Shown in pieces: positions 1-64,000 of a stretch of DNA of 64,000 bases; the stretch's first letter is position 1; every line of letters starts with the position of its first letter. The DNA lies in contig NZ_JABBXA010000001.1 of NCBI RefSeq assembly GCF_014161445.1, positions 372,001-436,000 of the forward strand. Reading direction: 5' to 3'. This DNA is from Microbispora sp. H13382. Its GTDB lineage: Bacteria; Actinomycetota; Actinomycetes; Streptosporangiales; Streptosporangiaceae. The notes below the pieces were generated by a model, which was not told where the DNA came from, did no database searches, and saw only the letters and a list, made by a program, of their open reading frames with translations. The translations under genes were made by a program, and so were the position numbers.

Positions 1-77
1 GTCTCGGCTGTTGGGAAGTGAGTTAGTAAACTGGGTTTACTTTCCTAGACTAGGCGAAGGAGCGGCCTGAATCCCAG

Positions 78-995
78 GTGCGATCGGCCCAGAGCTGCCG
101 GCGGCCGGGACCGGCCCTCAGGCCGCATGCCCGGCCGCCGAGCGGGCGCAGGGCCGCGAGGCGGCGCGAAGCGCCGCCGCTTGATGGCAAGGCCGCGGCG
201 GCGTCCACCTTCCGGCGTAAGCGGGCGGTGTTCCATCACGCCCTGGAGTACGCGGTGGAGCTGGAAGAGCTTTCGGCAAATCCGCTCGACCGGGTGAAAC
301 TGCGCCGCCCCAAGACGAGCGGCGAGGTAGACCGGCGGTCCGTCGTCAACCCGGCCCAGGGGCGGGAGCTCCTCGTCGCGCTCACTTACTGCGGCCGGAC
401 GCGCGGGCCGATGCTGGCCGCGATGTTCGCCTGCATGTACTTCGGCGGCTTGCGCCCCGCCGAGGCGGCCGGGCTACGTGAGAAGGATTGTCACCTGCCC
501 TCGTCCGGCTGGGGTCTGCTGACCCTGGAGAAGACCCGGCCGCAGAGCGGCAAGCGGTTCACCGACTCAGGGGAGGGGTTCGACGAACGGGGCCTCAAGC
601 ACCGTGCGGAGGGCACGACGCGGATCGTCCCCATCCCGCCGGAGCTGGTCACGATCCTGCGCACGCACCTGGAGACGTACGGCACGGCCAAGGACGGCCG
701 GCTCTTCCGCACGCGGACTGGCGGCGTCATCTCGGCCTCGGCCTACGCGAAGATCTGGAAGGAGGCTCGAACGTACGCGCTGACGCCCGAGCAGGTCGCC
801 TCGCCCCTCGCGGCCCGGCCGTACGACCTGCGTCACGCGGCCGTGTCCCTCTGGCTCAACGCAGGGGTCCACGCCCCGGAAGCGGCGGAGCGAGCCGGTC
901 ACGGCATTGACGTCATGCTTCGGGTCTACGCCAAGTGCATCGACGGACAGCGTGAGATCGCCAATCAGCGGATACAGGCGGCCCTCGTCGGGTGA
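78..995 (+). pseudogene. tyrosine site-specific integrase, N-terminally truncated
   Basis: Phage/AICE-type tyrosine recombinase that would integrate an element at the neighbouring tRNA. The catalytic domain is visible: Arg126 in GLRPAEA, Arg252 in YDLRHA, His275 in RAGHG and the nucleophile Tyr284 in LRVYAKC. Only part of the core-binding domain (about residues 35-80) is present, and residues 1-30 are an Arg/Pro-rich stretch unlike integrases. With about 305 residues, against 380-460 for the family, the arm-binding N-terminus seems lost. The GTG start is only the first in frame. The gene reads toward the 3' end of the tRNA, the usual arrangement for an integrated element. Catalytic residues are intact, but activity without the N-terminal domain is doubtful. 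Confidence 0.75.
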
Positions 996-1239
996 ACGCC
1001 TACAGCATCGTCTCAGGGTCTCGGGTCACCCCGGGACCCTTCGGCGTTTCCAGGGGGTCGGTCTCATCCCACAAAGGCGTCGGAAACCGCATCGCGACCT
1101 GGGGAAACGCGACCAAGGTCATCCCGCGTATATCCCGCGACTGGCGACAAACGGCGGCTCTCGGCGGCCTACGGCTGCATGCCAGGCAGGCATGATCCAT
1201 GAACAAACCACAGCTCAGGCAGCGTTTCGCTGATCAACG

Positions 1240-1316
1240 TGGTAGGGCGGGTGGGACTTGAACCCACGACCCACGGATTATGAGTCCGATGCTCTGACCG
1301 GCTGAGCTACCGCCCC
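1240..1316 (-). tRNA. tRNA with CAU anticodon (Met, or Ile2)
   Basis: On the minus strand a full cloverleaf can be folded: acceptor GGGGCGG with CCGCCCT (G1-U72 wobble), D arm GCTC/GAGC, anticodon loop CTCATAA, T arm GTGGG-TTCAAGT-CCCAC, discriminator A and an encoded CCA. The CAU anticodon reads Met unless the C is modified to lysidine, in which case it is Ile2; the sequence alone does not decide. It lacks the C1:A72 mismatch and GC-rich anticodon stem expected of an initiator tRNA. Its 3' end faces the integrase remnant, so it is the likely attachment target. Confidence 0.93.
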
Positions 1317-1418
1317 GCAATGGTGGAGTCTCTCACAACTTAGCGGCTGAGGGGATCGGCGAGCGGCGGCCTTCGGCCCTGGGCGTAATCTCCGCCGATC
1401 AGCGTGCCGGTGATCGTC

Positions 1419-1482
1419 CCCCCTGGGCCAGGGGCTGACCTTTTGGGAGTTATGCGGCGTATGTCGGGGTATGTGACTCCTG
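1419..1482. promoter_or_regulatory. palindrome plus 9-bp direct repeats, shared with 22110-22172
   Basis: CCCCTGGGCCAGGGG is followed by a short spacer and by GAGTTATG and TATG repeats at about 9-bp steps. On the minus strand these read CATACGCCG, CATAACTCC, CAAAAGG. A closely similar block lies upstream of the RlpA-like gene. It lies between the tRNA and the lipoprotein gene start. Function is unknown; a protein-binding element is more likely than a riboswitch, because only the palindrome looks structured. Confidence 0.35.
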
Positions 1483-1546
1483 AGGCGACACCGCTCCACA
1501 AGACGGCTCTGCGAAACGTGGCTCCGCAACGAATCGGGGGTGCCCC

Positions 1547-2545
1547 GTGGGGAGACGACTGGCGGGCGTCTGCGTGCTGCTCCTGATGTCCCTTCCCGCC
1601 TGCGGCCCGGACGGGCAGGAACGGGGAACGGAGCTCGGAGCGGTCGGCGATGTGCGGGATGGCTTCACCGTCGGACTGCTGCTCCCCGCCGAAGGACCGG
1701 ACAGGTCTCTGTTCACCCGGGCTCTGGCGTCCCTCTGCCCGCGCTGCGACGTCCGGTACGCGAATGCCGCGGGCGACCGTACCAGGCAGGCGCGGCAGGT
1801 CGGCCGGATGCTGGCCGACGGCGTGCGGGTGCTGGTCCTCGGCGCGGTGGACCCCGGGGCCGCCGCTCCCTGGGTGGCCAGGGCCAAGCTGTCCGGGGCG
1901 AAGGTGATCGCCTACGACCGGCTGGCCAACGGACCGGTGGACGCCTACGTGGCGACGGACCCGGCGCGCGTCGGGCGGGAGCAGGCGCTGGCCCTGCTCC
2001 GCGCCATGAGGGTGGCGGGGCCGGTGCTGCTCCTCAACGGGCCCGCCTCGGATCCGTACGCCGCGGCGGTGAAACGGGGCCTGCACGCCGTGCTCGACGG
2101 CCGGGTGGCGATCGGCTGGGAGCGGGACCTGACGGCGCCCGGCGAGGCGGGGCGCGAGGTGGCCGCGGCAGTCGCCGCGCTCGGCGGGGCGGCGAAGGTG
2201 GCGGGCGTGTGCTGCGCGAGCGAAGCGGCGGCGGAGGCCGTTGCGGCCGAGATGGCGAAGTCGGGATTGGCCGGGGTGCCGTTGATCCGATATGACGGCC
2301 GGCCGGGCACCGGCACGCGGACGGCGACCGTGCGCACCGACGTCGCGGCTCAGGCGGCGGCCGCCGCCAGGCTGGCGGTCGAGGTCGCGGGCGGCAGGAC
2401 CGTGTACGGCACGGCCGTCGTGTCCAACGGGACGACGGTCTCGATCCCGGCGGTGCTGGTCCCGCCCGCCGTGGTCACGAAAGCCGGGGATCCCAAAGCC
2501 CCCGATCGCCGGACCGCCCGCAAACAGGGCGCGCCCCCGCGCTGA
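1547..2545 (+). CDS. substrate-binding lipoprotein, periplasmic-binding-protein type 1 (sugar-binding-like)
   Basis: Probable lipid-anchored solute-binding protein of the xylose/ribose-binding (Peripla_BP_4) type. A 15-residue hydrophobic segment ends in the lipobox SLPAC with Cys19. Two Rossmann-like lobes follow, with motifs such as VLVLGAVDPGAAAPWV, KVIAYDRLANGPVDAYV and LLLNGPASDPYA, which resemble the sugar-facing loops of XylF-like proteins. The GTG start at 1547 is preceded by a GGGGG tract. At 332 residues the length is typical. No permease or ATPase genes are adjacent, so it is an orphan binding protein or a sensor component. The Arg/Lys/Pro-rich tail after residue 310 is unusual. 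Confidence 0.8.
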   Translation: MGRRLAGVCVLLLMSLPACGPDGQERGTELGAVGDVRDGFTVGLLLPAEGPDRSLFTRALASLCPRCDVRYANAAGDRTRQARQVGRMLADGVRVLVLGAVDPGAAAPWVARAKLSGAKVIAYDRLANGPVDAYVATDPARVGREQALALLRAMRVAGPVLLLNGPASDPYAAAVKRGLHAVLDGRVAIGWERDLTAPGEAGREVAAAVAALGGAAKVAGVCCASEAAAEAVAAEMAKSGLAGVPLIRYDGRPGTGTRTATVRTDVAAQAAAAARLAVEVAGGRTVYGTAVVSNGTTVSIPAVLVPPAVVTKAGDPKAPDRRTARKQGAPPR

Positions 2546-2713
2546 TACGTCCGTGCTCAGAAGGCATGTACCAGACACGCGTCCGCACGGTATCCGCTCA
2601 GTTGCACGCCACTTCGTTCGCCGCTCGTGAACGGCGCCCTGGGAGTGATCGGCCCTGCTCGCGAATGGTGGCCAGCCCCGGGTTCCGGTCCTTGCGCCTG
2701 CCGGTGGGAGTGA

Positions 2714-3307
2714 TCAGGTCAGGGCGGACGTGTTCGGCGGTGTGGGGCGCATGCCTTCGAGCAGGGTGGCGAGGTAACGGCGGGCGGTGTCGACCCGGTC
2801 GGTGGGGGTGCCGCCGTGGACGGTCACGGCGTGGGCGACACCGCACATGAGCGGGACGAGGTCGGCGGCGGCGAGGTCGGAGCGGATGGCTCTGGCATCG
2901 CGGGCCCGCTCGAGCAGTGTGGTGCAGGCGGACGCCAGTGACTTCTTGAGTTCCGTGGTGCGCGGCAGGGCGTCCGTGGTCGCCGCGGCGACCGGGGGCA
3001 GGGCGGCGTCGGTGACCTGTGCTTCGACGATGCGGTACAGGAAGCCCTCCAGCGCACGCCGGGGGTCGGTGTCGGCCAAAGCCTGCTCGCCGTGCGCGGC
3101 CAGGGCTTCCAGGCAGGGAGCGGCGACGGTCTCCAGCAGTGCCTCGGGGGTGGCGAAGTGCCGGTAGACCGTGGCGACGCCGAGGCCTGCCCGGCGTGCG
3201 ATGTCGTTGAGCTGCAATGCCGTGCCCTGGTCGACCAGGTCTCGGGCGACGGCGACGATCCGCTCCCAGTTGCGGGCGGCGTCTTTGCGCAGCTGTGTGC
3301 TCGTCAT
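2714..3307 (-). CDS. TetR-family transcriptional regulator
   Basis: Ligand-responsive repressor of 197 residues. The N-terminal helix-turn-helix is clear around residues 32-52 (LNDIARRAGLGVATVYRHF), followed by an all-helical TetR_C-type ligand domain. The ATG start at 3307 fits the domain boundaries. It lies downstream of, and on the same strand as, the SDR gene, with a 189-bp gap, so it may control the SDR. The two CCGGAT-n5-ATCCGG operators upstream of the SDR are plausible targets, but no binding site is evident in front of the regulator itself. The ligand cannot be predicted. Confidence 0.88.
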   Translation of the reverse strand: MTSTQLRKDAARNWERIVAVARDLVDQGTALQLNDIARRAGLGVATVYRHFATPEALLETVAAPCLEALAAHGEQALADTDPRRALEGFLYRIVEAQVTDAALPPVAAATTDALPRTTELKKSLASACTTLLERARDARAIRSDLAAADLVPLMCGVAHAVTVHGGTPTDRVDTARRYLATLLEGMRPTPPNTSALT

Positions 3308-3496
3308 GTGGGGAGAATCCGGGTTGCTCGTCTTGGTTCACGGGCTCGTCGTCCGATCCTACGCGGGCGTTTCCCGGGGGACCTGGCTGTAGAGCGGGGA
3401 GCGGCGGGAGTGCGACGTGTTTTGCGGGAGAGCGACGAGAGCGGGCCGGTGCTGATCATGTGACCGGCGGGCGCCCGGCGACGCACCTGCGGGTGG

Positions 3497-4396
3497 TCAT
3501 ACGTCCGCTCTGGCCGCCACAGGTGCGTGGGTTTCGCTGAGCAGGCGTACGGCCTCGGCGATGCGGCGGTCGGTCGCCGCACGGAACGGGGCGACGGGGC
3601 GTGCCTGGGGCCCGATGACGAGACCGGTCCGGCCGGTCAGCGCGTGGTCGGTGGCGGCGGTGATCGAGGACCTGGCCGCCGCGGACGCCGGACCGGAGGT
3701 GGAGCGTTCGAACTTGCGGCGTACCAGCGGCCACAGCAGGCGCAGGGCAGGAGAGACAATCTTCGGGTCGGTCAGGGTGCCGTGGGTCATGTCGGTCGCG
3801 GCGCCTCCGGGATCGGCGGCGAAGACTGACACGCCCGTGCCGTCCAGCCGCCTCGCCAGGTCGAGCGTGTAGGCGAGGTTGGCGAGCTTGGCGCGGCCGT
3901 ACCAGTGGAAGCCGTAGTAGCCGCCCGGCGGCTCGACGGCGTCGAACACCCGCTTGGCGGCGCCGACCGAGCCCGAGGTCACGTTCACGATCCTGCTCGG
4001 CGCCCCGGCGGTGAGCGTGGGCAGCAGCAGTTCGGTCAGCAGGTACGGCGAGAGGTGGTTGACGACGAACGACGCCTCGATGCCGCCCAGGTCCGCGCGC
4101 TCGGCGAACATCGCCCCAACGTTGTTGACCAGCACCGTCAGGGGTTCCCCCGACGCGGCGTGCTCGGCGGCGATGCGGGCGGCCAGCGCGCGGACCTGGT
4201 CGAGTGAGGCGAGGTCCGCGGACAGGAACCGGCCGGGGTGCGCGGGTCGTGTCGCGTTGATCCGCTCAACCGCCCTGGCTCCCCGTTCGGCGTCGCGCCC
4301 GACCACAGTGACCGCGAGCCCGGCGGCCGCCAGCCCCAGCGCGGTCTCCAAGCCGATGCCCCCCGTGCCGGCCGTGACCACAGCTGTCTTCATCAT
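3497..4396 (-). CDS. short-chain dehydrogenase/reductase (SDR)
   Basis: NAD(P)-dependent oxidoreductase with a Rossmann fold. Motifs in order are TAGTGGIG (cofactor glycine loop), NNVGAM, the serine in VTSGSVG and the catalytic YGRAK (Tyr-x3-Lys). This resembles retinol dehydrogenase/WW-domain oxidoreductase-like SDRs of about 300 residues. I place the start at the ATG at 4396 (or 4393) because AAGGGG lies just upstream; the frame is open further but lacks a ribosome site. The promoter region carries two copies of a 16-bp operator. Substrate is unknown. A TetR gene follows downstream. Confidence 0.88.
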   Translation of the reverse strand: MMKTAVVTAGTGGIGLETALGLAAAGLAVTVVGRDAERGARAVERINATRPAHPGRFLSADLASLDQVRALAARIAAEHAASGEPLTVLVNNVGAMFAERADLGGIEASFVVNHLSPYLLTELLLPTLTAGAPSRIVNVTSGSVGAAKRVFDAVEPPGGYYGFHWYGRAKLANLAYTLDLARRLDGTGVSVFAADPGGAATDMTHGTLTDPKIVSPALRLLWPLVRRKFERSTSGPASAAARSSITAATDHALTGRTGLVIGPQARPVAPFRAATDRRIAEAVRLLSETHAPVAARADV

Positions 4397-4416
4397 GAGC
4401 CCCTTCATCCAGATAA

Positions 4417-4470
4417 CCGGATAGTTCATCCGGTAGGCTGGACGGTAGCACAATCGGATGAACTATCCGG
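4417..4470. promoter_or_regulatory. double inverted operator upstream of the SDR gene
   Basis: CCGGATAGTTCATCCG at 4417-4432 recurs as its exact reverse complement CGGATGAACTATCCGG at 4455-4470. Each copy is itself a palindrome (CCGGAT-n5-ATCCGG at the left one). The pair lies 21-74 bp upstream of the SDR start, as expected for a dimeric repressor of TetR or MarR type acting on this promoter. Confidence 0.75.
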
Positions 4471-4519
4471 ATCAAAGAGCCGCGGTCACATCGGCGATGT
4501 GACCGCGGCGGGGAAAGGG

Positions 4520-4747
4520 TCATTCCTCTTCGTCGGAGGGGGCGGGGGCGTCGGTCGGGCGCAGGCGCTCCCAGAGCAGGAACGCGGCGCCGACGACGAG
4601 CATCGCGATGCCCGTCGAGAGGTTGATGCGGATGCCCTCCGCCTTCTGCACCTCCTGGGCGCTGTCGAACAGCCCGGTGACGGTGAGGATCACTCCGTAC
4701 ACCAGGAACAGACCACCGATCACGCGGCGGTCCTGTGGAACGCTCAC
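4520..4747 (-). CDS. small two-helix membrane protein
   Basis: A 75-residue protein with two hydrophobic helices (about residues 10-27 and 43-59), a short loop between them, and an acidic tail (DEEE). It resembles small conserved actinobacterial membrane proteins of unknown function. The GTG start at 4747 abuts the point where homology to a replication initiator begins on the other strand, so its original promoter region may have been replaced by element DNA. No ribosome site is obvious. Confidence 0.6.
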   Translation of the reverse strand: MSVPQDRRVIGGLFLVYGVILTVTGLFDSAQEVQKAEGIRINLSTGIAMLVVGAAFLLWERLRPTDAPAPSDEEE

Positions 4748-5587
4748 GCGGGCGAGCTTTGGCGGCGCTTCACCCAGGCGCTACCGGCGACCTTCGCCCG
4801 GCACCTCGGCATCTCACGGGCTGAGCTGAGGCGGCGGCTTCGGCTGTCGTACGCCAAGGTGGCGGAGTACCAGGCGCGGGGCCTGGTCCACTTCCACGCG
4901 GTGATCCGCCTCGACGGACCGGACGGGCCTTCGGCTCCACCTCCGGACTGGGCGACCGTTCCGGTACTCGCGGCGGCCGTACGGGAAGCGGCGGCGGGGG
5001 TGGTCGTTCCCGTTCCGAAGGAGGAACCGTCGTTCGTCGTCGGCCGGTGGGGCACGCAACTCGACGTGGAACCCATCTACGTCGCGACCTCGCTTGAGGG
5101 GATCGCCGATCAGCGGGTGGCGGCCTACATCGCCAAGTACGCCACCAAGGGGGCCGAGTCAGCCGGGACCGTGGATCGGCCCATTCGGCAGATGAGCGAC
5201 GTTGCCTATCTCGACGTGACCGAGCGTGCCCGCCGCATGATCTACACGTGCTTCGTCCTGGGGGATCGTCCGGAGTATCGGCTGGTCCCACTGCGGCAGT
5301 GGGCACACATGCTCGGCTACCGGGGCCACTTCTCGACCAAGAGCCGCCACTACTCCACCACCCTGGGGGCGCTGCGCCAGGTGCGGGCCGATCATCAGGC
5401 CGAGCGGGCTCGGGAACGGCGGGGCCTGCCTGATCCTGGCGAGGGGGAGACGGTCACGGTCGGGCAGTGGCGCTTTGCGGGGAGCGGCTACCAGAACGGC
5501 GAGCATCTTTGGGCCGAGCTGATCCGGCAACGCATCGCCACTGCGCGCCGGATCGCTCGTGAGCGGGAGCGGCAGGAATCCGCCTGA
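4745..5587 (+). pseudogene. replication initiator (RepSA-like, AICE/plasmid type), 5' truncated
   Basis: C-terminal about 280 residues of a replication initiator of the kind carried by actinomycete integrative elements and plasmids. Recognisable blocks are HAGELWRRFT, VAEYQARGLVHFHAVIRLDG (the HxH-type metal motif of rolling-circle initiators), WGTQLDVEPI, VAAYIAKYATKGAE and the C-terminal LRQWAHMLGYRGHFSTKSRHYSTT. Full-length relatives have another 150-250 residues upstream; here the homology stops at the divergent small membrane gene, with no plausible start at the boundary. The frame upstream is open only by chance. It is a decayed element gene, adjacent to two further small element genes. 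Confidence 0.8.
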
Positions 5588-5611
5588 CGCAGCGAGACAG
5601 ATGGGAGAGTC

Positions 5612-5950
5612 ATGCGTCAGATCACGATCAGCGCCGGAAGCGTCAACCAGCAGGCGGGCATCCTGGCCGCCCTCGGCGACCTGCTCCGGTCCCAAGGGGT
5701 CCGCGTCCGGTTCATCAGCCACATCACCCTGCGGATGACCGGGTTTCCCGTGCAGAAGGCGGGCTCGGAGCTGGACGTCTACGGCTTCGGCGGGCAGGTC
5801 GCCACGGTCACCATCGATCAGGAGAACAAGCCGCGCCGTTTCCTGATCAAGCTGCCGAAGTCCGGGACCGTCGTTCCGTTGCCCTCGGTCGACCAACCGC
5901 AGTCCGCCGTCCGGTGGATCGTCGGCTGGGCCAACGGTGGGGCACGGTGA
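5612..5950 (+). CDS. hypothetical AICE-cargo protein
   Basis: A 112-residue protein of unknown function, 24 bp after the Rep fragment and with GGGAG before its ATG. It is a small soluble alpha/beta-looking protein with no membrane segment or signal peptide. The stop overlaps the GTG of the next gene, so the two are probably co-transcribed. The position right after a Rep gene suggests element cargo or maintenance. I recognise no motif. Confidence 0.6.
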   Translation: MRQITISAGSVNQQAGILAALGDLLRSQGVRVRFISHITLRMTGFPVQKAGSELDVYGFGGQVATVTIDQENKPRRFLIKLPKSGTVVPLPSVDQPQSAVRWIVGWANGGAR

Positions 5951-6263
5951 GGCGGCGATTCTGATGGCGGCCTCCGCCCTGGACCCGGACGAATGCCTGA
6001 GTCCGCACTGGGAGATACGCCAAAAGGATCACGTGAAACTCGTCTGGCATAAGCCGTTCGAGGGGGTCGGGCGCGTGCGGGCGCTCGCCTGGACCTGCGA
6101 CTGCCGGGCCGTCGTCTACGAACTGCTCCAGTCCGGCGGGCAGGCGTTCATCCGCAAGACCACCCAGGCCGAACCGACGCCAGAGGTCGAGGAATCACAC
6201 CGCTGGCCCATCGAGGAGGCTCGCAGGGTCTGGCATGCCCTGCTGCTCGGCGAGATGCGATAG
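5937..6263 (+). CDS. hypothetical AICE-cargo protein
   Basis: A 108-residue hypothetical protein whose GTG start overlaps the end of the previous gene by 14 bp; an alternative ATG lies at 5964. It has a Trp-rich sequence (HWEIR, LVWH, LAWTCDCRAVVYELL, RVWHALL) and a CDC pair. No known domain is evident. It is the last gene before a strong hairpin terminator, so it closes the Rep-linked transcript. Confidence 0.55.
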   Translation: MGHGEAAILMAASALDPDECLSPHWEIRQKDHVKLVWHKPFEGVGRVRALAWTCDCRAVVYELLQSGGQAFIRKTTQAEPTPEVEESHRWPIEEARRVWHALLLGEMR

Positions 6264-6279
6264 ACGGTCCAGCGCTCAC

Positions 6280-6306
6280 GCGGCCCCGCTCACTCGGCGG
6301 GGCCGC
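6280..6306 (+). terminator. hairpin terminator after the element genes
   Basis: GCGGCCCCGC and GCGGGGCCGC form a perfect 10-bp stem around a 7-nt loop, 17 bp after the stop of the preceding gene. No T tract follows, as is usual in high-GC actinomycetes. Confidence 0.7.
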
Positions 6307-6614
6307 ACCTGTGTCTATGACCCGCGCCATTTCTCCCCCCGCCCCCGATAGCTGCCGACATCAGTGGCCCGACCGAGGTGTCAATGCCGTCTTCGCGAGT
6401 CCGTCCACCAACGACGTACACCGCAGCCTCGCACCCAACCCGCACAGACGGCGTTGACGCCGACCAAGGGCCACGAACAATCGAGCAGCGGGGGCAGGGA
6501 AGCAAGCTAGTGAGGCAGCGGGCTGTAGGGCATCATCCAGGCGATCAACGAAAACAGTGTCTACACTCTCCGCCAGGGGCTTCAGCCCGTATGGCCCGCC
6601 CGTCGATCATTAGT
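6307..6614. other. gene-free stretch between element remnant and SLATT-like gene
   Basis: About 310 bp with no convincing reading frame. Codon-position GC bias is lost and short frames on both strands resemble no family. It looks like degenerate island DNA joining two pieces of different base composition. Confidence 0.5.
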
Positions 6615-7079
6615 CTAGGGCTGAGCCGACCTTAGTTGACGCCACTTTTCGTGGGCCTCGGAAAGAATTGCTTGATACTCATCAGCATACGCGTGGACTC
6701 GTTCTAGCTCTAGAGATTCCCCGTAGACTGCTTTATCATAACTTATTTTGTATTCAAGTGCTTTCAACTTGTTCAGTGCATCATTAGCAAAGATCCATGA
6801 ATCTTTGTAGCCATACCATCCGGTCCACGCGCTTCCTATGGTCGTAAGGCCGGCAGCCGCCAGAGAAGGTATTGCAATCCACGGCGTGTCGAATATTTGG
6901 TTAACTGCGACAAGAAATGTGGTTAGCGCCCCAAGGGCTGTGGTAGTTATCGCCTGCCTGCGTGACCCACCGCGAAAAAAGTTTCGCGAGTCTCGGAAAT
7001 CCTTGATTCGATTGTTTAACTTACTCTCTACAAATTCAAGTGCTTGACTTGATCCCATGGGTGCGCCTCCGCACATCAC
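6615..7079 (-). CDS. SLATT-like / DUF4231 two-helix membrane protein (putative defence effector)
   Basis: A 154-residue protein with an N-terminal amphipathic region, two transmembrane helices (about residues 46-62 and 70-88) separated by a short loop, and a long charged C-terminal helix containing WTGWYGYKDSWIFANDAL. This is the layout of the DUF4231/SLATT (SMODS- and SLOG-associating 2TM effector) family, which can form pores in nucleotide-signalled defence systems and also occurs alone. The ATG at 7079 or the one at 7058 may be used. The gene is strikingly AT-rich for this genome and uses codons such as ATA, TTA and AAT. It therefore looks foreign. No cyclase or SLOG partner is visible nearby. 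The family call rests on architecture and the W-x-DSW motif. Confidence 0.6.
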   Translation of the reverse strand: MMCGGAPMGSSQALEFVESKLNNRIKDFRDSRNFFRGGSRRQAITTTALGALTTFLVAVNQIFDTPWIAIPSLAAAGLTTIGSAWTGWYGYKDSWIFANDALNKLKALEYKISYDKAVYGESLELERVHAYADEYQAILSEAHEKWRQLRSAQP

Positions 7080-7500
7080 ACGAGAGAGGATTGGGGCATT
7101 GCCGTGAATACAAGCGATCGAGGCATCATAGTATGCCTGTTCATGAGAAAAGTCAGCCGAATGGCCACGTTTCCGCCCTATAGCGGTCCTCGCTGCCTAG
7201 CTAGCGAGAGATCTAGCACGGCGAAGCTATCAGTGCGCGGGCGGCGCGGGCCGGGACCGGCCGGAGAGCCGCACGCCCGGCCCGCTGGCCGCCCAGCGCG
7301 CTGCGAGCCGCCGCAGGCGGGTCGCCTTGACCTTGTAGTGAAAGTCCTCGCCGAATCGGCTCTTGGCGGCCTGGACGATCAGATGCCCGACGTCCATTGC
7401 GGTGTGCCTCACCGGGTGATTGCCCTGATAGATGCCCGTTCTCGGCTGGTCGGCCTTGAGCGCTGGCGCTCCTGGCAAGCTCACGCGAAAGAAGAGTTGC
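7080..7500. other. island remnant adjoining the broken symporter
   Basis: The first half is AT-rich like the SLATT-like gene; the second half returns to high GC. A minus-strand frame at 7230-7484 (84 residues, containing AKSRFGEDFHYKVKATRLRRL) has no recognised homologue and may be the tail of an element gene. GGCCGGGACCGGCC at 7249-7262 and the following bases resemble 103-141 near the integrase. No inverted terminal repeats or target duplication are evident. Confidence 0.4.
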
Positions 7501-8776
7501 GTGGAGCGATGTTCTTAAGGTAGTTCATGATGTTGCTGAACCCGGCCGCGATGAACGCCGCGCCGATCCCCCCGATGACGCCGCCGATGGTCGCGATCCG
7601 GCCGAGCCGCACGTACCACTCGTCCGGGTGGTCGCCGTTGATGTGCGACTTCCAGATGTCGTAGGTGAAGACCGTGTTGAAACCGCTGATGTTGGCGGCC
7701 ATGCCGGCCATGAACGAGGCGAGCAGGCCGGTCACCGCGATGCCGAGCACGCCGTACGGCAGGAACTCGTCCATCAGCAGCGGGATCGCCTCGTTGTACG
7801 TCGGCCCGCCGTCCTTGCCGAGGTCGCCGAACAGCACCAGCGCGACGAGGCCGGGGATCACGGTCACGATCGGGATCACGAGCTTCGGGTAGGCCGCGAC
7901 GATGGGGGTCAGCCGGGCGGCGTTGGTGTTGCGGGCCGACAGCGCGCGCTGGACCTCGGCGAAGTTCGTGGTCCAGTAGCCGAAGGACAGCACGAAGCCG
8001 AGTCCGAGGACCAGGCCGATCCAGTTGGCCTGGAGCGGGTTGTCGGTGCCGGCGGTGTGCGCCCAGGTGTGCAGGCCCCCCTCGCCGAGCACGCTCTGCT
8101 TGACCTTCTCCCCGAGCCCGGAGAACCCGCCGACGCGGGTCAGGCCGATGATTACGATCGGCACGAGCCCGGCGACGATCACGAAGAACTGCATGACCTC
8201 GTTGTAGATCGCCGAGGACAGGCCGCCAAGCGTGATGTACGCGAGCACGATCGCGGCCGACACGAGGATGGACAGCCACAGCGGCCAGCCGAGCAGCGCG
8301 TCCATGACGAGCGCCAGCGCGTACAGGTTGATCCCGGAGATGAGGATCTGCGCGAGGGCGAACGTCGAGGCGTTGAACAGCTGGGTCGCGCCGTTGAACC
8401 GGCGGCGCATGAACTCCGGGACGCTGTGCACCTTCGACCGGTAGTAGAAGGGCATCATCACGATGCCGAGGAACACCATGGCGGGGACCGCGCCGAGCCA
8501 GTAGTAGTGCACGGTCATCACGCCGTACTGCGCGCCGTTGGCGGCCATGCCGAGGATCTCGGTGGCGCCGAGGTTGGCGGACATGAAGGCCAGGCCGGTG
8601 ATCCAGGCGGGGAGTGCGCGGCCCGAGAGGAAGAAGTCCAGACTCGTCCGTACGGCCCGCTTGGCGGCGAAGCCGATTCCCAGCACCACGAGGAAGTACA
8701 GGGCGAGGATCACGTAGTCCAGGACGTTGACGTCGAGCCGCAGATCCTGTGCGGCCAGCAATTGGGCATCAGGCAC
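7481..8776 (-). pseudogene. sodium:solute symporter (SSS family), 3' truncated
   Basis: Sodium-coupled sugar/solute permease of the SSS (SglT-like) family. It begins with the typical LRLDVNVLDYVILALYF first helix and runs through about eleven membrane segments, with ITGLAFMSANLGATEILGMAAN and GLLASFMAGMAANISGFNTVFTYDIW well conserved. The normal protein continues about 100-150 residues past SNIMNYLQ; here it changes to the unrelated tail KNIAPRNSSFA and stops. The break is near 7515, where island DNA begins. I choose the GTG at 8776, about 12 residues before the conserved LDVNVLDY; there is no strong ribosome site. Loss of the last helices probably inactivates it. Confidence 0.8.
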
Positions 8777-8963
8777 GCAACGCCAGCTACCCGTACGTCT
8801 CGTCCTTTCACAAACGCGACCCCCGTATATGCAGTCGTCACAAAATTCCAGGTGAGGGCTTCGTAGAGGCCGCTGTGTGAGGCGCGCGGCGAAGTCCGGA
8901 GGTCCCACGCCGGGATCCGCTCGGCCGCGACCCCCTCCCGCCGCTCGGCAGGTCCTGCGCAGA

Positions 8964-9004
8964 CGACTGAGGGCCCGGATCAATCCGATCCGGGCCCTCA
9001 GTCG
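8964..9004 (-). terminator. strong hairpin terminator
   Basis: CGACTGAGGGCCCGGAT and its exact complement form a 17-bp stem with a 7-nt loop. It begins 15 bp past the stop of the secreted Ser/Thr/Pro-rich gene and so ends that transcript. Confidence 0.85.
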
Positions 9005-9018
9005 TTCGGTGTCGCGGG

Positions 9019-9786
9019 TCAGCCGGTGACCGGGATGTTGGTCTTCACCGGCGTCGGAGTGGGCGCGGGCTTGGGCTTGGGCTCGCCCTGCGTCTGCGTG
9101 ACGTCCTCGTCCCACTCGATCCACACGTCGATCGGCGGGTTGCCCGGCGTCGGCTTCGAGGTGGGCGTCCGCGTGGGAGTGGGCGTCCGCGTGGGAGTGG
9201 GCGTCGCAGTCGGAGTCGGACTGACCGTCGGCGTCTGGGACGTGGTGGGGCTCTGGGACGCGGTGGGGCTCTGGGAGGGCGTCTGCGACGGTGAGGGCGT
9301 CTGGGAGGACGTCACCGTCGGGGTGGGCGTGGGGCTGGGCGTGGACTCACACTCGACCCAGAACACCTTCTGCTTGGGCGCGCCCTTCTTCCCCGCGAAG
9401 GTCCAGAACAGCTTGTAGTGCCCGTTCGGCAGGGTCATGTCGACCGTACGGCCATGCCCGCCCTGGTCGAGCACGAGGGTCCCGCTCTTCACCGTGGTCT
9501 TGTCGCCCGTGGGGGGCCAGGACTTGATCTCCCAGCTCACCTGCTCGACCGCGTCGAAGTTGAACCCGACCAGATAGAACACGCAGACGTGCGGCTCGTC
9601 GCGCTGGTCGTCCTCTGGCGTCGTCCACTTGTGGATCTTGACGTCGCCGTTGTCGCCGGGCGCCGTCTTCTGGACCGCTCCCGCCGAGGCCGTATTGGAG
9701 ATGGCGAGCGCCCCGAGGGCCGCCACTGCGAGCATCAATGCCGCTGTGATCCAGCGACGGGCTGAAGAGAGTCTGGGGGCTGTCAC
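9019..9786 (-). CDS. secreted Ser/Thr/Pro-rich protein ending in a sortase-like IPVTG motif
   Basis: A 255-residue exported protein. Residues 1-35 form a signal peptide ending near NTASA. Residues 36-130 are a compact domain with two Cys (HVCVFYLVGFNF and FWVECES). Residues 131-205 are low complexity, with SPTPTPT, SQTPSPSQ and TPTPTRT repeats. The protein ends with NIPVTG and stops. IPVTG resembles an LPxTG sortase signal, but the hydrophobic helix and basic tail that should follow are absent, and the stop is directly followed by a terminator. The GTG start at 9786 has a weak AGGTG site. The gene is divergent from an L,D-transpeptidase, suggesting a wall-related role. Confidence 0.75.
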   Translation of the reverse strand: MTAPRLSSARRWITAALMLAVAALGALAISNTASAGAVQKTAPGDNGDVKIHKWTTPEDDQRDEPHVCVFYLVGFNFDAVEQVSWEIKSWPPTGDKTTVKSGTLVLDQGGHGRTVDMTLPNGHYKLFWTFAGKKGAPKQKVFWVECESTPSPTPTPTVTSSQTPSPSQTPSQSPTASQSPTTSQTPTVSPTPTATPTPTRTPTPTRTPTSKPTPGNPPIDVWIEWDEDVTQTQGEPKPKPAPTPTPVKTNIPVTG

Positions 9787-9950
9787 GAACGCACCTCTAG
9801 ATGTATGAGAGCTTGAGCCTCTCTGGGCTCATCTATGTAAAAATGTCACACCCGCTGGCCAAGAGTATTCAAACGGTCCAAAAAGACATGGATCGAGGCC
9901 AGGTGGTTACGTGCTCGTGTCGTAGTGGTCGTATATCTCAGGAGCCGATC

Positions 9951-10730
9951 GTGCCGCTCGATGTCCCCCGCCGACTCATCGGCGCCGCGCTCGTCGCCAT
10001 GAGCTTCGTCGCCGCGACCCCCACCGGTGCCGCCGCGTCGCCCGCCGCGCTCGCAGCCGGCGCGTCGGTGACGGCGACGGCGCTCCCCGCGGCCACCACG
10101 TTCACGGAGTTGAGCGGTCTCCCACAGGACACCGACATGTACGGCAAGCTGAGCGGCATCGTGGTCCACCCCGCGCGCACCGTGGCCGTCTTCGCCCAGC
10201 CCGGCGGAAAGCCCGCGGCCACCCTCCCGGCGAAACAGCTCGGCAGTCCCACCTGGGTGCCGGTGGTGGAGACACGCAAGGGCTGGTACCGCGTGCTCCT
10301 GCCCAGCAAGCCCAACCACGTGACCGGCTGGATCAAGGCCAAGGGCCTGAAAAAGGCGCGCAGCCGCTACCGCGCCATCGTGACGCTGGGCACCAGGCGC
10401 CTGACCGTGATGAACGCGAGCAAGAAGCTCGGCACCTGGACGGTGGCCGTAGGCGGCCCCGAGACGCCCACCCCGGTGGGCAGGACCTTCATGCTGGCCT
10501 TGATGTCGCCGAAGAAGAAGACCTACAGCCCGCTGATCCTGCCGCTCGGCACGCACTCGGCGACGCTCGACACTTTCGGCGGCGGTCCCGGCACGGTCGC
10601 CTTCCACGGATGGCCGGACCGGAAGGTGTTCGGCAAGGCGGTCACCCACGGCTGCGTCAGGGTGCCTGCTCGCGCGCTCAAGGTGCTGGCAGGGCTGCCC
10701 CTGGGGACTCCGGTTCTGATCGCCCCCTGA
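9951..10730 (+). CDS. L,D-transpeptidase (YkuD domain)
   Basis: Secreted enzyme that makes 3-3 peptidoglycan cross-links or attaches proteins to peptidoglycan. A signal peptide covers about residues 1-40. A possible SH3-like region (about 60-130) contains VAVFAQPGGKPAATL and GWYRVLLPSK. The YkuD domain follows, with the catalytic signature HGWPDRKVFGKAVTHGCVRVP-like arrangement (His, then Cys in HGCVRV near residue 235). The GTG at 9951 is chosen because AGGAG sits 6 bp upstream and it starts the signal peptide correctly. At 259 residues it is typical of single-domain actinobacterial Ldts. It shares a 160-bp divergent promoter region with the Ser/Thr/Pro-rich secreted protein. Confidence 0.88.
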   Translation: MPLDVPRRLIGAALVAMSFVAATPTGAAASPAALAAGASVTATALPAATTFTELSGLPQDTDMYGKLSGIVVHPARTVAVFAQPGGKPAATLPAKQLGSPTWVPVVETRKGWYRVLLPSKPNHVTGWIKAKGLKKARSRYRAIVTLGTRRLTVMNASKKLGTWTVAVGGPETPTPVGRTFMLALMSPKKKTYSPLILPLGTHSATLDTFGGGPGTVAFHGWPDRKVFGKAVTHGCVRVPARALKVLAGLPLGTPVLIAP

Positions 10731-10905
10731 GGAACCGCCCCCTGAGGATGAGGGCGTCCGACGGCGAGTGCCTGCTTCCAGGCGCTCCCGCGGCCCCAGT
10801 CGTATGCCGGAAGCGCGACTCGCTGCTTGGGATGGCGGACTCGCCGAGGAATAACCGGGTAGGCGAGGGAGAGCAGGAGAAACGCCGACGGAAGGGAGGA
10901 GCGTC

Positions 10906-11103
10906 ATGGCCGACGCACCGAACCCGATCCAGCTGCAGAAGCACCTGAAGGGCGTCGACTACCCGGCCGGCAAGTCGGACCTGATCCGCACGGCCCGCGA
11001 CCACGGCGCGGACGACAACGTCATCGACGCGCTGGAACGCATCCCGGACCGGCAGTACGACGGCCCCAACGCGGTCAGCAAGGCGGTTTCCGACGCCGGG
11101 TAG
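10906..11103 (+). CDS. DUF2795 small protein
   Basis: A 65-residue protein that is almost entirely a DUF2795 domain: IQLQKHLKGVDYPAGKSDLIRTA followed by VIDALERIPDRQYDGP. This is a widespread actinobacterial small protein of unknown function, often with stress-related expression. GGGAGG precedes the ATG. It is monocistronic and ends at a shared bidirectional hairpin. Confidence 0.9.
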   Translation: MADAPNPIQLQKHLKGVDYPAGKSDLIRTARDHGADDNVIDALERIPDRQYDGPNAVSKAVSDAG

Positions 11104-11165
11104 ACCGGACCCCAACCTGGGGACGTGCTCCCGGAGCACATGATCCTGGCACATGACGCGACGTC

Positions 11166-11202
11166 GGGCGGCCGGCGCGAGGAGTTCCCGCGCCGGCCGC
11201 CC
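11166..11202. terminator. bidirectional hairpin terminator
   Basis: GGGCGGCCGGCGCG pairs with CGCGCCGGCCGCCC, a 14-bp stem with a 9-nt loop. It lies between the convergent DUF2795 and patatin genes and can serve both. Confidence 0.8.
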
Positions 11203-11218
11203 GCTGATGTCCGCGTGG

Positions 11219-12022
11219 TCAGGACCAGACGGTGGCGACCGGCTCGGCGAGGGTGGCGGCCTGGTCGAGCCCCGCCCTGAAGGCCGGTCCCCACAGGCCG
11301 GGGTCGAGGACGTTCTCGCCGAACACCGCGACCGAGGCCGTGTCGGGGTGGACGACGTACGAGGCGGCCGCGCCGGCCTTCGCCATCTCGGCGTCGAGGA
11401 CGGCCCGGGGGGTCAGGTTGCCGAGCGGTTCGAGCACCACAAGGGCGCGGGCGCCGGCCGCGAGGTCGGCGTTGGTCGCCGAGCGGACCCCGCCGTCCAC
11501 GTACCTGCGGCCGTTGATCTCCACGGGCGGGAAGACCATCGGCACGGCGCAGCTCGACGCGACGGCGAGCACCAGCGGCGCGCCCGAGGACCGGTCCCAC
11601 ACGACGAACTCGCCGGTGGTCGCGTCGACGCTCGTGATGAGCAGTTCGCGCTCGGGCCACTCCTTCACGGCGAGCCGCTCCGCCGCGTGGTCCACCTTCG
11701 CCGCCAGGGCCATCTGGCCGACCCTGCGCCGAGCCTCCCGCCGGTCGAGGTTCGGGTCGAACATGACGGCGAACGCCTGCATGACCTCGTTCATGTCGAC
11801 GGCCGGGGGCGGGCCGGTGTCCACCTTCGCCTGGTGGGCGACGGCCTCCTCCAGGTCGGCGCCCGTGGCCACGAGCGTGCCGACGACCGAGCCTGCCGAG
11901 GTGCCGACGATCCGGTCCGCCGTCCCCAGGTCCACGCCGAGGCGGCGCAGGCCGGTGACGACCCCCGCCTCCCAGGCGATGCCGGCGACTCCTCCGCCGC
12001 CGAGCACGAGAGCTGTAGTCAT
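11219..12022 (-). CDS. patatin-like phospholipase (RssA family)
   Basis: Serine lipid acyl hydrolase. The oxyanion loop GGGGVAGIAWEAG lies at residues 7-19, the nucleophile Ser is in GTSAGS (about residue 43) and the catalytic Asp in VDGGVRS (about residue 180), so the Ser-Asp dyad is complete. At 267 residues it matches cytosolic bacterial patatins. The ATG at 12022 starts the MTTALVLGGGG strand; longer in-frame extensions lack family similarity. It is transcribed divergently from the GH74 gene. Confidence 0.9.
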   Translation of the reverse strand: MTTALVLGGGGVAGIAWEAGVVTGLRRLGVDLGTADRIVGTSAGSVVGTLVATGADLEEAVAHQAKVDTGPPPAVDMNEVMQAFAVMFDPNLDRREARRRVGQMALAAKVDHAAERLAVKEWPERELLITSVDATTGEFVVWDRSSGAPLVLAVASSCAVPMVFPPVEINGRRYVDGGVRSATNADLAAGARALVVLEPLGNLTPRAVLDAEMAKAGAAASYVVHPDTASVAVFGENVLDPGLWGPAFRAGLDQAATLAEPVATVWS

Positions 12023-12064
12023 GTCCAGAATTATGTTCCACGAATCGGGATGCTCCGCCCCGGA

Positions 12065-12128
12065 TGAAACCGGTTGAGATTTGTCTGGACGCCAAACTAT
12101 TGACGGCGCTTCCGCCGGTGTGTGAATC
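12065..12128 (+). promoter_or_regulatory. possible LacI-type operator and promoter of the xyloglucanase
   Basis: TGAAACCGGTTGAG at 12065-12078 is a near-palindrome of the LacI-family type (AACCGGTT core). TTGACG at 12100-12105, a 17-bp gap and TGAATC at 12123-12128 resemble a sigma-70 promoter. LacI control of plant-polysaccharide genes is common in actinomycetes; here it is inferred. Confidence 0.35.
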
Positions 12129-12224
12129 TTCCTTGCAGATTTTCCATGCACGTGGGAGAAGGACGGTCAGGGTCCCCGCCTGGTCGTGCATGGCCGGTTG
12201 TCCGTGCTCGGAGGGAAACCGTCC

Positions 12225-14963
12225 ATGCGAAGATTCGCATCCATGCTCGTGGTCGCCGCCGTGGCCCTGGTCACGGCCGTGATCAGAATGTCCCCGGTGT
12301 CGGCCGTCGCCGCCGACCCGTACACGTTCAAGAACGTGCAGATCGCCGGGGGCGGCTTCGTCCCCGGCATCGTGTTCAGCCAGGCCCAGAAGGACCTGAT
12401 CTACGCCCGTACCGACATCGGCGGCGCGTACCGGTGGAACCAGTCGTCCCAGACCTGGACGCCGCTGCTCGACTGGGCCGGTTGGTCCAACTGGGGCTAC
12501 AACGGCGTCGCCAGCATCGCCGCCGACCCGGTGGACGCCAACAAGGTGTACGCCGCCGTCGGCATGTACACCAACAGCTGGGACCCCAACAACGGCGCGA
12601 TCCTGCGCTCGTCGAACAAGGGCGACACCTGGCAGGTGACCCCGCTGCCGTTCAAGCTGGGCGGCAACATGCCGGGCCGCGGCATGGGCGAGCGCCTCGC
12701 CGTGGACCCGAACAAGAACAGCGTCCTGTACTTCGGCGCGCCCAGCGGCAACGGCCTGTGGCGGAGCACCGACTCCGGCGCCACCTGGTCGAAGGTGACC
12801 AACTTCCCCAACGTCGGCAACTACGTCGCCAGCCCCGGGGACGCCTACAACGGTGACAACCAGGGCGTCGTCTGGGTGACCTTCGACAAGCGCACCGGCA
12901 CGTCGGGCAACGCCACCCAGACCATCTACGTGGGCGTGGCCGACAAGAGCAACACCGTCTACCGCACCACCAACGGCGGCACCTCGTGGGAGCGGGTCGC
13001 CGGGCAGCCCACCGGCTACATCGCCCACAAGGGCGTGCTCGACACGGCCAACGGCTACCTCTACATCGCCACCAGCGACACCGGCGGCCCGTACGACGGC
13101 GGCAAGGGCGACGTGTGGCGCTACGCCACCGCCACCGGCACCTGGACCCAGATCAGCCCGATCCCGTCCAGCAGCGGCGACGACTACTTCGGCTACAGCG
13201 GCCTGACCATCGACCGGCAGAACCCGAAGACCGTCATGGTCGCCACCCAGGTCTCCTGGTGGCCCGACGCGATCTTCTTCAGGAGCACCGACAGCGGCGC
13301 GACCTGGACCCGCATCTGGGACTGGACGTCCTACCCGGACCGCAGCTTCCGCTACAAGATGGACATCTCCGCCGCGCCGTGGCTGACCTTCGGGACCAAC
13401 CCCCAGCCGCCGGAGGTCACGCCCAAGCTGGGCTGGATGAACGAGTCGGTGGAGATCGACCCGTTCAACTCCGACCGGATGATGTACGGCACCGGCGCGA
13501 CGATCTACGGCACCACCGACCTCACCAAGTGGGACTCGGGCGGCCAGTTCACGATCAAGCCGATGGTGAAGGGCCTGGAGGAGACCGCCGTCCTCGATCT
13601 GATCAGCCCGCCGAGCGGCGCCCCGCTGGTCAGCGCGCTCGGTGACATCGGCGGCTTCCGGCACACCAACCTCGACGCCGTGCCGTCCATGATGTTCACC
13701 CAGCCTGTCTTCACCTCCACGACCTCGCTCGACTACGCCGAGACCAACCCGAGCGTGATGGTGCGGGCCGGCAACTTCACCGACTCCGACCGGCCGAACG
13801 ACAGCCACGTGGCGTTCTCGACCGACGGCGGGGCCAACTGGTTCCAGGGCAGCGAACCGGGCGGGATCAACAGCGGCGGCACGGTCGCCGCGGCGGCCGA
13901 CGGCAGCCGTTTCGTGTGGGCGCCGGGCGACCCCGGCATCCAGGTCGTCTACTCCGTCGGCTACGGCAACAGCTGGACCGCCTCCAGCGGCGTTCCGGCC
14001 GGCGCGATCGTCGAGTCCGACCGGGTGAACGCGCAGAAGTTCTACGCCTTCTCCGGCGGCAAGTTCTACGTGAGCACCAACGGCGGCGCGAGCTTCAGCG
14101 CCACCGCCGCGACCGGGCTGCCGACGACCGGTGTGCACTTCAAGGCGCTGCCCGGCAAGGAGGGCGAAGTCTGGCTGGCCGGCGAGGGCGGCCTGTGGCA
14201 CTCCACCAACTCGGGCGCCTCGTTCACCAAGCTGTCGAACGTCAGCAGCTCGATCAACATCGGTTTCGGCAAGGCGGCGCCCGGCAAGACGTACCAGGCC
14301 CTCTACCTCATGGGCACCGTGGACGGCGTGCAGGGCCTGTTCCGGTCCGACGACACCGGCGCGAGCTGGGTGCGCATCAACGACGACCAGCACCAGTACG
14401 GCAACGCGGGCGAGGCCCTGACCGGCGACCCGCGGATCTACGGCCGGGTCTACCTCGGCACCAACGGCCGGGGCATCATCTACGGCGACCGCAACGGCGG
14501 AACCTCGCCGTCCCCCTCGCCGTCGGCGTCCCCGTCCACGTCGCCTTCGGCCAGCCCGTCCGCGTCCCCGTCGGCTTCTCCGTCGGCGTCGCCGTCCGCC
14601 TCGCCCTCGGCCAGCCCGTCCGCCTCGCCTTCGGCGAGCCCGTCGGGTGGCGGCGGCAAGGCGTGCTCGGCGACCTACAAGGTGGCCAACCAGTGGCCGG
14701 GCGGCTTCCAGGGCGAGGTCACGGTGAAGAACACCGGCAGCGTCCCGATCAGCGGCTGGAGCGTCAAGTGGGCCTTCGCCAACGGCCAGTCGATCAGCCA
14801 GCTCTGGAACGGCACGGTCAGCCAGTCCGGGGCGAACGTCACGGTGACGAACGTGAGCTACAACGGCTCGGTCGGCTCCGGGGCGTCCACCACGTTCGGG
14901 TTCCAGGCGAGCTGGAACGGCACCAATGCCGTCCCGTCGCCGGTGACCTGCACCGCCTCGTGA
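12225..14963 (+). CDS. secreted xyloglucanase, GH74 with C-terminal CBM2
   Basis: Endo- or oligo-xyloglucan hydrolase acting on plant cell-wall xyloglucan outside the cell. A signal peptide covers about residues 1-30. Two seven-bladed propellers of GH74 follow, with BNR/Asp-box-like repeats (STDSGATW, TTNGGTSW, STNSGASF). The catalytic Asp residues are probably in RTDIGGAYRW (about residue 65) and GDIGGFRH (about 475). A Ser/Pro/Ala linker spans residues 760-810, then a CBM2 cellulose-binding module (residues 811-912) with conserved Trp residues in NQWPGGFQG, SGWSVKW and QASWNG. The ATG at 12225 has GGAGGG upstream. 912 residues is normal for this architecture. It is monocistronic with its own terminator. 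Confidence 0.93.
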   Translation: MRRFASMLVVAAVALVTAVIRMSPVSAVAADPYTFKNVQIAGGGFVPGIVFSQAQKDLIYARTDIGGAYRWNQSSQTWTPLLDWAGWSNWGYNGVASIAADPVDANKVYAAVGMYTNSWDPNNGAILRSSNKGDTWQVTPLPFKLGGNMPGRGMGERLAVDPNKNSVLYFGAPSGNGLWRSTDSGATWSKVTNFPNVGNYVASPGDAYNGDNQGVVWVTFDKRTGTSGNATQTIYVGVADKSNTVYRTTNGGTSWERVAGQPTGYIAHKGVLDTANGYLYIATSDTGGPYDGGKGDVWRYATATGTWTQISPIPSSSGDDYFGYSGLTIDRQNPKTVMVATQVSWWPDAIFFRSTDSGATWTRIWDWTSYPDRSFRYKMDISAAPWLTFGTNPQPPEVTPKLGWMNESVEIDPFNSDRMMYGTGATIYGTTDLTKWDSGGQFTIKPMVKGLEETAVLDLISPPSGAPLVSALGDIGGFRHTNLDAVPSMMFTQPVFTSTTSLDYAETNPSVMVRAGNFTDSDRPNDSHVAFSTDGGANWFQGSEPGGINSGGTVAAAADGSRFVWAPGDPGIQVVYSVGYGNSWTASSGVPAGAIVESDRVNAQKFYAFSGGKFYVSTNGGASFSATAATGLPTTGVHFKALPGKEGEVWLAGEGGLWHSTNSGASFTKLSNVSSSINIGFGKAAPGKTYQALYLMGTVDGVQGLFRSDDTGASWVRINDDQHQYGNAGEALTGDPRIYGRVYLGTNGRGIIYGDRNGGTSPSPSPSASPSTSPSASPSASPSASPSASPSASPSASPSASPSASPSGGGGKACSATYKVANQWPGGFQGEVTVKNTGSVPISGWSVKWAFANGQSISQLWNGTVSQSGANVTVTNVSYNGSVGSGASTTFGFQASWNGTNAVPSPVTCTAS

Positions 14964-14979
14964 GATAGCACGACAACGA

Positions 14980-15017
14980 CCGTACGGATGTGCCGCGCGG
15001 GCGGCACATCCGTACGG
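14980..15017 (+). terminator. hairpin terminator after the xyloglucanase
   Basis: CCGTACGGATGTGCCGC pairs perfectly with the complement at 15001-15017, a 17-bp stem with a 4-nt loop, starting 17 bp after the GH74 stop. Confidence 0.88.
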
Positions 15018-15085
15018 CCCGTCCCACTGCCACGCCACGGCACTCAGGGAAAATCGCGTGCGCCCTGAGCGCGGCCGGGTGTTGC

Positions 15086-15715
15086 ATGAGTCGGATGATC
15101 GACGAACCGCTGGAACGACTGCGCGCCGCCGCCCGGCGCACGCGTGAACTCGCCCTCAACCGGGCGGGCACCGGCCTGGGCCACGAGGACGCCGACGACG
15201 ACGTCGGCACGATCGGCACGGACGGCGCCCTCGGTTTCGATCCGTTTCCTCTGCTCGAAGCCCTCCACCGCCATGGCGTCCGAGCCGCGGTGATCGGGCA
15301 GGTCGCCGGCATCATGCACGGATCCACCGAACTCACCGGCGATCTGGATCTGCTCTGGGATGGCGCACCGGCCCACGCCCCGGCCCTGGCGGCCGCCTTC
15401 ATGTCCGTCGACGCCCAGCTCGCCGACGAAACGGGCACCCCCATGGCGACTCATCCGGATGCCTTGCTCCGCCCCAAGGTGCAGTTCACCGCACCCGGAG
15501 TCGGCGGCGACTGCTGCACTCCCGCGCTTGCCTGGGGCGATCTCCGAGTCCGGGAGATCCTCGACAGGGCGATCACCGCGGCCGGTCCGGGCGGCCTGGA
15601 GGTTCACTACGTCTCCCGGGAAGACCTCATCCGGATGCGTCGCGCCATAGGCCGCCCCAAGGACCTCCGGCGAGCGGACGAACTCGACTCGTTGGCCTCG
15701 GACCGCCGGAGTTGA
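15086..15715 (+). CDS. nucleotidyltransferase-like protein
   Basis: A 209-residue protein with a probable minimal nucleotidyltransferase fold. VIGQVAGIMHGSTELTGDLDLLWDG (about residues 70-94) carries the G-S...DLD pattern of the NTase active site, like AbiEii/MNT-type proteins. A short Arg-rich N-terminal helix precedes it. The ATG at 15086 is chosen; a second in-frame ATG is at 15095, and no strong ribosome site marks either. The usual MNT partner (HEPN toxin) is not adjacent, so it is not an obvious toxin-antitoxin pair. Confidence 0.65.
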   Translation: MSRMIDEPLERLRAAARRTRELALNRAGTGLGHEDADDDVGTIGTDGALGFDPFPLLEALHRHGVRAAVIGQVAGIMHGSTELTGDLDLLWDGAPAHAPALAAAFMSVDAQLADETGTPMATHPDALLRPKVQFTAPGVGGDCCTPALAWGDLRVREILDRAITAAGPGGLEVHYVSREDLIRMRRAIGRPKDLRRADELDSLASDRRS

Positions 15716-15934
15716 CGGCCCGCCTCACCTCCAAGGCGCTTGCCCGGCAGGCGGGGGACCGCGGGGTTCTCACCGCGGGATCGCGGCGGACTTCCCGCCG
15801 GGCCTGTGAGAGCACACGACTGGAGGGAAAAGGCCCTACGGACGGGACGTTCGACTGGTATCTCCGCGGGGTCCTTCGCGTAGCCTTTTCCGGGGCGGGC
15901 CGTCGGGCCGCGCCTGGACAGGGGTGACTGCGCG

Positions 15935-17992
15935 ATGGCGATCGGAGTTTACGTCGCGGCCGGCGACGCGAGGAGCAACAAGGGCACGATCGCCCTGGGC
16001 ATGATCGAGCTGCTGACCCGCCAGGTGGGCACGGTGGGCGTGTTCCGGCCGGTCGTCCGGGCCGGCCGCGAGGACAGCCTCGTCAACGCCGCGCGCAGCC
16101 GTTTCGCGATCGGCCTGCCCTACGGGATGTGCACGGGCGTCACCTACGAGGAGGTGCACGCCGACGAGGAGCGTGCGGCCGGGGAGATCCTGGCCCGCTA
16201 CCGGGCGCTCGCCGGGCGGTGCGACGCGGTCGTGGTGATCGGCACCGACTACACCGACGTGGGCGCGCCGACCGAGTTCGTGTTCAACGCCGAGCTCGCC
16301 GCCAATCTGGGCACGCCGGTGATGAACGTGGTGACCGGGCTCGACCGCACCTCCGACGAGATCGCCGCGGCGGTCGAGATGTCGCGCAAGGAGCTGGCCG
16401 AGCGGCACGCCACCGAGCTGGCCACGGTCGTCACGCGGGTCGCTCCCGACCTGGTCGACGAGGTCGCGACCCGCGTCCCCGCGTACGTCCTGCCGGAGGT
16501 GCGGCGGCTGTCCGCGCCGACGGTCAGCGACCTGATGGCCGCCTGCGACGGCGAGCTGTTCATGGGCGACGCCGACCAGCTCGGCCGGGAGACGGGCGGG
16601 CTGATGATCGGCGCGATGTCGCTGCCGAACATCCTGGAGCGCCTCACCGAGGGCCTGGCGGTCGTCGTCCCCGCCGACCGGGCCGCGGCGCTGGTGCCGG
16701 GGCTGCTGGCCGCGCACAAGGCCCCCACGTTCCCGGCCCTGTCGGCGATCATCCTCAACGGCGGGCTGGAACTGCCCGACGCGGTCGTCCGCCTGCTGAA
16801 GGGCATGGACATCCGGCTGCCGATCGTCACGACCGGCGGCGGCACGTTCGAGACCGCGACCAAGCTGTCGAGGGCCGAGGGCCGGTTCAGCCCGGATGCC
16901 AAGGGCAAGATCGACACCGCGCTCGGGGTCTTCGCCGAGCACGTCGACGCCGGGGCGCTGCTGCGCAGCCTGCGGGTCACCAAGGCCGCCGCGATCACGC
17001 CGCTCATGTTCGAGTACGACCTGCTGGACCGCGCCCGCGCCGACCGCAGGCACATCGTGCTGCCGGAGGGCGCCGAGCCGCGGATCCTGCGCGCGGCCGA
17101 CAGCCTGCTGCGCCGGGGCGTCGCCGAGCTGACCCTGCTGGGCGACGAGCGGGAGATCCGGCTGGCGGCGGCCACGATGGGCCTGGCCGTCGACGGCGCC
17201 CGCGTGGTCAGCCCGTTCGACCCGGAGCTGCGCGAGCTGTTCGCCGAGGAGTACGCCCGGTTGCGCGCGCACAAGGGCGTGACCGCCGGGCAGGCCCGCG
17301 ACATCGTCACCGACGTCTCCTACTTCGGCACGATGATGGTCCATCTCGGGCTGGCGGACGGCATGGTCTCCGGCGCGGCCCACACCACCGCCCACACGAT
17401 CAGGCCGTCGTTCGAGGTCATCAAGACCTCGCCGGGCGTCGGCGTCGTGTCCAGCGTCTTCTTCATGTGCCTGGCCGACCGCGTCCTCGTCTACGGCGAC
17501 TGCGCCGTCGTGCCCGACCCCACGGCCAGCCAGCTCGCCGACATCGCGATCTCGTCGGCCGCCACGGCCGCCAGGTTCGGGGTCGAGCCGCGCGTGGCCA
17601 TGCTGTCGTACTCGACCGGCGAGTCCGGCGCGGGGCCCGAGGTGGACAAGGTGCGCGAGGCCACCGCGCGGGTCCGCGAGCTGCGGCCGGACCTGCCGGT
17701 CGAGGGCCCCATCCAGTACGACGCGGCGGCCGAGCCGAGCGTGGCGCGGACCAAGATGCCCGGCAGCGCGGTGGCCGGGCGGGCCACGGTGTTCGTGGTG
17801 CCCGACCTCAACACGGGCAACAACCTCTACAAGGCTGTGCAGCGCAGCGCGGGCGCGGTCGCGATCGGGCCGGTCCTGCAGGGCCTGCGCAAGCCGGTCA
17901 ACGACCTGTCCCGCGGCGCGACCGTGGGCGACATCGTCAACACCGTCGCGATCACGGCCATCCAGGCGCAGGCGCACGGGGAGACACAGTGA
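15935..17992 (+). CDS. pta: phosphate acetyltransferase
   Basis: Converts acetyl-CoA and phosphate to acetyl phosphate and CoA in the cytosol, and with ackA forms the acetate node. The 685-residue long form is present: N-terminal P-loop-like AAA_26 domain (about 1-190), DRTGG regulatory domain (about 205-320) and C-terminal PTA catalytic domain (about 365-685), with HIVLPEG, HTTAHTIRPSFEVIKT and VFVVPDLNTGNNLYKA motifs. The N-terminal glycine loop is modified (GDARSNKGT in place of GSxxGKS), a common variant. The ATG at 15935 follows a GGGGTGA site. The stop overlaps a GTG that starts a chain of tiny reading frames before ackA. Confidence 0.96.
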   Translation: MAIGVYVAAGDARSNKGTIALGMIELLTRQVGTVGVFRPVVRAGREDSLVNAARSRFAIGLPYGMCTGVTYEEVHADEERAAGEILARYRALAGRCDAVVVIGTDYTDVGAPTEFVFNAELAANLGTPVMNVVTGLDRTSDEIAAAVEMSRKELAERHATELATVVTRVAPDLVDEVATRVPAYVLPEVRRLSAPTVSDLMAACDGELFMGDADQLGRETGGLMIGAMSLPNILERLTEGLAVVVPADRAAALVPGLLAAHKAPTFPALSAIILNGGLELPDAVVRLLKGMDIRLPIVTTGGGTFETATKLSRAEGRFSPDAKGKIDTALGVFAEHVDAGALLRSLRVTKAAAITPLMFEYDLLDRARADRRHIVLPEGAEPRILRAADSLLRRGVAELTLLGDEREIRLAAATMGLAVDGARVVSPFDPELRELFAEEYARLRAHKGVTAGQARDIVTDVSYFGTMMVHLGLADGMVSGAAHTTAHTIRPSFEVIKTSPGVGVVSSVFFMCLADRVLVYGDCAVVPDPTASQLADIAISSAATAARFGVEPRVAMLSYSTGESGAGPEVDKVREATARVRELRPDLPVEGPIQYDAAAEPSVARTKMPGSAVAGRATVFVVPDLNTGNNLYKAVQRSAGAVAIGPVLQGLRKPVNDLSRGATVGDIVNTVAITAIQAQAHGETQ

Positions 17993-18057
17993 GCGCTGAT
18001 CGCGCAGGCGCGATGAAGAGCACAGTGAGCGCGCAGGCGCGGGAGGAGACAGGGTGA
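17989..18057 (+). CDS. possible leader peptide 1 between pta and ackA (22 aa)
   Basis: GTG at 17989 overlaps the pta stop (GTGA) and opens a 22-codon frame beginning MSADRAG and ending SAQAREETG. GGGGAGA lies upstream inside pta. Its TGA (18055-18057) overlaps the next GTG at 18054. Translation is inferred only from this coupling geometry. Confidence 0.35.
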   Translation: MSADRAGAMKSTVSAQAREETG

Positions 18058-18111
18058 GCGCGCAGGCGCGGGAGGAGACAGGGTGAGCGCGCAGGCGCGG
18101 GAGGAGACGCA
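18025..18111 (+). repeat. three tandem 29-bp copies of a translation-start module
   Basis: Copies at 18025-18053, 18054-18082 and 18083-18111. Each starts GTGAGCGCGCAGG and ends with GGGAGGAGAC plus four bases; the first two copies are identical and the third differs only in its last three bases (GCA for AGG). Each unit carries a Shine-Dalgarno site five to six bases ahead of the GTG of the next unit; the GTG after the third unit is the ackA start. A divergent older copy lies in the pta 3' end and the following bases (17970-18024). The unit length of 29 puts successive starts in different frames. Confidence 0.9.
18054..18086 (+). CDS. possible leader peptide 2 (10 aa)
   Basis: GTG at 18054 with GGGAGGAG at 18041-18048 opens the frame MSAQAREETG, ending in a TGA at 18084-18086 that overlaps the next GTG. 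It has a good ribosome site, but no other evidence for translation. Confidence 0.35.
   Translation: MSAQAREETG

Positions 18112-18115
<4 letters not shown>
18083..18115 (+). CDS. possible leader peptide 3 (10 aa) coupled to ackA
   Basis: GTG at 18083 with GGGAGGAG at 18070-18077 opens MSAQAREETQ. Its TGA at 18113-18115 overlaps the ackA GTG at 18112, so termination here could feed ackA initiation. Confidence 0.38.
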
Positions 18116-19290
<1,175 letters not shown>

Positions 19291-19338
19291 ACGCTCCGAT
19301 CGTCGCCGCGGTCCGCCGCTGGCTATTGTGGGCAGCGA

Positions 19339-19776
19339 ATGGGGGTGAGCCGTGTGGCGACGGCTGAGGACAGTCGTACGGGCGATGAACGGGAGGCTTC
19401 CGATCCGCCGGGCCCGCTCGACCGGATCCGCGCGACTCCGGCGGGCCGGCTGACGCTGCGGATCGTCATCGGGGTGATCGGCGCCGCCCTCGTCGTCACC
19501 GGCCTGATCATGGTGCCCTTCCCGGGGCCGGGCTGGCTGGTGGTCTTCGCCGGGCTCGCCGTGCTGGCCACGGAGTTCGCCTGGGCGTCCCGGCTCCTGG
19601 AGTTCGCCAAGGACAGGGTCAGGGGGGCGACGGACTGGCTCAAGCGGCAGAACTGGTTCGTCCGCATCGTCGCGAGCGCGCTCACCCTGCTCTGCGCCGG
19701 GGCCATCGTCTGGGTGTCGGTCCGGCTGACCCTCGGCGTCGACCTGATCCAGGAGGCCCGCGACCTGCTGGGCTGA
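19339..19776 (+). CDS. PGPGW family (TIGR02611) membrane protein
   Basis: A 145-residue membrane protein. After a charged cytosolic N-terminus there are two helices around the signature VPFPGPGWLVVFAGLAVLATEFAWA (about residues 38-85), then a helix at about 115-132. This is the TIGR02611/PGPGW family of unknown function, common next to housekeeping genes in actinomycetes. The ATG at 19339 gives the full domain; a GTG two codons later is an alternative. Confidence 0.85.
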   Translation: MGVSRVATAEDSRTGDEREASDPPGPLDRIRATPAGRLTLRIVIGVIGAALVVTGLIMVPFPGPGWLVVFAGLAVLATEFAWASRLLEFAKDRVRGATDWLKRQNWFVRIVASALTLLCAGAIVWVSVRLTLGVDLIQEARDLLG

Positions 19777-19779
19777 CCG

Positions 19780-20952
19780 TCAGACGCGGGCCAGCCTGCG
19801 GATGGCCAGCTCGCTCAGCAGCGCCGCGCCGTCGGACAGGATGGCGTCGTCGAACTCCGCCTCCGCCGAGTGGTTGGCCGGGGCCGTGGCGAGATCCCGG
19901 CCGGGCGGGCAGGCGCCGACCACGAGGAAGGCCCCCGGCACCTGCTCCAGCACGTACGAGAAGTCCTCCGAGCCGGTCGCCGGGGTGGGCAGCGGGAAGT
20001 AGCGGTCCTCGCCGAGGGCCTCGCGCACGGTCCGGGCGGCGAACTCCGCCTCGGCGTCGTCATTGACCGTCACGGGATAGCCGATGCCGAAGGAGCAGTC
20101 GACGGACAGGCCGTGCGCCTCGCCGATGCCCTGGGCGAGCCGGACCAGGCCCTCCCTGACGCGGTCGCGGGATCCGGCCGAGAACGTGCGGACGGTGGCC
20201 GCGAACGTGGCCTCGTCGGGGATCACGTTGTCGGTGGTGCCGGCGTGGAAGCTGCCCACGGTGACCACGACCGGGTCGAACACGTCGTACCCGCGGGTGA
20301 CGTGGGTCTGCAGGGCCGTCACGATCTCGCAGGCCGCGGGGATCGGGTCGAGCGCGCGGTGCGGGGAGGACCCGTGGCCGCCTCTGCCGCGCACGGTCAC
20401 GGTCAGCGTGTCGGCCGCGGCCAGCACGGGCCCGCCCTTGGTCAGGAACAGCCCGCGCGGGATCGTCGTGGAGAAGACGTGCATCCCGTAGGCGGCGACG
20501 GGCCTGGCCCCCGCCGCGTCGAGCACGCCTTCCTCGATCATCAGGCGGGCGCCCTCCTGGCCCTCCTCGCCGGGCTGGAACATCAGCACCACGTCACCGG
20601 CGAGGTCGGCGCGCCGCTCGCTGAGCAGACGGGCGGCTCCCACCAGCATGGCGGTGTGCAGGTCGTGGCCGCAGGCGTGCATGCGGCCGTCGAAGCGCGA
20701 CCGGTAGGGCAGGCCGGTCTTCTCCTGCACGGGCAGCGCGTCCATGTCGGCGCGCAGCAGCACGGCGGGACCGGGGCGGCCGCCGCGCAGAACGGCCGTC
20801 ACCGACGACAGGCGCTCACCGGTGGCGATCTCCAGGGGCAGGCCGTCGAGCGCCGCGAGCACCTTCTCCTGCGTGCGGGGCAGGTCGAGACCGATCTCGG
20901 GCTCCCGGTGCAGCGCGCGGCGCAGCTCGACGAGGTCGTCCTGGAGGGTCAT
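19780..20952 (-). CDS. M20 family amidohydrolase (hippurate hydrolase-like)
   Basis: Zinc- or manganese-dependent amidase of the IAA-amino-acid/hippurate hydrolase branch, cleaving N-acyl amino acids in the cytosol. Metal ligands are seen in RADMDALP, HACGHDLHTAM and GEEGQEGA, and the lid/dimerisation domain around GRGGHGSSPH. The 390-residue length is normal. The ATG at 20952 starts the first helix. The gene begins 28 bp after the GroES-like gene on the same strand and is probably co-transcribed with it. Confidence 0.9.
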   Translation of the reverse strand: MTLQDDLVELRRALHREPEIGLDLPRTQEKVLAALDGLPLEIATGERLSSVTAVLRGGRPGPAVLLRADMDALPVQEKTGLPYRSRFDGRMHACGHDLHTAMLVGAARLLSERRADLAGDVVLMFQPGEEGQEGARLMIEEGVLDAAGARPVAAYGMHVFSTTIPRGLFLTKGGPVLAAADTLTVTVRGRGGHGSSPHRALDPIPAACEIVTALQTHVTRGYDVFDPVVVTVGSFHAGTTDNVIPDEATFAATVRTFSAGSRDRVREGLVRLAQGIGEAHGLSVDCSFGIGYPVTVNDDAEAEFAARTVREALGEDRYFPLPTPATGSEDFSYVLEQVPGAFLVVGACPPGRDLATAPANHSAEAEFDDAILSDGAALLSELAIRRLARV

Positions 20953-20980
20953 GGTCCACCTTCGCCGCGAGGTCGGGAGG

Positions 20981-21301
20981 TCAGAGGTAGAGGCCGGTGC
21001 CGTGGTCGGTCTGCTGCGTCGCCACCGCGTGGAGGTCGCGCTCGCGCAGCACGAGGTAGAGCTGGCCCTGGACCTCCACCTCGTACTGGTCCTCGGGGTT
21101 GAACAGGACCTTGTCGCCGGTCTTGACCGACCTGACGTTGGCGCCGGCGCCGCTGACCTCGCCCCAGACGAGCCGGTTGGCCATCTTGACCGTGGCCGGG
21201 ATGACGATGCCCGCGCTGCTGCGCCGTTCCTCAAGCTCCCGCTCGACCTTGACCATCACGCGGTCATGGAGCATCTGGATCTCGAACTTCGGGTCAGCCA
21301 C
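20981..21301 (-). CDS. GroES-like co-chaperonin domain protein
   Basis: A 106-residue Cpn10-fold protein. FEIQMLHDRVMVKVE, the mobile-loop region ELEERRSSAGIVIPATVK and GDKVLFNPEDQYEVEVQGQLYLVLRERDLHAV follow the GroES pattern. It is a divergent second type found in actinobacteria alongside the true groES; no groEL is adjacent. The GTG at 21301 is preferred, since the longer frame from 21349 adds residues outside the family. Whether it caps GroEL rings is unknown. Confidence 0.78.
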   Translation of the reverse strand: MADPKFEIQMLHDRVMVKVERELEERRSSAGIVIPATVKMANRLVWGEVSGAGANVRSVKTGDKVLFNPEDQYEVEVQGQLYLVLRERDLHAVATQQTDHGTGLYL

Positions 21302-21362
21302 GCTCGAAGTGTACGCGGAGCGGCCCCGGGCACCGTCATCGGAGTTCACCGGCGGCGGCGTC

Positions 21363-21959
21363 TCACCGGCGGCCCATGGCCAGGTCGTAGCCCGTCCCGG
21401 AGCGGCGGTAGACGCCGCCCTTGCCCCACTCCAGCACCTGGAACCGTACGTGGACGGTGTTGGAGGCGACGCCCGTCAGGTCGGCCATCATCTTCTCGGA
21501 CAGGTCGACGATCGCCGGGATGTCGTGCTGGGCCACGGCCCACTCGGCCGGGCCGAAGTCCTCGACGACGCCGACCGCGCTCTTCCCCTTGTAGGTGATC
21601 CGCACCTTGGTGCCGAGGGGCCAGTAGGGGCTGGCGAGCGTCCTGTACCGCATCGGCTTGCCGGACGCGGTCTGGGCGTCCCAGAAGGACGTGGCGGTGG
21701 AGACGCCGGAGGGCAGGGAGGCGGCCTTCTTCATGTCCTTGTACGCCGTGCGGAGGGCCGCGTTGAACGCCTCGACCAGGGACGGCAGGTCCAGGGAGGC
21801 GGCCTCGGCCGGGGCCGGGCGGTCGGCGGCCGCCGGGGAGAGCGGCGCGGAGGAGGGAGCCTGCGGGATCACCGAGGCCTGCGCGGCGGTGGCCGCGCCC
21901 GCGACGAGCGTGGTCGCGGTCATCGCCATGGTGATCGCCTGACGGGCTCGCTTCTGCAT
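21363..21959 (-). CDS. secreted RlpA-like double-psi beta-barrel protein
   Basis: A 198-residue exported protein. A signal peptide (about residues 1-29, ending near AAQAS) is followed by an Ala/Pro-rich stretch (30-65) and a C-terminal DPBB domain (about 85-190). The domain contains ATSFWDAQTASGKPMRYRT, SPYWPLGTKVRITYKGKSAV and VVEDFGPAEW, the order seen in RlpA and 3D-domain proteins, which act on or bind peptidoglycan. The ATG at 21959 has AAAGGAAG upstream. A long leader of over 150 bp contains the element described at 22110-22172. Confidence 0.82.
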   Translation of the reverse strand: MQKRARQAITMAMTATTLVAGAATAAQASVIPQAPSSAPLSPAAADRPAPAEAASLDLPSLVEAFNAALRTAYKDMKKAASLPSGVSTATSFWDAQTASGKPMRYRTLASPYWPLGTKVRITYKGKSAVGVVEDFGPAEWAVAQHDIPAIVDLSEKMMADLTGVASNTVHVRFQVLEWGKGGVYRRSGTGYDLAMGRR

Positions 21960-22109
21960 GAGCTTCCTTTCGTCTCGCTCGCGAAGGGCGGCCCTCGGGG
22001 AAGGGCCTGGCGTCGTCGAGGAGTCCCGGCTCGGCGGGCTCCGTGCGCACCCGGGCATGGGCGGAGCGGCCCTCGAAAAGGGAAGGCTCCGGATGCGGGC
22101 CACGCGGTC

Positions 22110-22172
22110 CCCTGGGGCAGGGGATGCGACGCTTGTGCGAGTTATGGGATTTATGGGGCAAAAGGTGATGTG
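22110..22172. promoter_or_regulatory. palindrome plus 9-bp direct repeats upstream of the RlpA-like gene
   Basis: On the minus strand CATAAATCC, CATAACTCG and CACAAGCGT follow each other at exact 9-bp steps, then a short spacer and CCCCTGCCCCAGGGG. A similar block lies at 1419-1482. It is 150-210 bp upstream of the RlpA-like start. Repeats of this type suit a protein operator; hallmarks of the c-di-AMP riboswitch, which often controls wall hydrolases in actinomycetes, are missing. Confidence 0.4.
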
Positions 22173-22303
22173 AGGCACGAGTATAGGGAAAGAGGGAGTA
22201 AAGCGGACAAATCGATCTAAAGAAAGAGTAGATCGTCCTTGACGAAGCGCTGTGGAAACCGCTCTCATGGCAAGATCGGTCAAAGCGAGGGCAAGGGGGC
22301 GGC

Positions 22304-22852
22304 ATGGCGTTCGAGGGCTTCACGTGGATCAACGAGCCCGCCGAGTGGTCCCGGACCGAAGAGGGACTGCGTGCCGTCGCCGGCGCCCAGACCGACCTGT
22401 GGCAGACGACGCACTACGGCTACTCGTACGACACGGCGCACATGTTCGGCCGCCAGGTCGCCGGGGACGCCCGGCTGACCGTGACGTTCGAGGCCGGCTA
22501 CGCCGAGCAGTACGACCAGGCCGGAGCAGTGCTGCGGATCGACGAGGAGAACTGGATCAAGGCGGGGGTCGAGTTCGTCGACGGCGGCCACCAGCTCAGC
22601 GTCGTCGTCACCCGCGGCTTCTCCGACTGGTCCGTCACCCCCGCGCCCGCCGGCCTCGTCTCCGCGACGTTCGACTTCGAACGGGCCGGCGACGCCGTGA
22701 CCGTCCGGTACGGCGTGAACGGCGCGGAGCCGGAGCACATGCTGCGCCTGGCCTATTTCCCGCCGCAGGCGCCGGCCCTCGCGGGCGTCATGTGCGCCGC
22801 ACCGGTGGGCAAGGGCTTCGAGACCCGCTTCACCCGCGTGTCGCTGGCGTAG
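22304..22852 (+). CDS. DUF1349 family protein (concanavalin A-like fold)
   Basis: A 182-residue protein covering one DUF1349 domain. Typical stretches are LWQTTHYGYSYDTAHMF, YAEQYDQAGAVLRIDEENWIKAG and HQLSVVVTRGFSDWS. The fold is a jelly roll related to lectin/glucanase domains; bacterial members are described as regulation-of-enolase-like, with no proven activity. The ATG at 22304 has AAGGGGG upstream. It stands alone. Confidence 0.88.
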   Translation: MAFEGFTWINEPAEWSRTEEGLRAVAGAQTDLWQTTHYGYSYDTAHMFGRQVAGDARLTVTFEAGYAEQYDQAGAVLRIDEENWIKAGVEFVDGGHQLSVVVTRGFSDWSVTPAPAGLVSATFDFERAGDAVTVRYGVNGAEPEHMLRLAYFPPQAPALAGVMCAAPVGKGFETRFTRVSLA

Positions 22853-22910
22853 CACCGGGCCGCCGGCCACCACTGCCGCGAGCGGCCATGGTGCGCCGCG
22901 CGGCGGGACG

Positions 22911-23015
22911 TCACCTGCGCACGGTCCGGTACAGGGCCGCGATCAGGAGCACGGCCCCGATAGTTCCGATGACCAGGTCCGCCCAGCCCGGGACGCCGGC
23001 CGCGCGGTGGGGCAT
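22911..23015 (-). pseudogene. possible C-terminal fragment of a small membrane protein (GlsB/YeaQ-like)
   Basis: A 34-codon frame from ATG 23015 reads MPHRAAGVPGWADLVIG followed by a single hydrophobic helix TIGAVLLIAALYRTVRR. This resembles the last helix of GlsB/YeaQ-type transglycosylase-associated proteins, without the first two helices. It could be a remnant or a real single-helix microprotein. Confidence 0.3.
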
Positions 23016-23105
23016 CGTGCCGCCGTGCCCGCCTGCGAGACGCTGGCGCGCCGGGCCGACGCCTTGCTCAAGTGACCACCCGACCAAACCGGCGGCTTCG
23101 AGGGA

Positions 23106-23501
23106 TCAAGCGCCGGTGCGGCGCCGCTCCCGCCCGCGTGCCGCGAACCGGTCCTGGGCGTCGAGCACGGCGTCCCCGTAGGACGCGGCCCACATGCCCA
23201 TCGCGCGCATGGGGGCGAGCAGCGCGGTGCCTGCCTCCGTCAGCGCGTAGTCGACGCGCGGCGGCGCCTCGGCGTACGCCCGGCGTTCGACCAGGCCGTT
23301 GTACTCCAGGCGCCGCAGCGCCTCGTTGAGGACCTTGGGGCCGATCCCGCCGATCCTGGCCAGCAGCCGCCGAGGCCGCAGCGGACCGGCCTCGCCGAGC
23401 GTGTAGACCACGACGCTGTCCCAGCGGTTCGCGAGCACCTCGAACGCCAGGCGCGCCCGGCAGTCGGAGGTGTACGCCGTCTCGTCGGGGAGCGTGTCCA
23501 T
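23106..23501 (-). CDS. HxlR-family transcriptional regulator
   Basis: Winged-helix regulator of 131 residues. The HxlR pattern is clear: CRARLAFEVLANRWDSVVVYTL, LRPRRLLARIGGIGPKVLNEALRRLEYNGLVERR and DYALTEAGTALLAPM. Such proteins often repress a divergent redox gene in response to quinones or aldehydes, which fits the divergent oxidoreductase 100 bp away. The ATG is at 23501. Confidence 0.92.
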   Translation of the reverse strand: MDTLPDETAYTSDCRARLAFEVLANRWDSVVVYTLGEAGPLRPRRLLARIGGIGPKVLNEALRRLEYNGLVERRAYAEAPPRVDYALTEAGTALLAPMRAMGMWAASYGDAVLDAQDRFAARGRERRRTGA

Positions 23502-23526
23502 GGCCTCATCCTGCCGCTTCCGAAGG

Positions 23527-23540
23527 ACACCGAGTGGTGT
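23527..23540. promoter_or_regulatory. inverted repeat in the HxlR/oxidoreductase divergent region
   Basis: ACACC-GAGT-GGTGT lies between the divergent starts (23501 and 23602), a reasonable operator for the dimeric HxlR regulator. The assignment is positional. Confidence 0.45.
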
Positions 23541-23601
23541 GTGTCGGTTCGCCTAGCGTCGCGGACCGGCACCTGGTTCACCTCGGAAACGGAGACCCTT
23601 C

Positions 23602-24249
23602 ATGCGTATCGGCATCCTCGGCACCGGCGCGATGGCCACGGCACTGGGCGGCGCGTGGGCACGTGCGGGGCACGACGTGCTCGTGGGCGGACGCGACCGC
23701 GCCGCCGCGGCCCGGGCCGCGGCGCGCATCGGCGCCGCCAAGGACGGAACGCTCGCGGACGCGGCGGCATACGGCGACCTCGTCCTCACGGCGGTGCCCG
23801 CGGACGTCGCGCCCGAGGTGACGGGGGAGCTCGCCGCCGTCCTCGCCGGACGGACCGTCGTCGACTGCACCAATCCCCTCGCGCCCGATCCCGGCGGGCC
23901 GACACTGACGACGGGCGGCACCACCTCGGTCGCCCGGCTGATGGCGGACGCCGCGCCCGGCGCCCATGTGGTCAAGGCGTTCAACCTGTGCCACGAGAGC
24001 ATCTGGACGCTGCCGCGGCCGGTGTTCGGCGGAGCTCCGCTGGCCGTGCCGTTCTGCGGCGACGACGAGGGGAGCCTCGACCGGACCGCCGCGCTGATCA
24101 CGTCGATGGGATGCGCGCCGATGCCCTGCGGGGGGCTGTCCCGAGCGGTCCACCTCGAGGCGACCGCGGCGTTCGCGATCGGCGTGTGGTGGTCCGGAGC
24201 TGAGCCGCGGTTCGCCTTCCCGGCGCAGGAACGGGCGCCGCGATCCTGA
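23602..24249 (+). CDS. NAD(P)-binding oxidoreductase, F420-dependent NADP reductase-like
   Basis: Small Rossmann-fold protein of 215 residues. RIGILGTGAMATALGGAWARAGHDVLVGGRD is the nucleotide-binding strand-loop-helix; VVDCTNPL and HVVKAFN match the F420_oxidored (NADPH:F420 oxidoreductase-like) family. It may reduce F420 or another cofactor, or act as an imine reductase-type domain. It is transcribed divergently from an HxlR regulator that probably controls it. CGGAGA precedes the ATG. Confidence 0.85.
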   Translation: MRIGILGTGAMATALGGAWARAGHDVLVGGRDRAAAARAAARIGAAKDGTLADAAAYGDLVLTAVPADVAPEVTGELAAVLAGRTVVDCTNPLAPDPGGPTLTTGGTTSVARLMADAAPGAHVVKAFNLCHESIWTLPRPVFGGAPLAVPFCGDDEGSLDRTAALITSMGCAPMPCGGLSRAVHLEATAAFAIGVWWSGAEPRFAFPAQERAPRS

Positions 24250-25281
24250 TCAGGTGCCCGTCGCGGGCAGGACCAGCTCGGCGAAGATCGCCCGGTGGTC
24301 GGTCACCGGCAGCCCGTGGACGCCGAAAGCCCGCACGGCGACGCGCGGGTCCACCAGGACGTGGTCGATCGTGACGGGCGGCACGGGCAGGCCCCGGAAA
24401 TCCGACGACCTCCGGTACGGCCAGGTGCCGGCCAGGCCGTTGCCGGTCGCGTCGGCCGCGTCCCGATAGCCCGCGTCGAGCAGGCGCCGGACCCTGGCGT
24501 GGTCGAGCGTCGCGTTGAAGTCCCCGGACAGGATCCGTACGGGCCCGCCGGGATCGGGCAGCGCGGCGAGCGACCTCGACCAGCACCTGAACCGGAACGC
24601 GTAGCGGGGCGCGCACGGGTGCACGGACACGACGGCGACGGGCCCGGCGCCGGGCACCTCGACGATGCCCGCCGCCTGCCGGCGGCCGTCGAAGGCCGAG
24701 AGATCCTCCGGCCGGAGGGGGAACCGCGTGAAGAGCCCGGAGCCGCCCGAGCCCTCCTGGGCCCGGTCGTCCGCGTACGGCAGGAGCGTGGTCAGGCCCG
24801 CCGCACGCAGGCCCGCCGAGGCCTGGGGGGTCAGCTCCTGCAGTGTCAGGACGTCGGGGCGCAGCCGCCGCACCAGATCCACCAGCGCGGCGGGCGGGAC
24901 GGAGCCGTAGAGCAGGTTGGCCGACAGGACCCGCAGGACGGGGCCGGTGGCGCCGGCCGCACGCACGCCCGCGGCGGCCGGGTCGTGCGGGAACGGGTCG
25001 GACAGCGCGCGGGGCAGCACGCAGGCCGCCAGCGTCGCGGTGACCGCCAGTCCCGCGACCAGCGCCGCCCGGCGCCGCACGAGCAGCGCGACCAGCGGTG
25101 CGACGACCGAGGCGAGGGCGACGTACGGCGTGAAGGCGACCAGTTGCACCCACCGGAAGTGGACGTCGCCGGGCACCAGCCGCAGCAGGGCCCACAGCGC
25201 GAACGGTGCGATCGCGAGCCACGCGAGCAGACCGCGCCATCTTCCCGGGCGACCCACCCAGCCGGCTGTCAGTCTCGCCAT
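24250..25281 (-). CDS. membrane-anchored endonuclease/exonuclease/phosphatase family protein
   Basis: Three N-terminal membrane helices (about residues 15-105) followed by an extracytoplasmic EEP domain (about 115-343). Conserved metal and catalytic motifs are LSANLLYG, TLQELTP (Glu), SVHPC, LSGDFNATL and TDHRAIFAEL (terminal Asp-His). This matches the vancomycin-resistance-associated VanJ/teicoplanin-resistance-like and similar actinomycete membrane EEP proteins, which act outside the cell on phosphorylated lipids or other phosphoesters. The ATG at 25281 has GAAGGAG upstream. The activity is inferred. Confidence 0.85.
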   Translation of the reverse strand: MARLTAGWVGRPGRWRGLLAWLAIAPFALWALLRLVPGDVHFRWVQLVAFTPYVALASVVAPLVALLVRRRAALVAGLAVTATLAACVLPRALSDPFPHDPAAAGVRAAGATGPVLRVLSANLLYGSVPPAALVDLVRRLRPDVLTLQELTPQASAGLRAAGLTTLLPYADDRAQEGSGGSGLFTRFPLRPEDLSAFDGRRQAAGIVEVPGAGPVAVVSVHPCAPRYAFRFRCWSRSLAALPDPGGPVRILSGDFNATLDHARVRRLLDAGYRDAADATGNGLAGTWPYRRSSDFRGLPVPPVTIDHVLVDPRVAVRAFGVHGLPVTDHRAIFAELVLPATGT

Positions 25282-25321
25282 CCTCGGACTCCTTCGTGAA
25301 AGATCCACTGTACGACGCGTC

Positions 25322-25331
25322 TGCACGTGCA
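25322..25331. promoter_or_regulatory. palindrome TGCACGTGCA between divergent genes
   Basis: A perfect 10-bp palindrome lies between the EEP gene and the peptidase gene. The same sequence occurs at 29998-30007 in front of the XRE regulator, so it may be a target of that regulator or a common one. Confidence 0.35.
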
Positions 25332-25377
25332 TTCGGGGCTCCACGCCGGTCCGGGGAACTGTCGTACAGTCTGCGGC

Positions 25378-26628
25378 ATGGATGTCGAAGCGAGAGTCCT
25401 GGACGCCGTCGACGAGGCGGAGACCGTGAACCTGCTGGCCGACCTGGTCCGGGTGCCGAGCGTCACCGGCACCGACGCCGAGTCGGACCTGCAGGACCGG
25501 TGCGCCCGCATGCTCACCGAATGGGACCTCGACGTCGACATGTGGAAGCTCGACCTCGACGACCTGCGCTCCCGCGAGGGGTTTCCCGGCATGGAGGCGG
25601 AGCGCGCCGAGGGATACGGCGTCGTCGGCGTCACCGAGGGCGAGGGCACGCCCGCACTGATCCTGCAGGGGCACGCCGACGTCGTGCCGATCGGCGATCC
25701 GGGCAAGTGGGAGGGGCAGGACCCGTTCGGCGCCCGCCTCACCGCGACCACCCTGCACGGCCGGGGCGCCTGCGACATGAAGGCCGGTCTCGCCGCCAAC
25801 CTCGCCGTCGTGCGGGCGCTGCGCGTGGCCGGCGTACGGCTGGCGCGTCCCCTGGCGGTGCACTGCGTGGTCAGCGAGGAGGACGGCGGCCTCGGCGCGT
25901 TCGCCACCCTGGCCAGGGGCCACACGGGGGAGGCGGCCGTGATCACCGAGCCGACGAGCGGGAAGCTGATCACCGCCAACGCCGGCGCGCTGACCTTCCG
26001 CCTGGAGGTCGCCGGCCGGGCCGCGCACGGCGCCACCCGCTACGAGGGGGTCAACGCCGTCGAGGCGTTCGTGCCCGTGCTCCAGGCCGTCCGGCGGCTC
26101 GAACGCGAGCGCAACGCCGCCCCCGGCCCTCTCTTCGAGGGCAACCCGATGCCGTACCCGATCGAGATCGGCACCGTGCGCGCGGGCGACTGGGCGAGCA
26201 CGGTGCCCGACCTGCTCGTGGCCGAGGGGCGGCTAGGCGTCCGGCTCGACGAGGACCCGGCCGACGCCCGCGCCGCGCTGGAGAACGCGCTCGCCGAACT
26301 ACACGACCCCTGGCTGCGGGACAACCCCGTACGCGTCACCTGGCCGGGAGGGCAGTTCGCCAGCGGCCGCCTGCCCGAGGGGCACCCGCTGGCGGAGGAG
26401 GCGGCCCGGGCGGTGGCCGACGTGACCGGGACGCCGCCGGGCCGCACCGCGGCGCCGTACGGGAGCGACCTGCGCCTGTACGCGGCGGCGGGCGTGCCGA
26501 CCCTGCACTACGGGCCGGGCGACGTCCGCTTCGCCCATGCCCCGCGGGAGCAGGTCGACCTGCGGGAGGTCCGCGACGTCACCCGCGCCCTGACCCTGCT
26601 CGTCCTGCGCCGCTGCGGCGTGCGATAG
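25378..26628 (+). CDS. ArgE/DapE-family M20 metallopeptidase
   Basis: Dinuclear zinc deacylase or peptidase acting on N-acyl amino acids or small peptides. The pattern is complete: ILQGHADVVP (His ligand and catalytic Asp), GRGACDMKAG (bridging Asp), CVVSEEDGG (catalytic Glu and ligand Glu) and HYGPGDVRFAHAPREQVDL (last His). 416 residues is normal. The ATG at 25378 is chosen over an upstream in-frame GTG because family similarity starts at MDVEARVLDAVDEAE. Substrate cannot be set; no arginine or lysine genes are near. Confidence 0.9.
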   Translation: MDVEARVLDAVDEAETVNLLADLVRVPSVTGTDAESDLQDRCARMLTEWDLDVDMWKLDLDDLRSREGFPGMEAERAEGYGVVGVTEGEGTPALILQGHADVVPIGDPGKWEGQDPFGARLTATTLHGRGACDMKAGLAANLAVVRALRVAGVRLARPLAVHCVVSEEDGGLGAFATLARGHTGEAAVITEPTSGKLITANAGALTFRLEVAGRAAHGATRYEGVNAVEAFVPVLQAVRRLERERNAAPGPLFEGNPMPYPIEIGTVRAGDWASTVPDLLVAEGRLGVRLDEDPADARAALENALAELHDPWLRDNPVRVTWPGGQFASGRLPEGHPLAEEAARAVADVTGTPPGRTAAPYGSDLRLYAAAGVPTLHYGPGDVRFAHAPREQVDLREVRDVTRALTLLVLRRCGVR

Positions 26629-26635
26629 AGATGCG

Positions 26636-29023
26636 TCAGCAGTCGGCGGTGACCGCGGCGATCTCGTTCAGCGGGAACTCCAGGTAGTCGCCGGCTTCCT
26701 CGCACCACGCGTCGAGCACGCCGCTGCGCAGTTCGCCGTGGCTGACCGTGGCGGTGACCCCGTCGGCCAGTGTGATCATCGCGCGGACGTCGCGGTCCAC
26801 CACGAAGCCCAGCAGCGACTGCTGTGCCGCGGGAAGCCTGGTCGCCATGCGCCCGATGACGGCCCACGTCTGGCGGGGCTGCGCCGCGGCGGCCACCGGC
26901 CCGCCGCTGACCAGCAGCCGCCGGGCGTGCTCGCGCGGGTCCGGCGGGGGCTCCAGCAGGGGGCCGGGGGGCTCGAGCTCGGCGACCCGCCCGCCGGGCA
27001 GGAGGATCAGCCGCCCGCCCTGCGGCTCGCGCCGGATGGTGATCTCCCCGGTGTCGTCCACCGGCACCGGCGCGTAGCCCGCCTCCCGGAGCGCGGCCAG
27101 CGTCGTCTCGGCGGGCGCCGCGCCGGCGAGCACGGTCGGCGCCAGCAGCCGCAGGCCCAGCTTGGCCAGTTTCCGGTGCGCGGCGATCTCGGCGAGCAGC
27201 GCGGTGTCCGAGCCCTGCACGATGCAGCCGACCGACGACACCGTGACCTCGCCGTGCCGCCGTGCCACGTCTTTGATCAGGTAGGTCAGTGGCTGGGGGA
27301 GCGTGCCGGCCTCCGACAGGTCGGCGATGAGCGTGTCGGCCGTGTCCCCGCCGTCAAGGGCCCGCCGTACGCTCGCGGGGCTGAACCGCCACACCGAGGC
27401 CGTGCCCTGCGACTCGCGGTCGGCGGCGCGGTCCAGGAGCGCGGCGAGCTCGACCGACGGCGGGCCGGTCACCACCGCGGTGAGGTCGGCGCCGAACAGA
27501 GCCGTGCGCCGCGCGCTCGCCATGGCGTGTGTGGCGGCCTTCGCCAGCGCGGGGTCGTGCTCGACCTCGGGCACGCACTCGCGGCTCTCGTCCCCGGCCA
27601 CGCCGGCCAGCGGGGCGAGCGCCCGGCCGAGGCCGGTGAGCGCGTCGCAGGCCACGAGCCCGAGCAGGCGCGCCTCCTCCAGCACGGCCGCCGCGCAGCC
27701 GTCCAGCAGTTCCCGGTCGAGCAGCGGGGCGCGCCAGTGCACCCGCTGCACCAGCTCGCGCAGCGTCGCGAAGCTCCTGTCTCCGGGGATCTCGGCGAGC
27801 GCCGCGAACAGCGCCCACCGGATCCTGGCGATCGTCTCGCCGGCCGGGTCGTCGCCGAGCGCGGCCGGGTGGCGGCCCTCCACCCGGCGCAGGGACGAGC
27901 GCTCCATGCGCCACCAGGCGGCGAGCAGGACGCGCAGCCGAACGGGCGCCTCCTCCAGCCGCCAGGCGTCGTACCGGCGGGCCGGGGTCAGCCCGCCCGC
28001 CTCCTCGTCGATCGCGATCAGCCGGGCGACCGCGCAGATCTCCAGCAGCAGCCGGGTCTCGTCCTCCATGCAGCCGGTCTCCCTGGCCAGCCGCTTGATC
28101 TCCCGCACCCCGACCCCGCCGTTCTTGAGCAGCGGCAGCGGCGTCTTGTCGACGTTCTCCAGCAGCGCCGTGGCCCGGTCGAGCACGTGCGGCGCGGCCA
28201 GGCACATCGCGTGCTCGGCGGCGTCGGGGTCCCCCGCCGTCGTGGCCAGGTCCGGCGGGTAGGGCGTGAACGGCCCGCGGTAGTCGGGGCCGCGCAGCGC
28301 CAGCGCGACCTCGCGGGGCATCTCGGCCAGGTCCCACTGGGCGCGGAAGAGCAGGCCGCGGTCGAGGGCCCACTTCTCCGGCGTCCCCGGGGTGATGAAC
28401 CGGTTGCCGTTCACGCTGCGGACCGGCCCGTCCCACGCGAAGTCGTCGAGCATGCCGAGCGTGCCGTCGGGGGCGTCGTCGAGAAGCGTCCCCAGACGCT
28501 CGCAGTCGCCGAGCAGCGCGGTGATCCGGGCGACCACCTGCCGCCTGCCGCCGTGGGAAGGCAGGTCGAGCGCGTGGCACATCCGGCGCAGCGCGTCGGT
28601 GCTGAGCTTCCAGGAGTCGAGGTACGCGCCGAGCGGCTCGCCCAGGCCGCAGGGCGCGGTCCACCAGCGGGCGACGGCCTCGGCCACCGTGATCCTGCCG
28701 TCGCGGCCGGGCCAGGCGACGGCGTGCTCGTAGAGGTGGTCGAGCCAGGGGATCACCGCGGAGGTGCTCACTCCGAGGAAGCGGGCCAGCTCGTCCTCCG
28801 TCGGACGGCCACCGATGACCAGGCACGCCTGAAGGAGCTCCAACGGGGGGAGGGGGAGGCCGCGCATGACCTCCATGACGGCGAAGGTGTCGGTCAGCCG
28901 CTGCGCGAGGGCGTCCAGGCGCCGGGGCCACGGCGCGGCGATCGCGTCCGGCCGGTTGGCCAGCACACGGGCCAGCCTGTCTTCGTCAAGACCGGTCAGC
29001 CAGCCGATTAGGTGATCGTCCAT
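26636..29023 (-). CDS. helicase-associated (XPB/Ssl2-like, Helicase_C_3) DNA-binding protein
   Basis: A 795-residue actinobacterial protein lacking helicase Walker motifs. The N-terminal third has winged-helix-like repeats (ELLQACLVIGGRPTEDELARFLG and DLPSHGGRRQVVARI), and the C-terminal part (about 520-795) is the helicase-conserved-C-terminal-like domain with VWRFSPASVRRALDGG and YLIKDVARRHGEVTVSSVG. Relatives normally sit next to an XPB-type helicase gene; none is within this window. A role in DNA repair or transcription-coupled processes is inferred. The ATG at 29023 begins MDDHLIGWLTGLDEDRLARV. Confidence 0.82.
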   Translation of the reverse strand: MDDHLIGWLTGLDEDRLARVLANRPDAIAAPWPRRLDALAQRLTDTFAVMEVMRGLPLPPLELLQACLVIGGRPTEDELARFLGVSTSAVIPWLDHLYEHAVAWPGRDGRITVAEAVARWWTAPCGLGEPLGAYLDSWKLSTDALRRMCHALDLPSHGGRRQVVARITALLGDCERLGTLLDDAPDGTLGMLDDFAWDGPVRSVNGNRFITPGTPEKWALDRGLLFRAQWDLAEMPREVALALRGPDYRGPFTPYPPDLATTAGDPDAAEHAMCLAAPHVLDRATALLENVDKTPLPLLKNGGVGVREIKRLARETGCMEDETRLLLEICAVARLIAIDEEAGGLTPARRYDAWRLEEAPVRLRVLLAAWWRMERSSLRRVEGRHPAALGDDPAGETIARIRWALFAALAEIPGDRSFATLRELVQRVHWRAPLLDRELLDGCAAAVLEEARLLGLVACDALTGLGRALAPLAGVAGDESRECVPEVEHDPALAKAATHAMASARRTALFGADLTAVVTGPPSVELAALLDRAADRESQGTASVWRFSPASVRRALDGGDTADTLIADLSEAGTLPQPLTYLIKDVARRHGEVTVSSVGCIVQGSDTALLAEIAAHRKLAKLGLRLLAPTVLAGAAPAETTLAALREAGYAPVPVDDTGEITIRREPQGGRLILLPGGRVAELEPPGPLLEPPPDPREHARRLLVSGGPVAAAAQPRQTWAVIGRMATRLPAAQQSLLGFVVDRDVRAMITLADGVTATVSHGELRSGVLDAWCEEAGDYLEFPLNEIAAVTADC

Positions 29024-29444
29024 CGTAGGTCTCTCGGGAGTCCAAGGAAGCCACCGTAGTGCAGATCGGGGTCTCGGCGGAGTCCGTGGGCGGCCGAAGA
29101 GCGCAAAGTCACGGATCCCGAGATCACGATATTTCTCCGCCGATCGATGGGGAACGAGCACACCGCCGGGCCGTCACGGCCCGATCTCAGCACATCATCG
29201 CCTGTCCCGCCCGGATTCGGGGCGTGTTCCGGGGAATCCGGGCCGCCGGCCGAAGGGCGCTCCCATGCATTCCGGGCTGCACGGGAGCGCTCTTCGGCCT
29301 GCGGACCGTAATCGGGGACAGGCAGATCTAGCGGTCGGGTTAGGTTTTCCGACGCCCCTGACGGAAGAGCGGCCATCCCCTTACTCAGGCGGCGGAGAGC
29401 CCCGGCGAAGCGAGTGGCCCCGCCGTCCGGCCGCCGGCCGGTGT
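29024..29444. other. gene-free region upstream of the helicase-associated gene
   Basis: About 420 bp without a convincing gene. It holds a short hairpin CGGGCCG-TCA-CGGCCCG at 29167-29183 and the promoter of the helicase-associated gene, whose exact position is not evident. Confidence 0.5.
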
Positions 29445-29984
29445 TCAGGCCGCCAGTACGGCCCACACCGCCTTGCCCTGCGGGACGAGCGGGCACCATC
29501 CCCAGTGCACGCTCAGCGACTCCACGATGTGCAGTCCGAGGCCGCCCGGCTCGAAGGGGGTGGGGTCCCGCAGCACCGGCGCGGCCGACCCGGGATCGGT
29601 GATCGCGCAGGTCACGTGGGCGCCCCGCCGGATCAGCGACAGCCGCATGGCCTCCCGCGCGCGGGTGTCGGCGATCGTCATGCCGTGCCGCAGGGCGTTG
29701 GTGACCAGTTCGGAGACGACCAGTTCCATCCCGTCGAGCAGGTCCGCCAACTGCCAGCCCGCGAGCGTCCCGGCGGCGAAGCTGCGCGCCGAGTGGACCG
29801 ACTCCGCGCGGGGCGGCAGGACGAAGGTGGCGCTGGCGGTGGCCGACCCGGGGTCGAGGAGATCGCGTGCGGGCTCCGGCCACCAGCCGATAGGGGGCCA
29901 CCAGTCGAGCGCCGACCACTGGTTCTGGCCACGAGTCAGGTTCGTGGACTGCACGGGATCATGATGAAGGACACTCCTGTGCAT
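29445..29984 (-). CDS. ATP-binding protein, anti-sigma/RsbW-type HATPase (WhiJ-cluster partner)
   Basis: Single HATPase_c_2 domain protein. Nucleotide-binding boxes are ELVTNALRHG (N box) and PGGLGLHIVESL (G box), with the ending WGWCPLVPQGKAVWAVL typical of the large actinomycete family of RsbW-like proteins. In abaA/whiJ-type clusters this gene sits beside an XRE regulator and a DUF397 protein, as here. The start is uncertain: the ATG at 29984 or the GTG at 29954; neither has a good ribosome site. Kinase or anti-sigma activity is not shown by the sequence. Confidence 0.82.
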   Translation of the reverse strand: MHRSVLHHDPVQSTNLTRGQNQWSALDWWPPIGWWPEPARDLLDPGSATASATFVLPPRAESVHSARSFAAGTLAGWQLADLLDGMELVVSELVTNALRHGMTIADTRAREAMRLSLIRRGAHVTCAITDPGSAAPVLRDPTPFEPGGLGLHIVESLSVHWGWCPLVPQGKAVWAVLAA

Positions 29985-30026
29985 GTGCAAGAGCGAATGC
30001 ACGTGCAAGCGCGTTGTGCAAGCGCT
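29985..30026. promoter_or_regulatory. three GTGCAAG repeats and TGCACGTGCA palindrome
   Basis: GTGCAAGAGCG (29985), GTGCAAGCGCG (30003) and GTGCAAGCGCT (30016) are direct repeats in the divergent region between the ATP-binding gene and the XRE gene; TGCACGTGCA spans 29998-30007. This is a likely autoregulatory operator of the XRE protein. Confidence 0.5.
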
Positions 30027-30109
30027 ACGGTTACCCCCGAACACCACTGGGACGAAGGGGGCGATCTTTGACAGACTGTGAACCAGTCCACAAAGCGGAG
30101 GAATAGCAC

Positions 30110-30976
30110 GTGTCCATAGATCCGCCCGGATCCGGTTCCACCGTTCGACGCATCATGCTCGGTGCGAGCCTTCGCCGGCTGCGCGAGCAGCGGGGGTTGA
30201 CCCGTGAGGTCGCCGGATTCCACATCCGTGCCTCAGAGTCGAAGATCAGCCGGATGGAGCTCGGCCGGGTCGGGTTCAAGACACGTGACGTCGAAGACCT
30301 CCTCACGCTGTACGGCGTCCACGACGACGACGAGCGGCGTGGCCTGCTGGAGATGGTCCGCGAGGCGAACACGCCCGGGTGGTGGCACAAGTTCGGCGAG
30401 GTGCTGCCGAACTGGTTCGTCACCTACGTCGGCCTGGAGGAGGCCGCCAGCGTGATCCGCACCTACGAGGTGCAGTTCGTGCCCGGCCTGCTGCAGACGG
30501 CGAAGTACGCCCAGTCGGTGATCCGGCTCGGTCATCCGGACGCCCCGGAGGACGAGCTCGAACAGCGCGTCCATCTGCGGATGCAGCGGCAGGAACGGCT
30601 CACGCGTAAGGACGGTCCCCGGTTGTGGGCCGTCATCGACGAGGCCGCGCTCAAGCGGCCCATCGGAGGGAGTGCGACGATGCGCGAACAGCTCCAGCAT
30701 CTGCTGGAGGTGTCCACGCTGCCCAACATCACCCTTCAGGTGATGCCCCTTCGCTACGGGATGCACGCGGCCGAGGGAGGCGCGTTCACCATCCTCCGCT
30801 TCCCGGAGTCCGACCTTTCGGACGTGGTCTACGTCGAGCAGCTCTGGGGTGCGCTCTACCTGGACAAACGTGAGGACATCGATCCCTACCTCACGGCCAT
30901 GGAGCAGCTGTGCGTGGAGAGCACCACGCCCGGCGGCACTGCCGAGATCCTCGGCGAACTTCTCAGAGAGACATGA
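30110..30976 (+). CDS. XRE-family regulator with DUF5753 (WhiJ/AbaA-like)
   Basis: A 288-residue regulator. The helix-turn-helix lies at about residues 14-70 (LRRLREQRGLTREVAGFHIRASESKISRMELGR), and the DUF5753 domain at about 105-280 contains VQFVPGLLQTAKYAQ and RLTRKDGPRLWAVIDEAAL. This is the WhiJ-like family, numerous in morphologically complex actinomycetes and tied to development and antibiotic control. GTG at 30110 has GGAGGA upstream. Its stop is directly followed by the ATG of the DUF397 gene (TGAATG), its usual partner. Confidence 0.93.
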   Translation: MSIDPPGSGSTVRRIMLGASLRRLREQRGLTREVAGFHIRASESKISRMELGRVGFKTRDVEDLLTLYGVHDDDERRGLLEMVREANTPGWWHKFGEVLPNWFVTYVGLEEAASVIRTYEVQFVPGLLQTAKYAQSVIRLGHPDAPEDELEQRVHLRMQRQERLTRKDGPRLWAVIDEAALKRPIGGSATMREQLQHLLEVSTLPNITLQVMPLRYGMHAAEGGAFTILRFPESDLSDVVYVEQLWGALYLDKREDIDPYLTAMEQLCVESTTPGGTAEILGELLRET

Positions 30977-31210
30977 ATGCAGACATATAACGGGATGCCC
31001 GCAACCGACATCGCCGGGGTGACCTGGCGGAAGAGTGCCCACAGCAACTCGACCGGCAACTGCGTGGAGCTGGCCGAGCTTCCCGACGGCAGCGTGGCCG
31101 TCCGGAACTCCCGCTATCCCGAGGGGCCGGCGCTCATCTACACCCGAGACGAGATACGGGCCCTGGTGCTCGGGGTCAAGGACGGCGAGTTCGACGGCCT
31201 CCTGGTGTGA
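30977..31210 (+). CDS. DUF397 protein, partner of the XRE regulator
   Basis: A 77-residue protein consisting of one DUF397 domain (VTWRKSAHSNSTGNCVELAEL, VAVRNSRYPEGPALIYTRDEIRALV). Such proteins pair with WhiJ-like XRE regulators, and an XRE/DUF397 pair of Streptomyces coelicolor has been proposed to behave like a toxin-antitoxin unit. Translation is probably coupled, since the ATG abuts the upstream stop. The Cys in GNCVELA is family-typical. After its stop a 13-bp unit CGGACGGTGTGAC is repeated twice (31212-31237). Confidence 0.93.
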   Translation: MQTYNGMPATDIAGVTWRKSAHSNSTGNCVELAELPDGSVAVRNSRYPEGPALIYTRDEIRALVLGVKDGEFDGLLV

Positions 31211-31354
31211 TCGGACGGTGTGACCGGACGGTGTGACCGGCCTTTCTGGTGTAACCCGTGTTCACCCGCTTCTCACGGGCGTAACAACGCGACGCGGGAG
31301 GCGTAACACGGATCCGGCACAGTGAGTCCCAGGAAAGCTCACAAGGGGGACCCC

Positions 31355-31630
31355 GTGCTGGACCAGATGACTCTTTACCCGGTGGCCGACGACGTGCTGT
31401 TCGCACCCGGAGGCCGTGTGGTGATCCGCACCTACGGCGTCGCCTCGCCGGTGGATCCGGCGGACGGGCGGCCCAGGTCGGTGGCCTACCGGACGTGGGT
31501 CACCGGGGTGCGGGAGCAGCCCAGGTACTGGCGGTGGGGGCACTTCGAGGACGCCCGGCGCGGCCACCGCAAGGTCCTGGATTGGCTGACCGGCCGAGGG
31601 CCGCAACCCCAGCCGGTCGCCCAGGCGTGA
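31355..31630 (+). CDS. hypothetical actinobacterial protein
   Basis: A 91-residue soluble protein of unknown function with WGHFEDARRGHRKVLDWL near the end. I take the GTG at 31355, since AAGGGGG lies 5 bp upstream; an in-frame GTG at 31322 would add 11 residues. Upstream, GTAAC occurs at 31251, 31281 and 31303, possibly a response-regulator or MtrA-like site array. I recognise no domain. Confidence 0.6.
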   Translation: MLDQMTLYPVADDVLFAPGGRVVIRTYGVASPVDPADGRPRSVAYRTWVTGVREQPRYWRWGHFEDARRGHRKVLDWLTGRGPQPQPVAQA

Positions 31631-31672
31631 TCGTCACGTTCTGGTCGTCACGGCGTGATCGTTTGTGATCGT

Positions 31673-32254
31673 TCAGGCGGGCGCGTTCCAGCGCAGCAGG
31701 ACGGGCTCGTCGCCGTGCTCGTGCCCGAGGACGGAGTACGTCCCGGTGTCGAGGCGGAAGTACCTGCCGTGGTCGGGTGGCAGCCCGAGCCAGCGGGCCG
31801 CCAGCACGCGCAGCATGTGCGCGTGCGCCACCACCAGCACGTCGCCGTCCGCCGAGCGGATCCGGGCGAGGACCTTGTCCGCCCGCTGTCCCACGTGCTC
31901 GACGGTCTCACCCGGGTGCGCCTCGTCTCCCGGGACGACCCCGTCCCGCCAGACGAACCAGCCGGGACGTGACGTGCGGATGTCGGCGGTGGAGACGCCC
32001 TCGTAGCCGCCGTAGTCCCACTCCCACAGGTCCGGGTCCACCTCGTACGGCCCGGCCCCGGCCAGTTCGGCCGTACGGCGGGCCCGCTGCGCGGGACTGA
32101 CGAGGACCAGCGCGAACGACCGGTCCGCCACCAGGGGGGACAGGGCGCGCGCCTCCTCCTCGCCGTGCGGGGTCAGCGGCAGGTCGGTGCGGCCCGTGTG
32201 CCGCCCGGCCCTGCTCCATTCGGTCTCGCCGTGCCTCAGCAGGATGACGTTCAT
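31673..32254 (-). CDS. histidine phosphatase superfamily protein
   Basis: Phosphoglycerate mutase-like acid phosphatase of 193 residues. The catalytic RHGE motif is at VILLRHGETEWS (residues 3-14), the second Arg in VSPAQRARRTAEL, Glu in WEWDYGGYEG, and the second His in VVAHAHMLRVLAARW. The length and GETEWS start resemble SixA/GpmB-type phosphatases with varied substrates. The ATG is at 32254. Divergent from the Gfo/Idh/MocA gene. Confidence 0.9.
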   Translation of the reverse strand: MNVILLRHGETEWSRAGRHTGRTDLPLTPHGEEEARALSPLVADRSFALVLVSPAQRARRTAELAGAGPYEVDPDLWEWDYGGYEGVSTADIRTSRPGWFVWRDGVVPGDEAHPGETVEHVGQRADKVLARIRSADGDVLVVAHAHMLRVLAARWLGLPPDHGRYFRLDTGTYSVLGHEHGDEPVLLRWNAPA

Positions 32255-32353
32255 AAGGGCTCCATCTTGCCCGTACGGCCGGTTCCACGCGCGGCGGCCC
32301 CCTTGACCGCGCGGCGGCGGCCTGCAGTAGGGTCCCCGCGGAGAGGGGACGCC

Positions 32354-33226
32354 ATGGAGCCGGTGCGGGTGGGACTCGTCGGTGCGGGACCGTGGGCGGA
32401 GATGGTCCACGCGCCCGCCCTCGCGGCGGGGCCGCACACGACGCTCTCCGGGGTCTGGGCACGCAGGCCCGAGGCGGCGCGCGAGCTCGCGGACGCCCAC
32501 GGCGCGCCCTCCTTCGAGCGGCTGGAGGACCTGTTCGCGGCGTCCGAGGCGGTCGCCTTCTGCGTGCCGCCCGCCGTGCAGGCCGAGCTGGGCGTGCTCG
32601 CGGCCCGGGCGGGCAGGGCACTGCTGCTGGAGAAGCCGCTCGCGGCCGACCTCGATGGCGCCCGGCGCCTGGCCGGGGCGATCGAGGAGGCGGGAGTGGC
32701 CTCCCAGATGCTCTTCACCTTCCGATACTCGGCGGCGACCGTCGAGTTCCTGGACCGCGCCCGGCTCATCGAGCCCTTCGGCGGGCACGCCGCCAACATC
32801 TCCGGCAGCCTGCGCGGCGGCCCTTTCGCCACCCCTTGGCGGCTGGAGCGCGGGGCGGTGCTCGACGTGGGCCCGCACACGATCGACCTGCTCGACGCCG
32901 CGCTCGGCCGGGTGGTCGCGGTCAGGGCACACGGCGATCCGCTCGGCTGGGTCGGCCTGCTGCTGGAGCACGAGGGCGGCGCGGTCAGCGAGGCGTCGCT
33001 GTGCATGGCCGCCGAGGGCGAGACCCCGCCCAGCCGGATCGACGTGTACGGCCGCCGCGGCAGCGCCTCGCTGCTCGGCTCCGAACTCGGCGACGTCGTC
33101 CCCGAGGTGGTCAGGCAGTTCGCGGGCACGGTGCGCGACGGCGGCGGGCATCCGCTCGACGCCCGCCACGGCCTGCGCCTGCAGGAGATCATCGACGACG
33201 TGGAGCGGCAGCTGCGGGCCGGCTGA
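32354..33226 (+). CDS. Gfo/Idh/MocA family oxidoreductase
   Basis: NAD(P)-dependent sugar or inositol oxidoreductase-like protein of 290 residues. The Rossmann domain is VGLVGAGPWAEMVHAPAL; the conserved EKP of the family is in LLLEKPLAADL (Lys about residue 96). The C-terminal alpha/beta domain follows with RGAVLDVGPHTIDLLDAALG, where the usual catalytic His is present. It is somewhat short for the family (330-380). The 3' end overlaps the convergent acyltransferase by 38 bp. Confidence 0.88.
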   Translation: MEPVRVGLVGAGPWAEMVHAPALAAGPHTTLSGVWARRPEAARELADAHGAPSFERLEDLFAASEAVAFCVPPAVQAELGVLAARAGRALLLEKPLAADLDGARRLAGAIEEAGVASQMLFTFRYSAATVEFLDRARLIEPFGGHAANISGSLRGGPFATPWRLERGAVLDVGPHTIDLLDAALGRVVAVRAHGDPLGWVGLLLEHEGGAVSEASLCMAAEGETPPSRIDVYGRRGSASLLGSELGDVVPEVVRQFAGTVRDGGGHPLDARHGLRLQEIIDDVERQLRAG

Positions 33227-34484
33227 CCAGGGCCAGCCCCGCGACCAGGGCGGCGGACGCGATAACCGGCGCGGGGCCGGGCGCGAAACCGGTGATCGTG
33301 AGGGTGAGCAGCGCGCCGCCGACGAGCGGGGCGGCCGCGGGCACGAGCCGGTGGGCGGCGGCCCCCACGGGGTCCTCGAATCGGCCGAGCATCGCGGTGA
33401 GCGCGACCAGGACCAGCGCCAGGGCGGCCAGCCACAGCGGGACTGCGCTCCACCAGGTCGCCGAGCCGGTGTCCGGGGTCGCCAGCCCGAACCCGACGAT
33501 CGCCACACCGGCGACGGCGACGAGCGCGGTCATGTGCCACAGGTAGACGGTCATCATGCGCGGCGCGAGCGCGGTGAGCACCGCCTCGGCCCTCGGCCGG
33601 GCGGCCAGCGTGTTCAGGGCGGGGCGCAGCAGCATCGCCAGGCCGAGCTGGCCGGCGAACAACGCGAGCAGGCAGGCGCTCGGCGGGGCCATGTTCGAGA
33701 TCATCCCCGGCATCCCGATCATGCTGGCGGGGTAGGGCCCGGTCGTCACGAGGGCCGCCACCATCGCGAACCCGGCCACCGCGAGCCCGGCGGCCCGCCG
33801 TCCCGTCAGCCACTCCAGGCCGCCCTCGGCGTACCGGAACCCGACCTGGTGGACCGCCAGCCAGACGAACGCGACGTTGAGGTAGCCGGCCGCCTCCAGG
33901 CCGGAGAAGCGCACCACGTCCATCAGCACCGCACCGCCCGCCAGCACCGGCAGGGCGACCCCGGCCCGCACCCGCAGCAGGTGCGGCGTGGCAACCACGG
34001 CCAGCAGGTAGACCGCCAGGAACCAGAGCAACTGGCCGACCGTACGCGCGGCCACCTCCACCGGCTGCGCGGGCACTCCGAGCGCGACCAGGAGATGGGG
34101 GAGCGGCAGCCACACGACCGCGAGCGGCACGACCGGCCAGGCCAGGCGGCGCACCCGCCGCGCCGTCCACGCCCGCGCCACGCCGGACCGCGCCTCCGGG
34201 CGCCCCGCACGGCGCGCCGCGGACCGGAAGCTGATCGCGTTGGCCGCGCCCCCGGCGAAGAAGACCAGCGGCATGACCTGCGAGATCCAGGTGACGTACG
34301 GAACCGCCGCCAGGGCGTTGCCCGTGGTCAGCCGTCCCTGGGCGTACGACAGGACCGGCATCGTCCAGTGCTGGACGACCACGAGGACCATCCCGAAGAC
34401 GCGCAGGACGTCGATGAAGCGGTCCCGTGGCGTGGGCGCGGCCGGGGCCCTTTCCGGAGCGGGGGGAAGCATGGTCAGGGACAT
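33189..34484 (-). CDS. acyltransferase family (Acyl_transf_3) membrane protein
   Basis: Integral membrane O-acyltransferase of 431 residues and about ten helices. The N-terminal DRFIDVLRVFGMVLVVVQHW carries the conserved His of acyltransferase-3 proteins, which transfer acetyl or longer groups to cell-surface carbohydrates or other acceptors. MMTVYLWHM near residue 320 also fits. The ATG at 34484 starts a short cytosolic segment. CCCTACC repeats at 34620-34649 lie upstream. The acceptor is unknown. Confidence 0.85.
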   Translation of the reverse strand: MSLTMLPPAPERAPAAPTPRDRFIDVLRVFGMVLVVVQHWTMPVLSYAQGRLTTGNALAAVPYVTWISQVMPLVFFAGGAANAISFRSAARRAGRPEARSGVARAWTARRVRRLAWPVVPLAVVWLPLPHLLVALGVPAQPVEVAARTVGQLLWFLAVYLLAVVATPHLLRVRAGVALPVLAGGAVLMDVVRFSGLEAAGYLNVAFVWLAVHQVGFRYAEGGLEWLTGRRAAGLAVAGFAMVAALVTTGPYPASMIGMPGMISNMAPPSACLLALFAGQLGLAMLLRPALNTLAARPRAEAVLTALAPRMMTVYLWHMTALVAVAGVAIVGFGLATPDTGSATWWSAVPLWLAALALVLVALTAMLGRFEDPVGAAAHRLVPAAAPLVGGALLTLTITGFAPGPAPVIASAALVAGLALVSRPAAAAPRRR

Positions 34485-34974
34485 GGGGGGACGCCTTCGC
34501 TGTGTCGGGCCGCCGTGCGAGGTGCGTCCGCGGGCGGCGGGGGGTCGAGCACGTCTAGCGTCCCGCCGCGGCCCCGGCCGGCGCAGCGACGCGGTCCCTA
34601 CTTCCGATCATGGGCGACCCCCTACCGCCGGGGTAGGGCCTGCCCTACCGTCCCCGCGAACGCCCAGGTGGACGGAGCACGCGACCGGCCACTCGGGCCC
34701 GATAGCGCGCTCGGTCCTCCCCGTCGTGTAAAACGCACCCGGCCTCTCGCATCATGAATGGCGGCCTCGGTTTACGGGGTCATACATCGGCCGGAGGCGC
34801 TATCGCCGAGAAAGCGCAATGCGGTCGCTCGGCGAAATCCGCTGATATCACGAGATGGTTATGGGATGCGCGATCTCGATTGGTGGATTAGTCTGACCTG
34901 GTTTCCGGCACTTCGCCGTTCGAGCATCATCCGAGGCAGACGGGTCGATCGAAACAGGCGCCAGCGAGGAAAGA
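34485..34974. other. divergent regulatory region with CCCTACC repeats
   Basis: About 490 bp between the acyltransferase and the first propeller-like gene. CCCTACC at 34620, its complement GGTAGGG at 34632 and CCCTACC at 34643 form an alternating array, a likely operator for the acyltransferase side. From about 34740 the DNA becomes AT-richer, as expected for a promoter of the downstream gene. No further gene is seen. Confidence 0.5.
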
Positions 34975-37101
34975 ATGGATGTCGAACCGCTCGCGAGCAC
35001 GACGACGCGATCCGGAAGCCGGCCCGCGGATCCTTTTGCGCGAAGGACCATCGGTGGCAGCTTTTCGGTCATTTTCGGCACGACCCGCTGCCTTTATCGG
35101 CACCTGCTGACGATATGCGCCATGACCCTCGTCCCGGGCCTTGTGGCGCCGTTGGCCGTGCTCGTCGCCGCGGGCGACCGGGTCGCGGTCGTCGGCGGAA
35201 TCCCGCGATTCGTCGAGTCCTCACCGGTCTTCGGCGTGATCCTCGCCGTGTCCGCGGTGACCGCGATCGCGTCGGGCCTCGCCGCCCTGGCCGGCGGCGC
35301 CCGTCTCGTGCTGGACTTCACCGACGGCCGTCCGTTGTCGGCCCGGCTCGCGGTGACGGCCGTCCTGCGCCGGGCGCCGACGTTCGCCATGCTCGTCGTC
35401 CTGTTCGTGCCGGCCGTCCTCGTGCTGGTGGCCATCGGTGCGGCACTGGCGGCCTCGGCGCCGTCCGTCGTCCCGGCGGTGATCGTGGTGACGGTGGTCG
35501 GCGTCACCACGCTGCCGCTGATGATCGCGTGGGCCGCGCTGACCGATGGGGTGCCTCCGCTGCGCACGACGTGGCGGCTGATCTCCCGTGGCTACGGCCG
35601 AGCCGTCTGGATGCTGGCGCCGGGATACCTCGCCGTTCCCGTCCTGCTCCAACTGGGCCTGTTCGCACTGGGCGGGCTGCTTCCCGACCCCACCGACGGG
35701 CTGTTCCGCGACGCGGCGCGGCCGGCCGCGGCCGTCCTGCAGACGCCGCTCCAGGCCGTCGCCGTCGGCTGCTGCTACGCCTACCTGCGCCGGCTGGGGC
35801 CGGCCACTGTTGACGACCTCGACCGGGAGAAGGGCCGCGAGCGCGGCCGTGAGCGCGCCGGGTGGCGGTGGCCGCCGATCATCGCGGGGCCGGCCGTACT
35901 GCTGGTCGCCCTGCTGCCCGGCCTGCTGTACGGCGGGTACGCGGCCGAGCCGCTCTCCTGGGCCCGAATGGTCGACAACGAGATCGGCGTAAAGGAAGAG
36001 AACGTGTTCCACCCGTCGCGCACCGAGATCATGCTCGGCCCCGGCGGGAAGCCCGTCGTCTTCCGCGACGAGCACCGCCCGGTGATGGTGTTCTGCGGCG
36101 ACGACACGTGTGGCGACCATGTCAGCGTCACGCTGGACCAGTACTTCCGCACCCATCCGGCGACGGCGGTCGCGCCCGACGGCTCGCTGGTCGTCGCGGG
36201 CTGGACGAATGAGATCGGCGCCTCCCAGATGGAGCTGGTCATGTTCTCCTGCCGGCCCGACGGCTGCGTCCGGCGGCCGGGCGAGCCGCTGAAGGCCACC
36301 GAGGAGACGTCGGACGCGCGGGCCGCCGCCGTGGCGACACCGCACGGCCTCGCCATCGCCTGGAGCGTCCGCCTTCCCGGCCATGACAAGAAGCCTCTCT
36401 CCCGCGTCGAGCTCGCGCTGTGCGACGACGTCGCCTGTGCCCGGCGTCGCGTCGTTTCGGTGGGCGACATCGTCGACAGCTTCACGCTGGATGACATGGA
36501 CGCCCGTGTCCTGGCCGTCGCCGCCTCCCCGGACGGGCGGCCGGTCGTCGCCTACACCGACCGGGGCGCCCACAAGATCACTGTGGCGAGCTGCGAGTCC
36601 GCGGCGTGCGCGCACCCGTCGATCCATGCGTTCGACCTGCCCGCGCTGACGAGGTACACCTGGCTGACCAGCACCCTGCGCACGCAGGTGGTGGTGCGGC
36701 CGGACGGGCGGCCGGTCATCGTGTACAGCGACCCCGGCGACGGCCACACCTCGACGATCCTGCTCTGCTCCGATCCGGCCTGTTCGGGCACGCCTCGTTT
36801 CGTGCCGGTGCCCGAGGTCGTCGCGGTGAGCGCGCCCGGCCTCGCCCTGGACGCCCATGGCCTCCCTCTGCTGGCCGGTTACCGCTGGAAGGGCGCCCTG
36901 ATCGATCTGGTCGCGTGCGAGGACCAGAACTGCGCCCGCCGCTCCGCCTCCCCTCTGCTGCCCGCCGGCGGGGTCGGGCAGTTCGACCTCGCCATCGGCT
37001 CCGACCAGCGGCCGCGCATTCTGTGGTACGGCACGGCCGATCCGGCCGGCGGCAACGCGTATCACCTGCTCACCTGCGCCGACCCGCACTGCGCCCCATG
37101 A
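34975..37101 (+). CDS. multi-helix membrane protein with C-terminal seven-repeat CX4C beta-propeller-like domain (copy 1)
   Basis: A 708-residue protein of no family I recognise. Residues about 40-280 form a six-helix membrane domain; another helix follows at about 303-325. From about 345 to 708 there are seven repeats of 50-58 residues, each with a [D/N/Q]GRPV[V/I]xY-like strand and ending in a Cys pair CX4C. First Cys positions are 374, 426, 483, 540, 598, 648 and 701. Seven blades with a fixed Cys pair per blade suggest an extracytoplasmic, disulphide-braced beta-propeller. GAGGA precedes the ATG. Two paralogues follow in tandem. Function is unknown; binding or sensing at the cell surface is an inference. 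Confidence 0.8.
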   Translation: MDVEPLASTTTRSGSRPADPFARRTIGGSFSVIFGTTRCLYRHLLTICAMTLVPGLVAPLAVLVAAGDRVAVVGGIPRFVESSPVFGVILAVSAVTAIASGLAALAGGARLVLDFTDGRPLSARLAVTAVLRRAPTFAMLVVLFVPAVLVLVAIGAALAASAPSVVPAVIVVTVVGVTTLPLMIAWAALTDGVPPLRTTWRLISRGYGRAVWMLAPGYLAVPVLLQLGLFALGGLLPDPTDGLFRDAARPAAAVLQTPLQAVAVGCCYAYLRRLGPATVDDLDREKGRERGRERAGWRWPPIIAGPAVLLVALLPGLLYGGYAAEPLSWARMVDNEIGVKEENVFHPSRTEIMLGPGGKPVVFRDEHRPVMVFCGDDTCGDHVSVTLDQYFRTHPATAVAPDGSLVVAGWTNEIGASQMELVMFSCRPDGCVRRPGEPLKATEETSDARAAAVATPHGLAIAWSVRLPGHDKKPLSRVELALCDDVACARRRVVSVGDIVDSFTLDDMDARVLAVAASPDGRPVVAYTDRGAHKITVASCESAACAHPSIHAFDLPALTRYTWLTSTLRTQVVVRPDGRPVIVYSDPGDGHTSTILLCSDPACSGTPRFVPVPEVVAVSAPGLALDAHGLPLLAGYRWKGALIDLVACEDQNCARRSASPLLPAGGVGQFDLAIGSDQRPRILWYGTADPAGGNAYHLLTCADPHCAP

Positions 37102-37174
37102 GGAACGGGGATCGGGGCGCTGATCTGCCCGCGGCCCGTCTTCGCGCGACCGGGCCGCCACCACGAGGGGGGAA

Positions 37175-39289
37175 ATGAGTCGCGAATCGTCCACCAGCCC
37201 GGCGGCCCGATCGGAAGCGTGGTCGCAGGAGACGCTCGCCCAGGTGTGGGGCGAGCGCGACCTCGAGATCGTGTACGGCACCGCGGGCCGCCTCTACCGG
37301 CCGCTGCTGGCCGTGTGCGCCATGACGATCGTGCCGGCCCTCATGGCGACGGCGGCCGTGGTCGTGGCCCTGGGCGACCGGATCGCCATCGTCAACGGGG
37401 CCCCGCTGCTCCTGACCTCGTCGCCGGGTGTCCTGTGGGCGTACGCCGGGGTGCTGCTCATCATGATCGCCGCCGGACTCGCCTGTTCGGCCGCGGGCAG
37501 CCGCCTCGTCGTCGATCACATCGATGGCCGCCCGTCGTCGCCGGCGCGTGCCGTCCTGGCCGTCCTGCGCCGCCCGCACGCCTTCCTGCTGCTCGCCGCC
37601 GAGTTCACGCTGGCGGCCGGAGCGCTGCTCGTCCTGGTCGTCGTCGTGGCGGAGTTGGTGGAGTCGATCGTTCTGGCGCTGATCCTGGCCGCGGTGGCCG
37701 GCCTCTTCACGCTGCCCGCCCTGCCCGCCCTGCTCGCCCTGACCGCGCTGACCGTGTCTCCGGGGCGCGTTCCTCCGCTGAGAACGGCGTTCCGCCTGGC
37801 CGCCCGCGACTACACGGGAACGGCCTGGAGGATGGCGCTGGCGGGTCTCGTCATCCCCGGCCTGGCCCAGGCGGCCCTGTACGGCCTGCGCTTCCTACTC
37901 CCGGTTCCCACCGGCGTGGCGATCGCCGACGCCGCACGGGTGACGGCGGCGGTCCTGCTGGCACCGTTCCAGGCGGCCACGCTGGGGTGCTACTACGCCC
38001 ACCTCAGGGGATGGGACACGCCGGAGCCCACGACGACCGGCGAACCCGCCAAGCGGCGGACCAGGTCCTGGCCCGTCGTGGCCGCGCTGCTCCCCGGCCT
38101 GCTGTACGGGGTGTTCGCCGCCGCCAACCCGCTCGGGCGGGCCGAGGTGGTCGACAACGAGCTCATCGCGAAGGAGCTGTACCCGGGCCACTCGATCAGC
38201 GCCCAGATCGTCACCGGCTCCGGCGGCCGACCGGTCGTCATCACCGACCAGGGCATGCCGAAGCCGGCCTTCTGCGGCGACGGCGCCTGCGCGCGGCAGG
38301 CCGCCGTCCCCCTGGGGGCCTACCTGAACGGGCAATCCGTCGCCACATCCATGCCCGACGACTCGGTGCTGATCTCCGGATGGGTGTACGAGCCGTCGCC
38401 GAGCGACGACGTCGAACTCCACCTGTTCTCGTGCCGCCCCGGCGGCTGTGCGCGACGGCCGGGAAATCCGCTGCGGTTGGCGCGGAAAGGGTGGCTCCAC
38501 GTGAACGTCGCCGCGGCCGCGACACCGGACGGCGTCGCCATCGCCTCGATCGCGCCCGAGCCGGGCTCCGACGGCGTTTTCGCGCGCGTCGAGCTCACGC
38601 TCTGCCGGGACGCCGCCTGCGCCGCCCCGCGGACCATCGCTGTCGGCCGCCTCCGCGACAGGCCCATCGTCAGCGTGGACAACCGCACGGTCGCCGTCGC
38701 CGTCTCCCCGGACGGGCGCCCCGTGATCGCCTACGTCGACCGGGTCTCGCGGAAGACGACCGTGGTGAGCTGCGACACTCCCGCCTGCCCGCATCCGCGG
38801 ACCCACGCGTTCACGGCATCCGAGTCGCCCGAGCCGGTCCTGTGGGGCTGGCTTAACCGCTCACTGCGGATCCAGATGGCGATCGGGCCGGACGGCAGGC
38901 CGGTGATCGTCGAGAACGACCCGGAGCGTGAGGTCTCGAAGATCCTCTTCTGTCCCGACCGGGAGTGTTCCGGGCCCCCGCGGTCCGTGACCGTGTCCGA
39001 GATCGCCACGAGGAGCGCCCCCGGCCTGGCCCTTGACGCCGCCGGCCGTCCGATCCTGGCCGGCTACGACACGGAGGACCTCCGCGTGACCGTCCTGGCG
39101 TGCGAGGACACCGGCTGCGCCCGCCGCCGGCTCACCCACCTCATTCCCGCGAACGCGTTCGGTTCCCTCGACCTCGTCGTGGGCCCCGACCGCCGCCCGC
39201 GCATCGTCTGGTACGGCACGCCCGATCGCGGGGGGACGCCCACTTATCACGTCCTCACCTGCGCCGACACGTACTGCCGGAAGTCCTAG
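37175..39289 (+). CDS. multi-helix membrane protein with seven CX4C repeats (copy 2)
   Basis: Paralogue of the preceding gene, 704 residues, with the same order: cytosolic N-terminus containing an LEIVYGTAGRLYRPLL motif, about six membrane helices to residue 280, an anchor helix near 302-320, then seven repeats. First Cys of each CX4C are residues 367, 420, 477, 533, 593, 643 and 696, almost the same spacing as copy 1. DGRPVI strands precede most pairs. GAGGGGGG precedes the ATG. It lies 73 bp after copy 1 and is probably co-transcribed. Sequence divergence between the copies is large outside the motifs, so the duplication is not recent. Confidence 0.8.
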   Translation: MSRESSTSPAARSEAWSQETLAQVWGERDLEIVYGTAGRLYRPLLAVCAMTIVPALMATAAVVVALGDRIAIVNGAPLLLTSSPGVLWAYAGVLLIMIAAGLACSAAGSRLVVDHIDGRPSSPARAVLAVLRRPHAFLLLAAEFTLAAGALLVLVVVVAELVESIVLALILAAVAGLFTLPALPALLALTALTVSPGRVPPLRTAFRLAARDYTGTAWRMALAGLVIPGLAQAALYGLRFLLPVPTGVAIADAARVTAAVLLAPFQAATLGCYYAHLRGWDTPEPTTTGEPAKRRTRSWPVVAALLPGLLYGVFAAANPLGRAEVVDNELIAKELYPGHSISAQIVTGSGGRPVVITDQGMPKPAFCGDGACARQAAVPLGAYLNGQSVATSMPDDSVLISGWVYEPSPSDDVELHLFSCRPGGCARRPGNPLRLARKGWLHVNVAAAATPDGVAIASIAPEPGSDGVFARVELTLCRDAACAAPRTIAVGRLRDRPIVSVDNRTVAVAVSPDGRPVIAYVDRVSRKTTVVSCDTPACPHPRTHAFTASESPEPVLWGWLNRSLRIQMAIGPDGRPVIVENDPEREVSKILFCPDRECSGPPRSVTVSEIATRSAPGLALDAAGRPILAGYDTEDLRVTVLACEDTGCARRRLTHLIPANAFGSLDLVVGPDRRPRIVWYGTPDRGGTPTYHVLTCADTYCRKS

Positions 39290-39319
39290 ACGAAGCGCCC
39301 GGACATCCCGAGGAGGGAC

Positions 39320-40556
39320 ATGAGTCTCGGAACGCCGGTGAGCGCGACGGGGTCGCCCGCCGCCTGGCCGGATGACGCGTTCGACCGGTTGAAGGGCCTT
39401 CGCGGCCTGCGCATCATGTACGGCACGGCCGTCCGTCTCTAGCGGCACCTGCTGGCGGTGTGCGCCCTGGTCCTCGTCCCGCCGTTCGTGGCGCCGGTGG
39501 CCGTGCTGGTGGCCCTGAGCCACCGGGTCTCCTTCGTCAACGGAGCTCCTGTGCTCCTCGTGCCCTCACCGGCCGTCCTATGGATCTTCGCCGGACTCGT
39601 GCTGACGGCCGTCGTGTCAGGGTTCGCCTGCCTGGCCGCGGGCAGCCACCTCGTGGTGGGCCACATCGAGGGCCGCCCCCTGTTGGCGGGGCGTGCTGTC
39701 CTGGCCGTTCTCCGGCGCCCGCACGCCGTGCTGCTGCTCACCGTCAATCTCGTGGTGATCCTCGCCGCGCAGACCGGTGTCATCGCCGTGGTGGCCCATG
39801 CGACGGGATCGATCGTCGCGGTGGTGATCCTGGGCGTGCTGCTCGTCCTCCTGACGCTTCCGGCCGTACTCGCCTGGGCGGCGCTGCCCGAGCGAATTCC
39901 GCCGCTGACGGCGGCGTACCACCTGGTGGCCTACGACTTCTGGTGGACGATCCGGACGATCGCGGTGGCCTTCGCCGCCGTTCCGGTCCTGGCGCAGCTC
40001 GGTCTGCACCTCCTCTGCGCGGCACTCCCCGTCCCGACCGGCGTGCAGATCGGTGACGCCCTGCGGATGACGGTGGCCATCCTGCTGGTGCCCTTCCAGG
40101 CCGCAGTGCTCGGCTGCTGCTACGCGCGGCTCCATCGGGAGAACCAGGCGCGCTGGGGAGCCCTGGTGATCCGGGGAGACAAGGGTGGGCGTGGGCGGTC
40201 CGCGACCGCGACCGGCGGCGCACCCGGCGGGCGACGCACCCGTTGGTGGCCGGTCGGGCTGGTGCTTCTGCCCGGCCTGCTGTATGGCGGCTACGCGGTG
40301 GCCGGTCCGCTCAGCGGCGTGATCGACAACGAGATAGCGGGCGAGGACCTCGGCTGGGATCTCGGCGAGCTGCGTGGGGAGAGACGTCACCCACCTGATC
40401 CCCACGTCCTACGTGGGTGAGGTGGACGTCGCCATCGGTCCCGGCCGACGCCCGCGCATCGTCTGGTACGGCACGCTCGATGGCAGGAGACCTCCCACCT
40501 ATCACCTCCTCACCTGCGCCGACGCCTGGTGCGGCCTGCGGCCGTCGCCGTCCTGA
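39320..40556 (+). pseudogene. third paralogue of the CX4C membrane propeller family, broken
   Basis: GAGGAGGG and an ATG at 39320 open a frame matching copies 1 and 2 (RIMYGTAVRL), but a TAG at 39440-39442 replaces the TAC of the conserved RLYRPLL/CLYRHLL segment. The frame then continues through all membrane helices to about 40370. There, about 0.9 kb corresponding to the first six repeats is missing and the frame shifts. Only the last repeat remains (THLIPTSYVGEVDVAIGPG ... CADAWC) to the stop at 40556. A GTG at 39458 could restart an isolated membrane domain, ending at 40420. Confidence 0.82.
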
Positions 40557-40639
40557 CGGGCAGCCGTCGCCGACGGGGGCGGCGGGCGGCACGGGGGCCT
40601 GGGCGGAGCCCGGCGGGGGCGGGGGGTGGACGCCGGACA

Positions 40640-40765
40640 GGGGATTGGTACCGTTGCGTCCGACGCGCGCCGCGCAGCGAAGTCCGGTGAGAATCCGGCG
40701 CTGTCCCGCAACTGTGGTTCCCCGCCCCCGGGGACGAGCCAGGTCGCCTGCGCTGTGCGCCGACG
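40640..40765 (+). ncRNA. cobalamin riboswitch
   Basis: Adenosylcobalamin-type riboswitch. The conserved core reads GGTGAGAATCCGGCGC, then GTCCCGCAACTGTGG, then a hairpin CCCCGCCCCCGGGGA, then the B12 box GAGCCAGGTCGCCTGC at 40735-40750. It lies 100-200 bp upstream of the vitamin B12 transporter operon, which it should switch off when cobalamin is plentiful. The expression platform is probably in 40766-40848, before the btuF start. Confidence 0.95.
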
Positions 40766-40848
40766 CCATCGACCCTCGTGGAAAAGGGTGATCCGTCGCT
40801 TCCAGCGGGTCCCTCGATTCCCGGCATTCCCCCTGATGGAGGACCCTC

Positions 40849-41814
40849 GTGAGGCCCGTACGCACGGCCGTCGCGGGTGTGGTGCTGGGCGTGCTCGGAC
40901 TGGCCGGCTGCGGCCAGACCGACGGCGCCGCCACGTCCGCGGCCACCACCCCCGCAGTCTCGGACACCGCCGCCTCGAACAGCACGGGGCAGGGCGCCTT
41001 CCCCGTCACCGTGCAGGCCGGAAACGGCGCGGTGACCATCGCCAAGCGCCCCGAGCACATCGTGTCGCTCTCGCCCACGGCCACCGAGATCCTGTTCGCG
41101 ATCGGCGCGGGCGCGCAGGTGTCGGCGGTGGACGACCAGTCGAACTACCCGCCGGAGGCGCCGAAGACCTCGCTGTCGGGGTTCAAGCCCAATGTCGAGG
41201 CGATCGTGGCCGCCAAGCCCGACCTCGTCGTGCTCGCCAACGACCTGGAAGGCGTCGTGGCCGGTCTGGGGAAGGTCGGCGTGCCGGTGCTGCTCGAACC
41301 CGCCGCGACCAAGCTGGACGAGACCTACGACCAGATCAGGGACCTCGGCGCGGTCACCGGCAACACGGCCAAGGCCGAAGAGGTGGCGAACGGCGTCAAG
41401 GAGAAGCTCGACGCCCTCGCGGCGGCGGCGCCGAAGGGCAAGAACCTGACGTACTACCACGAGCTGGACAGCACGCCCTACGCGGCGACGTCGAGCACCT
41501 TCCTCGGGCAGGTCTACAACCTGTTCGGGCTGAAGAACATCGCCGACGAGGCGCCCGACGCGGCGGGCGGTTACCCCAAGCTGTCGGCGGAGTTCATCGC
41601 CAAGGCCGACCCCGACCTGATCTTCCTGGGCGACACCAAGTGCTGCGGCCAGAACGCCGCCGCGCTGGCCAAGCGGCCCGGCTGGTCCGGCCTGTCCGCG
41701 GTGAAGAAGGGCCGCGTGGTGGAGCTGGACGACGACATCGCCTCCCGCTGGGGGCCGCGGGTCGCCGATCTCGCCCAGGCCGTCGGCGACGCCGTCCAGA
41801 AGGCGGCGAGCTGA
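40849..41814 (+). CDS. btuF: cobalamin/cobinamide substrate-binding lipoprotein
   Basis: Extracytoplasmic binding protein for corrinoid uptake. A lipoprotein signal ends in LAGC with Cys21. A Thr/Ala/Ser-rich linker follows, then a class III periplasmic-binding domain with HIVSLSPTATEILFAIGAG, PNVEAIVAAKPDLVVLA and RPGWSGLSAVKKGRVVELDDD. The family is shared with siderophore receptors; the corrinoid assignment comes from the B12 riboswitch upstream and cbiZ downstream. GTG at 40849 has GGAGG 6 bp upstream. It is the first gene of a four-gene operon. Confidence 0.92.
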   Translation: MRPVRTAVAGVVLGVLGLAGCGQTDGAATSAATTPAVSDTAASNSTGQGAFPVTVQAGNGAVTIAKRPEHIVSLSPTATEILFAIGAGAQVSAVDDQSNYPPEAPKTSLSGFKPNVEAIVAAKPDLVVLANDLEGVVAGLGKVGVPVLLEPAATKLDETYDQIRDLGAVTGNTAKAEEVANGVKEKLDALAAAAPKGKNLTYYHELDSTPYAATSSTFLGQVYNLFGLKNIADEAPDAAGGYPKLSAEFIAKADPDLIFLGDTKCCGQNAAALAKRPGWSGLSAVKKGRVVELDDDIASRWGPRVADLAQAVGDAVQKAAS

Positions 41815-41831
41815 GCCCGTGGTGGTGTGAC

Positions 41832-41861
41832 GCGTGGCCGGTGAATGCGTGGCCGGTGAAT
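41832..41861 (+). repeat. tandem 15-bp duplication at the btuC start
   Basis: GCGTGGCCGGTGAAT occurs twice (41832-41846, 41847-41861). The first copy creates an ATG at 41845 and a mini-frame MRGR ending in a TGA at 41857-41859 that directly precedes the ATG at 41860. This resembles the start-module repeats before ackA. Confidence 0.85.
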
Positions 41862-42900
41862 GCGTGGTGACGCCGTGACCCCGGCCCGGCGCGGCCGGGC
41901 GCTGCTCGTCGCGTCCGCCGTGCTGGCGGCCAGCCTCGCCGTCGGCCTGGTGGCGGGCGCGGCGGGCATCTCGCCCCGCGCCATCGCGCTCGCGCTGCTC
42001 GACCGGCTGCCGCTGGTGTCCCTGCACTCGGGGCTCGCGCCGGTCGAGGAGGGGCTGCTGTTCCAGCTCCGGGTGCCGCGGGTGCTGCTCGCCGCCGTCG
42101 TGGGCGGGCTGCTCGCCACGGCCGGGGCGGGTTACCAGGGCGTGTTCCGTAACCCGCTGGCCGATCCGTACCTGCTCGGCGCGGCGGCCGGGGCCGGTCT
42201 CACGGTCACGCTCGTCGTGGTCTTCCTGGGCGGCGACGCCGGGGTGACCGCGGTGCCGGTCGCCGCCTTCGCCGGGGCCGTCGGCGGGGTGTTCCTCGCG
42301 TACGCGCTGGGCCACACGGCGGGCCGGGGCGGCGGCACCGCGACGCTCGTGCTCGCCGGGGTGGCGGTCACCTCGTTCCTCACCGCGATCCAGACCTTCG
42401 TGCAGCAGCTCAAGGTGGAGGAACTGCAGCGGATCTACGCCTGGATCCTCGGCGACGTCGGCGGCGGCTGGGACCAGGTCCGCATGATCGCGCCGTACGC
42501 CGTGGTGTCGACCGTCGTCATGCTGCTGCACGGGCGGCTGCTCGACGTGCTGTCGGTCGGCGACGAGGAGGCGGTCAGTCTCGGCCTGCACGCGGCGCGC
42601 GTGCGTTTCGCCGTGCTGCTGGCCGCCTCGCTCGCCACCGCGGCGGCGGTCGCGGTCAGCGGGCTGATCGCGTTCGTCGGGATCGTCGTGCCGCACGTGG
42701 TCCGGCGGCTCGCCGGCTGGTCGTACCGGATCGTGCTGCCGCTGTCGTTCCTCGGCGGCGCCGCGTTCCTCGTGCTGGCCGACACGATCGCGCGTACGGT
42801 GCTCGCGCCGGCCGAGCTGCCGATCGGGGTGGTGACGGCGTTCGTCGGCGCGCCCTTCTTCGTCACCGTCCTGCGCGTGACCCGGCGGGTGGAGACGTGA
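41860..42900 (+). CDS. btuC: FecCD-type permease of the cobalamin ABC transporter
   Basis: Integral membrane subunit of 346 residues with about nine or ten helices. Family markers include LRVPRVLLAAVVGGLLATAGAGYQGVFRNPLADPYLLG, GDVGGGWDQV and the coupling-helix region SGLIAFVGIVVPHVVRRL. It forms a homodimeric channel with BtuD. Start is the ATG at 41860 or the GTG at 41875; a 15-bp tandem duplication lies just upstream. The stop overlaps the btuD GTG. Confidence 0.93.
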   Translation: MRGDAVTPARRGRALLVASAVLAASLAVGLVAGAAGISPRAIALALLDRLPLVSLHSGLAPVEEGLLFQLRVPRVLLAAVVGGLLATAGAGYQGVFRNPLADPYLLGAAAGAGLTVTLVVVFLGGDAGVTAVPVAAFAGAVGGVFLAYALGHTAGRGGGTATLVLAGVAVTSFLTAIQTFVQQLKVEELQRIYAWILGDVGGGWDQVRMIAPYAVVSTVVMLLHGRLLDVLSVGDEEAVSLGLHAARVRFAVLLAASLATAAAVAVSGLIAFVGIVVPHVVRRLAGWSYRIVLPLSFLGGAAFLVLADTIARTVLAPAELPIGVVTAFVGAPFFVTVLRVTRRVET

Positions 42901-43718
42901 GCGGCGACGGGCACCCGGCGATCGAGGCGCGCGGCGTGGGTGTCACCCTCGGCGGGCGGCGGGTGCTCACGGACGTCACGCTGTCGGCCGCGCGCGGCCG
43001 GTGGCTGGCGGTCATCGGGCCGAACGGCGCGGGCAAGTCCACGCTCCTGCGGGCCGTCGCCGGGCTGGTCCCGAGGGAGGGCGAGGTGCTCGTCGACGGG
43101 ACGGCCGTGGACGACCTGCGCCCGCGCCGGCGGGCCCGGCTGATCGCCTACGCCCCGCAGAGTCCCGCGCTGCCGCCCGACATGAAGGTGTACGACTACG
43201 CGCTGCTGGGCCGCACGCCGTACATCCCCTATCTCGGCAGCGAGAGCCCGCGGGACCGCGAGGTGACGCGGTCGGTGCTGGAACGGCTCGACCTGGACGG
43301 CTTCGCGTCCCGGCCGCTCGGGCACCTGTCCGGCGGCGAGCGGCAGCGGGTCGTGCTCGCCCGGGCGCTGGTGCAGCAGGCGCCGGTGCTCCTGCTGGAC
43401 GAGCCGACGACCGCGCTCGACCTGGGTCATCAGCAGCAGGTGCTCGAACTCGTCGACCGGCTGCGCCTGGCCGACGGCCTCACCGTCGTGACGACGCTGC
43501 ACGACCTCAGCCTCGCCGGGCAGTACGCCGACGAGCTCGTGCTGCTCGCCGCCGGGCGCGCGGTCGCGGCCGGGCCGCCCGAGCGGGTGCTGGCGGAGCC
43601 GCTGCTGACCGAGCACTTCGGCGCCAGCGTGCGGGTGGAGCCCGGCCCCGACGGGCGCCCGCTCGTCCACCTGGTCCGGCCGCTGACCTCCCGGATGACT
43701 CCCGTGGAGGGAACGTGA
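42897..43718 (+). CDS. btuD: ABC transporter ATP-binding protein of the cobalamin system
   Basis: Cytosolic ATPase of 273 residues. Walker A GPNGAGKST, Q loop YAPQSP, signature LSGGERQRV, Walker B VLLLDEPT and the switch His in TTLHD are all intact. GTG at 42897 overlaps the btuC stop (GTGA), and its own stop overlaps the cbiZ GTG, so the operon is tightly coupled. Its place between btuC and cbiZ sets the corrinoid role. Confidence 0.95.
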   Translation: MSGDGHPAIEARGVGVTLGGRRVLTDVTLSAARGRWLAVIGPNGAGKSTLLRAVAGLVPREGEVLVDGTAVDDLRPRRRARLIAYAPQSPALPPDMKVYDYALLGRTPYIPYLGSESPRDREVTRSVLERLDLDGFASRPLGHLSGGERQRVVLARALVQQAPVLLLDEPTTALDLGHQQQVLELVDRLRLADGLTVVTTLHDLSLAGQYADELVLLAAGRAVAAGPPERVLAEPLLTEHFGASVRVEPGPDGRPLVHLVRPLTSRMTPVEGT

Positions 43719-44437
43719 CGGGCCTGGCGCGGCCGTCCCTGACGTACCGCGTGGAGGACGGCCTGCGGCTCGGCGCGCTGCTGTGGCGGTTCGGGCCCGG
43801 CTGGCGGATGATCTCCTCCGCCATGCTGGGCGGCGGCGTCGGCCGCCGCGAGTGGGTGCTGAACGCGCAGGTGGCGGCCGGTTACTCACGCATGGACCCG
43901 GTGGAGCACATGGACGCGCTCGGCCCCGGCGGTCCCGGAGTCGGCATGATGACGGCGGCGCTGGTGGAGCGCTACGCCGCCGCGTCGGACGGGGGAGCGG
44001 AGGCCGTCGCCACGGTGGGGCTCGGCGTGCCGACCTGGGCGGCCTCGCCCGAGGGCGTGCCCGACCCCGGCGTGCCGGCCGCCGCGGAGCCGGGCGAAGA
44101 GCCCGCGCGGGAGGCCGTCGGCGCGGGAGACGCGGGGGCGAGCGTGCCGCGCCCGGGGACGATCAACATCCTGGTGGCCGTCCCGGTCGCGTTCTCCGAC
44201 CCGGCACTGGTCAACGCCGTGATGACGGTGACCGAGGCGAAGACGCAGGCGCTGATCGAGGCGGGCTTCCCCTGCACGGGGACCGCGTCGGACGCCGTCT
44301 GCGTCGCCGTACGGGAGGAGGGCCCGGTGGAGGCGTTCGGCGGCCCGCGCTCGGTCTGGGGCGCGCGGATCGCCCGCGCGGTCCACCGGGCCGTCCTCGA
44401 CGGCGCGCGGGACTGGCGGGCCCGGCGGGCTACTTGA
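43715..44437 (+). CDS. cbiZ: adenosylcobinamide amidohydrolase
   Basis: Removes the aminopropanol side chain of adenosylcobinamide to give adenosylcobyric acid, allowing salvage of foreign corrinoids. CbiZ features are RMISSAMLGGG, WVLNAQV, MMTAALVE, ATVGLGVPTW and, after an acidic Ala/Pro-rich insert of about 45 residues, PGTINILVAVPVAFSDPALVNAVMTVTEAKTQAL. The 240-residue length includes this insert, which is not in short homologues. GTG at 43715 overlaps the btuD stop. The 3' end overlaps the convergent kinase by 8 bp. Confidence 0.92.
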   Translation: MTGLARPSLTYRVEDGLRLGALLWRFGPGWRMISSAMLGGGVGRREWVLNAQVAAGYSRMDPVEHMDALGPGGPGVGMMTAALVERYAAASDGGAEAVATVGLGVPTWAASPEGVPDPGVPAAAEPGEEPAREAVGAGDAGASVPRPGTINILVAVPVAFSDPALVNAVMTVTEAKTQALIEAGFPCTGTASDAVCVAVREEGPVEAFGGPRSVWGARIARAVHRAVLDGARDWRARRAT

Positions 44438-46283
44438 AAGTGATCGTGTTCACCATGTGGTCGATGAGCGGGCGGTCGCACCGGCCGGCCGGGCAGAAGA
44501 ACGCGATCAGGACGGTCGTGCCGGCGTCGCTCTGACGGACGACGTAGGCGGAGAAGTCCAGGCGCCCGGTCTGCTGGGGGTCGCTGAGCACGCCCTCGAT
44601 CCGGAACGCGGGCTTGGCCCCGACGGTGGTGGGAGTCGGCACGCCGTAGTAGGTGGTCACGCCGGGGAGCGCGGGGCCCAGGCTCTCCTGCAGCTCCAAC
44701 GGCGAGTCCGAGGTGCTCAGGGTGTTGCTGACCTGGGCGAACACCCCTGTGGCCCGGTCCGGATGGGCCGTGATGATGGAGTTCACCTTCGACCAGTCGG
44801 TGTTGCCCGGCACCGCGAACAACGCGTCGAACTCGTCCACGGCCGGTGAGGCGATCATCCACTGGTCGGCGTTGGTCCTGGCCTCGCCCCAGGTCGCGGG
44901 GTAGGCCATGGTGAACGGCGCGGCGGTGCTGCCGGGGTAGGTGTTCCACGTGGCGGCGGCGTCGCCGCCACGGGTGAGCAGCAGTGCGGCGGCGACGGCG
45001 ATGGACACCAGGACCGCCAGACCGCCGATCAGCGGCCCGAGCGGCAGTCCCCGCCGGCGGCCCGGCGAGGCCGCCGACGCGACCGTCGCCTGCGCGTGCG
45101 ACGACTCGGGAGGGTAAGAGCCGTGCCCCTGGGCCTGCCTGTGACCGGAGGCCCCGGCGCCCGGCGGGTGGCTGACGGGCGGGCGGGACGCCGAGGGCAC
45201 CGACTGCGGCGGCACCGAGCCCGGGGCGTGGGAGACGGGCGGCCGGGTGCCGGGCGGGAACGAGGAGGGCGTCGCCTGCGGATAGGACCCCTGCGGGTAC
45301 GACCCCTGCGGGTAGGACCCCTGCGGGTAGGACTCCTGCGGGTACGACCCGGCGGACACCGGGGGCACCGAGGGCCCGGGAGACGCCTGGGAGACCGGGG
45401 GATAGGACGGGGAGACCGGCCCCGCCGGGTCGCCCGCGCCGCCGCTGATCGCGTCGCGCAGCGCGGACACGAAGGCCTGACAGGTCGGGAACCGCTCGGC
45501 CGGCGCCTTGGCCAGCGCCCGCGTGATCACGGCGTTCGCCGCGTGCGGCAGGTCGGGTCGGTACGGCGTGAGCGGCGGCGGGTCGTGCGAGACGTGGGCG
45601 TAGAGCAGCGCGAGTTCGGTGTCCCGCTGGAACGGCGGCTGCCCGGCGAGCGCCTCGTACACCACGCAGGCGAAGGCGTACAGGTCGCTGCGGCCGTCGA
45701 CCGGCAGGCCGCGGATCTGCTCGGGAGCGACGTAGCGCGGGGTGCCCATGAAGTGGCCGTGGCTGGTCAGCCCGGCCTCGGCCGCGGAGCTCTTGGTCAG
45801 CCCGAAGTCGGTCAGGTAGACGTGGTCGGACTGGGTGACCAGGATGTTGGCCGGTTTCACGTCGCGGTGCACCAGCCCGTGGGCGTGCGCGGAGTCCAGG
45901 GCGGAGGCGATCTGCGCGAACAGCGGGTTGGCCCGCCCGACGGGCAGCGGGCCCTCCGACTGCACGAGCTTGCGCATGTCGCTGCCCTCGACGTAGCGCA
46001 TGGCGATGAACAACAGCTCGTCGCGCTCGCCGGCCTCGTACACCGGGATGATGTTGGGGTGGTCGATGCTCGCCACCATCCGCGACTCCCGCACGAACCG
46101 GTCGCGGAAGCGGTCGTCGTGCGCGAGTTGCGGCGCGAGCACCTTCAACGCCACGGCCCGGCCGAGCCGCTGGTCGCGCGCCCGGTAGACCGTCGCCATG
46201 CCACCCCGTCCGACGACCGCCTCGATGGTGTAGTCGCCGAGCCGCCGCCCGACGAGCGGCGGCATCACCGGCCCCTCTGTCAT
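44430..46283 (-). CDS. transmembrane Ser/Thr protein kinase (PknB-like) with PsbP-like sensor region
   Basis: Eukaryotic-type kinase of 617 residues. The kinase domain (about 15-275) has the glycine loop VGRGGMATVY, Lys in VALKVL, HRDVKPAN, DFGLTK and APEQIRG, all consistent with activity. A Pro/Ser/Gln-rich juxtamembrane linker (about 280-400) contains SYPQG repeats. One membrane helix (about 410-430) is followed by an extracytoplasmic domain of about 180 residues with MAYPATWGEAR and a Cys pair near the end (FFCPAGRC). The ATG at 46283 fits. It lies 43 bp after the zinc-ribbon protein gene on the same strand, probably one operon. Confidence 0.93.
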   Translation of the reverse strand: MTEGPVMPPLVGRRLGDYTIEAVVGRGGMATVYRARDQRLGRAVALKVLAPQLAHDDRFRDRFVRESRMVASIDHPNIIPVYEAGERDELLFIAMRYVEGSDMRKLVQSEGPLPVGRANPLFAQIASALDSAHAHGLVHRDVKPANILVTQSDHVYLTDFGLTKSSAAEAGLTSHGHFMGTPRYVAPEQIRGLPVDGRSDLYAFACVVYEALAGQPPFQRDTELALLYAHVSHDPPPLTPYRPDLPHAANAVITRALAKAPAERFPTCQAFVSALRDAISGGAGDPAGPVSPSYPPVSQASPGPSVPPVSAGSYPQESYPQGSYPQGSYPQGSYPQATPSSFPPGTRPPVSHAPGSVPPQSVPSASRPPVSHPPGAGASGHRQAQGHGSYPPESSHAQATVASAASPGRRRGLPLGPLIGGLAVLVSIAVAAALLLTRGGDAAATWNTYPGSTAAPFTMAYPATWGEARTNADQWMIASPAVDEFDALFAVPGNTDWSKVNSIITAHPDRATGVFAQVSNTLSTSDSPLELQESLGPALPGVTTYYGVPTPTTVGAKPAFRIEGVLSDPQQTGRLDFSAYVVRQSDAGTTVLIAFFCPAGRCDRPLIDHMVNTITFK

Positions 46284-46326
46284 GCGGCCTCCCCCTTGAA
46301 TGTTCTATTGCCTATGAGCACATTGC

Positions 46327-48012
46327 TCACGAATCGACTGGATTCCCGCAGAAGCCGCAGAAACGGTGTCCCTGGCCCAGGCGCATGCCGCACTGCGTGC
46401 AGAACTTCAGCTGTGCCTGTCCCTGCGGGAGCTGTGCCTGTCCCTGCGGAGGCGACGACGGGTTCGGCGGATACGAAGGCCCGCGCGGCGGTGCGGGATC
46501 GCCCGGCTGCGCGTGCCCGTGCGGCGGCGACAGGTCCGCGGGGTACGACCGCCCGCCCGGCGGGGACGGGTCCGCCGGCCCGGGACCGGCGGACACGGCA
46601 CCGGCGGACACGGGACCCGGCGGAACCGGAGCCGGCCCCATGACCTCCGGAGACCGGGCGGCCTCGGCCCCGAACACCCGCGTGACGGCGTACGGCGGCC
46701 AGGAGGTCTCCCCGGAGTGGACGGCCCCGGCCTCGGCCGCGCCCGGGTCCGTGTGGACGCCGCCGAGGTAGGCGTCGCCGGCCGGGCCGTCGCCGTCCTG
46801 CGCTCCCGCGGCGCTCCTGCGGCGCAGCAGCACGACGCCCCCGGCCAGCAGGGCGAGGACCACGACGCCGCCGGCCACCCACACGTAGGGCGGCACCCCG
46901 GACTTGGGCTGCTCCGCCTGTGCGGGACGGGCCACCGGCCGGTTGCCGGTGTCCACGGCCGTGCCGGCCTTGGCCCGGGCGTCCCGCAGGTGGTCGGCTG
47001 CGACCACGTGGTCGGGCCGCAGGTTGAGCACCTGCTGCAGCGCGGGTATCGCGCCGGTGTAGAGCTTGTTGTGGTAGGAGGCGAGCGCGTTCTCGTACAC
47101 GACGTCGACCGGGCCGCGGCGCGGGGTGACGCCGGCGGCGACCAGCGCGCTGCGGATCTCGTCGGCGGGGGTGATGGCCATGGGCTGGTCACCGCCGCCG
47201 GAGATGAACCCGATCACCTCGCTCTTGCCGTCGTCGATGAGGGCCGCGCCGGCCGCGCCGTCGTCGAGCAGCTTGCGGACCTTGTCGCGCTCCTTGAAGG
47301 TCCGGCTGCCCGGGGGGTCGAGGTGCGCGGTGTCGAGCTTGGGCGCCACCTTCGCCGAGGGCCTGCCGGTCAGCGTCATCACGTCGAGCGACTCGACCGC
47401 GCCGCCGATAACCGTGGCCAGCGGCACCGTGGGCAGCGTCTGCTTCTCACCGCCCTTGGTGACCTTGAGCACGGCCGGGGCCGCCGGGGACGCGCCGGTG
47501 GTCAGGATCTGCGCGGGCAGGCCCCCGGGCGGCGGCGGGTCGAGGTAGGGGTGCACGGTGACGTTCGTCGTGACGTCCGCGATGCAGGTCGAGTCGGTCT
47601 GCTGCGGCGGGTAGCACGCCTTGAGCCGCCGGTCGAGGTCGGGGTCGTCCAGCGAGTGCCGCTTGAAGTCGGCCGGGATCTTCACCTTGAAGTACTCGGC
47701 GAAGACCCGGTTGGCGGCGTACACCCGGGGGTCGTCGGCGGCCTGCACGACCTGGGTCGCAGTGACGACCACGCCGTCGGGCGTGACCGTGAAGCCGCTG
47801 CCCTTCGCCAGGTCGACGTCGTAGTCGCGGATCATCTGTTTGATCACGCCGCGGTCGTCCAGCAGCGTGATGCGGACGTGCGAGGAGGACTCCACACGTA
47901 CGCCGCCGGGAGTGACGCGGTCGGTGGAGCCGCTGGGGTGCGGGTGGAGCATGGGCGCCGCGAACGCGGCGAACGCGCCCAGCCCCGCTATGAGGGAGTG
48001 CAGGCGGGGCAT
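46327..48012 (-). CDS. protease-like membrane protein with cytosolic zinc ribbon
   Basis: A 561-residue protein. An N-terminal signal/anchor is followed by a trypsin-like domain (about 40-290) whose GSGFTVTPDGVVVTATQVV corresponds to the region of the catalytic His, but His is absent, so it is probably a pseudoprotease. A helical TPR-like segment (YENALASYHNKLYTGAIPALQQVLNLRPDHVVA) precedes a membrane helix near 370-390. A long Pro/Gly-rich cytosolic part ends in a four-Cys zinc ribbon FCTQCGMRLGQGHRFCGFCG. The gene lies just upstream of a Ser/Thr kinase; it may be its partner or substrate. Orientation across the membrane is inferred. Confidence 0.8.
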   Translation of the reverse strand: MPRLHSLIAGLGAFAAFAAPMLHPHPSGSTDRVTPGGVRVESSSHVRITLLDDRGVIKQMIRDYDVDLAKGSGFTVTPDGVVVTATQVVQAADDPRVYAANRVFAEYFKVKIPADFKRHSLDDPDLDRRLKACYPPQQTDSTCIADVTTNVTVHPYLDPPPPGGLPAQILTTGASPAAPAVLKVTKGGEKQTLPTVPLATVIGGAVESLDVMTLTGRPSAKVAPKLDTAHLDPPGSRTFKERDKVRKLLDDGAAGAALIDDGKSEVIGFISGGGDQPMAITPADEIRSALVAAGVTPRRGPVDVVYENALASYHNKLYTGAIPALQQVLNLRPDHVVAADHLRDARAKAGTAVDTGNRPVARPAQAEQPKSGVPPYVWVAGGVVVLALLAGGVVLLRRRSAAGAQDGDGPAGDAYLGGVHTDPGAAEAGAVHSGETSWPPYAVTRVFGAEAARSPEVMGPAPVPPGPVSAGAVSAGPGPADPSPPGGRSYPADLSPPHGHAQPGDPAPPRGPSYPPNPSSPPQGQAQLPQGQAQLKFCTQCGMRLGQGHRFCGFCGNPVDS

Positions 48013-48207
48013 CTGCGTCTCCTAGGCGTGTTCGGATCGCTTCAAGCGTCTCAGCGCGGACAGTGCTCGACAAGATGAGTATCGTGACCGACACCCACTT
48101 GATACAGGGCGATGATCGCGCGGTCACTTGACGATGACTTGCAGGCTGATTGCGGGACGCCTGTTCCCTGCTGCGCGCTCTGCCGGATAGGGGTTACTCT
48201 GCGCGTC

Positions 48208-49392
48208 ATGCGCGTGTCCCCCCTCCGCTCGGTTCCCCGCGTCGACCTTCTGATCGGCCTGGCCATCATGGCGCTGGGCACCCTCGAGGCGTTCACGGTC
48301 GCCACCGAGTACGGCGCGGCCCGCAATCCCCAGCTGTGGTGGGTCGGGCAGGCGCTGGTCACCGGAGTGCTGGTCTGGTATCGCCGCAAGGCGCCGGTGG
48401 CGGTGTTCATCCTGATGATCCTCGCACAGTACGCCTGGCACCGGCAGGGCCACGAGCAGTGCCCGGTCTGGCAGCTCGCCGCGCTGCTCATCGTCTTCCA
48501 CACGATCGGCGCCCACCTGCGCATGAAGCACGGCGGCGCCTGGGCGCTCGCGGGCATCCTGATCTTCGACTCGGGGGCCGTCGACCACCGCTTCCTGCCG
48601 TTCGAGGAGGTCATCTACCTGACGGTGATGTTCGGCTCGGCGTACGCCACGGGCCTGGCCCTGCGCGGCTACCTGCTGCGCGCGCACCGGATGAGCGAGC
48701 GGGCGGCGCGGCTGGAGATGGAGCGGGAACGCCGGGCCGCCGAGGCCGTCGCCGCGGAGCGGAGCCGGATCGCCAGGGAACTGCACGACGTGGTGGCCCA
48801 CAGCGTCAGCATGATGGTCATGCAGGCCGGCGCGCTGCGCCGCCGGATGGGCGCGTCGCAGGAGGGCGAGCACTCCCCGGAGACCACGATCCTGTCCGGC
48901 ATCGAGCAGGCGGGCCGGGAGGCGGTCGAGGAACTGCGGATCATGCTCGGCGCGCTGCGGATGCCGCAGGACGAGGCGCTGCCCCAGCCGGGGCTCGACA
49001 TGGTGCCCAACCTCATCTCCACCGTCGGGTCCTCGGGGCTTCGCGTCACGCTGGAGACGGAGGGCGAGCCCGTTCACCTCGCGCCGGGTCTCGACCTGTC
49101 GGCCTACCGGATCGTGCAGGAGGCCCTCACCAACGCGGTGAAGTACGCCGGGAACGCCGACGTCCGGATCCGGCTCGCCTACCGCCGTGACCGGCTGGAG
49201 CTGGAGGTCGCCGATAATGGCGGGGGCGCAGGACCGGCGCTGTCCACCGGCAACGGGCTCATCGGCATGCGCGAGCGGGCCGAGCTGTTCGGCGGCTCCC
49301 TCGACGCGGGGCCGCTGCCGGAGGGCGGCTTCCGGGTCCGCGCGACGCTGCCGATCTCCCAGGGAGTGCCGATGAGCGAGGCGACGAATTGA
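48208..49392 (+). CDS. NarL-type sensor histidine kinase (HisKA_3)
   Basis: Membrane sensor kinase of 394 residues. Four or five N-terminal helices (about 8-160) form the sensing part. The HisKA_3 dimerisation domain has the phosphoacceptor His in RIARELHDVVAHSVS, and the HATPase domain has VQEALTNAVKYAG (N box) and GNGLIGMRERAELFGG (G box). The ATG at 48208 is chosen because the extension to 48112 has no family similarity. Its TGA overlaps the TTG of the response regulator, the expected partner. Confidence 0.92.
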   Translation: MRVSPLRSVPRVDLLIGLAIMALGTLEAFTVATEYGAARNPQLWWVGQALVTGVLVWYRRKAPVAVFILMILAQYAWHRQGHEQCPVWQLAALLIVFHTIGAHLRMKHGGAWALAGILIFDSGAVDHRFLPFEEVIYLTVMFGSAYATGLALRGYLLRAHRMSERAARLEMERERRAAEAVAAERSRIARELHDVVAHSVSMMVMQAGALRRRMGASQEGEHSPETTILSGIEQAGREAVEELRIMLGALRMPQDEALPQPGLDMVPNLISTVGSSGLRVTLETEGEPVHLAPGLDLSAYRIVQEALTNAVKYAGNADVRIRLAYRRDRLELEVADNGGGAGPALSTGNGLIGMRERAELFGGSLDAGPLPEGGFRVRATLPISQGVPMSEATN

Positions 49393-50051
49393 CGATCCGC
49401 ATCGTCCTCGCGGACGACCAGGCGATGATCCGGGCCGGTCTGCGCATGGTGGTCGAGAGCGAGCCCGGCATGGAGATCGTGGGCGAGGCCGCCGACGGCG
49501 TGGAGGCGGTCGCCCTGGCCCGCCGGGTCCAGCCCGACGTCGTGCTGATGGACATCTCGATGCCGCGCATGGACGGCCTCACCGCGGCCCGGCAGCTGCT
49601 CGACGCGCCGCATCCGCCGAAGGTCGTCATGCTGACGACGTTCGACACCGACGAGAACCTGTACGCCGCGCTGCGCGCGGGGACCAGCGGCTTCCTGCTG
49701 AAGGTGTCGCCGCCCGAGCAGCTCGTGGAGGCGATCAGGGTCGTCGCCGCGGGTGACGGCCTGCTCGACCCCGCCGTCACCACGCGGGTGATCGCCTCCT
49801 TCGCCGGCCGGCACGAGCCGGTGCGGCCGCCGCAGCTCGCCGAGCTCACCCCGCGTGAGCTCGAGGTGCTGCGGATGCTCGCCCGCGGCCTCACCAACGC
49901 CGAGATCGCCAAGGAGCTCTTCGTCGGCGAGGCCACGGTCAAGACCCACGTCGCCCGTGTGCTCATGAAGCTGAACCTGCGCGACCGCGCTCAGGCGGTC
50001 GTGTTCGCGTACGAGTCGGGCGTGGTGACGCCGGGGTCGGCGCTCGGGTAG
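49389..50051 (+). CDS. LuxR/NarL-family response regulator
   Basis: A 220-residue regulator. The receiver domain has LADDQAM acidic residues, the phosphoacceptor Asp in VVLMDISMP and Lys in FLLKVSPPEQL. The C-terminal LuxR helix-turn-helix is LTPRELEVLRMLARGLTNAEIAKELFVGEATVKTHVARVL. The TTG start at 49389 overlaps the kinase stop. The 3' end overlaps the convergent membrane protein by 61 bp. Target genes are unknown. Confidence 0.94.
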   Translation: MTIRIVLADDQAMIRAGLRMVVESEPGMEIVGEAADGVEAVALARRVQPDVVLMDISMPRMDGLTAARQLLDAPHPPKVVMLTTFDTDENLYAALRAGTSGFLLKVSPPEQLVEAIRVVAAGDGLLDPAVTTRVIASFAGRHEPVRPPQLAELTPRELEVLRMLARGLTNAEIAKELFVGEATVKTHVARVLMKLNLRDRAQAVVFAYESGVVTPGSALG

Positions 50052-50701
50052 TACGACGCCCATTCGGCGTTCGTCATGCGCAGCACCTTGAGGCCGAGGT
50101 AGCCCAGGGCGATGACCGGGGCGCCCCAGAACGGGATCATCACCGGGCTGTACGGCACCGCGAGCGAGCCCAGGTAGCCCACGGTGACGACGACCGGCAC
50201 CCACCAGTGGACGAAGCCGGTGCGCCAGACGGCCAGCAGGAGCAGCGGCAGGCCGACCATGCCGAGGTAGAGCCACGGCATCACGAAGCCGAAGATGGTG
50301 CCGGGCAGGTTGAACACCTCGTCGAACATCTTCTGGCCCTGCTCGACCGGGTAGTGCTGCCCGAACCACCACTCCACGGGGTCCATCATGAGCAGCGCCG
50401 ACTGGCTGATGTAGCCGACGATGGTCATGCCGCCGGCGATGTGCCCGAGGACGACGGACCTCTTGCGCACCAGGTGCAGCAGGCCGAAGGCCGCGATCGG
50501 GACGAGCAGCCAGCTCCAGTGGTAGAGCGCCGACTCCAGCTGGGCCAGGGCCGGGTTGTCGCTGTAGCTGAGCATCTCGCGGTCGTCGCCCCAGGTGCCG
50601 GGGTCGACGAGGAGCGCGACGAACTGCAGCAGCGGCGCGACGAACAGCAGGACTCCGGTGACGCTTCGCCGGAAGGCCACCGAGTCGGACAGTTTGAACA
50701 T
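49991..50701 (-). CDS. multi-helix membrane protein of unknown function
   Basis: A 236-residue protein with about six transmembrane helices (around residues 12-32, 62-80, 84-104, 132-155, 162-180 and 185-205) and a hydrophilic C-terminus containing EWASYYPSAD. A loop between helices 3 and 4 is acidic and aromatic (DPVEWWFGQHYP). I recognise no family. The ATG is at 50701. The last 61 bp overlap the response regulator gene on the other strand. Confidence 0.7.
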   Translation of the reverse strand: MFKLSDSVAFRRSVTGVLLFVAPLLQFVALLVDPGTWGDDREMLSYSDNPALAQLESALYHWSWLLVPIAAFGLLHLVRKRSVVLGHIAGGMTIVGYISQSALLMMDPVEWWFGQHYPVEQGQKMFDEVFNLPGTIFGFVMPWLYLGMVGLPLLLLAVWRTGFVHWWVPVVVTVGYLGSLAVPYSPVMIPFWGAPVIALGYLGLKVLRMTNAEWASYYPSADPGVTTPDSYANTTA

Positions 50702-50878
50702 CGATCTTTCCCCTTGCTCGGGTCTGTCTCCCTACGGCCGGTGACGGTAGGTGGGCGACCCGCGGGGACTCGTCCTCCGCTCGGGTGATGTCTCGTCATC
50801 CGCTAGAGCGACTTATCGCCACAGGGCGAGGTATGTGTATATTTTTCGGAAGATGGCTCACACTACGGGAGATTTTTC

Positions 50879-52969
50879 ATGAAGGCGTTCCCGGCGGTCT
50901 TGTTCGACGAGGCGCACAGCGAGGCGTGGACGATCCGGCGAGAGGTCGCCGAGGCCATGAATCCCGCCCATCCCGACGACAACAGCTACGCGGAGGCGGC
51001 CGAGGCGCTGCGGCGGCTCGGTCACACGGTGCGCGCGCACACCGAGGGCCCGGTCACCCCGGACGTGCTGGCCGGGTGTGACGTCTTCGTGATCGCGCAC
51101 CCCTCGGCCGGGCGCTGGGAGCGCACCACCGGGGTCGGCAGCCCCGTCTTCACCGCCGAGGAGATCGACGCCGTCGAGGCGTACGTCGCGGACGGCGGCG
51201 GGCTGATCGTGCTGGCCGAGCACGAGCAGGACAAGTACGGCAGTAACCTCGCCGGCCTGCTCGCCCGGTTCGGGGTCACGGTGGAGCACACCACCGTGCA
51301 GGACCCGGGAAACTGCCACAACACGGTGGCCACCTGGGTCCTCGGCGTCCCCTCGGCGCAGGCCGTGCCCGGGCAGGGCGGCGTGGCCCAGGACCTGCTG
51401 GCGCAGGTGCGCCGGGCGTGCTTCTACCGCGCGGGCGCGCTCGGCGTGCCGGCCGGGGCGAGCGTCCTGTTCGAGACCTCCGCGTCCGCCGACCCCGCGT
51501 CCGCCCCGCTCGTCGCCGCCGTACGGCACGGCAGGGGGCGCGTGGTCGTCCTGGCCGACTCCGACCTGTTCGGCGACGACTCGATCCGCGACTACGACCA
51601 CGAGAAGCTGTGGGGCAACCTGGTCACCTGGGCCGCCCGCGTGCCCGAGGCGTCCGGCGCCGCCCAGGCGTCCCGCCCCGAGGTGGCGGAGGAGTTCGCC
51701 CGGCTGAAGGCCGCCGTCGAGCGGCTGCGCCCGCTCCAGGCCAAGGACGGCTCCGTCACCGGCGACCACGACGAGGCCGTGGCGTGCATCAGCGAGATCG
51801 TCGACGGCATCGCCCGGCTCGCGGCGCACTTCCCGCACGACGCCGAGTATCTCGACGCGGTCATGAGGGACTTCCGCGCGTGGGTGGCGGCCGGGCTCGG
51901 CAAGCCCGACTTCCTCGACTCGCTGAACGTCTTCCACCCCGACGCCCAGCGGATCGACGGACTGGAGCACCTGGTCGTCTTCCCGATGTACACGCAGAAC
52001 GGCAACCCCGACCGCAACGTCGAGGCGGTCTGGATCCGGGTCGTGTGGCCCGAGTGGCTCGCCGCGCTGGAGGCGGGCGGCTACGACAACCCGATGTTCG
52101 TGCCGATCACGTTCGTCGACTTCACCTCCGGCTACGACACCAACTCGGCCGTGCTGTTCCCCGAGACCGTGGTCGTGCGCCAGACCCCGCCGCGCTTCAC
52201 CTGGGGCGGCATCTTCTGCGACCGCGAGGCGGCCCGGTTCCGCCGGGTCAGCGAGGCCGCCGCGGCCACGCTGAAGCTGGAGCTTCCGCCGGACGCCGCG
52301 CGGCTGCTGGCGTCCCAGGACCTCGCCCAGGACACGTTCGTGCTGTGGGACCTGGTCCACGACCGCACGCACAGCCACGGCGACCTGCCGTTCGACCCGT
52401 TCATGATCAAGCAGCGCATGCCGTACTGGCTCTACAGCCTGGAGGAGCTGCGCTGCGACCTCACGGCGTACGGCGAGGCCGTGAAGCTGGAGGCGGCGGG
52501 CGTGCCGCACGCGCGGTACGTCCAGTACGCCATCCTGTTCGACCGCCTGTTCCGCTTCCCGATCACCGGTGACCGGGTGCGCAACTACGACGGGCTCGGC
52601 GGCCAGCTGCTGTTCGCCTACCTGCACCGGCAGGGCATCGTGCGGTGGACCGACAACCGGCTCACGATCGACTGGTCGCGGGTCGCCGACGGCGTCGCCG
52701 ACCTGCGCGGCGAGGTGGAGAAGCTCTACCGCGACGGCATCGACCGGTCCAAGCGCGCGCACTGGCTCGCCGCGCACGAGCTGGTCGCGACCTACGTCGA
52801 GCCCGACCCGGCCTCGGCGTGGAAGCAGGGCGTTCAGGCGCTGCCCACGGAGCAGAAGGCCATGGTCGACGCCGTGCTGCCCGACGAGTTCCCCCTGAGC
52901 ATGTTTTACGAGGCCCTGCGCCGTAAGCTCACCGACGTGGTGGAGTCGACCCGGGGCATCCGGGCGTGA
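50879..52969 (+). CDS. DUF6421-like protein, first gene of a three-gene cassette
   Basis: A 696-residue cytosolic protein. Residues 1-230 resemble a class-I glutamine-amidotransferase-like/ThuA-like fold (VLFDEAHSEAW, DVFVIAHPSAG, GGLIVLAEHEQDKYGSNL, RGRVVVLADSDLFGDDS), without a clear Cys-His-Glu triad. Residues 260-690 are a large, mostly helical domain with FTWGGIFCDREAARFRR, DLVHDRTHSHGDLPFDPF and RQGIVRWTDNRLTIDW. I associate it with DUF6421 of actinomycetes; HDRTHSHGD may be a metal site. The ATG follows an AT-rich promoter. The stop overlaps the next gene's possible GTG start. Function is unknown. Confidence 0.75.
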   Translation: MKAFPAVLFDEAHSEAWTIRREVAEAMNPAHPDDNSYAEAAEALRRLGHTVRAHTEGPVTPDVLAGCDVFVIAHPSAGRWERTTGVGSPVFTAEEIDAVEAYVADGGGLIVLAEHEQDKYGSNLAGLLARFGVTVEHTTVQDPGNCHNTVATWVLGVPSAQAVPGQGGVAQDLLAQVRRACFYRAGALGVPAGASVLFETSASADPASAPLVAAVRHGRGRVVVLADSDLFGDDSIRDYDHEKLWGNLVTWAARVPEASGAAQASRPEVAEEFARLKAAVERLRPLQAKDGSVTGDHDEAVACISEIVDGIARLAAHFPHDAEYLDAVMRDFRAWVAAGLGKPDFLDSLNVFHPDAQRIDGLEHLVVFPMYTQNGNPDRNVEAVWIRVVWPEWLAALEAGGYDNPMFVPITFVDFTSGYDTNSAVLFPETVVVRQTPPRFTWGGIFCDREAARFRRVSEAAAATLKLELPPDAARLLASQDLAQDTFVLWDLVHDRTHSHGDLPFDPFMIKQRMPYWLYSLEELRCDLTAYGEAVKLEAAGVPHARYVQYAILFDRLFRFPITGDRVRNYDGLGGQLLFAYLHRQGIVRWTDNRLTIDWSRVADGVADLRGEVEKLYRDGIDRSKRAHWLAAHELVATYVEPDPASAWKQGVQALPTEQKAMVDAVLPDEFPLSMFYEALRRKLTDVVESTRGIRA

Positions 52970-52992
52970 GCGCGGATCTGGAGGGGCGTGCG

Positions 52993-53646
52993 ATGAGCAG
53001 AGTGATCGTGGTCACGGGGGCGGGCGGCCCGGCCGGCCGCGCCGTCGCCGGGAAGTTCGCCGAGCTCGGGGACACCGTCGTCGGCGTGGACAAGTCCGGC
53101 GCCGAGGGGTGTCTGGCCGTCGACCTGCTCGACCGGGACGCGGTGCGCGGCCTGGCCGAGCGGGTGCGGGCCGAGCACGGCCGGGTGGACGGCGTCGTCC
53201 ACCTGGTCGGCGGCTGGCGGGGGTCGAAGACCTTCGCCGACACCTCGCTCGGCGACTGGGACCTGCTGCACGACCTGCTGATCAGGACCCTGCAGAACGT
53301 GTCGCTGGAGTTCGAGCCGCTGCTGCGGGCGAGCGGGAACGGGCGCTTCGTGATCGTCTCGGCGCGGGCGGCCCAGAGGCCCACCCAGGGCGGCGCGGCG
53401 TACGCCGCCGCCAAGGCCGCCGCCGAGGCGTGGACGCTGTCGCTGGCCGACGCGCTGAAGGACACCTCCGCCGCCGCGGTGGTTCTTGTGGTCAACGGGC
53501 TGGTGCACGATGAGATGAGGGCCGCGAACCCGGACAAGCCATACCGGACCTTCACCGACGTGAAGGACCTGGCGGCGGCGGTCGCGGGCCTGTGGGATGA
53601 GGAGCCGGCGGCGGTCAACGGCCGCAGGATCGACCTCACACCCTGA
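52993..53646 (+). CDS. short-chain dehydrogenase/reductase in the DUF6421 cassette
   Basis: A 217-residue SDR. VIVVTGAGGPAGRAVAGKF binds the cofactor; VVHLVGGWRG replaces the usual NNAG region; the catalytic Ser and Tyr-Lys are in FVIVSARAAQ and AAYAAAKAAAEAW. The cassette neighbours suggest a shared pathway. I choose the ATG at 52993, which has GGAGGGG 7 bp upstream; a GTG at 52966 overlapping the previous stop would add nine residues. A hairpin terminator follows the gene. Confidence 0.85.
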   Translation: MSRVIVVTGAGGPAGRAVAGKFAELGDTVVGVDKSGAEGCLAVDLLDRDAVRGLAERVRAEHGRVDGVVHLVGGWRGSKTFADTSLGDWDLLHDLLIRTLQNVSLEFEPLLRASGNGRFVIVSARAAQRPTQGGAAYAAAKAAAEAWTLSLADALKDTSAAAVVLVVNGLVHDEMRAANPDKPYRTFTDVKDLAAAVAGLWDEEPAAVNGRRIDLTP

Positions 53647-53661
53647 TCTACGCTGCTGATC

Positions 53662-53701
53662 CGGACCCGCGGCCGGCCCTGTGGAGCCGGCCGCGGGTCC
53701 G
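53662..53701 (+). terminator. hairpin between the SDR and threonine aldolase genes
   Basis: CGGACCCGCGGCCGGC pairs with GCCGGCCGCGGGTCCG, a 16-bp stem with an 8-nt loop, 15 bp after the SDR stop and 23 bp before the aldolase start. It may terminate or attenuate transcription into the aldolase gene. Confidence 0.8.
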
Positions 53702-53724
53702 AACCGCGACTGGGGAGACATCTC

Positions 53725-54798
53725 GTGACAACCGATGCCGTACGGCGGCATGACCCGGCGAGCCGGACGTTCGCCAGCGACAACTACGCGGGGGTGCACC
53801 CCGAGATCCTGGAGGCGATCGCCCTCGCCAACGGGGGACACCAGATTTCCTACGGCGACGACGTCTACACCGAGGCGGTCCGTGGCGTCTTCCGCGGGCA
53901 CTTCGGCGAGCAGGCCGAGATCTTCCCCGTGTTCAACGGCACGGCGGCCAACGTCGTGTCGCTGCGCTCGATGTGCGCCCACTGGGAGGCCGTGGTCTGC
54001 CCCGAGAGCGCGCACATCAACACCGACGAGGGCGGCGCCCCCGAGGTCACCGGCGGCCTGAAGCTGCTGCCGGTCGCCACCCCGGACGGCAAGCTCACGC
54101 CGGACCTGATCGACCGGCAGGCCTGGGGCTTCGGCGACGTGCACCGCGCGCAGCCGCGGGTGGTGTCGATCTCCAACGCGACCGAGCTCGGCACGCTGTA
54201 CACGCCGGCCGAGATCAGGGCGATCTGCGACCACGCCCACGAGCTGGGGATGTTCGTCCACCTCGACGGGTCGCGGATCACCAACGCCGCCGCCGCGCTC
54301 GACGTGCCGCTGCGCGCCCTGACCACGGACGCGGGGGTCGACGTGCTGTCGTTCGGCGGCACCAAGATCGGGCTGCTGCTGGGCGAGGCCGTCGTCGTGC
54401 TGAACCCGGCGGCGTCGCGGGGCCTGCCGTACCTGCGCAAGACGAGCATGCAGCTCGCCTCCAAGATGCGCTTCGTGTCGGTGCAGTTCGAGGCCCTGCT
54501 CGGGGGCGACCTGTGGCTGCGCAACGCCCGCCAGGCCAACGCCATGGCCCGGCGGCTCGCGGACGCCGTACGGGACCTGCCCGGGGTGAGCGTGCCCCGC
54601 CCGGTCGAGGCCAACGCGGTCTTCGCGGTCCTGCCGGCCGACGTGGCCGACCGGCTGCGCAAGCGGTTCCGGTTCTACAACTGGAACGAGCAGGTCGGCG
54701 GGGGAATGGTCGAGGTTCGGTGGATGTGCGCCTTCGACACCACCGAGGCCGACGTGGACGCGTTCGCCGCGGCGCTGGCCGAGGAACTGCGCGCCTAG
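53725..54798 (+). CDS. low-specificity L-threonine aldolase-like PLP enzyme
   Basis: Fold-type I PLP enzyme of 357 residues, cleaving beta-hydroxy amino acids such as threonine to glycine and an aldehyde. Marker segments are TFASDNYAGVHPEILEAI, YGDDVYTEA, VFNGTAANVVSLR, HINTDEGGAPE, MFVHLDGSRITNAAAAL and the PLP lysine in LSFGGTKIG (Lys214). GTG at 53725 with GGGGAGA upstream. It follows DUF6421 and SDR genes, a grouping I recall from other actinomycetes. The actual substrate may not be threonine. Confidence 0.88.
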   Translation: MTTDAVRRHDPASRTFASDNYAGVHPEILEAIALANGGHQISYGDDVYTEAVRGVFRGHFGEQAEIFPVFNGTAANVVSLRSMCAHWEAVVCPESAHINTDEGGAPEVTGGLKLLPVATPDGKLTPDLIDRQAWGFGDVHRAQPRVVSISNATELGTLYTPAEIRAICDHAHELGMFVHLDGSRITNAAAALDVPLRALTTDAGVDVLSFGGTKIGLLLGEAVVVLNPAASRGLPYLRKTSMQLASKMRFVSVQFEALLGGDLWLRNARQANAMARRLADAVRDLPGVSVPRPVEANAVFAVLPADVADRLRKRFRFYNWNEQVGGGMVEVRWMCAFDTTEADVDAFAAALAEELRA

Positions 54799-54824
54799 CT
54801 CGACCCGCGGCCGTCGTCCCGTCG

Positions 54825-55718
54825 TCAGCCCGGACGACTCACGGTGATCGACGGCGGCCGCACCCTGTGCTGCTCCCCGGAGGGAGCCTCCCGGCCGGGC
54901 CATGCGATGTCGTCGACCGCGAGAAACGGCTCGCCCGCCACGCATCCCGGGGTCACCCCGATGAACTCCATGACGTCTCGATGCAGGTGGGACTGGTCGG
55001 CGTAGCCGGCCTCCACCGCGACTCGGGCCGCGCTGCCACCCCCGACCAGGCGGTGGGCGGCGTGGTCGAAGCGGACCAGCTTCGCCGCGCGCTTGGGCGG
55101 CAGGCCGATCTGCGAGTGGAATCGGGACCACAGGCGCTTACGGCTCCAGCCGAGTTCGGCGGCCAGCCGGTCCACCCGGACCAGGCCGCGGCCTGCGACG
55201 ATCCGGCGCCAGGCCCAGGCCACCTCCGGGTCCGCCGGCGGCCCCGCCGCATGCCGGCGGGCGAGCAGCGCGCCGGTCAACGCGAAGCGGTCCTCCCAGG
55301 AGGAGACATCGGCCAGCCGCTCACGGATCTGTGCCGCCTCCCGGCCCCACAGGTCGCCGAGGGCCACCACGGCGCCGTCGAGGTCACCGGGGGAGATGCC
55401 CAAAATCGCGCGTGCGATGACCGGAGACAGGCGCACCTGCACGCACTCGACGTTCTCACCCCGTGCCCAGGCCGCGCCTCCTGACCCGAGTCCGGGCCCG
55501 GCGACGAGACTTCCCCGCTGCCGCCGCCCGCCGGCGTAGTCCACGACGGGCGAACCGGCGCCGAACTCCAGCAGCAGCGTCACGGCGGGGTGCGGGACCA
55601 TCCGGAGCGCGTCCAGGTCGCCGACGCGGAACCCGGCCATGGTGACACCGGCCACCCGGCTGGGCCGTCGCGGGCAGGCGACGTCCCACACGGCCTCACC
55701 GTGCACGAATGTCGACAC
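54825..55718 (-). CDS. AraC-family transcriptional regulator
   Basis: A 297-residue regulator with an N-terminal cupin-like sensing region and a C-terminal double helix-turn-helix (about 180-270): VDRLAAELGWSRKRLWSRFHSQIGLPPKRAAKLVRF and VAVEAGYADQSHLHRDVMEFIGVTP. GTG at 55718 starts STFVHGEAVWDVA, typical of this branch. It is divergent from an alpha/beta hydrolase, 90 bp apart, its most likely target. Confidence 0.9.
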   Translation of the reverse strand: MSTFVHGEAVWDVACPRRPSRVAGVTMAGFRVGDLDALRMVPHPAVTLLLEFGAGSPVVDYAGGRRQRGSLVAGPGLGSGGAAWARGENVECVQVRLSPVIARAILGISPGDLDGAVVALGDLWGREAAQIRERLADVSSWEDRFALTGALLARRHAAGPPADPEVAWAWRRIVAGRGLVRVDRLAAELGWSRKRLWSRFHSQIGLPPKRAAKLVRFDHAAHRLVGGGSAARVAVEAGYADQSHLHRDVMEFIGVTPGCVAGEPFLAVDDIAWPGREAPSGEQHRVRPPSITVSRPG

Positions 55719-55808
55719 GGTCGCCAGGCTATGCGAGCACCGAACCGATATGCGGGCGGGGAACATTCGTCCAAGACGCCGGCGTCCGGCGGCGGTGACA
55801 GTGGGCGC

Positions 55809-56657
55809 ATGACTGTTTCCGACGGCAACCGGCATGTGGAAGACGAGAAGACCGCGAGTTCGACGCTGTCCCTGGACGACGGCGACATCCACGTGTGCCA
55901 GGACGGCCCCCGCCACGCCCCGGCACTCCTGCTGATCCACGGGTCCGCCTCCTCGACCCGCTCGTGGGACTCTTTGGTCCCGCTGCTGACCGGATCGCAT
56001 CGCGTCATCCGGATCGACCTGCTCGGGCACGGCCGGTCGGCCAAACCGGCCGGCCCGAGCTACGCGCTCCCGGACCAGGGGCGCCGGGTCGGCGTGGCAC
56101 TGGACCGGCTCGGCGTCGAGCGCGCGATCGTGGCCGGTCATTCCAGCGGGGGCGCGGTCGCCACCGCTGTCGCCGAGCAGCGGCCCGACCTGGTGACCGC
56201 GCTCGCGCTCATCAACACCGGACCCGGCATGGACGCCTTCATCGCACCGGAGTCAGCCGCGATCGCACCGTCGCAATGGCCGCCGGACGACGAGCGGATC
56301 CGCCGGTTCGCGAGCTCCGGCTTCAGCCGCGCGGGCTACGAGATCCCACAGGAGCTTCTGGACGAGGTGCGCCTCATGACCTACCACACGCTCACCGCGA
56401 CGATGGGGGCCACCCGCGACTACCTGGAGCGACAGGCGCTCCCGGATCGGCTGAAGGCCCTCGGCAAGCCGCTACTGGTGATCTTCGGTGAGGACGACCG
56501 CAGATGGCGATCCTCGTCCGCCGCCGACTACCGTACGGTTCCGGGTGCGAAGATCGAGATGCTGCCCGGTCTCGGGCACTCGCCCATACTCGAGGACCCG
56601 CCGCGGACCGCGGCCTCCCTGCTGGCCTTCACCGCGATCCACTCCGCGCGGGACTGA
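55809..56657 (+). CDS. alpha/beta hydrolase
   Basis: A 282-residue hydrolase of the general alpha/beta fold. The oxyanion HGSASS follows strand 3 (LLLIHGSASSTRSW), the nucleophile is in AGHSSGG, the acid is probably in FGEDDRRW and the His in PGLGHSPILEDP, so the triad is complete. The ATG at 55809 is preferred to upstream in-frame starts that fall inside the AraC promoter region. Probably controlled by the divergent AraC regulator. Substrate unknown. Confidence 0.9.
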   Translation: MTVSDGNRHVEDEKTASSTLSLDDGDIHVCQDGPRHAPALLLIHGSASSTRSWDSLVPLLTGSHRVIRIDLLGHGRSAKPAGPSYALPDQGRRVGVALDRLGVERAIVAGHSSGGAVATAVAEQRPDLVTALALINTGPGMDAFIAPESAAIAPSQWPPDDERIRRFASSGFSRAGYEIPQELLDEVRLMTYHTLTATMGATRDYLERQALPDRLKALGKPLLVIFGEDDRRWRSSSAADYRTVPGAKIEMLPGLGHSPILEDPPRTAASLLAFTAIHSARD

Positions 56658-56706
56658 CAACCCGGTCTTCGTCACCCGCCGCCGACGGCGGACCGGACGC
56701 GGAGGG

Positions 56707-57375
56707 TCACGGCGCGTGGAGCGGCTGGGCTCCCCGCTTGGCCAGCAGGTCCTTCATCGTGCGGATCTCGGCGTTCTGGCCGTCCACGACGTGCTGGGCG
56801 AGCGCGCGCACCTCGTCGCGGTCCGACAACCTGAGCAGGCCCTCGGCCATCTCCACGCCGCCCTGGTGGTGGCGGATCATGAGCTGGAGGAAGAGGACCT
56901 CGGCGTCCCTGCCCGTGGCCTGGCGGAGCCGGTTCATCTCCTCCTCCGTCGCCATGCCGGGCATCGTCCCGGCCGGCGTGGTGGCGGAGGAGGCCGCCCC
57001 GCCGTGCCCGTGGCCGGCCATCCAGGCCATCGCGGGGCGGCCGGAGCTCTGGTCCAGGCCCCACTGCTGGAGCCAGCCCATGAAAATTCCACGCTGCGTG
57101 CTCTGCGTCGTGATGATGTCGTACGCCAGGCTGCGCAGCGGCTCGTCGGAGGTCTTGTCCCTGAGGACGAAGGACATCTCCACCGCCTGGGCGTGGTGGA
57201 CTCCCATGTCCCTGGCGAAACCGGCCTCGGGGGAGGTGTCCCCCGGCGTTCCGGACCTGGTGAGGAACACCACGAGCGCCGCCACCGCGAGGAGGACGGC
57301 GACCAGCCCGAGGGCGGAAAGGGAACGCCGGGCCGGGGGAGCGGTCTCCACCGGAGCGTCGATGTCAGTGCTCAT
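56707..57375 (-). CDS. DUF305 membrane-anchored protein
   Basis: A 222-residue protein with one N-terminal membrane helix (about 20-40) and a DUF305 domain of two four-helix halves outside the cell. The paired His motifs MGVHHAQAVEM and MIRHHQGGVEM are characteristic and could bind metal. A His/Met-rich middle (AWMAGHGHGG, TMPGMA) adds to this. Such proteins are often linked to copper or other metal handling. The ATG is at 57375; a DUF3105 gene starts divergently 106 bp away, its usual neighbour. Confidence 0.92.
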   Translation of the reverse strand: MSTDIDAPVETAPPARRSLSALGLVAVLLAVAALVVFLTRSGTPGDTSPEAGFARDMGVHHAQAVEMSFVLRDKTSDEPLRSLAYDIITTQSTQRGIFMGWLQQWGLDQSSGRPAMAWMAGHGHGGAASSATTPAGTMPGMATEEEMNRLRQATGRDAEVLFLQLMIRHHQGGVEMAEGLLRLSDRDEVRALAQHVVDGQNAEIRTMKDLLAKRGAQPLHAP

Positions 57376-57481
57376 CGCTCACAGGCTACTCGCCACCGCC
57401 CTCGCCCTGCCCGAAGCGATACCTTTAGCCACTATTCTCCATACGCAGCGGGGGTGTAAGGGATCTGCGGATGGAGGAGCG

Positions 57482-58165
57482 ATGACCAAGGAGAAGACGC
57501 AGGCGAGGCGCGAGCACCTCGCCCGTATGCGCGCCGAGCAGAAGCGCAAGGAGCGGCGCGCCGCGCTTCTCATGTGGGGTATAGGCGGCCTCGTGATCGT
57601 CGTCCTTGTCGCCCTCGTCGCCGTGTACGTGGTCAAGGACCGCTCGGCCAAGTCGCTCGACGCGGTGAAGACCTACACCTACAAGGGTTCCGACCACTCG
57701 TGGACCAAGGTCTCCTACAAGGAGAACCCGCCTGTCGGCGGCCCGCACAACTACTACTGGCAGAACTGCGGCATCTACGACAAGCCGATCCACAACGAGC
57801 ATGGTGTCCACTCCCTGGAGCACGGCGCGGTGTGGATCACCTACAGCCCCGACCTGCCCAAGACCGAGGTGGACAAGCTGAAGACCATCGCCTCCGCGGA
57901 CTACATGCTGCTGAGCCCCTACCCGGGCCTGCCGTCCAAGATCGCGGCCAGCTCCTGGAACCACCAGGTCACGCTGGACTCCGCGGACGACCCCCGCCTC
58001 ACGCAGTTCGTGAAGAAGTACAAGCAGAACCCGACCAGCACCCCCGAGTACGGCGCGTCCTGCACGGGCGGCATCGGCACCACCTCGGAGCAGCCGCTCC
58101 CGCCGGAGCCGTCGGCGTCGGGCAACCCGCAGGAGCCGATGCCGAGCGCGGCGCCGTCCAACTGA
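57482..58165 (+). CDS. DUF3105 membrane-anchored protein
   Basis: A 227-residue protein. A strongly basic N-terminus (residues 1-26) precedes one membrane helix (about 29-51). The DUF3105 domain follows, with [35 protein letters not shown] and [13 protein letters not shown]; conserved His and Cys residues suggest a metal site. A Pro/Ser-rich tail ends the protein. GGAGGAG precedes the ATG. DUF305 and DUF3105 genes are commonly adjacent in actinomycetes. Function is unproven. Confidence 0.92.
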
Positions 58166-58181
58166 GGTTCCCCGGCAGACG

Positions 58182-59300
58182 TCAGGGGACCAGCACGCGG
58201 TCCACGGGCACGGCTTCCAGCCCGTGGGCCTCGGCCACCGGACGGCTCGTGAGATGGCCCTGGTGAGTGCTCAGTCCGAGGGCGAGCGCGGGGTCGGCGG
58301 TCAGCGCCTCGCGCCAGCCCATGTCCGCGATCGCCAGCGCGTACGGCAGGGTGACGTTGGTCAGCGCGTACGTCGAGGTGTGCGGCACCGCCCCCGGCAT
58401 GTTGGCCACGCAGTAGAACACCGAGCCGTGCACGCGGTAGACCGGGTCGGCGTGCGTGGTCGGGCGTGAGTCCTCGAAGCAGCCGCCCTGGTCGATGGAG
58501 ATGTCCACGAGCACCGACCCCGGCTTCATCCGGGAGACGAGGTCGTTGCTCACCAGGGTCGGCGCCTTGGCGCCCGGCACGAGCACCGCGCCGATCACCA
58601 TGTCCGCGTCCACCACCGCCCGCTCGATCTCGTACGCGTTGGACGCCACGGTCTGGCAGCCGCCCCGGTAGAGGAGGTCGGCGTGGCGCAACCGGTCGAC
58701 GTCGCGGTCCAGCAGCAGCACCTGGGCCCGCATGCCCATGGCGACCGCGGCGGCGTTCATGCCCGACACGCCGGCGCCGATCACCGCCACCTTGGCCGGG
58801 TAGGTGCCGGGGACGCCGCTCATCAGCACTCCGCGGCCGCCGCCCTGGCGCATGAGATGGTAGGCGCCCACCTGCGGCGCGAGCCGTCCGGCGACCTCCG
58901 ACATGGGAGCGAGCAGCGGCAGCGTGCGGTCGGGTTTCTGCACCGTCTCGTACGCGATGCCGGTCACGCCCGACTCCAGCATGGCCCGGGTGCACGGCTC
59001 CGAGGCGGCCAGGTGGAGATAGGTGAACAGCACCTGGCCCTTGCGCATCCGGTGATACTCGTCCTGCACCGGTTCCTTGACCTTCAGGATCAGGTCGCCC
59101 TCGCCCCACACCTCGTCCGCCGTGCCGAGGATGACGGCCCCGGCGGCGGCGAAGTCCTCGTCGGGGATCGCCGACCCCTGTCCCGCGCCCTTCTCGACGA
59201 AGACCCGGTGACCCTTGCGGACGAACTCGTTGACCCCCGCGGGTGTGAGCGCGACCCGGTATTCGTGCGTCTTGATCTCTCGGGGAACTCCCACCTTCAT
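58182..59300 (-). CDS. ald: alanine dehydrogenase
   Basis: NAD-dependent interconversion of L-alanine and pyruvate plus ammonia. The N-terminal domain has [19 protein letters not shown], the catalytic Lys in LILKVKEP and His in LFTYLHLA; the NAD-binding loop is [12 protein letters not shown] and the family signature continues with DVDRLRHAD. 372 residues is normal for hexameric Ald. The ATG is at 59300. A palindrome TGACAA-A-TTGTCA lies 68 bp upstream, fitting Lrp/AldR-type control. Confidence 0.96.
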
Positions 59301-59367
59301 GTCTTCACTGTCTGCTCTCGGCCTTCGCATGGCACCGGGCAACGGGCAACCATTTGGCGGGTATTGG

Positions 59368-59380
59368 TGACAAATTGTCA
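59368..59380. promoter_or_regulatory. palindromic operator upstream of ald
   Basis: TGACAA-A-TTGTCA is a perfect 6+6 palindrome around one base. Its position 68-80 bp upstream of the ald start and the known control of ald by Lrp/AsnC-type AldR in mycobacteria make it a plausible regulator site. It could also serve the divergent gene at 59471. Confidence 0.5.
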
Positions 59381-59470
59381 GTAATAGAGCGAGTTGAGCG
59401 TTCCACGGCCGGTCGGTTACCCGCGGTTGACAGACCTCGGTAGGCTCTGCGAGCGGTGTAAGGGATCGAG

Positions 59471-60976
59471 GTGGGAATGCACAACGCGCCCGTGCCGGGG
59501 AACGAGGAGCCCGGCCCGTGGCCCGGCGGCCTGACATCGGGAGCCGAGACGGCACCCATGCCGAAGCCGGTCGGCCCCGAGGCCCGCGGCGGCGCGCCCG
59601 GCGAGTACGACTGGTTCGGCGGCCCCGGGGCCACGGGAGAGACGTCCGTCCTGCCCGCCGCCGATGGTGGGGGACAGGACGACACGCTGACCGGGCCCGT
59701 CCGCGTGCCCGGTGACCCGCTCCGTGACCCGCTGCCCGGGGCCGGAGGTGTGCCGGGTGACCCTGGTGGCGCCGGCCGGTTCGACGACCCGCTCGGCGTG
59801 CCTCTTGTGCCTTATGAGTCCGTCGATCCCCTGGGCGTGGGCGGTGTGCCCGTCGAGCCGGTCGATCCCCTCGGCGTGCCCGATGACCCGCTCCGTGACC
59901 CGCTTCGTGACCCGCTGCCCGGGGCCGGAGGTGTGCCGGGTGAGCCTGACGGCGCCGGCCGGTTCGACGACCCGCTCGGCCTGCCCGGACCCGATGGCGT
60001 TCCCGGGGCCCCGCCCGCTCCCGCTCTGGCCGGTGAGCCGGTGGAGCCTGTCGCGCCCGACATGCCCGGAGTGCCCGGCGCCCCGGCCGTGGACGGGACG
60101 GAAGGGCCGGTTGACGGGGCGGTTGACGTGCCTCCCGCCCCGCCCGGCCCTGCGGAGCCGAGGGCGGCCAGGGGGACCACGATCGCCCTCGTCGTCGCCC
60201 TCGTGCTGGTGGTCGTCATGTCCGGCGCCCTCGGCGCCGTCGCCGTGATGATGACCCGCAACCCGGACGCCCCGCCGCTCAAGCAGACATCCGTACGCAC
60301 CCTGCTGACGCCGGTGCACTTCGCTCCGGTCACCGGGGTGGGTCCGGCGCCGTGCACCGGGACGGACGCGATCCCGGACGACAAGGGCGCTTCCTGCTAC
60401 CAGCTCGACCCGGGGGTCACGGTCACGACCGTGCAGAAGATCGAGGAGGTGCCGGAGAACGACGGCACCTACTCGATCCGGCTCGTGCTGTCCCCCTCCA
60501 GCCAGGAGCAGATCGCCGCGCTCACCCGTGAGACGGTCAAGCAGCAACTCGCCGTCGTGGTGGGGGAGAAGGTGGTGGCCGCCCCGCGGGTCGCCCAGGA
60601 GATCACCCAGGACAGTCTCGGCATCTCGGGCTTCGACAAGGCGCAGGCCGACGCGATCATGGCGCTGCTGACCGGCTCCGCCCCCGCGGGACAGCAGCCG
60701 AACCCGGCCGCCTCGCCCTCCGCCGCCGACGCCGGGCAGCCGGGTGGCACACAGCCGGACGGCACCCAGCAGGGCGGTACGCAGCCCGGTGGCGGGACCC
60801 AGCCGGATGGCACGCAGCAGGGCGGCACGCAGCCGGATGGCACGCAGCCGGATGGCACGCAGCAGGGCGGCACGCAGCCCGGTGGCACGCAGCAGGGCGG
60901 TACGCAGCCGGATGGCACGCAGCCCGGTGGCACGCAGCAGGGCGGGGGCCAGCCCAGCATCGAGCAGTTCCAGTGA
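59471..60976 (+). CDS. repeat-rich membrane protein with SecDF-P1-head-like domain
   Basis: A 501-residue protein in four parts. Residues 1-235 are a Pro/Gly/Asp-rich cytosolic region with DPLRDPLPGAGGVPG and GRFDDPLG blocks duplicated. A membrane helix covers 236-262. An extracytoplasmic domain at about 270-395 resembles the SecDF P1 head (CYQLDPGVTVTTVQKIEEV, YSIRLVLSPSSQEQIAALT, VVVGEKVVAAPRVAQEI). Residues 400-501 consist of GGTQPDGTQQ-type repeats. The rest of SecD is absent, so it is not a translocase subunit. The GTG at 59471 or ATG at 59477 starts it. Confidence 0.8.
   Translation: MGMHNAPVPGNEEPGPWPGGLTSGAETAPMPKPVGPEARGGAPGEYDWFGGPGATGETSVLPAADGGGQDDTLTGPVRVPGDPLRDPLPGAGGVPGDPGGAGRFDDPLGVPLVPYESVDPLGVGGVPVEPVDPLGVPDDPLRDPLRDPLPGAGGVPGEPDGAGRFDDPLGLPGPDGVPGAPPAPALAGEPVEPVAPDMPGVPGAPAVDGTEGPVDGAVDVPPAPPGPAEPRAARGTTIALVVALVLVVVMSGALGAVAVMMTRNPDAPPLKQTSVRTLLTPVHFAPVTGVGPAPCTGTDAIPDDKGASCYQLDPGVTVTTVQKIEEVPENDGTYSIRLVLSPSSQEQIAALTRETVKQQLAVVVGEKVVAAPRVAQEITQDSLGISGFDKAQADAIMALLTGSAPAGQQPNPAASPSAADAGQPGGTQPDGTQQGGTQPGGGTQPDGTQQGGTQPDGTQPDGTQQGGTQPGGTQQGGTQPDGTQPGGTQQGGGQPSIEQFQ
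59713..59980 (+). repeat. in-gene direct repeat encoding DPLRDPLPGAGG blocks
   Basis: A block of about 85 bp (59713-59797) recurs with small changes, including one additional GACCCGCTTCGT unit, at 59884-59980 in the same frame. It encodes the Pro/Gly/Asp-rich cytosolic region of the SecD-head-like protein. Confidence 0.75.
60740..60955 (+). repeat. coding tandem repeats GGTQPDGTQQ
   Basis: Units of 12-30 bp built from GGCACGCAGCCGGATGGC and CAGCAGGGCGGC variants repeat in frame over about 215 bp, giving a Gly/Thr/Gln-rich tail. Repeat length varies, and they code, so this is not a CRISPR array. Confidence 0.85.
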
Positions 60977-61027
60977 GTTCACCCCTGGGGGACCGGCTCC
61001 CCCGGGGGCGGCGCTTCGGGCGACCAG

Positions 61028-61075
61028 CCGGAGCGGAAGCCGGCGTGGAAGCCGGAGTGGAAGCCCGCGTGCAAG
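61028..61075 (+). repeat. four 12-bp units upstream of a secreted protein gene
   Basis: CCGGAGCGGAAG, CCGGCGTGGAAG, CCGGAGTGGAAG and CCCGCGTGCAAG follow without gaps, 16 bp before the next gene's first GTG. They stay in frame with that gene but no start codon precedes them after the upstream stop. Role unknown. Confidence 0.8.
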
Positions 61076-61090
61076 CAGGGGGCAATCCGG

Positions 61091-61783
61091 GTGCAAGGAG
61101 ATTCCTCTAACGTACGGCGTGTGTCAGCACCATGGTTGCGAGGCGCGGCCGCCACGGCCGTGACCGCCGCGTTCCTGCTCCCCGCCTCCCTGCTCGCCGC
61201 GGCCCCGGCGCTCGCGCACGGCGCCCAGGCCCCCACCCAGGCCGAGCCCGCACCGGCGACGGTCGCCAAGCAGTTGTTCCGCGCCTGGCTGCGCGCCGAC
61301 CGCCACGCGGCCTCCCGGGTCGCCACCGCCGGCGCGGTCTCCACGCTCTTCTCCTATCCCTACCGGGCCCCGGACGAGTTCGCGGGCTGCTCGGGCAACT
61401 CCTGCCGGTTCGTCCACACCAGCGTGCGCGTACCGGGCGGGCTCGGCGGCCTCCTGATGATCGTGTCCGGCGCGAAGGTCACGAAGGTGTACGAGTCGCG
61501 CCACCTCGTGAAGCCGTCAGCCGCCGCCGGGTACCTGTTCGACGCCTGGCGCAAGCACGACCCCAACCGAGGCCTGGAGATCGCCTCGACCACGGCCGTC
61601 AGGACGCTCTTCCGGGCCAAGTACGACCCGAAGGGCGTGAAGTACTTCTTCCAGGGCTGCAGCTCGGAGCCCAAGGGCCACAGCTGCGCCTACTCCTACG
61701 AGGGCGGCGCCATGTTCATGCACGTACGCGGCTCGAAGAGCCGCGGCTACGAGGTGACCTCCATCGGCTACGTCGCCGACTGA
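61091..61783 (+). CDS. secreted protein with two internal repeats
   Basis: A 230-residue exported protein of unknown family. The signal peptide ends near ALAHG (about residue 43). The mature part holds two similar halves: KQLFRAWLRADRHAASRVAT ... GCSGNSC and GYLFDAWRKHDPNRGLEIAS ... GCSSEPKGHSC, each about 70-85 residues with an LF-AW helix and a Cys pair. I give the GTG at 61091 (AGGGGG 8 bp upstream); a GTG at 61121 would make a more standard signal peptide. The stop overlaps the convergent dehydrogenase gene by 16 bp. Confidence 0.75.
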   Translation: MQGDSSNVRRVSAPWLRGAAATAVTAAFLLPASLLAAAPALAHGAQAPTQAEPAPATVAKQLFRAWLRADRHAASRVATAGAVSTLFSYPYRAPDEFAGCSGNSCRFVHTSVRVPGGLGGLLMIVSGAKVTKVYESRHLVKPSAAAGYLFDAWRKHDPNRGLEIASTTAVRTLFRAKYDPKGVKYFFQGCSSEPKGHSCAYSYEGGAMFMHVRGSKSRGYEVTSIGYVAD

Positions 61784-64000
61784 GCGCCGGCCGCGGCGGT
61801 CGGCGCGAGCGCGATGTCCTCGGGCCGGATCGGGACACGGGGGAGATCCAGCCCGGTCGCGGCCCTGACCGCCGCGGCCACCGCGGGGGTCGACGAGAGC
61901 GTGGGCGGCTCGCCCGCGCCCCGCAGGCCGTACGGCGCGTGGGGGTCGGGGTTCTCCAGGACCGACAAGCGCATCGGCGGCATGTCGAGGATGGTGGGGA
62001 TCAGATAGTCGGTGAACGAGGGGTTGAGCACCCGCCCGTCCCTGACCTGGATCTCCTCCATCAGCGCCAGGCCCAGGCCCTGCGCGGAGCCGCCGTGGAT
62101 CTGCCCCTCCAGGGCCAGGGGGTTGAGGATCTTCCCGACGTCCTGCACGGCGGCCAGCTCGACGACCTTGACCAGGCCCAGCTCGGCGTCGACGTCGACC
62201 ACCGCCCGGTGCACGCACAGCGCGAGCTGCGTGTGGGAGTCGCCCTGGCCCGTGACCGGGTCCATCGGGAACGTGGGCCGGTGACGGTACTCCCGTGTCT
62301 CCTCGACCGGCCCGAACCGCTCCAGCACCTCCTCCAGGGACAGGTCCGGATGGGCCGCCCGCAGTGCGTCGAGCCGCGCCCGCACCGCCTCGCACGCCGT
62401 CTTGACCGCCCCGCCGGTGACGTACGACTGGCGGGATGCCGAGGAGGACCCGGCGGAGCCGACCGCGGTGTCGGCCGGGGCGACCGTGACCCTGCCGATC
62501 CCGAGCTCCGTACGCGCGATCTGGGCCTGGACGGTGACGAGCCCCTGGCCCACCTCGGCGGCGGCGGTGTGCACGAGCACGTGCGGCTCGTCCCCGGCGA
62601 GCTCGACGCGCACCCGTGCCGTCGAGTAGTCGTCGAAACCCTCGGAGAAACAGATGTTCTTGATGCCGACGCCGTAGCCCACGCCGCGCCGCACGCCCTC
62701 GCCGTGCGTCGTCTGCGCGACGCCGCCCGGCAGGAGGCGCAGGTCGGGCTCGCCGCGCGGGCCCGCGGGCAGGGGCATCGCGGCCAGTTCCGCGAGCATG
62801 TCCGCCAGCGGCGCCGGGCTGTCGACGACCTGCCCGGTGGCCAGGCGCGACCCCTGCGACACCGCGTTGCGGACGCGGATCTCGACCGGCGACAGCCCGC
62901 AGGCCGCGGCCAGGCGGTCCATCTGGGACTCGTAGGCGTAGCAAGCCTGCACCGCCCCGAACCCGCGCATCGCCCCGCAGGGCGGGTTGTTCGTGTAGAC
63001 GCCGTACGCGTCGATCCACACGTTGCCCACCTCGTACGGCCCGACGCCCAGCGAGGCGGCGTTGCCGACCACGGCGGGGGTGGTCGAGCAGTAGGCGCCG
63101 CCGTCGAGCAGGATCTCGGCCTTCACGTAGACGAGCCGCCCGTCGGCCGTCGCGCCGTGCTCGTAGCGCATGCGGGCGGGATGCCGGTGGACGTGGCCGA
63201 AGAACGACTCCTCCCGGCCGTACACCATCTTGACCGGGCGGCCCGTCCGCAGCGCCAGCATCGAGGCGTGGACCTGCATCGACAGATCCTCCCTGGCGCC
63301 GAACGCGCCGCCGACCCCGGCGAGAGTCAGCCGCACCTTGTCCTTCGGCAGGCCCAGGCACGGCGCCACCTGGTCCTGGTCGACGTGCAGCCACTGGGTG
63401 GCGACGAACAGGTCCACGCCGCCGTCCTCGGCGGGCACGGCAAGGCCCGACTCGGGCCCGAGGAACGCCTGGTCCTGCATGCCGACCTCGTACTCGCCGG
63501 TGACGACCACCTCGGCCTCGAAGGTGCCCCCCACCCTGACCGGCTGGTGCCGTACGAGGTTGCCTCCCGGATGGACGGCGGGGCAGGAGGGGTCGAAGGC
63601 GGCCCGGTGGGGATCGGTCACCGCTTCGCGCTCCTCGTAGTCCACGACGATCGCGGCGGCGGCGCGGCGGGCGGTCTCCGGATGGTCGGCGGCCACGATC
63701 GCCACGGGCTCGCCCTGGTAGCGGACCTGGTCGACGGCGAGCACCGGCTGGTCGCGGAACTCCAGCCCGTAGAACTTCTCGCCGGGCACGTCCTCGTGGG
63801 TCAGCACGGCGAGGACGCCGGGCATCGCGAGCGCGGGGCCGGTGTCGATCGAGCGGATCACCGCCGACGGGTGCGGGCTGCGCAGCGTCGCGCCCCAGAG
63901 CATGCCCTCCAGCCACAGGTCCGAGGAGTAGGCGAACTCCCCGGCCACCTTCAGCGTGCCGTCGGGGCGCGGCACGCTCTCGCCGAGGCCCGAAAGCCGC
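61768..64000 (-). CDS. xanthine dehydrogenase-type molybdopterin-binding large subunit, 5' end outside the window
   Basis: Molybdenum hydroxylase catalytic subunit, probably oxidising hypoxanthine/xanthine or a related heterocycle. It runs off the right edge; at least 744 residues are seen, starting RLSGLGESVPRPDGTLKV. Cofactor and active-site motifs are GMQDQAFLGPESGLAVP, GVGGAFGAREDLSMQ, PCGAMRGFGAVQACYAYE, AAAEVGQGLVTVQAQIA and, near the end, GLRGAGEPPTLSSTPA with the catalytic Glu. An in-frame GTG at 63975 is an internal Val of the family's ESP/V-RPDG segment, not the start. FAD and FeS subunit genes are expected upstream, beyond the window. Confidence 0.93.
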   Translation of the reverse strand, partial: RLSGLGESVPRPDGTLKVAGEFAYSSDLWLEGMLWGATLRSPHPSAVIRSIDTGPALAMPGVLAVLTHEDVPGEKFYGLEFRDQPVLAVDQVRYQGEPVAIVAADHPETARRAAAAIVVDYEEREAVTDPHRAAFDPSCPAVHPGGNLVRHQPVRVGGTFEAEVVVTGEYEVGMQDQAFLGPESGLAVPAEDGGVDLFVATQWLHVDQDQVAPCLGLPKDKVRLTLAGVGGAFGAREDLSMQVHASMLALRTGRPVKMVYGREESFFGHVHRHPARMRYEHGATADGRLVYVKAEILLDGGAYCSTTPAVVGNAASLGVGPYEVGNVWIDAYGVYTNNPPCGAMRGFGAVQACYAYESQMDRLAAACGLSPVEIRVRNAVSQGSRLATGQVVDSPAPLADMLAELAAMPLPAGPRGEPDLRLLPGGVAQTTHGEGVRRGVGYGVGIKNICFSEGFDDYSTARVRVELAGDEPHVLVHTAAAEVGQGLVTVQAQIARTELGIGRVTVAPADTAVGSAGSSSASRQSYVTGGAVKTACEAVRARLDALRAAHPDLSLEEVLERFGPVEETREYRHRPTFPMDPVTGQGDSHTQLALCVHRAVVDVDAELGLVKVVELAAVQDVGKILNPLALEGQIHGGSAQGLGLALMEEIQVRDGRVLNPSFTDYLIPTILDMPPMRLSVLENPDPHAPYGLRGAGEPPTLSSTPAVAAAVRAATGLDLPRVPIRPEDIALAPTAAAGAQSAT

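Follow-up and report, generated by a model that had tools for sequence, protein, structure and literature searches.

Among the closest described systems are the MIRUs of mycobacteria, tandem repeats of variable number between co-directed genes, with small open reading frames (ORFs) whose ends overlap the neighbouring genes and without dyad symmetry, as set out in PMC4473831. According to PMC12548453, MIRUs are apparently mobile and insert at start codons, and the MIRU ORF is proposed to be coupled at −4 nt, which probably limits the harm. The same review places the optimum for coupling in E. coli and Haloferax at −4 to +3 nt; by 30-40 nt, most studies saw little or none of it left, although one found it to reach much further. 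MIRU lengths of 77 and 53 bp are given for senX3-regX3 in PMC4213456. Loss of the ribosome site (SD) weakens reinitiation to an extent that differs between gene pairs, according to PMC6728339. Expression of a downstream gene in E. coli rose up to 20-fold when it was preceded by a synthetic short ORF that had at least 8-10 codons and a strong RBS next to its stop (PMC13255528).

The array described here lies between pta and ackA of Microbispora sp. H13382, within a stretch of 64,000 nt (the window). It resembles the MIRUs of PMC4473831, as they are outlined there, in being tandem, variable in number, placed between co-directed genes and made of small ORFs that overlap their neighbours; by our own arithmetic, the two senX3-regX3 lengths leave a remainder of 2 when divided by 3, as does its 29-bp unit. 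MIRUs are dispersed and appear mobile in these accounts, whereas the pta-ackA unit was found at one locus only; it is also shorter, lies outside the mycobacteria and resembles the local ends of pta and ackA. On paper, the array would work like a MIRU, but it is undispersed and is therefore not classed as one, in a comparison made with MIRUs by their description only.

Other systems are alike in part. The 4-nt overlapping gene pair that serves termination-reinitiation has the same form as the pta-ackA junctions of congeners with zero units and of 22 of 24 family loci, whereas in the array the junction has itself become the repeat and mini-ORFs separate its copies. The nfORF boosters engineered in E. 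coli, as PMC13255528 outlines them, share the short ORF, the strong RBS at its end and the stop beside the next start; they were placed upstream of a single target gene, whereas the pta-ackA array stands inside an operon. As in VNTRs or minisatellites, tandem units differ in number between close relatives (0 to 6 among 15 species genomes), but the unit is a complete start-SD-stop module, and the variation was seen between species. No earlier description of the pta-ackA array was found in the open-access literature, among the matches listed.

Anatomy of the pta-ackA junction

The pta gene (phosphate acetyltransferase, 685 aa; ORF at 15935-17992, plus strand; Pfam PTA_PTB 1.4e-124, DRTGG and AAA_26) ends with the TGA at 17990-17992, and ackA (acetate kinase, 392 aa; 18112-19290, plus strand; Pfam Acetate_kinase 9.3e-142) starts with the GTG at 18112, leaving a gap of 119 nt with the array between them. 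The tandem 29-bp repeat that the first-pass annotation had reported here was confirmed. Three units occupy 18025-18111, and TRF reported a repeat at 17997-18124 with a period of 29, 4.4 copies and a score of 177. In the whole 8.7-Mb genome, the 29-mer with up to 3 mismatches occurred at 3 places, all inside the array, and the reversed-pattern control gave 0, which makes this a tandem repeat beyond chance. These three places, and the restriction of a degenerate unit pattern to the pta-ackA junction in the nine congeners that matched it, led us to reject a dispersed element.

Each part of the array lies on the plus strand. The first unit (17989-18024) is a degenerate one of 36 bp, consisting of 7 bp and a 29-bp unit that starts with CTGATC instead of GTGAGC. 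Unit 1 (18025-18053) begins with the internal in-frame start GTG 18025 and carries a strong SD near its 3' end, unit 2 (18054-18082) is identical to it, and unit 3 (18083-18111) has 3 differences at its end, where its GGGAGGAG forms the ackA ribosome site at −12.0 kcal/mol. SD energies throughout are predicted for pairing with the 16S tail. A ribosome site of this sequence had been claimed for each unit; the exception is the site before GTG 18025, where GATGAAGAG, a weak SD of −2.3 kcal/mol, stands instead of GGGAGGAG. The 29-bp unit, GTGAGCGCGCAGGCGCGGGAGGAGACAGG, resembles the last codons of pta from zero-unit genomes (AQAREETQ), followed by a strong SD and the ackA start GTGAGC.

GTGA stop/start overlaps are present at 17989, 18054, 18083 and 18112, as the annotation had placed them, and the chain runs from pta to 17989, 18054, 18083 and ackA. 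An overlapping chain from pta through three GTGs to ackA thus exists, but GTG 18025 is not a separate link in it, being internal and in frame within mini-ORF 1. The piece after pta is 36 bp long, which puts GTG 17989 and GTG 18025 in the same frame; mini-ORF 1 therefore extends over 17989-18057 (plus strand; 22 codons, MSADRAGAMKSTVSAQAREETG), with its GTG overlapping the pta TGA and its stop TGA at 18055-18057. The product MSAQAREETG/Q, which had been assigned to every unit, holds for the other two: mini-ORF 2 (18054-18086, plus strand) encodes MSAQAREETG in 10 codons and its stop overlaps GTG 18083, and mini-ORF 3 (18083-18115, plus strand) encodes MSAQAREETQ in 10 codons and its stop overlaps the ackA GTG. 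Since 29 leaves a remainder of 2 on division by 3, the frame opened by each GTG runs into the TGA of the next GTGA and gives a 10-codon ORF. A frame entering the three perfect units is caught in every case, frames 1, 2 and 3 at the GTGA 18055, 18113 and 18084, respectively.

The RNA fold of 17950-18150 was no better than those of shuffled sequences (z 0.04), and by eye a short self-complementary stretch, CGCG(CAGG)CGCG, was noted inside the unit. Rfam gave 0 matches in 17800-18300 at gathering scores. A separate promoter or terminator for ackA within the array was considered and dismissed, with 0 sigma-70-like promoter sites and 0 terminator-like sites in 17700-18300. Elsewhere in the genome, L019 (G000:C17:54912-55844) encodes a second acetate kinase homologue that is 52% identical, and such a second match occurred in 13 of 15 genus genomes.

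Unit number and ancestry in Microbispora

The junction was compared among 15 genomes of the genus Microbispora, one genome per species and including the source genome (G000). The unit number, which the annotation had proposed to compare across relatives, does vary, from 0 to 6. Five genomes have zero units (G012, G001, G013, G004 and G007) and ten have 1-6: one in G011, in G002 (27 bp) and in G009, where it is absorbed into pta and the new pta stop overlaps ackA; two in G014 (29 and 27 bp); three in G003 and G008; four in G000 (36, 29, 29 and 29 bp) and in G005 (one of 30 bp); five in G010 (two of 30 bp); and six in G006, with the reservation that copy numbers from short-read drafts may be wrong, the single-contig genomes being G010 (5 units) and G013 (0). 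In G012, G001, G004 and G007, pta ends in ...REETQ or ...REETG and its TGA directly overlaps the ackA GTG; in G013 the two genes overlap too, after a longer pta tail. The mini-peptide AQAREETQ repeats the C-terminus of zero-unit pta in the same frame, and the repeat unit was probably derived from the last codons of pta with their TGA.

G004 and G007, the two outgroups that root a tree built from 2425 aligned coding bases, have no units. G014 (2 units) falls into a group with G001 and G013 (0 units), and the nine other arrays form one further clade, with a support of 59 only, next to G012, which has none. This distribution requires two origins, or losses. Between G000 and G006 the coding alignment shows 98.1% identity, but their unit numbers are 4 and 6, and no unit of the one recurs unchanged in the other.

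Most family loci with a recognised pta have the plain form of the junction. Among the 48 family loci given (those of G004 and G007 and 46 others), pta was recognised directly before ackA in 24, and 22 of these 24 have an [A/G/T]TGA overlap of −4, with L065 and L066 as exceptions; in the remaining 24 no pta was recognised in the fetched stretch. The zero-unit congeners meet at a −4 overlap with the SD inside the upstream ORF, whereas for the family loci it is the overlap alone that was recorded. The family junctions that were inspected by eye showed no tandem array. When 341 family genomes were searched with a degenerate pattern for a unit and the start that follows it, 14 matched, namely the nine congeners mentioned above and five other genomes, the latter once each and with 2 mismatches. 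From these sequences, the array looks like a novelty of the genus Microbispora.

Ribosome sites and the stop-start path

The ackA SD had an energy of −10.3 to −13.0 kcal/mol in 9 of the 10 array genomes; in G014 it was −8.8 and the in-frame upstream GTG had −12.0. In the same genomes, the mean SD was −8.1 kcal/mol at the pta end and −7.9 at internal sites, and weak upstream SDs of −2.3 to −6.8 kcal/mol were found at sites of G000, G006 and G008; the five zero-unit genomes had −10.4 to −12.0 kcal/mol. The ackA SD differed from that at the pta end with P 0.049 in a paired comparison and from internal ones with P 0.008, and the pta-end SD differed between array and zero-unit genomes with P 0.021, all three values being uncorrected for relatedness. 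Against random-column controls, the 8 distinct proximal 29-mers had a stronger SD (P 0.015) and the 13 upstream ones did not (P 0.81); against controls with random bases in the same columns, neither group was stronger (P 0.27 for proximal and 0.23 for upstream). With these modest statistics, the ackA SD looks guarded and the upstream SDs released. This pattern favours passive reinitiation, or no use at all, over the loading of new ribosomes at each unit.

A strict path, in which every start between pta and ackA lies −4 to +3 nt from the preceding stop, is intact on paper in 15 of 15 congeners (13 of 13 by script; in G004 and G007 the two genes overlap directly). For G002 and G014, entry into ackA is by way of an in-frame start further upstream, and with the 27-bp units of these two genomes and the fusion in G009, ackA is still coupled on paper. 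When the same numbers of changes were randomised uniformly over the unit, a mean of 5.95 of 10 arrays stayed intact, compared with 10 of 10 observed (P 0.003). Variants of this randomisation gave P 0.0007 with random indel sign, and 0.016 and 0.005 under a looser limit of +12 nt; with one genome per sister group (G000/G006, G003/G002, G005/G010 and four others) and the values multiplied, P was roughly 0.008-0.03. When the mutated columns were kept and the bases and the sign and place of indels were random, 10 of 10 intact arrays had P 0.087. The evidence for selection to keep the relay is therefore mixed.

The distribution of changes along the unit did not separate the overlap from its surroundings. 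Minor cells made up 3/84 in the start-stop columns and 12/273 in columns 5-17 (Fisher P 1.0), and columns 18-29 were far more variable (78/252). With G009 left out, the path would be broken by 1.7% of substitutions in columns 5-17 and by 30% of those in the start-stop columns. Columns 5-17 thus vary as little as the overlap, yet the path seldom suffers from changes in them, and the relay cannot be given credit for the conservation of GTGA. Of single indels of 1-4 nt placed in silico in 9 arrays (G009 and the ackA SD excluded), 83-97% left the path intact. The path is therefore robust by arithmetic, and its persistence is easily explained without strong selection. For the same reason, the finding of 0 unit lengths of remainder 1 on division by 3 among 27 distinct units was set aside as weak proof of selection.

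The GC-rich half of the unit, GCGCGCAGGCGCG (18029-18041, 18058-18070 and 18087-18099), is nearly invariant except at columns 11 and 12, and the SD half varies freely. Selection on the peptide was rejected as the reason. The commonest changes in the GC-rich half, at columns 11 and 12, turn Q to R or H, and of the third codon positions, columns 6 and 15 never vary and column 9 varies once in 21 distinct 29-mers. As the columns that change amino acids vary and the third positions hardly do, the peptide does not look like the conserved thing. Something besides the relay keeps the GC-rich half; our guesses are a small hairpin of the CGCG(CAGG)CGCG stretch or slippage anchored there.

Origin and possible use of the array

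On balance, we regard the array as a minisatellite that was born locally, is kept harmless by the arithmetic of its starts and stops, and could relay ribosomes along its length; we consider this somewhat better supported than not. In the ancestor, the pta TGA would have overlapped the ackA GTG (GTGA), with the ackA SD inside the last codons of pta, as in an ordinary 4-nt termination-reinitiation junction. This module of pta tail, SD and GTGAGC would then have been duplicated in tandem within the genus, probably more than once, and we infer that the change ran from zero units to the array. With a unit of 3n+2 bp, the 10-codon ORF of each copy would end on the start of the next, and extra copies would thus leave the hand-over unbroken. 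Three perfect copies would present GTGA in all three frames, so that a ribosome in any frame would terminate on a start codon, at the latest on that of ackA. In the manner of a minisatellite, unit number and upstream SDs drift, with the ackA SD staying strong. The relay itself is plausible given that its structure is intact across the genus, and ribosomes would presumably pass along the chain with a mild effect on the AckA level.

The main competitor, a possible explanation to which we give about half as much credence, is an inert minisatellite, a mere spacer that slippage made and whose mini-ORFs came about incidentally with the duplicated sequence, while translation of ackA starts de novo at the strong SD of that gene. 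The ackA SD is −8.8 to −13.0 kcal/mol in each of the 10 array genomes, and at −12 kcal/mol it is strong enough by itself, so the relay may be unneeded. The drift of the upstream SDs, the nonsignificant path integrity once the mutated columns were kept, and the presence of another start-stop array without a recognisable coupled gene (L099, below) also fit an inert spacer. Against it, the path is unbroken in every congener, the uniform randomisation and its sister-group version gave low P values, and the 27-bp units and the G009 fusion each keep ackA coupled on paper. The first-pass annotation had instead proposed a tuning device; unit number would set the AckA:Pta ratio, by the loss at each reinitiation step, and slippage would make the ratio adjustable. 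Closely related species do differ in unit number (G000 and G006, above), and reinitiation below 100% per step would, by inference, grade the effect. The upstream SDs, however, were no stronger than in the random-mutation nulls and bear no sign of selection, the integrity of the chain was nonsignificant once the mutable columns were kept, zero-unit and six-unit species occur within one genus, and by eye the unit number does not track the tree. Tuning of AckA:Pta is thus unproven, without support in the sequences beyond the copy-number variation, and we judge it improbable. A ribosome-loading booster, in which each unit SD recruits ribosomes de novo for ackA and more units give more AckA, is less probable still. 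Mini-ORFs 2 and 3, with 10 codons and a strong RBS, resemble the synthetic boosters in the outline given by PMC13255528, but the upstream SDs are weak in G000, G006 and G008 and on average no better than the null.

Beyond the favoured reading of a harmless, locally born minisatellite, a general one can be entertained, which we think rather doubtful: a tandem 3n+2 duplication spanning a −4 overlap would create a self-propagating, frame-proof relay, a general de novo route to MIRU-like repeats in which copy number is an evolvable setting of gene ratios in operons. If this were true, any such duplication would yield mini-ORFs that hand ribosomes on, and at least three copies would catch all three frames. 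The occurrence of zero-unit beside many-unit relatives suggests how a variable repeat can arise from an ordinary operon junction, and how it can be tolerated when its length preserves the overlap of stops and starts. MIRU-type repeats would thereby have a simple possible origin, and the species form a natural series of 0-6 units in which consecutive reinitiation steps by the bacterial ribosome could be measured.

A scan for tandem start-stop units of 15-130 bp on both strands of 464 kb (the window and a further 400 kb) returned 47 rows, compared with 11 in the reversed control, and 5 rows with an SD, compared with 1. Four of these five are the pta-ackA array. The fifth is an ATGA array of 17/18-bp units with overlapping start and stop codons (ATGACGACCAGGAGC..) on the minus strand of L099, at about 12587-12523 (G000:C1:72523-72587). 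Its start coincides with the stop codon (12585-12583, minus strand) of a gene for asparagine synthase, and a terminator-like inverted repeat follows it, as judged by eye. No gene start lies at its end and no coupled gene was recognised; two overlapping ORFs beyond it (339 aa, on the same strand from 12418, and 974 aa, on the opposite strand) had 0 Pfam matches. Arrays of this kind may therefore come about without having a function. The 42 rows that lack an SD were spread over L098-L117 and the window. Two further repeats were noted in the window: a Ser-Pro repeat linker at 14503-14646, in an ORF of 925 aa that lies upstream of pta and by eye looks like a secreted protein, and a 45-bp (15-bp) tandem array at 60736-60945, with about 4.6 copies and a TRF score of 274.
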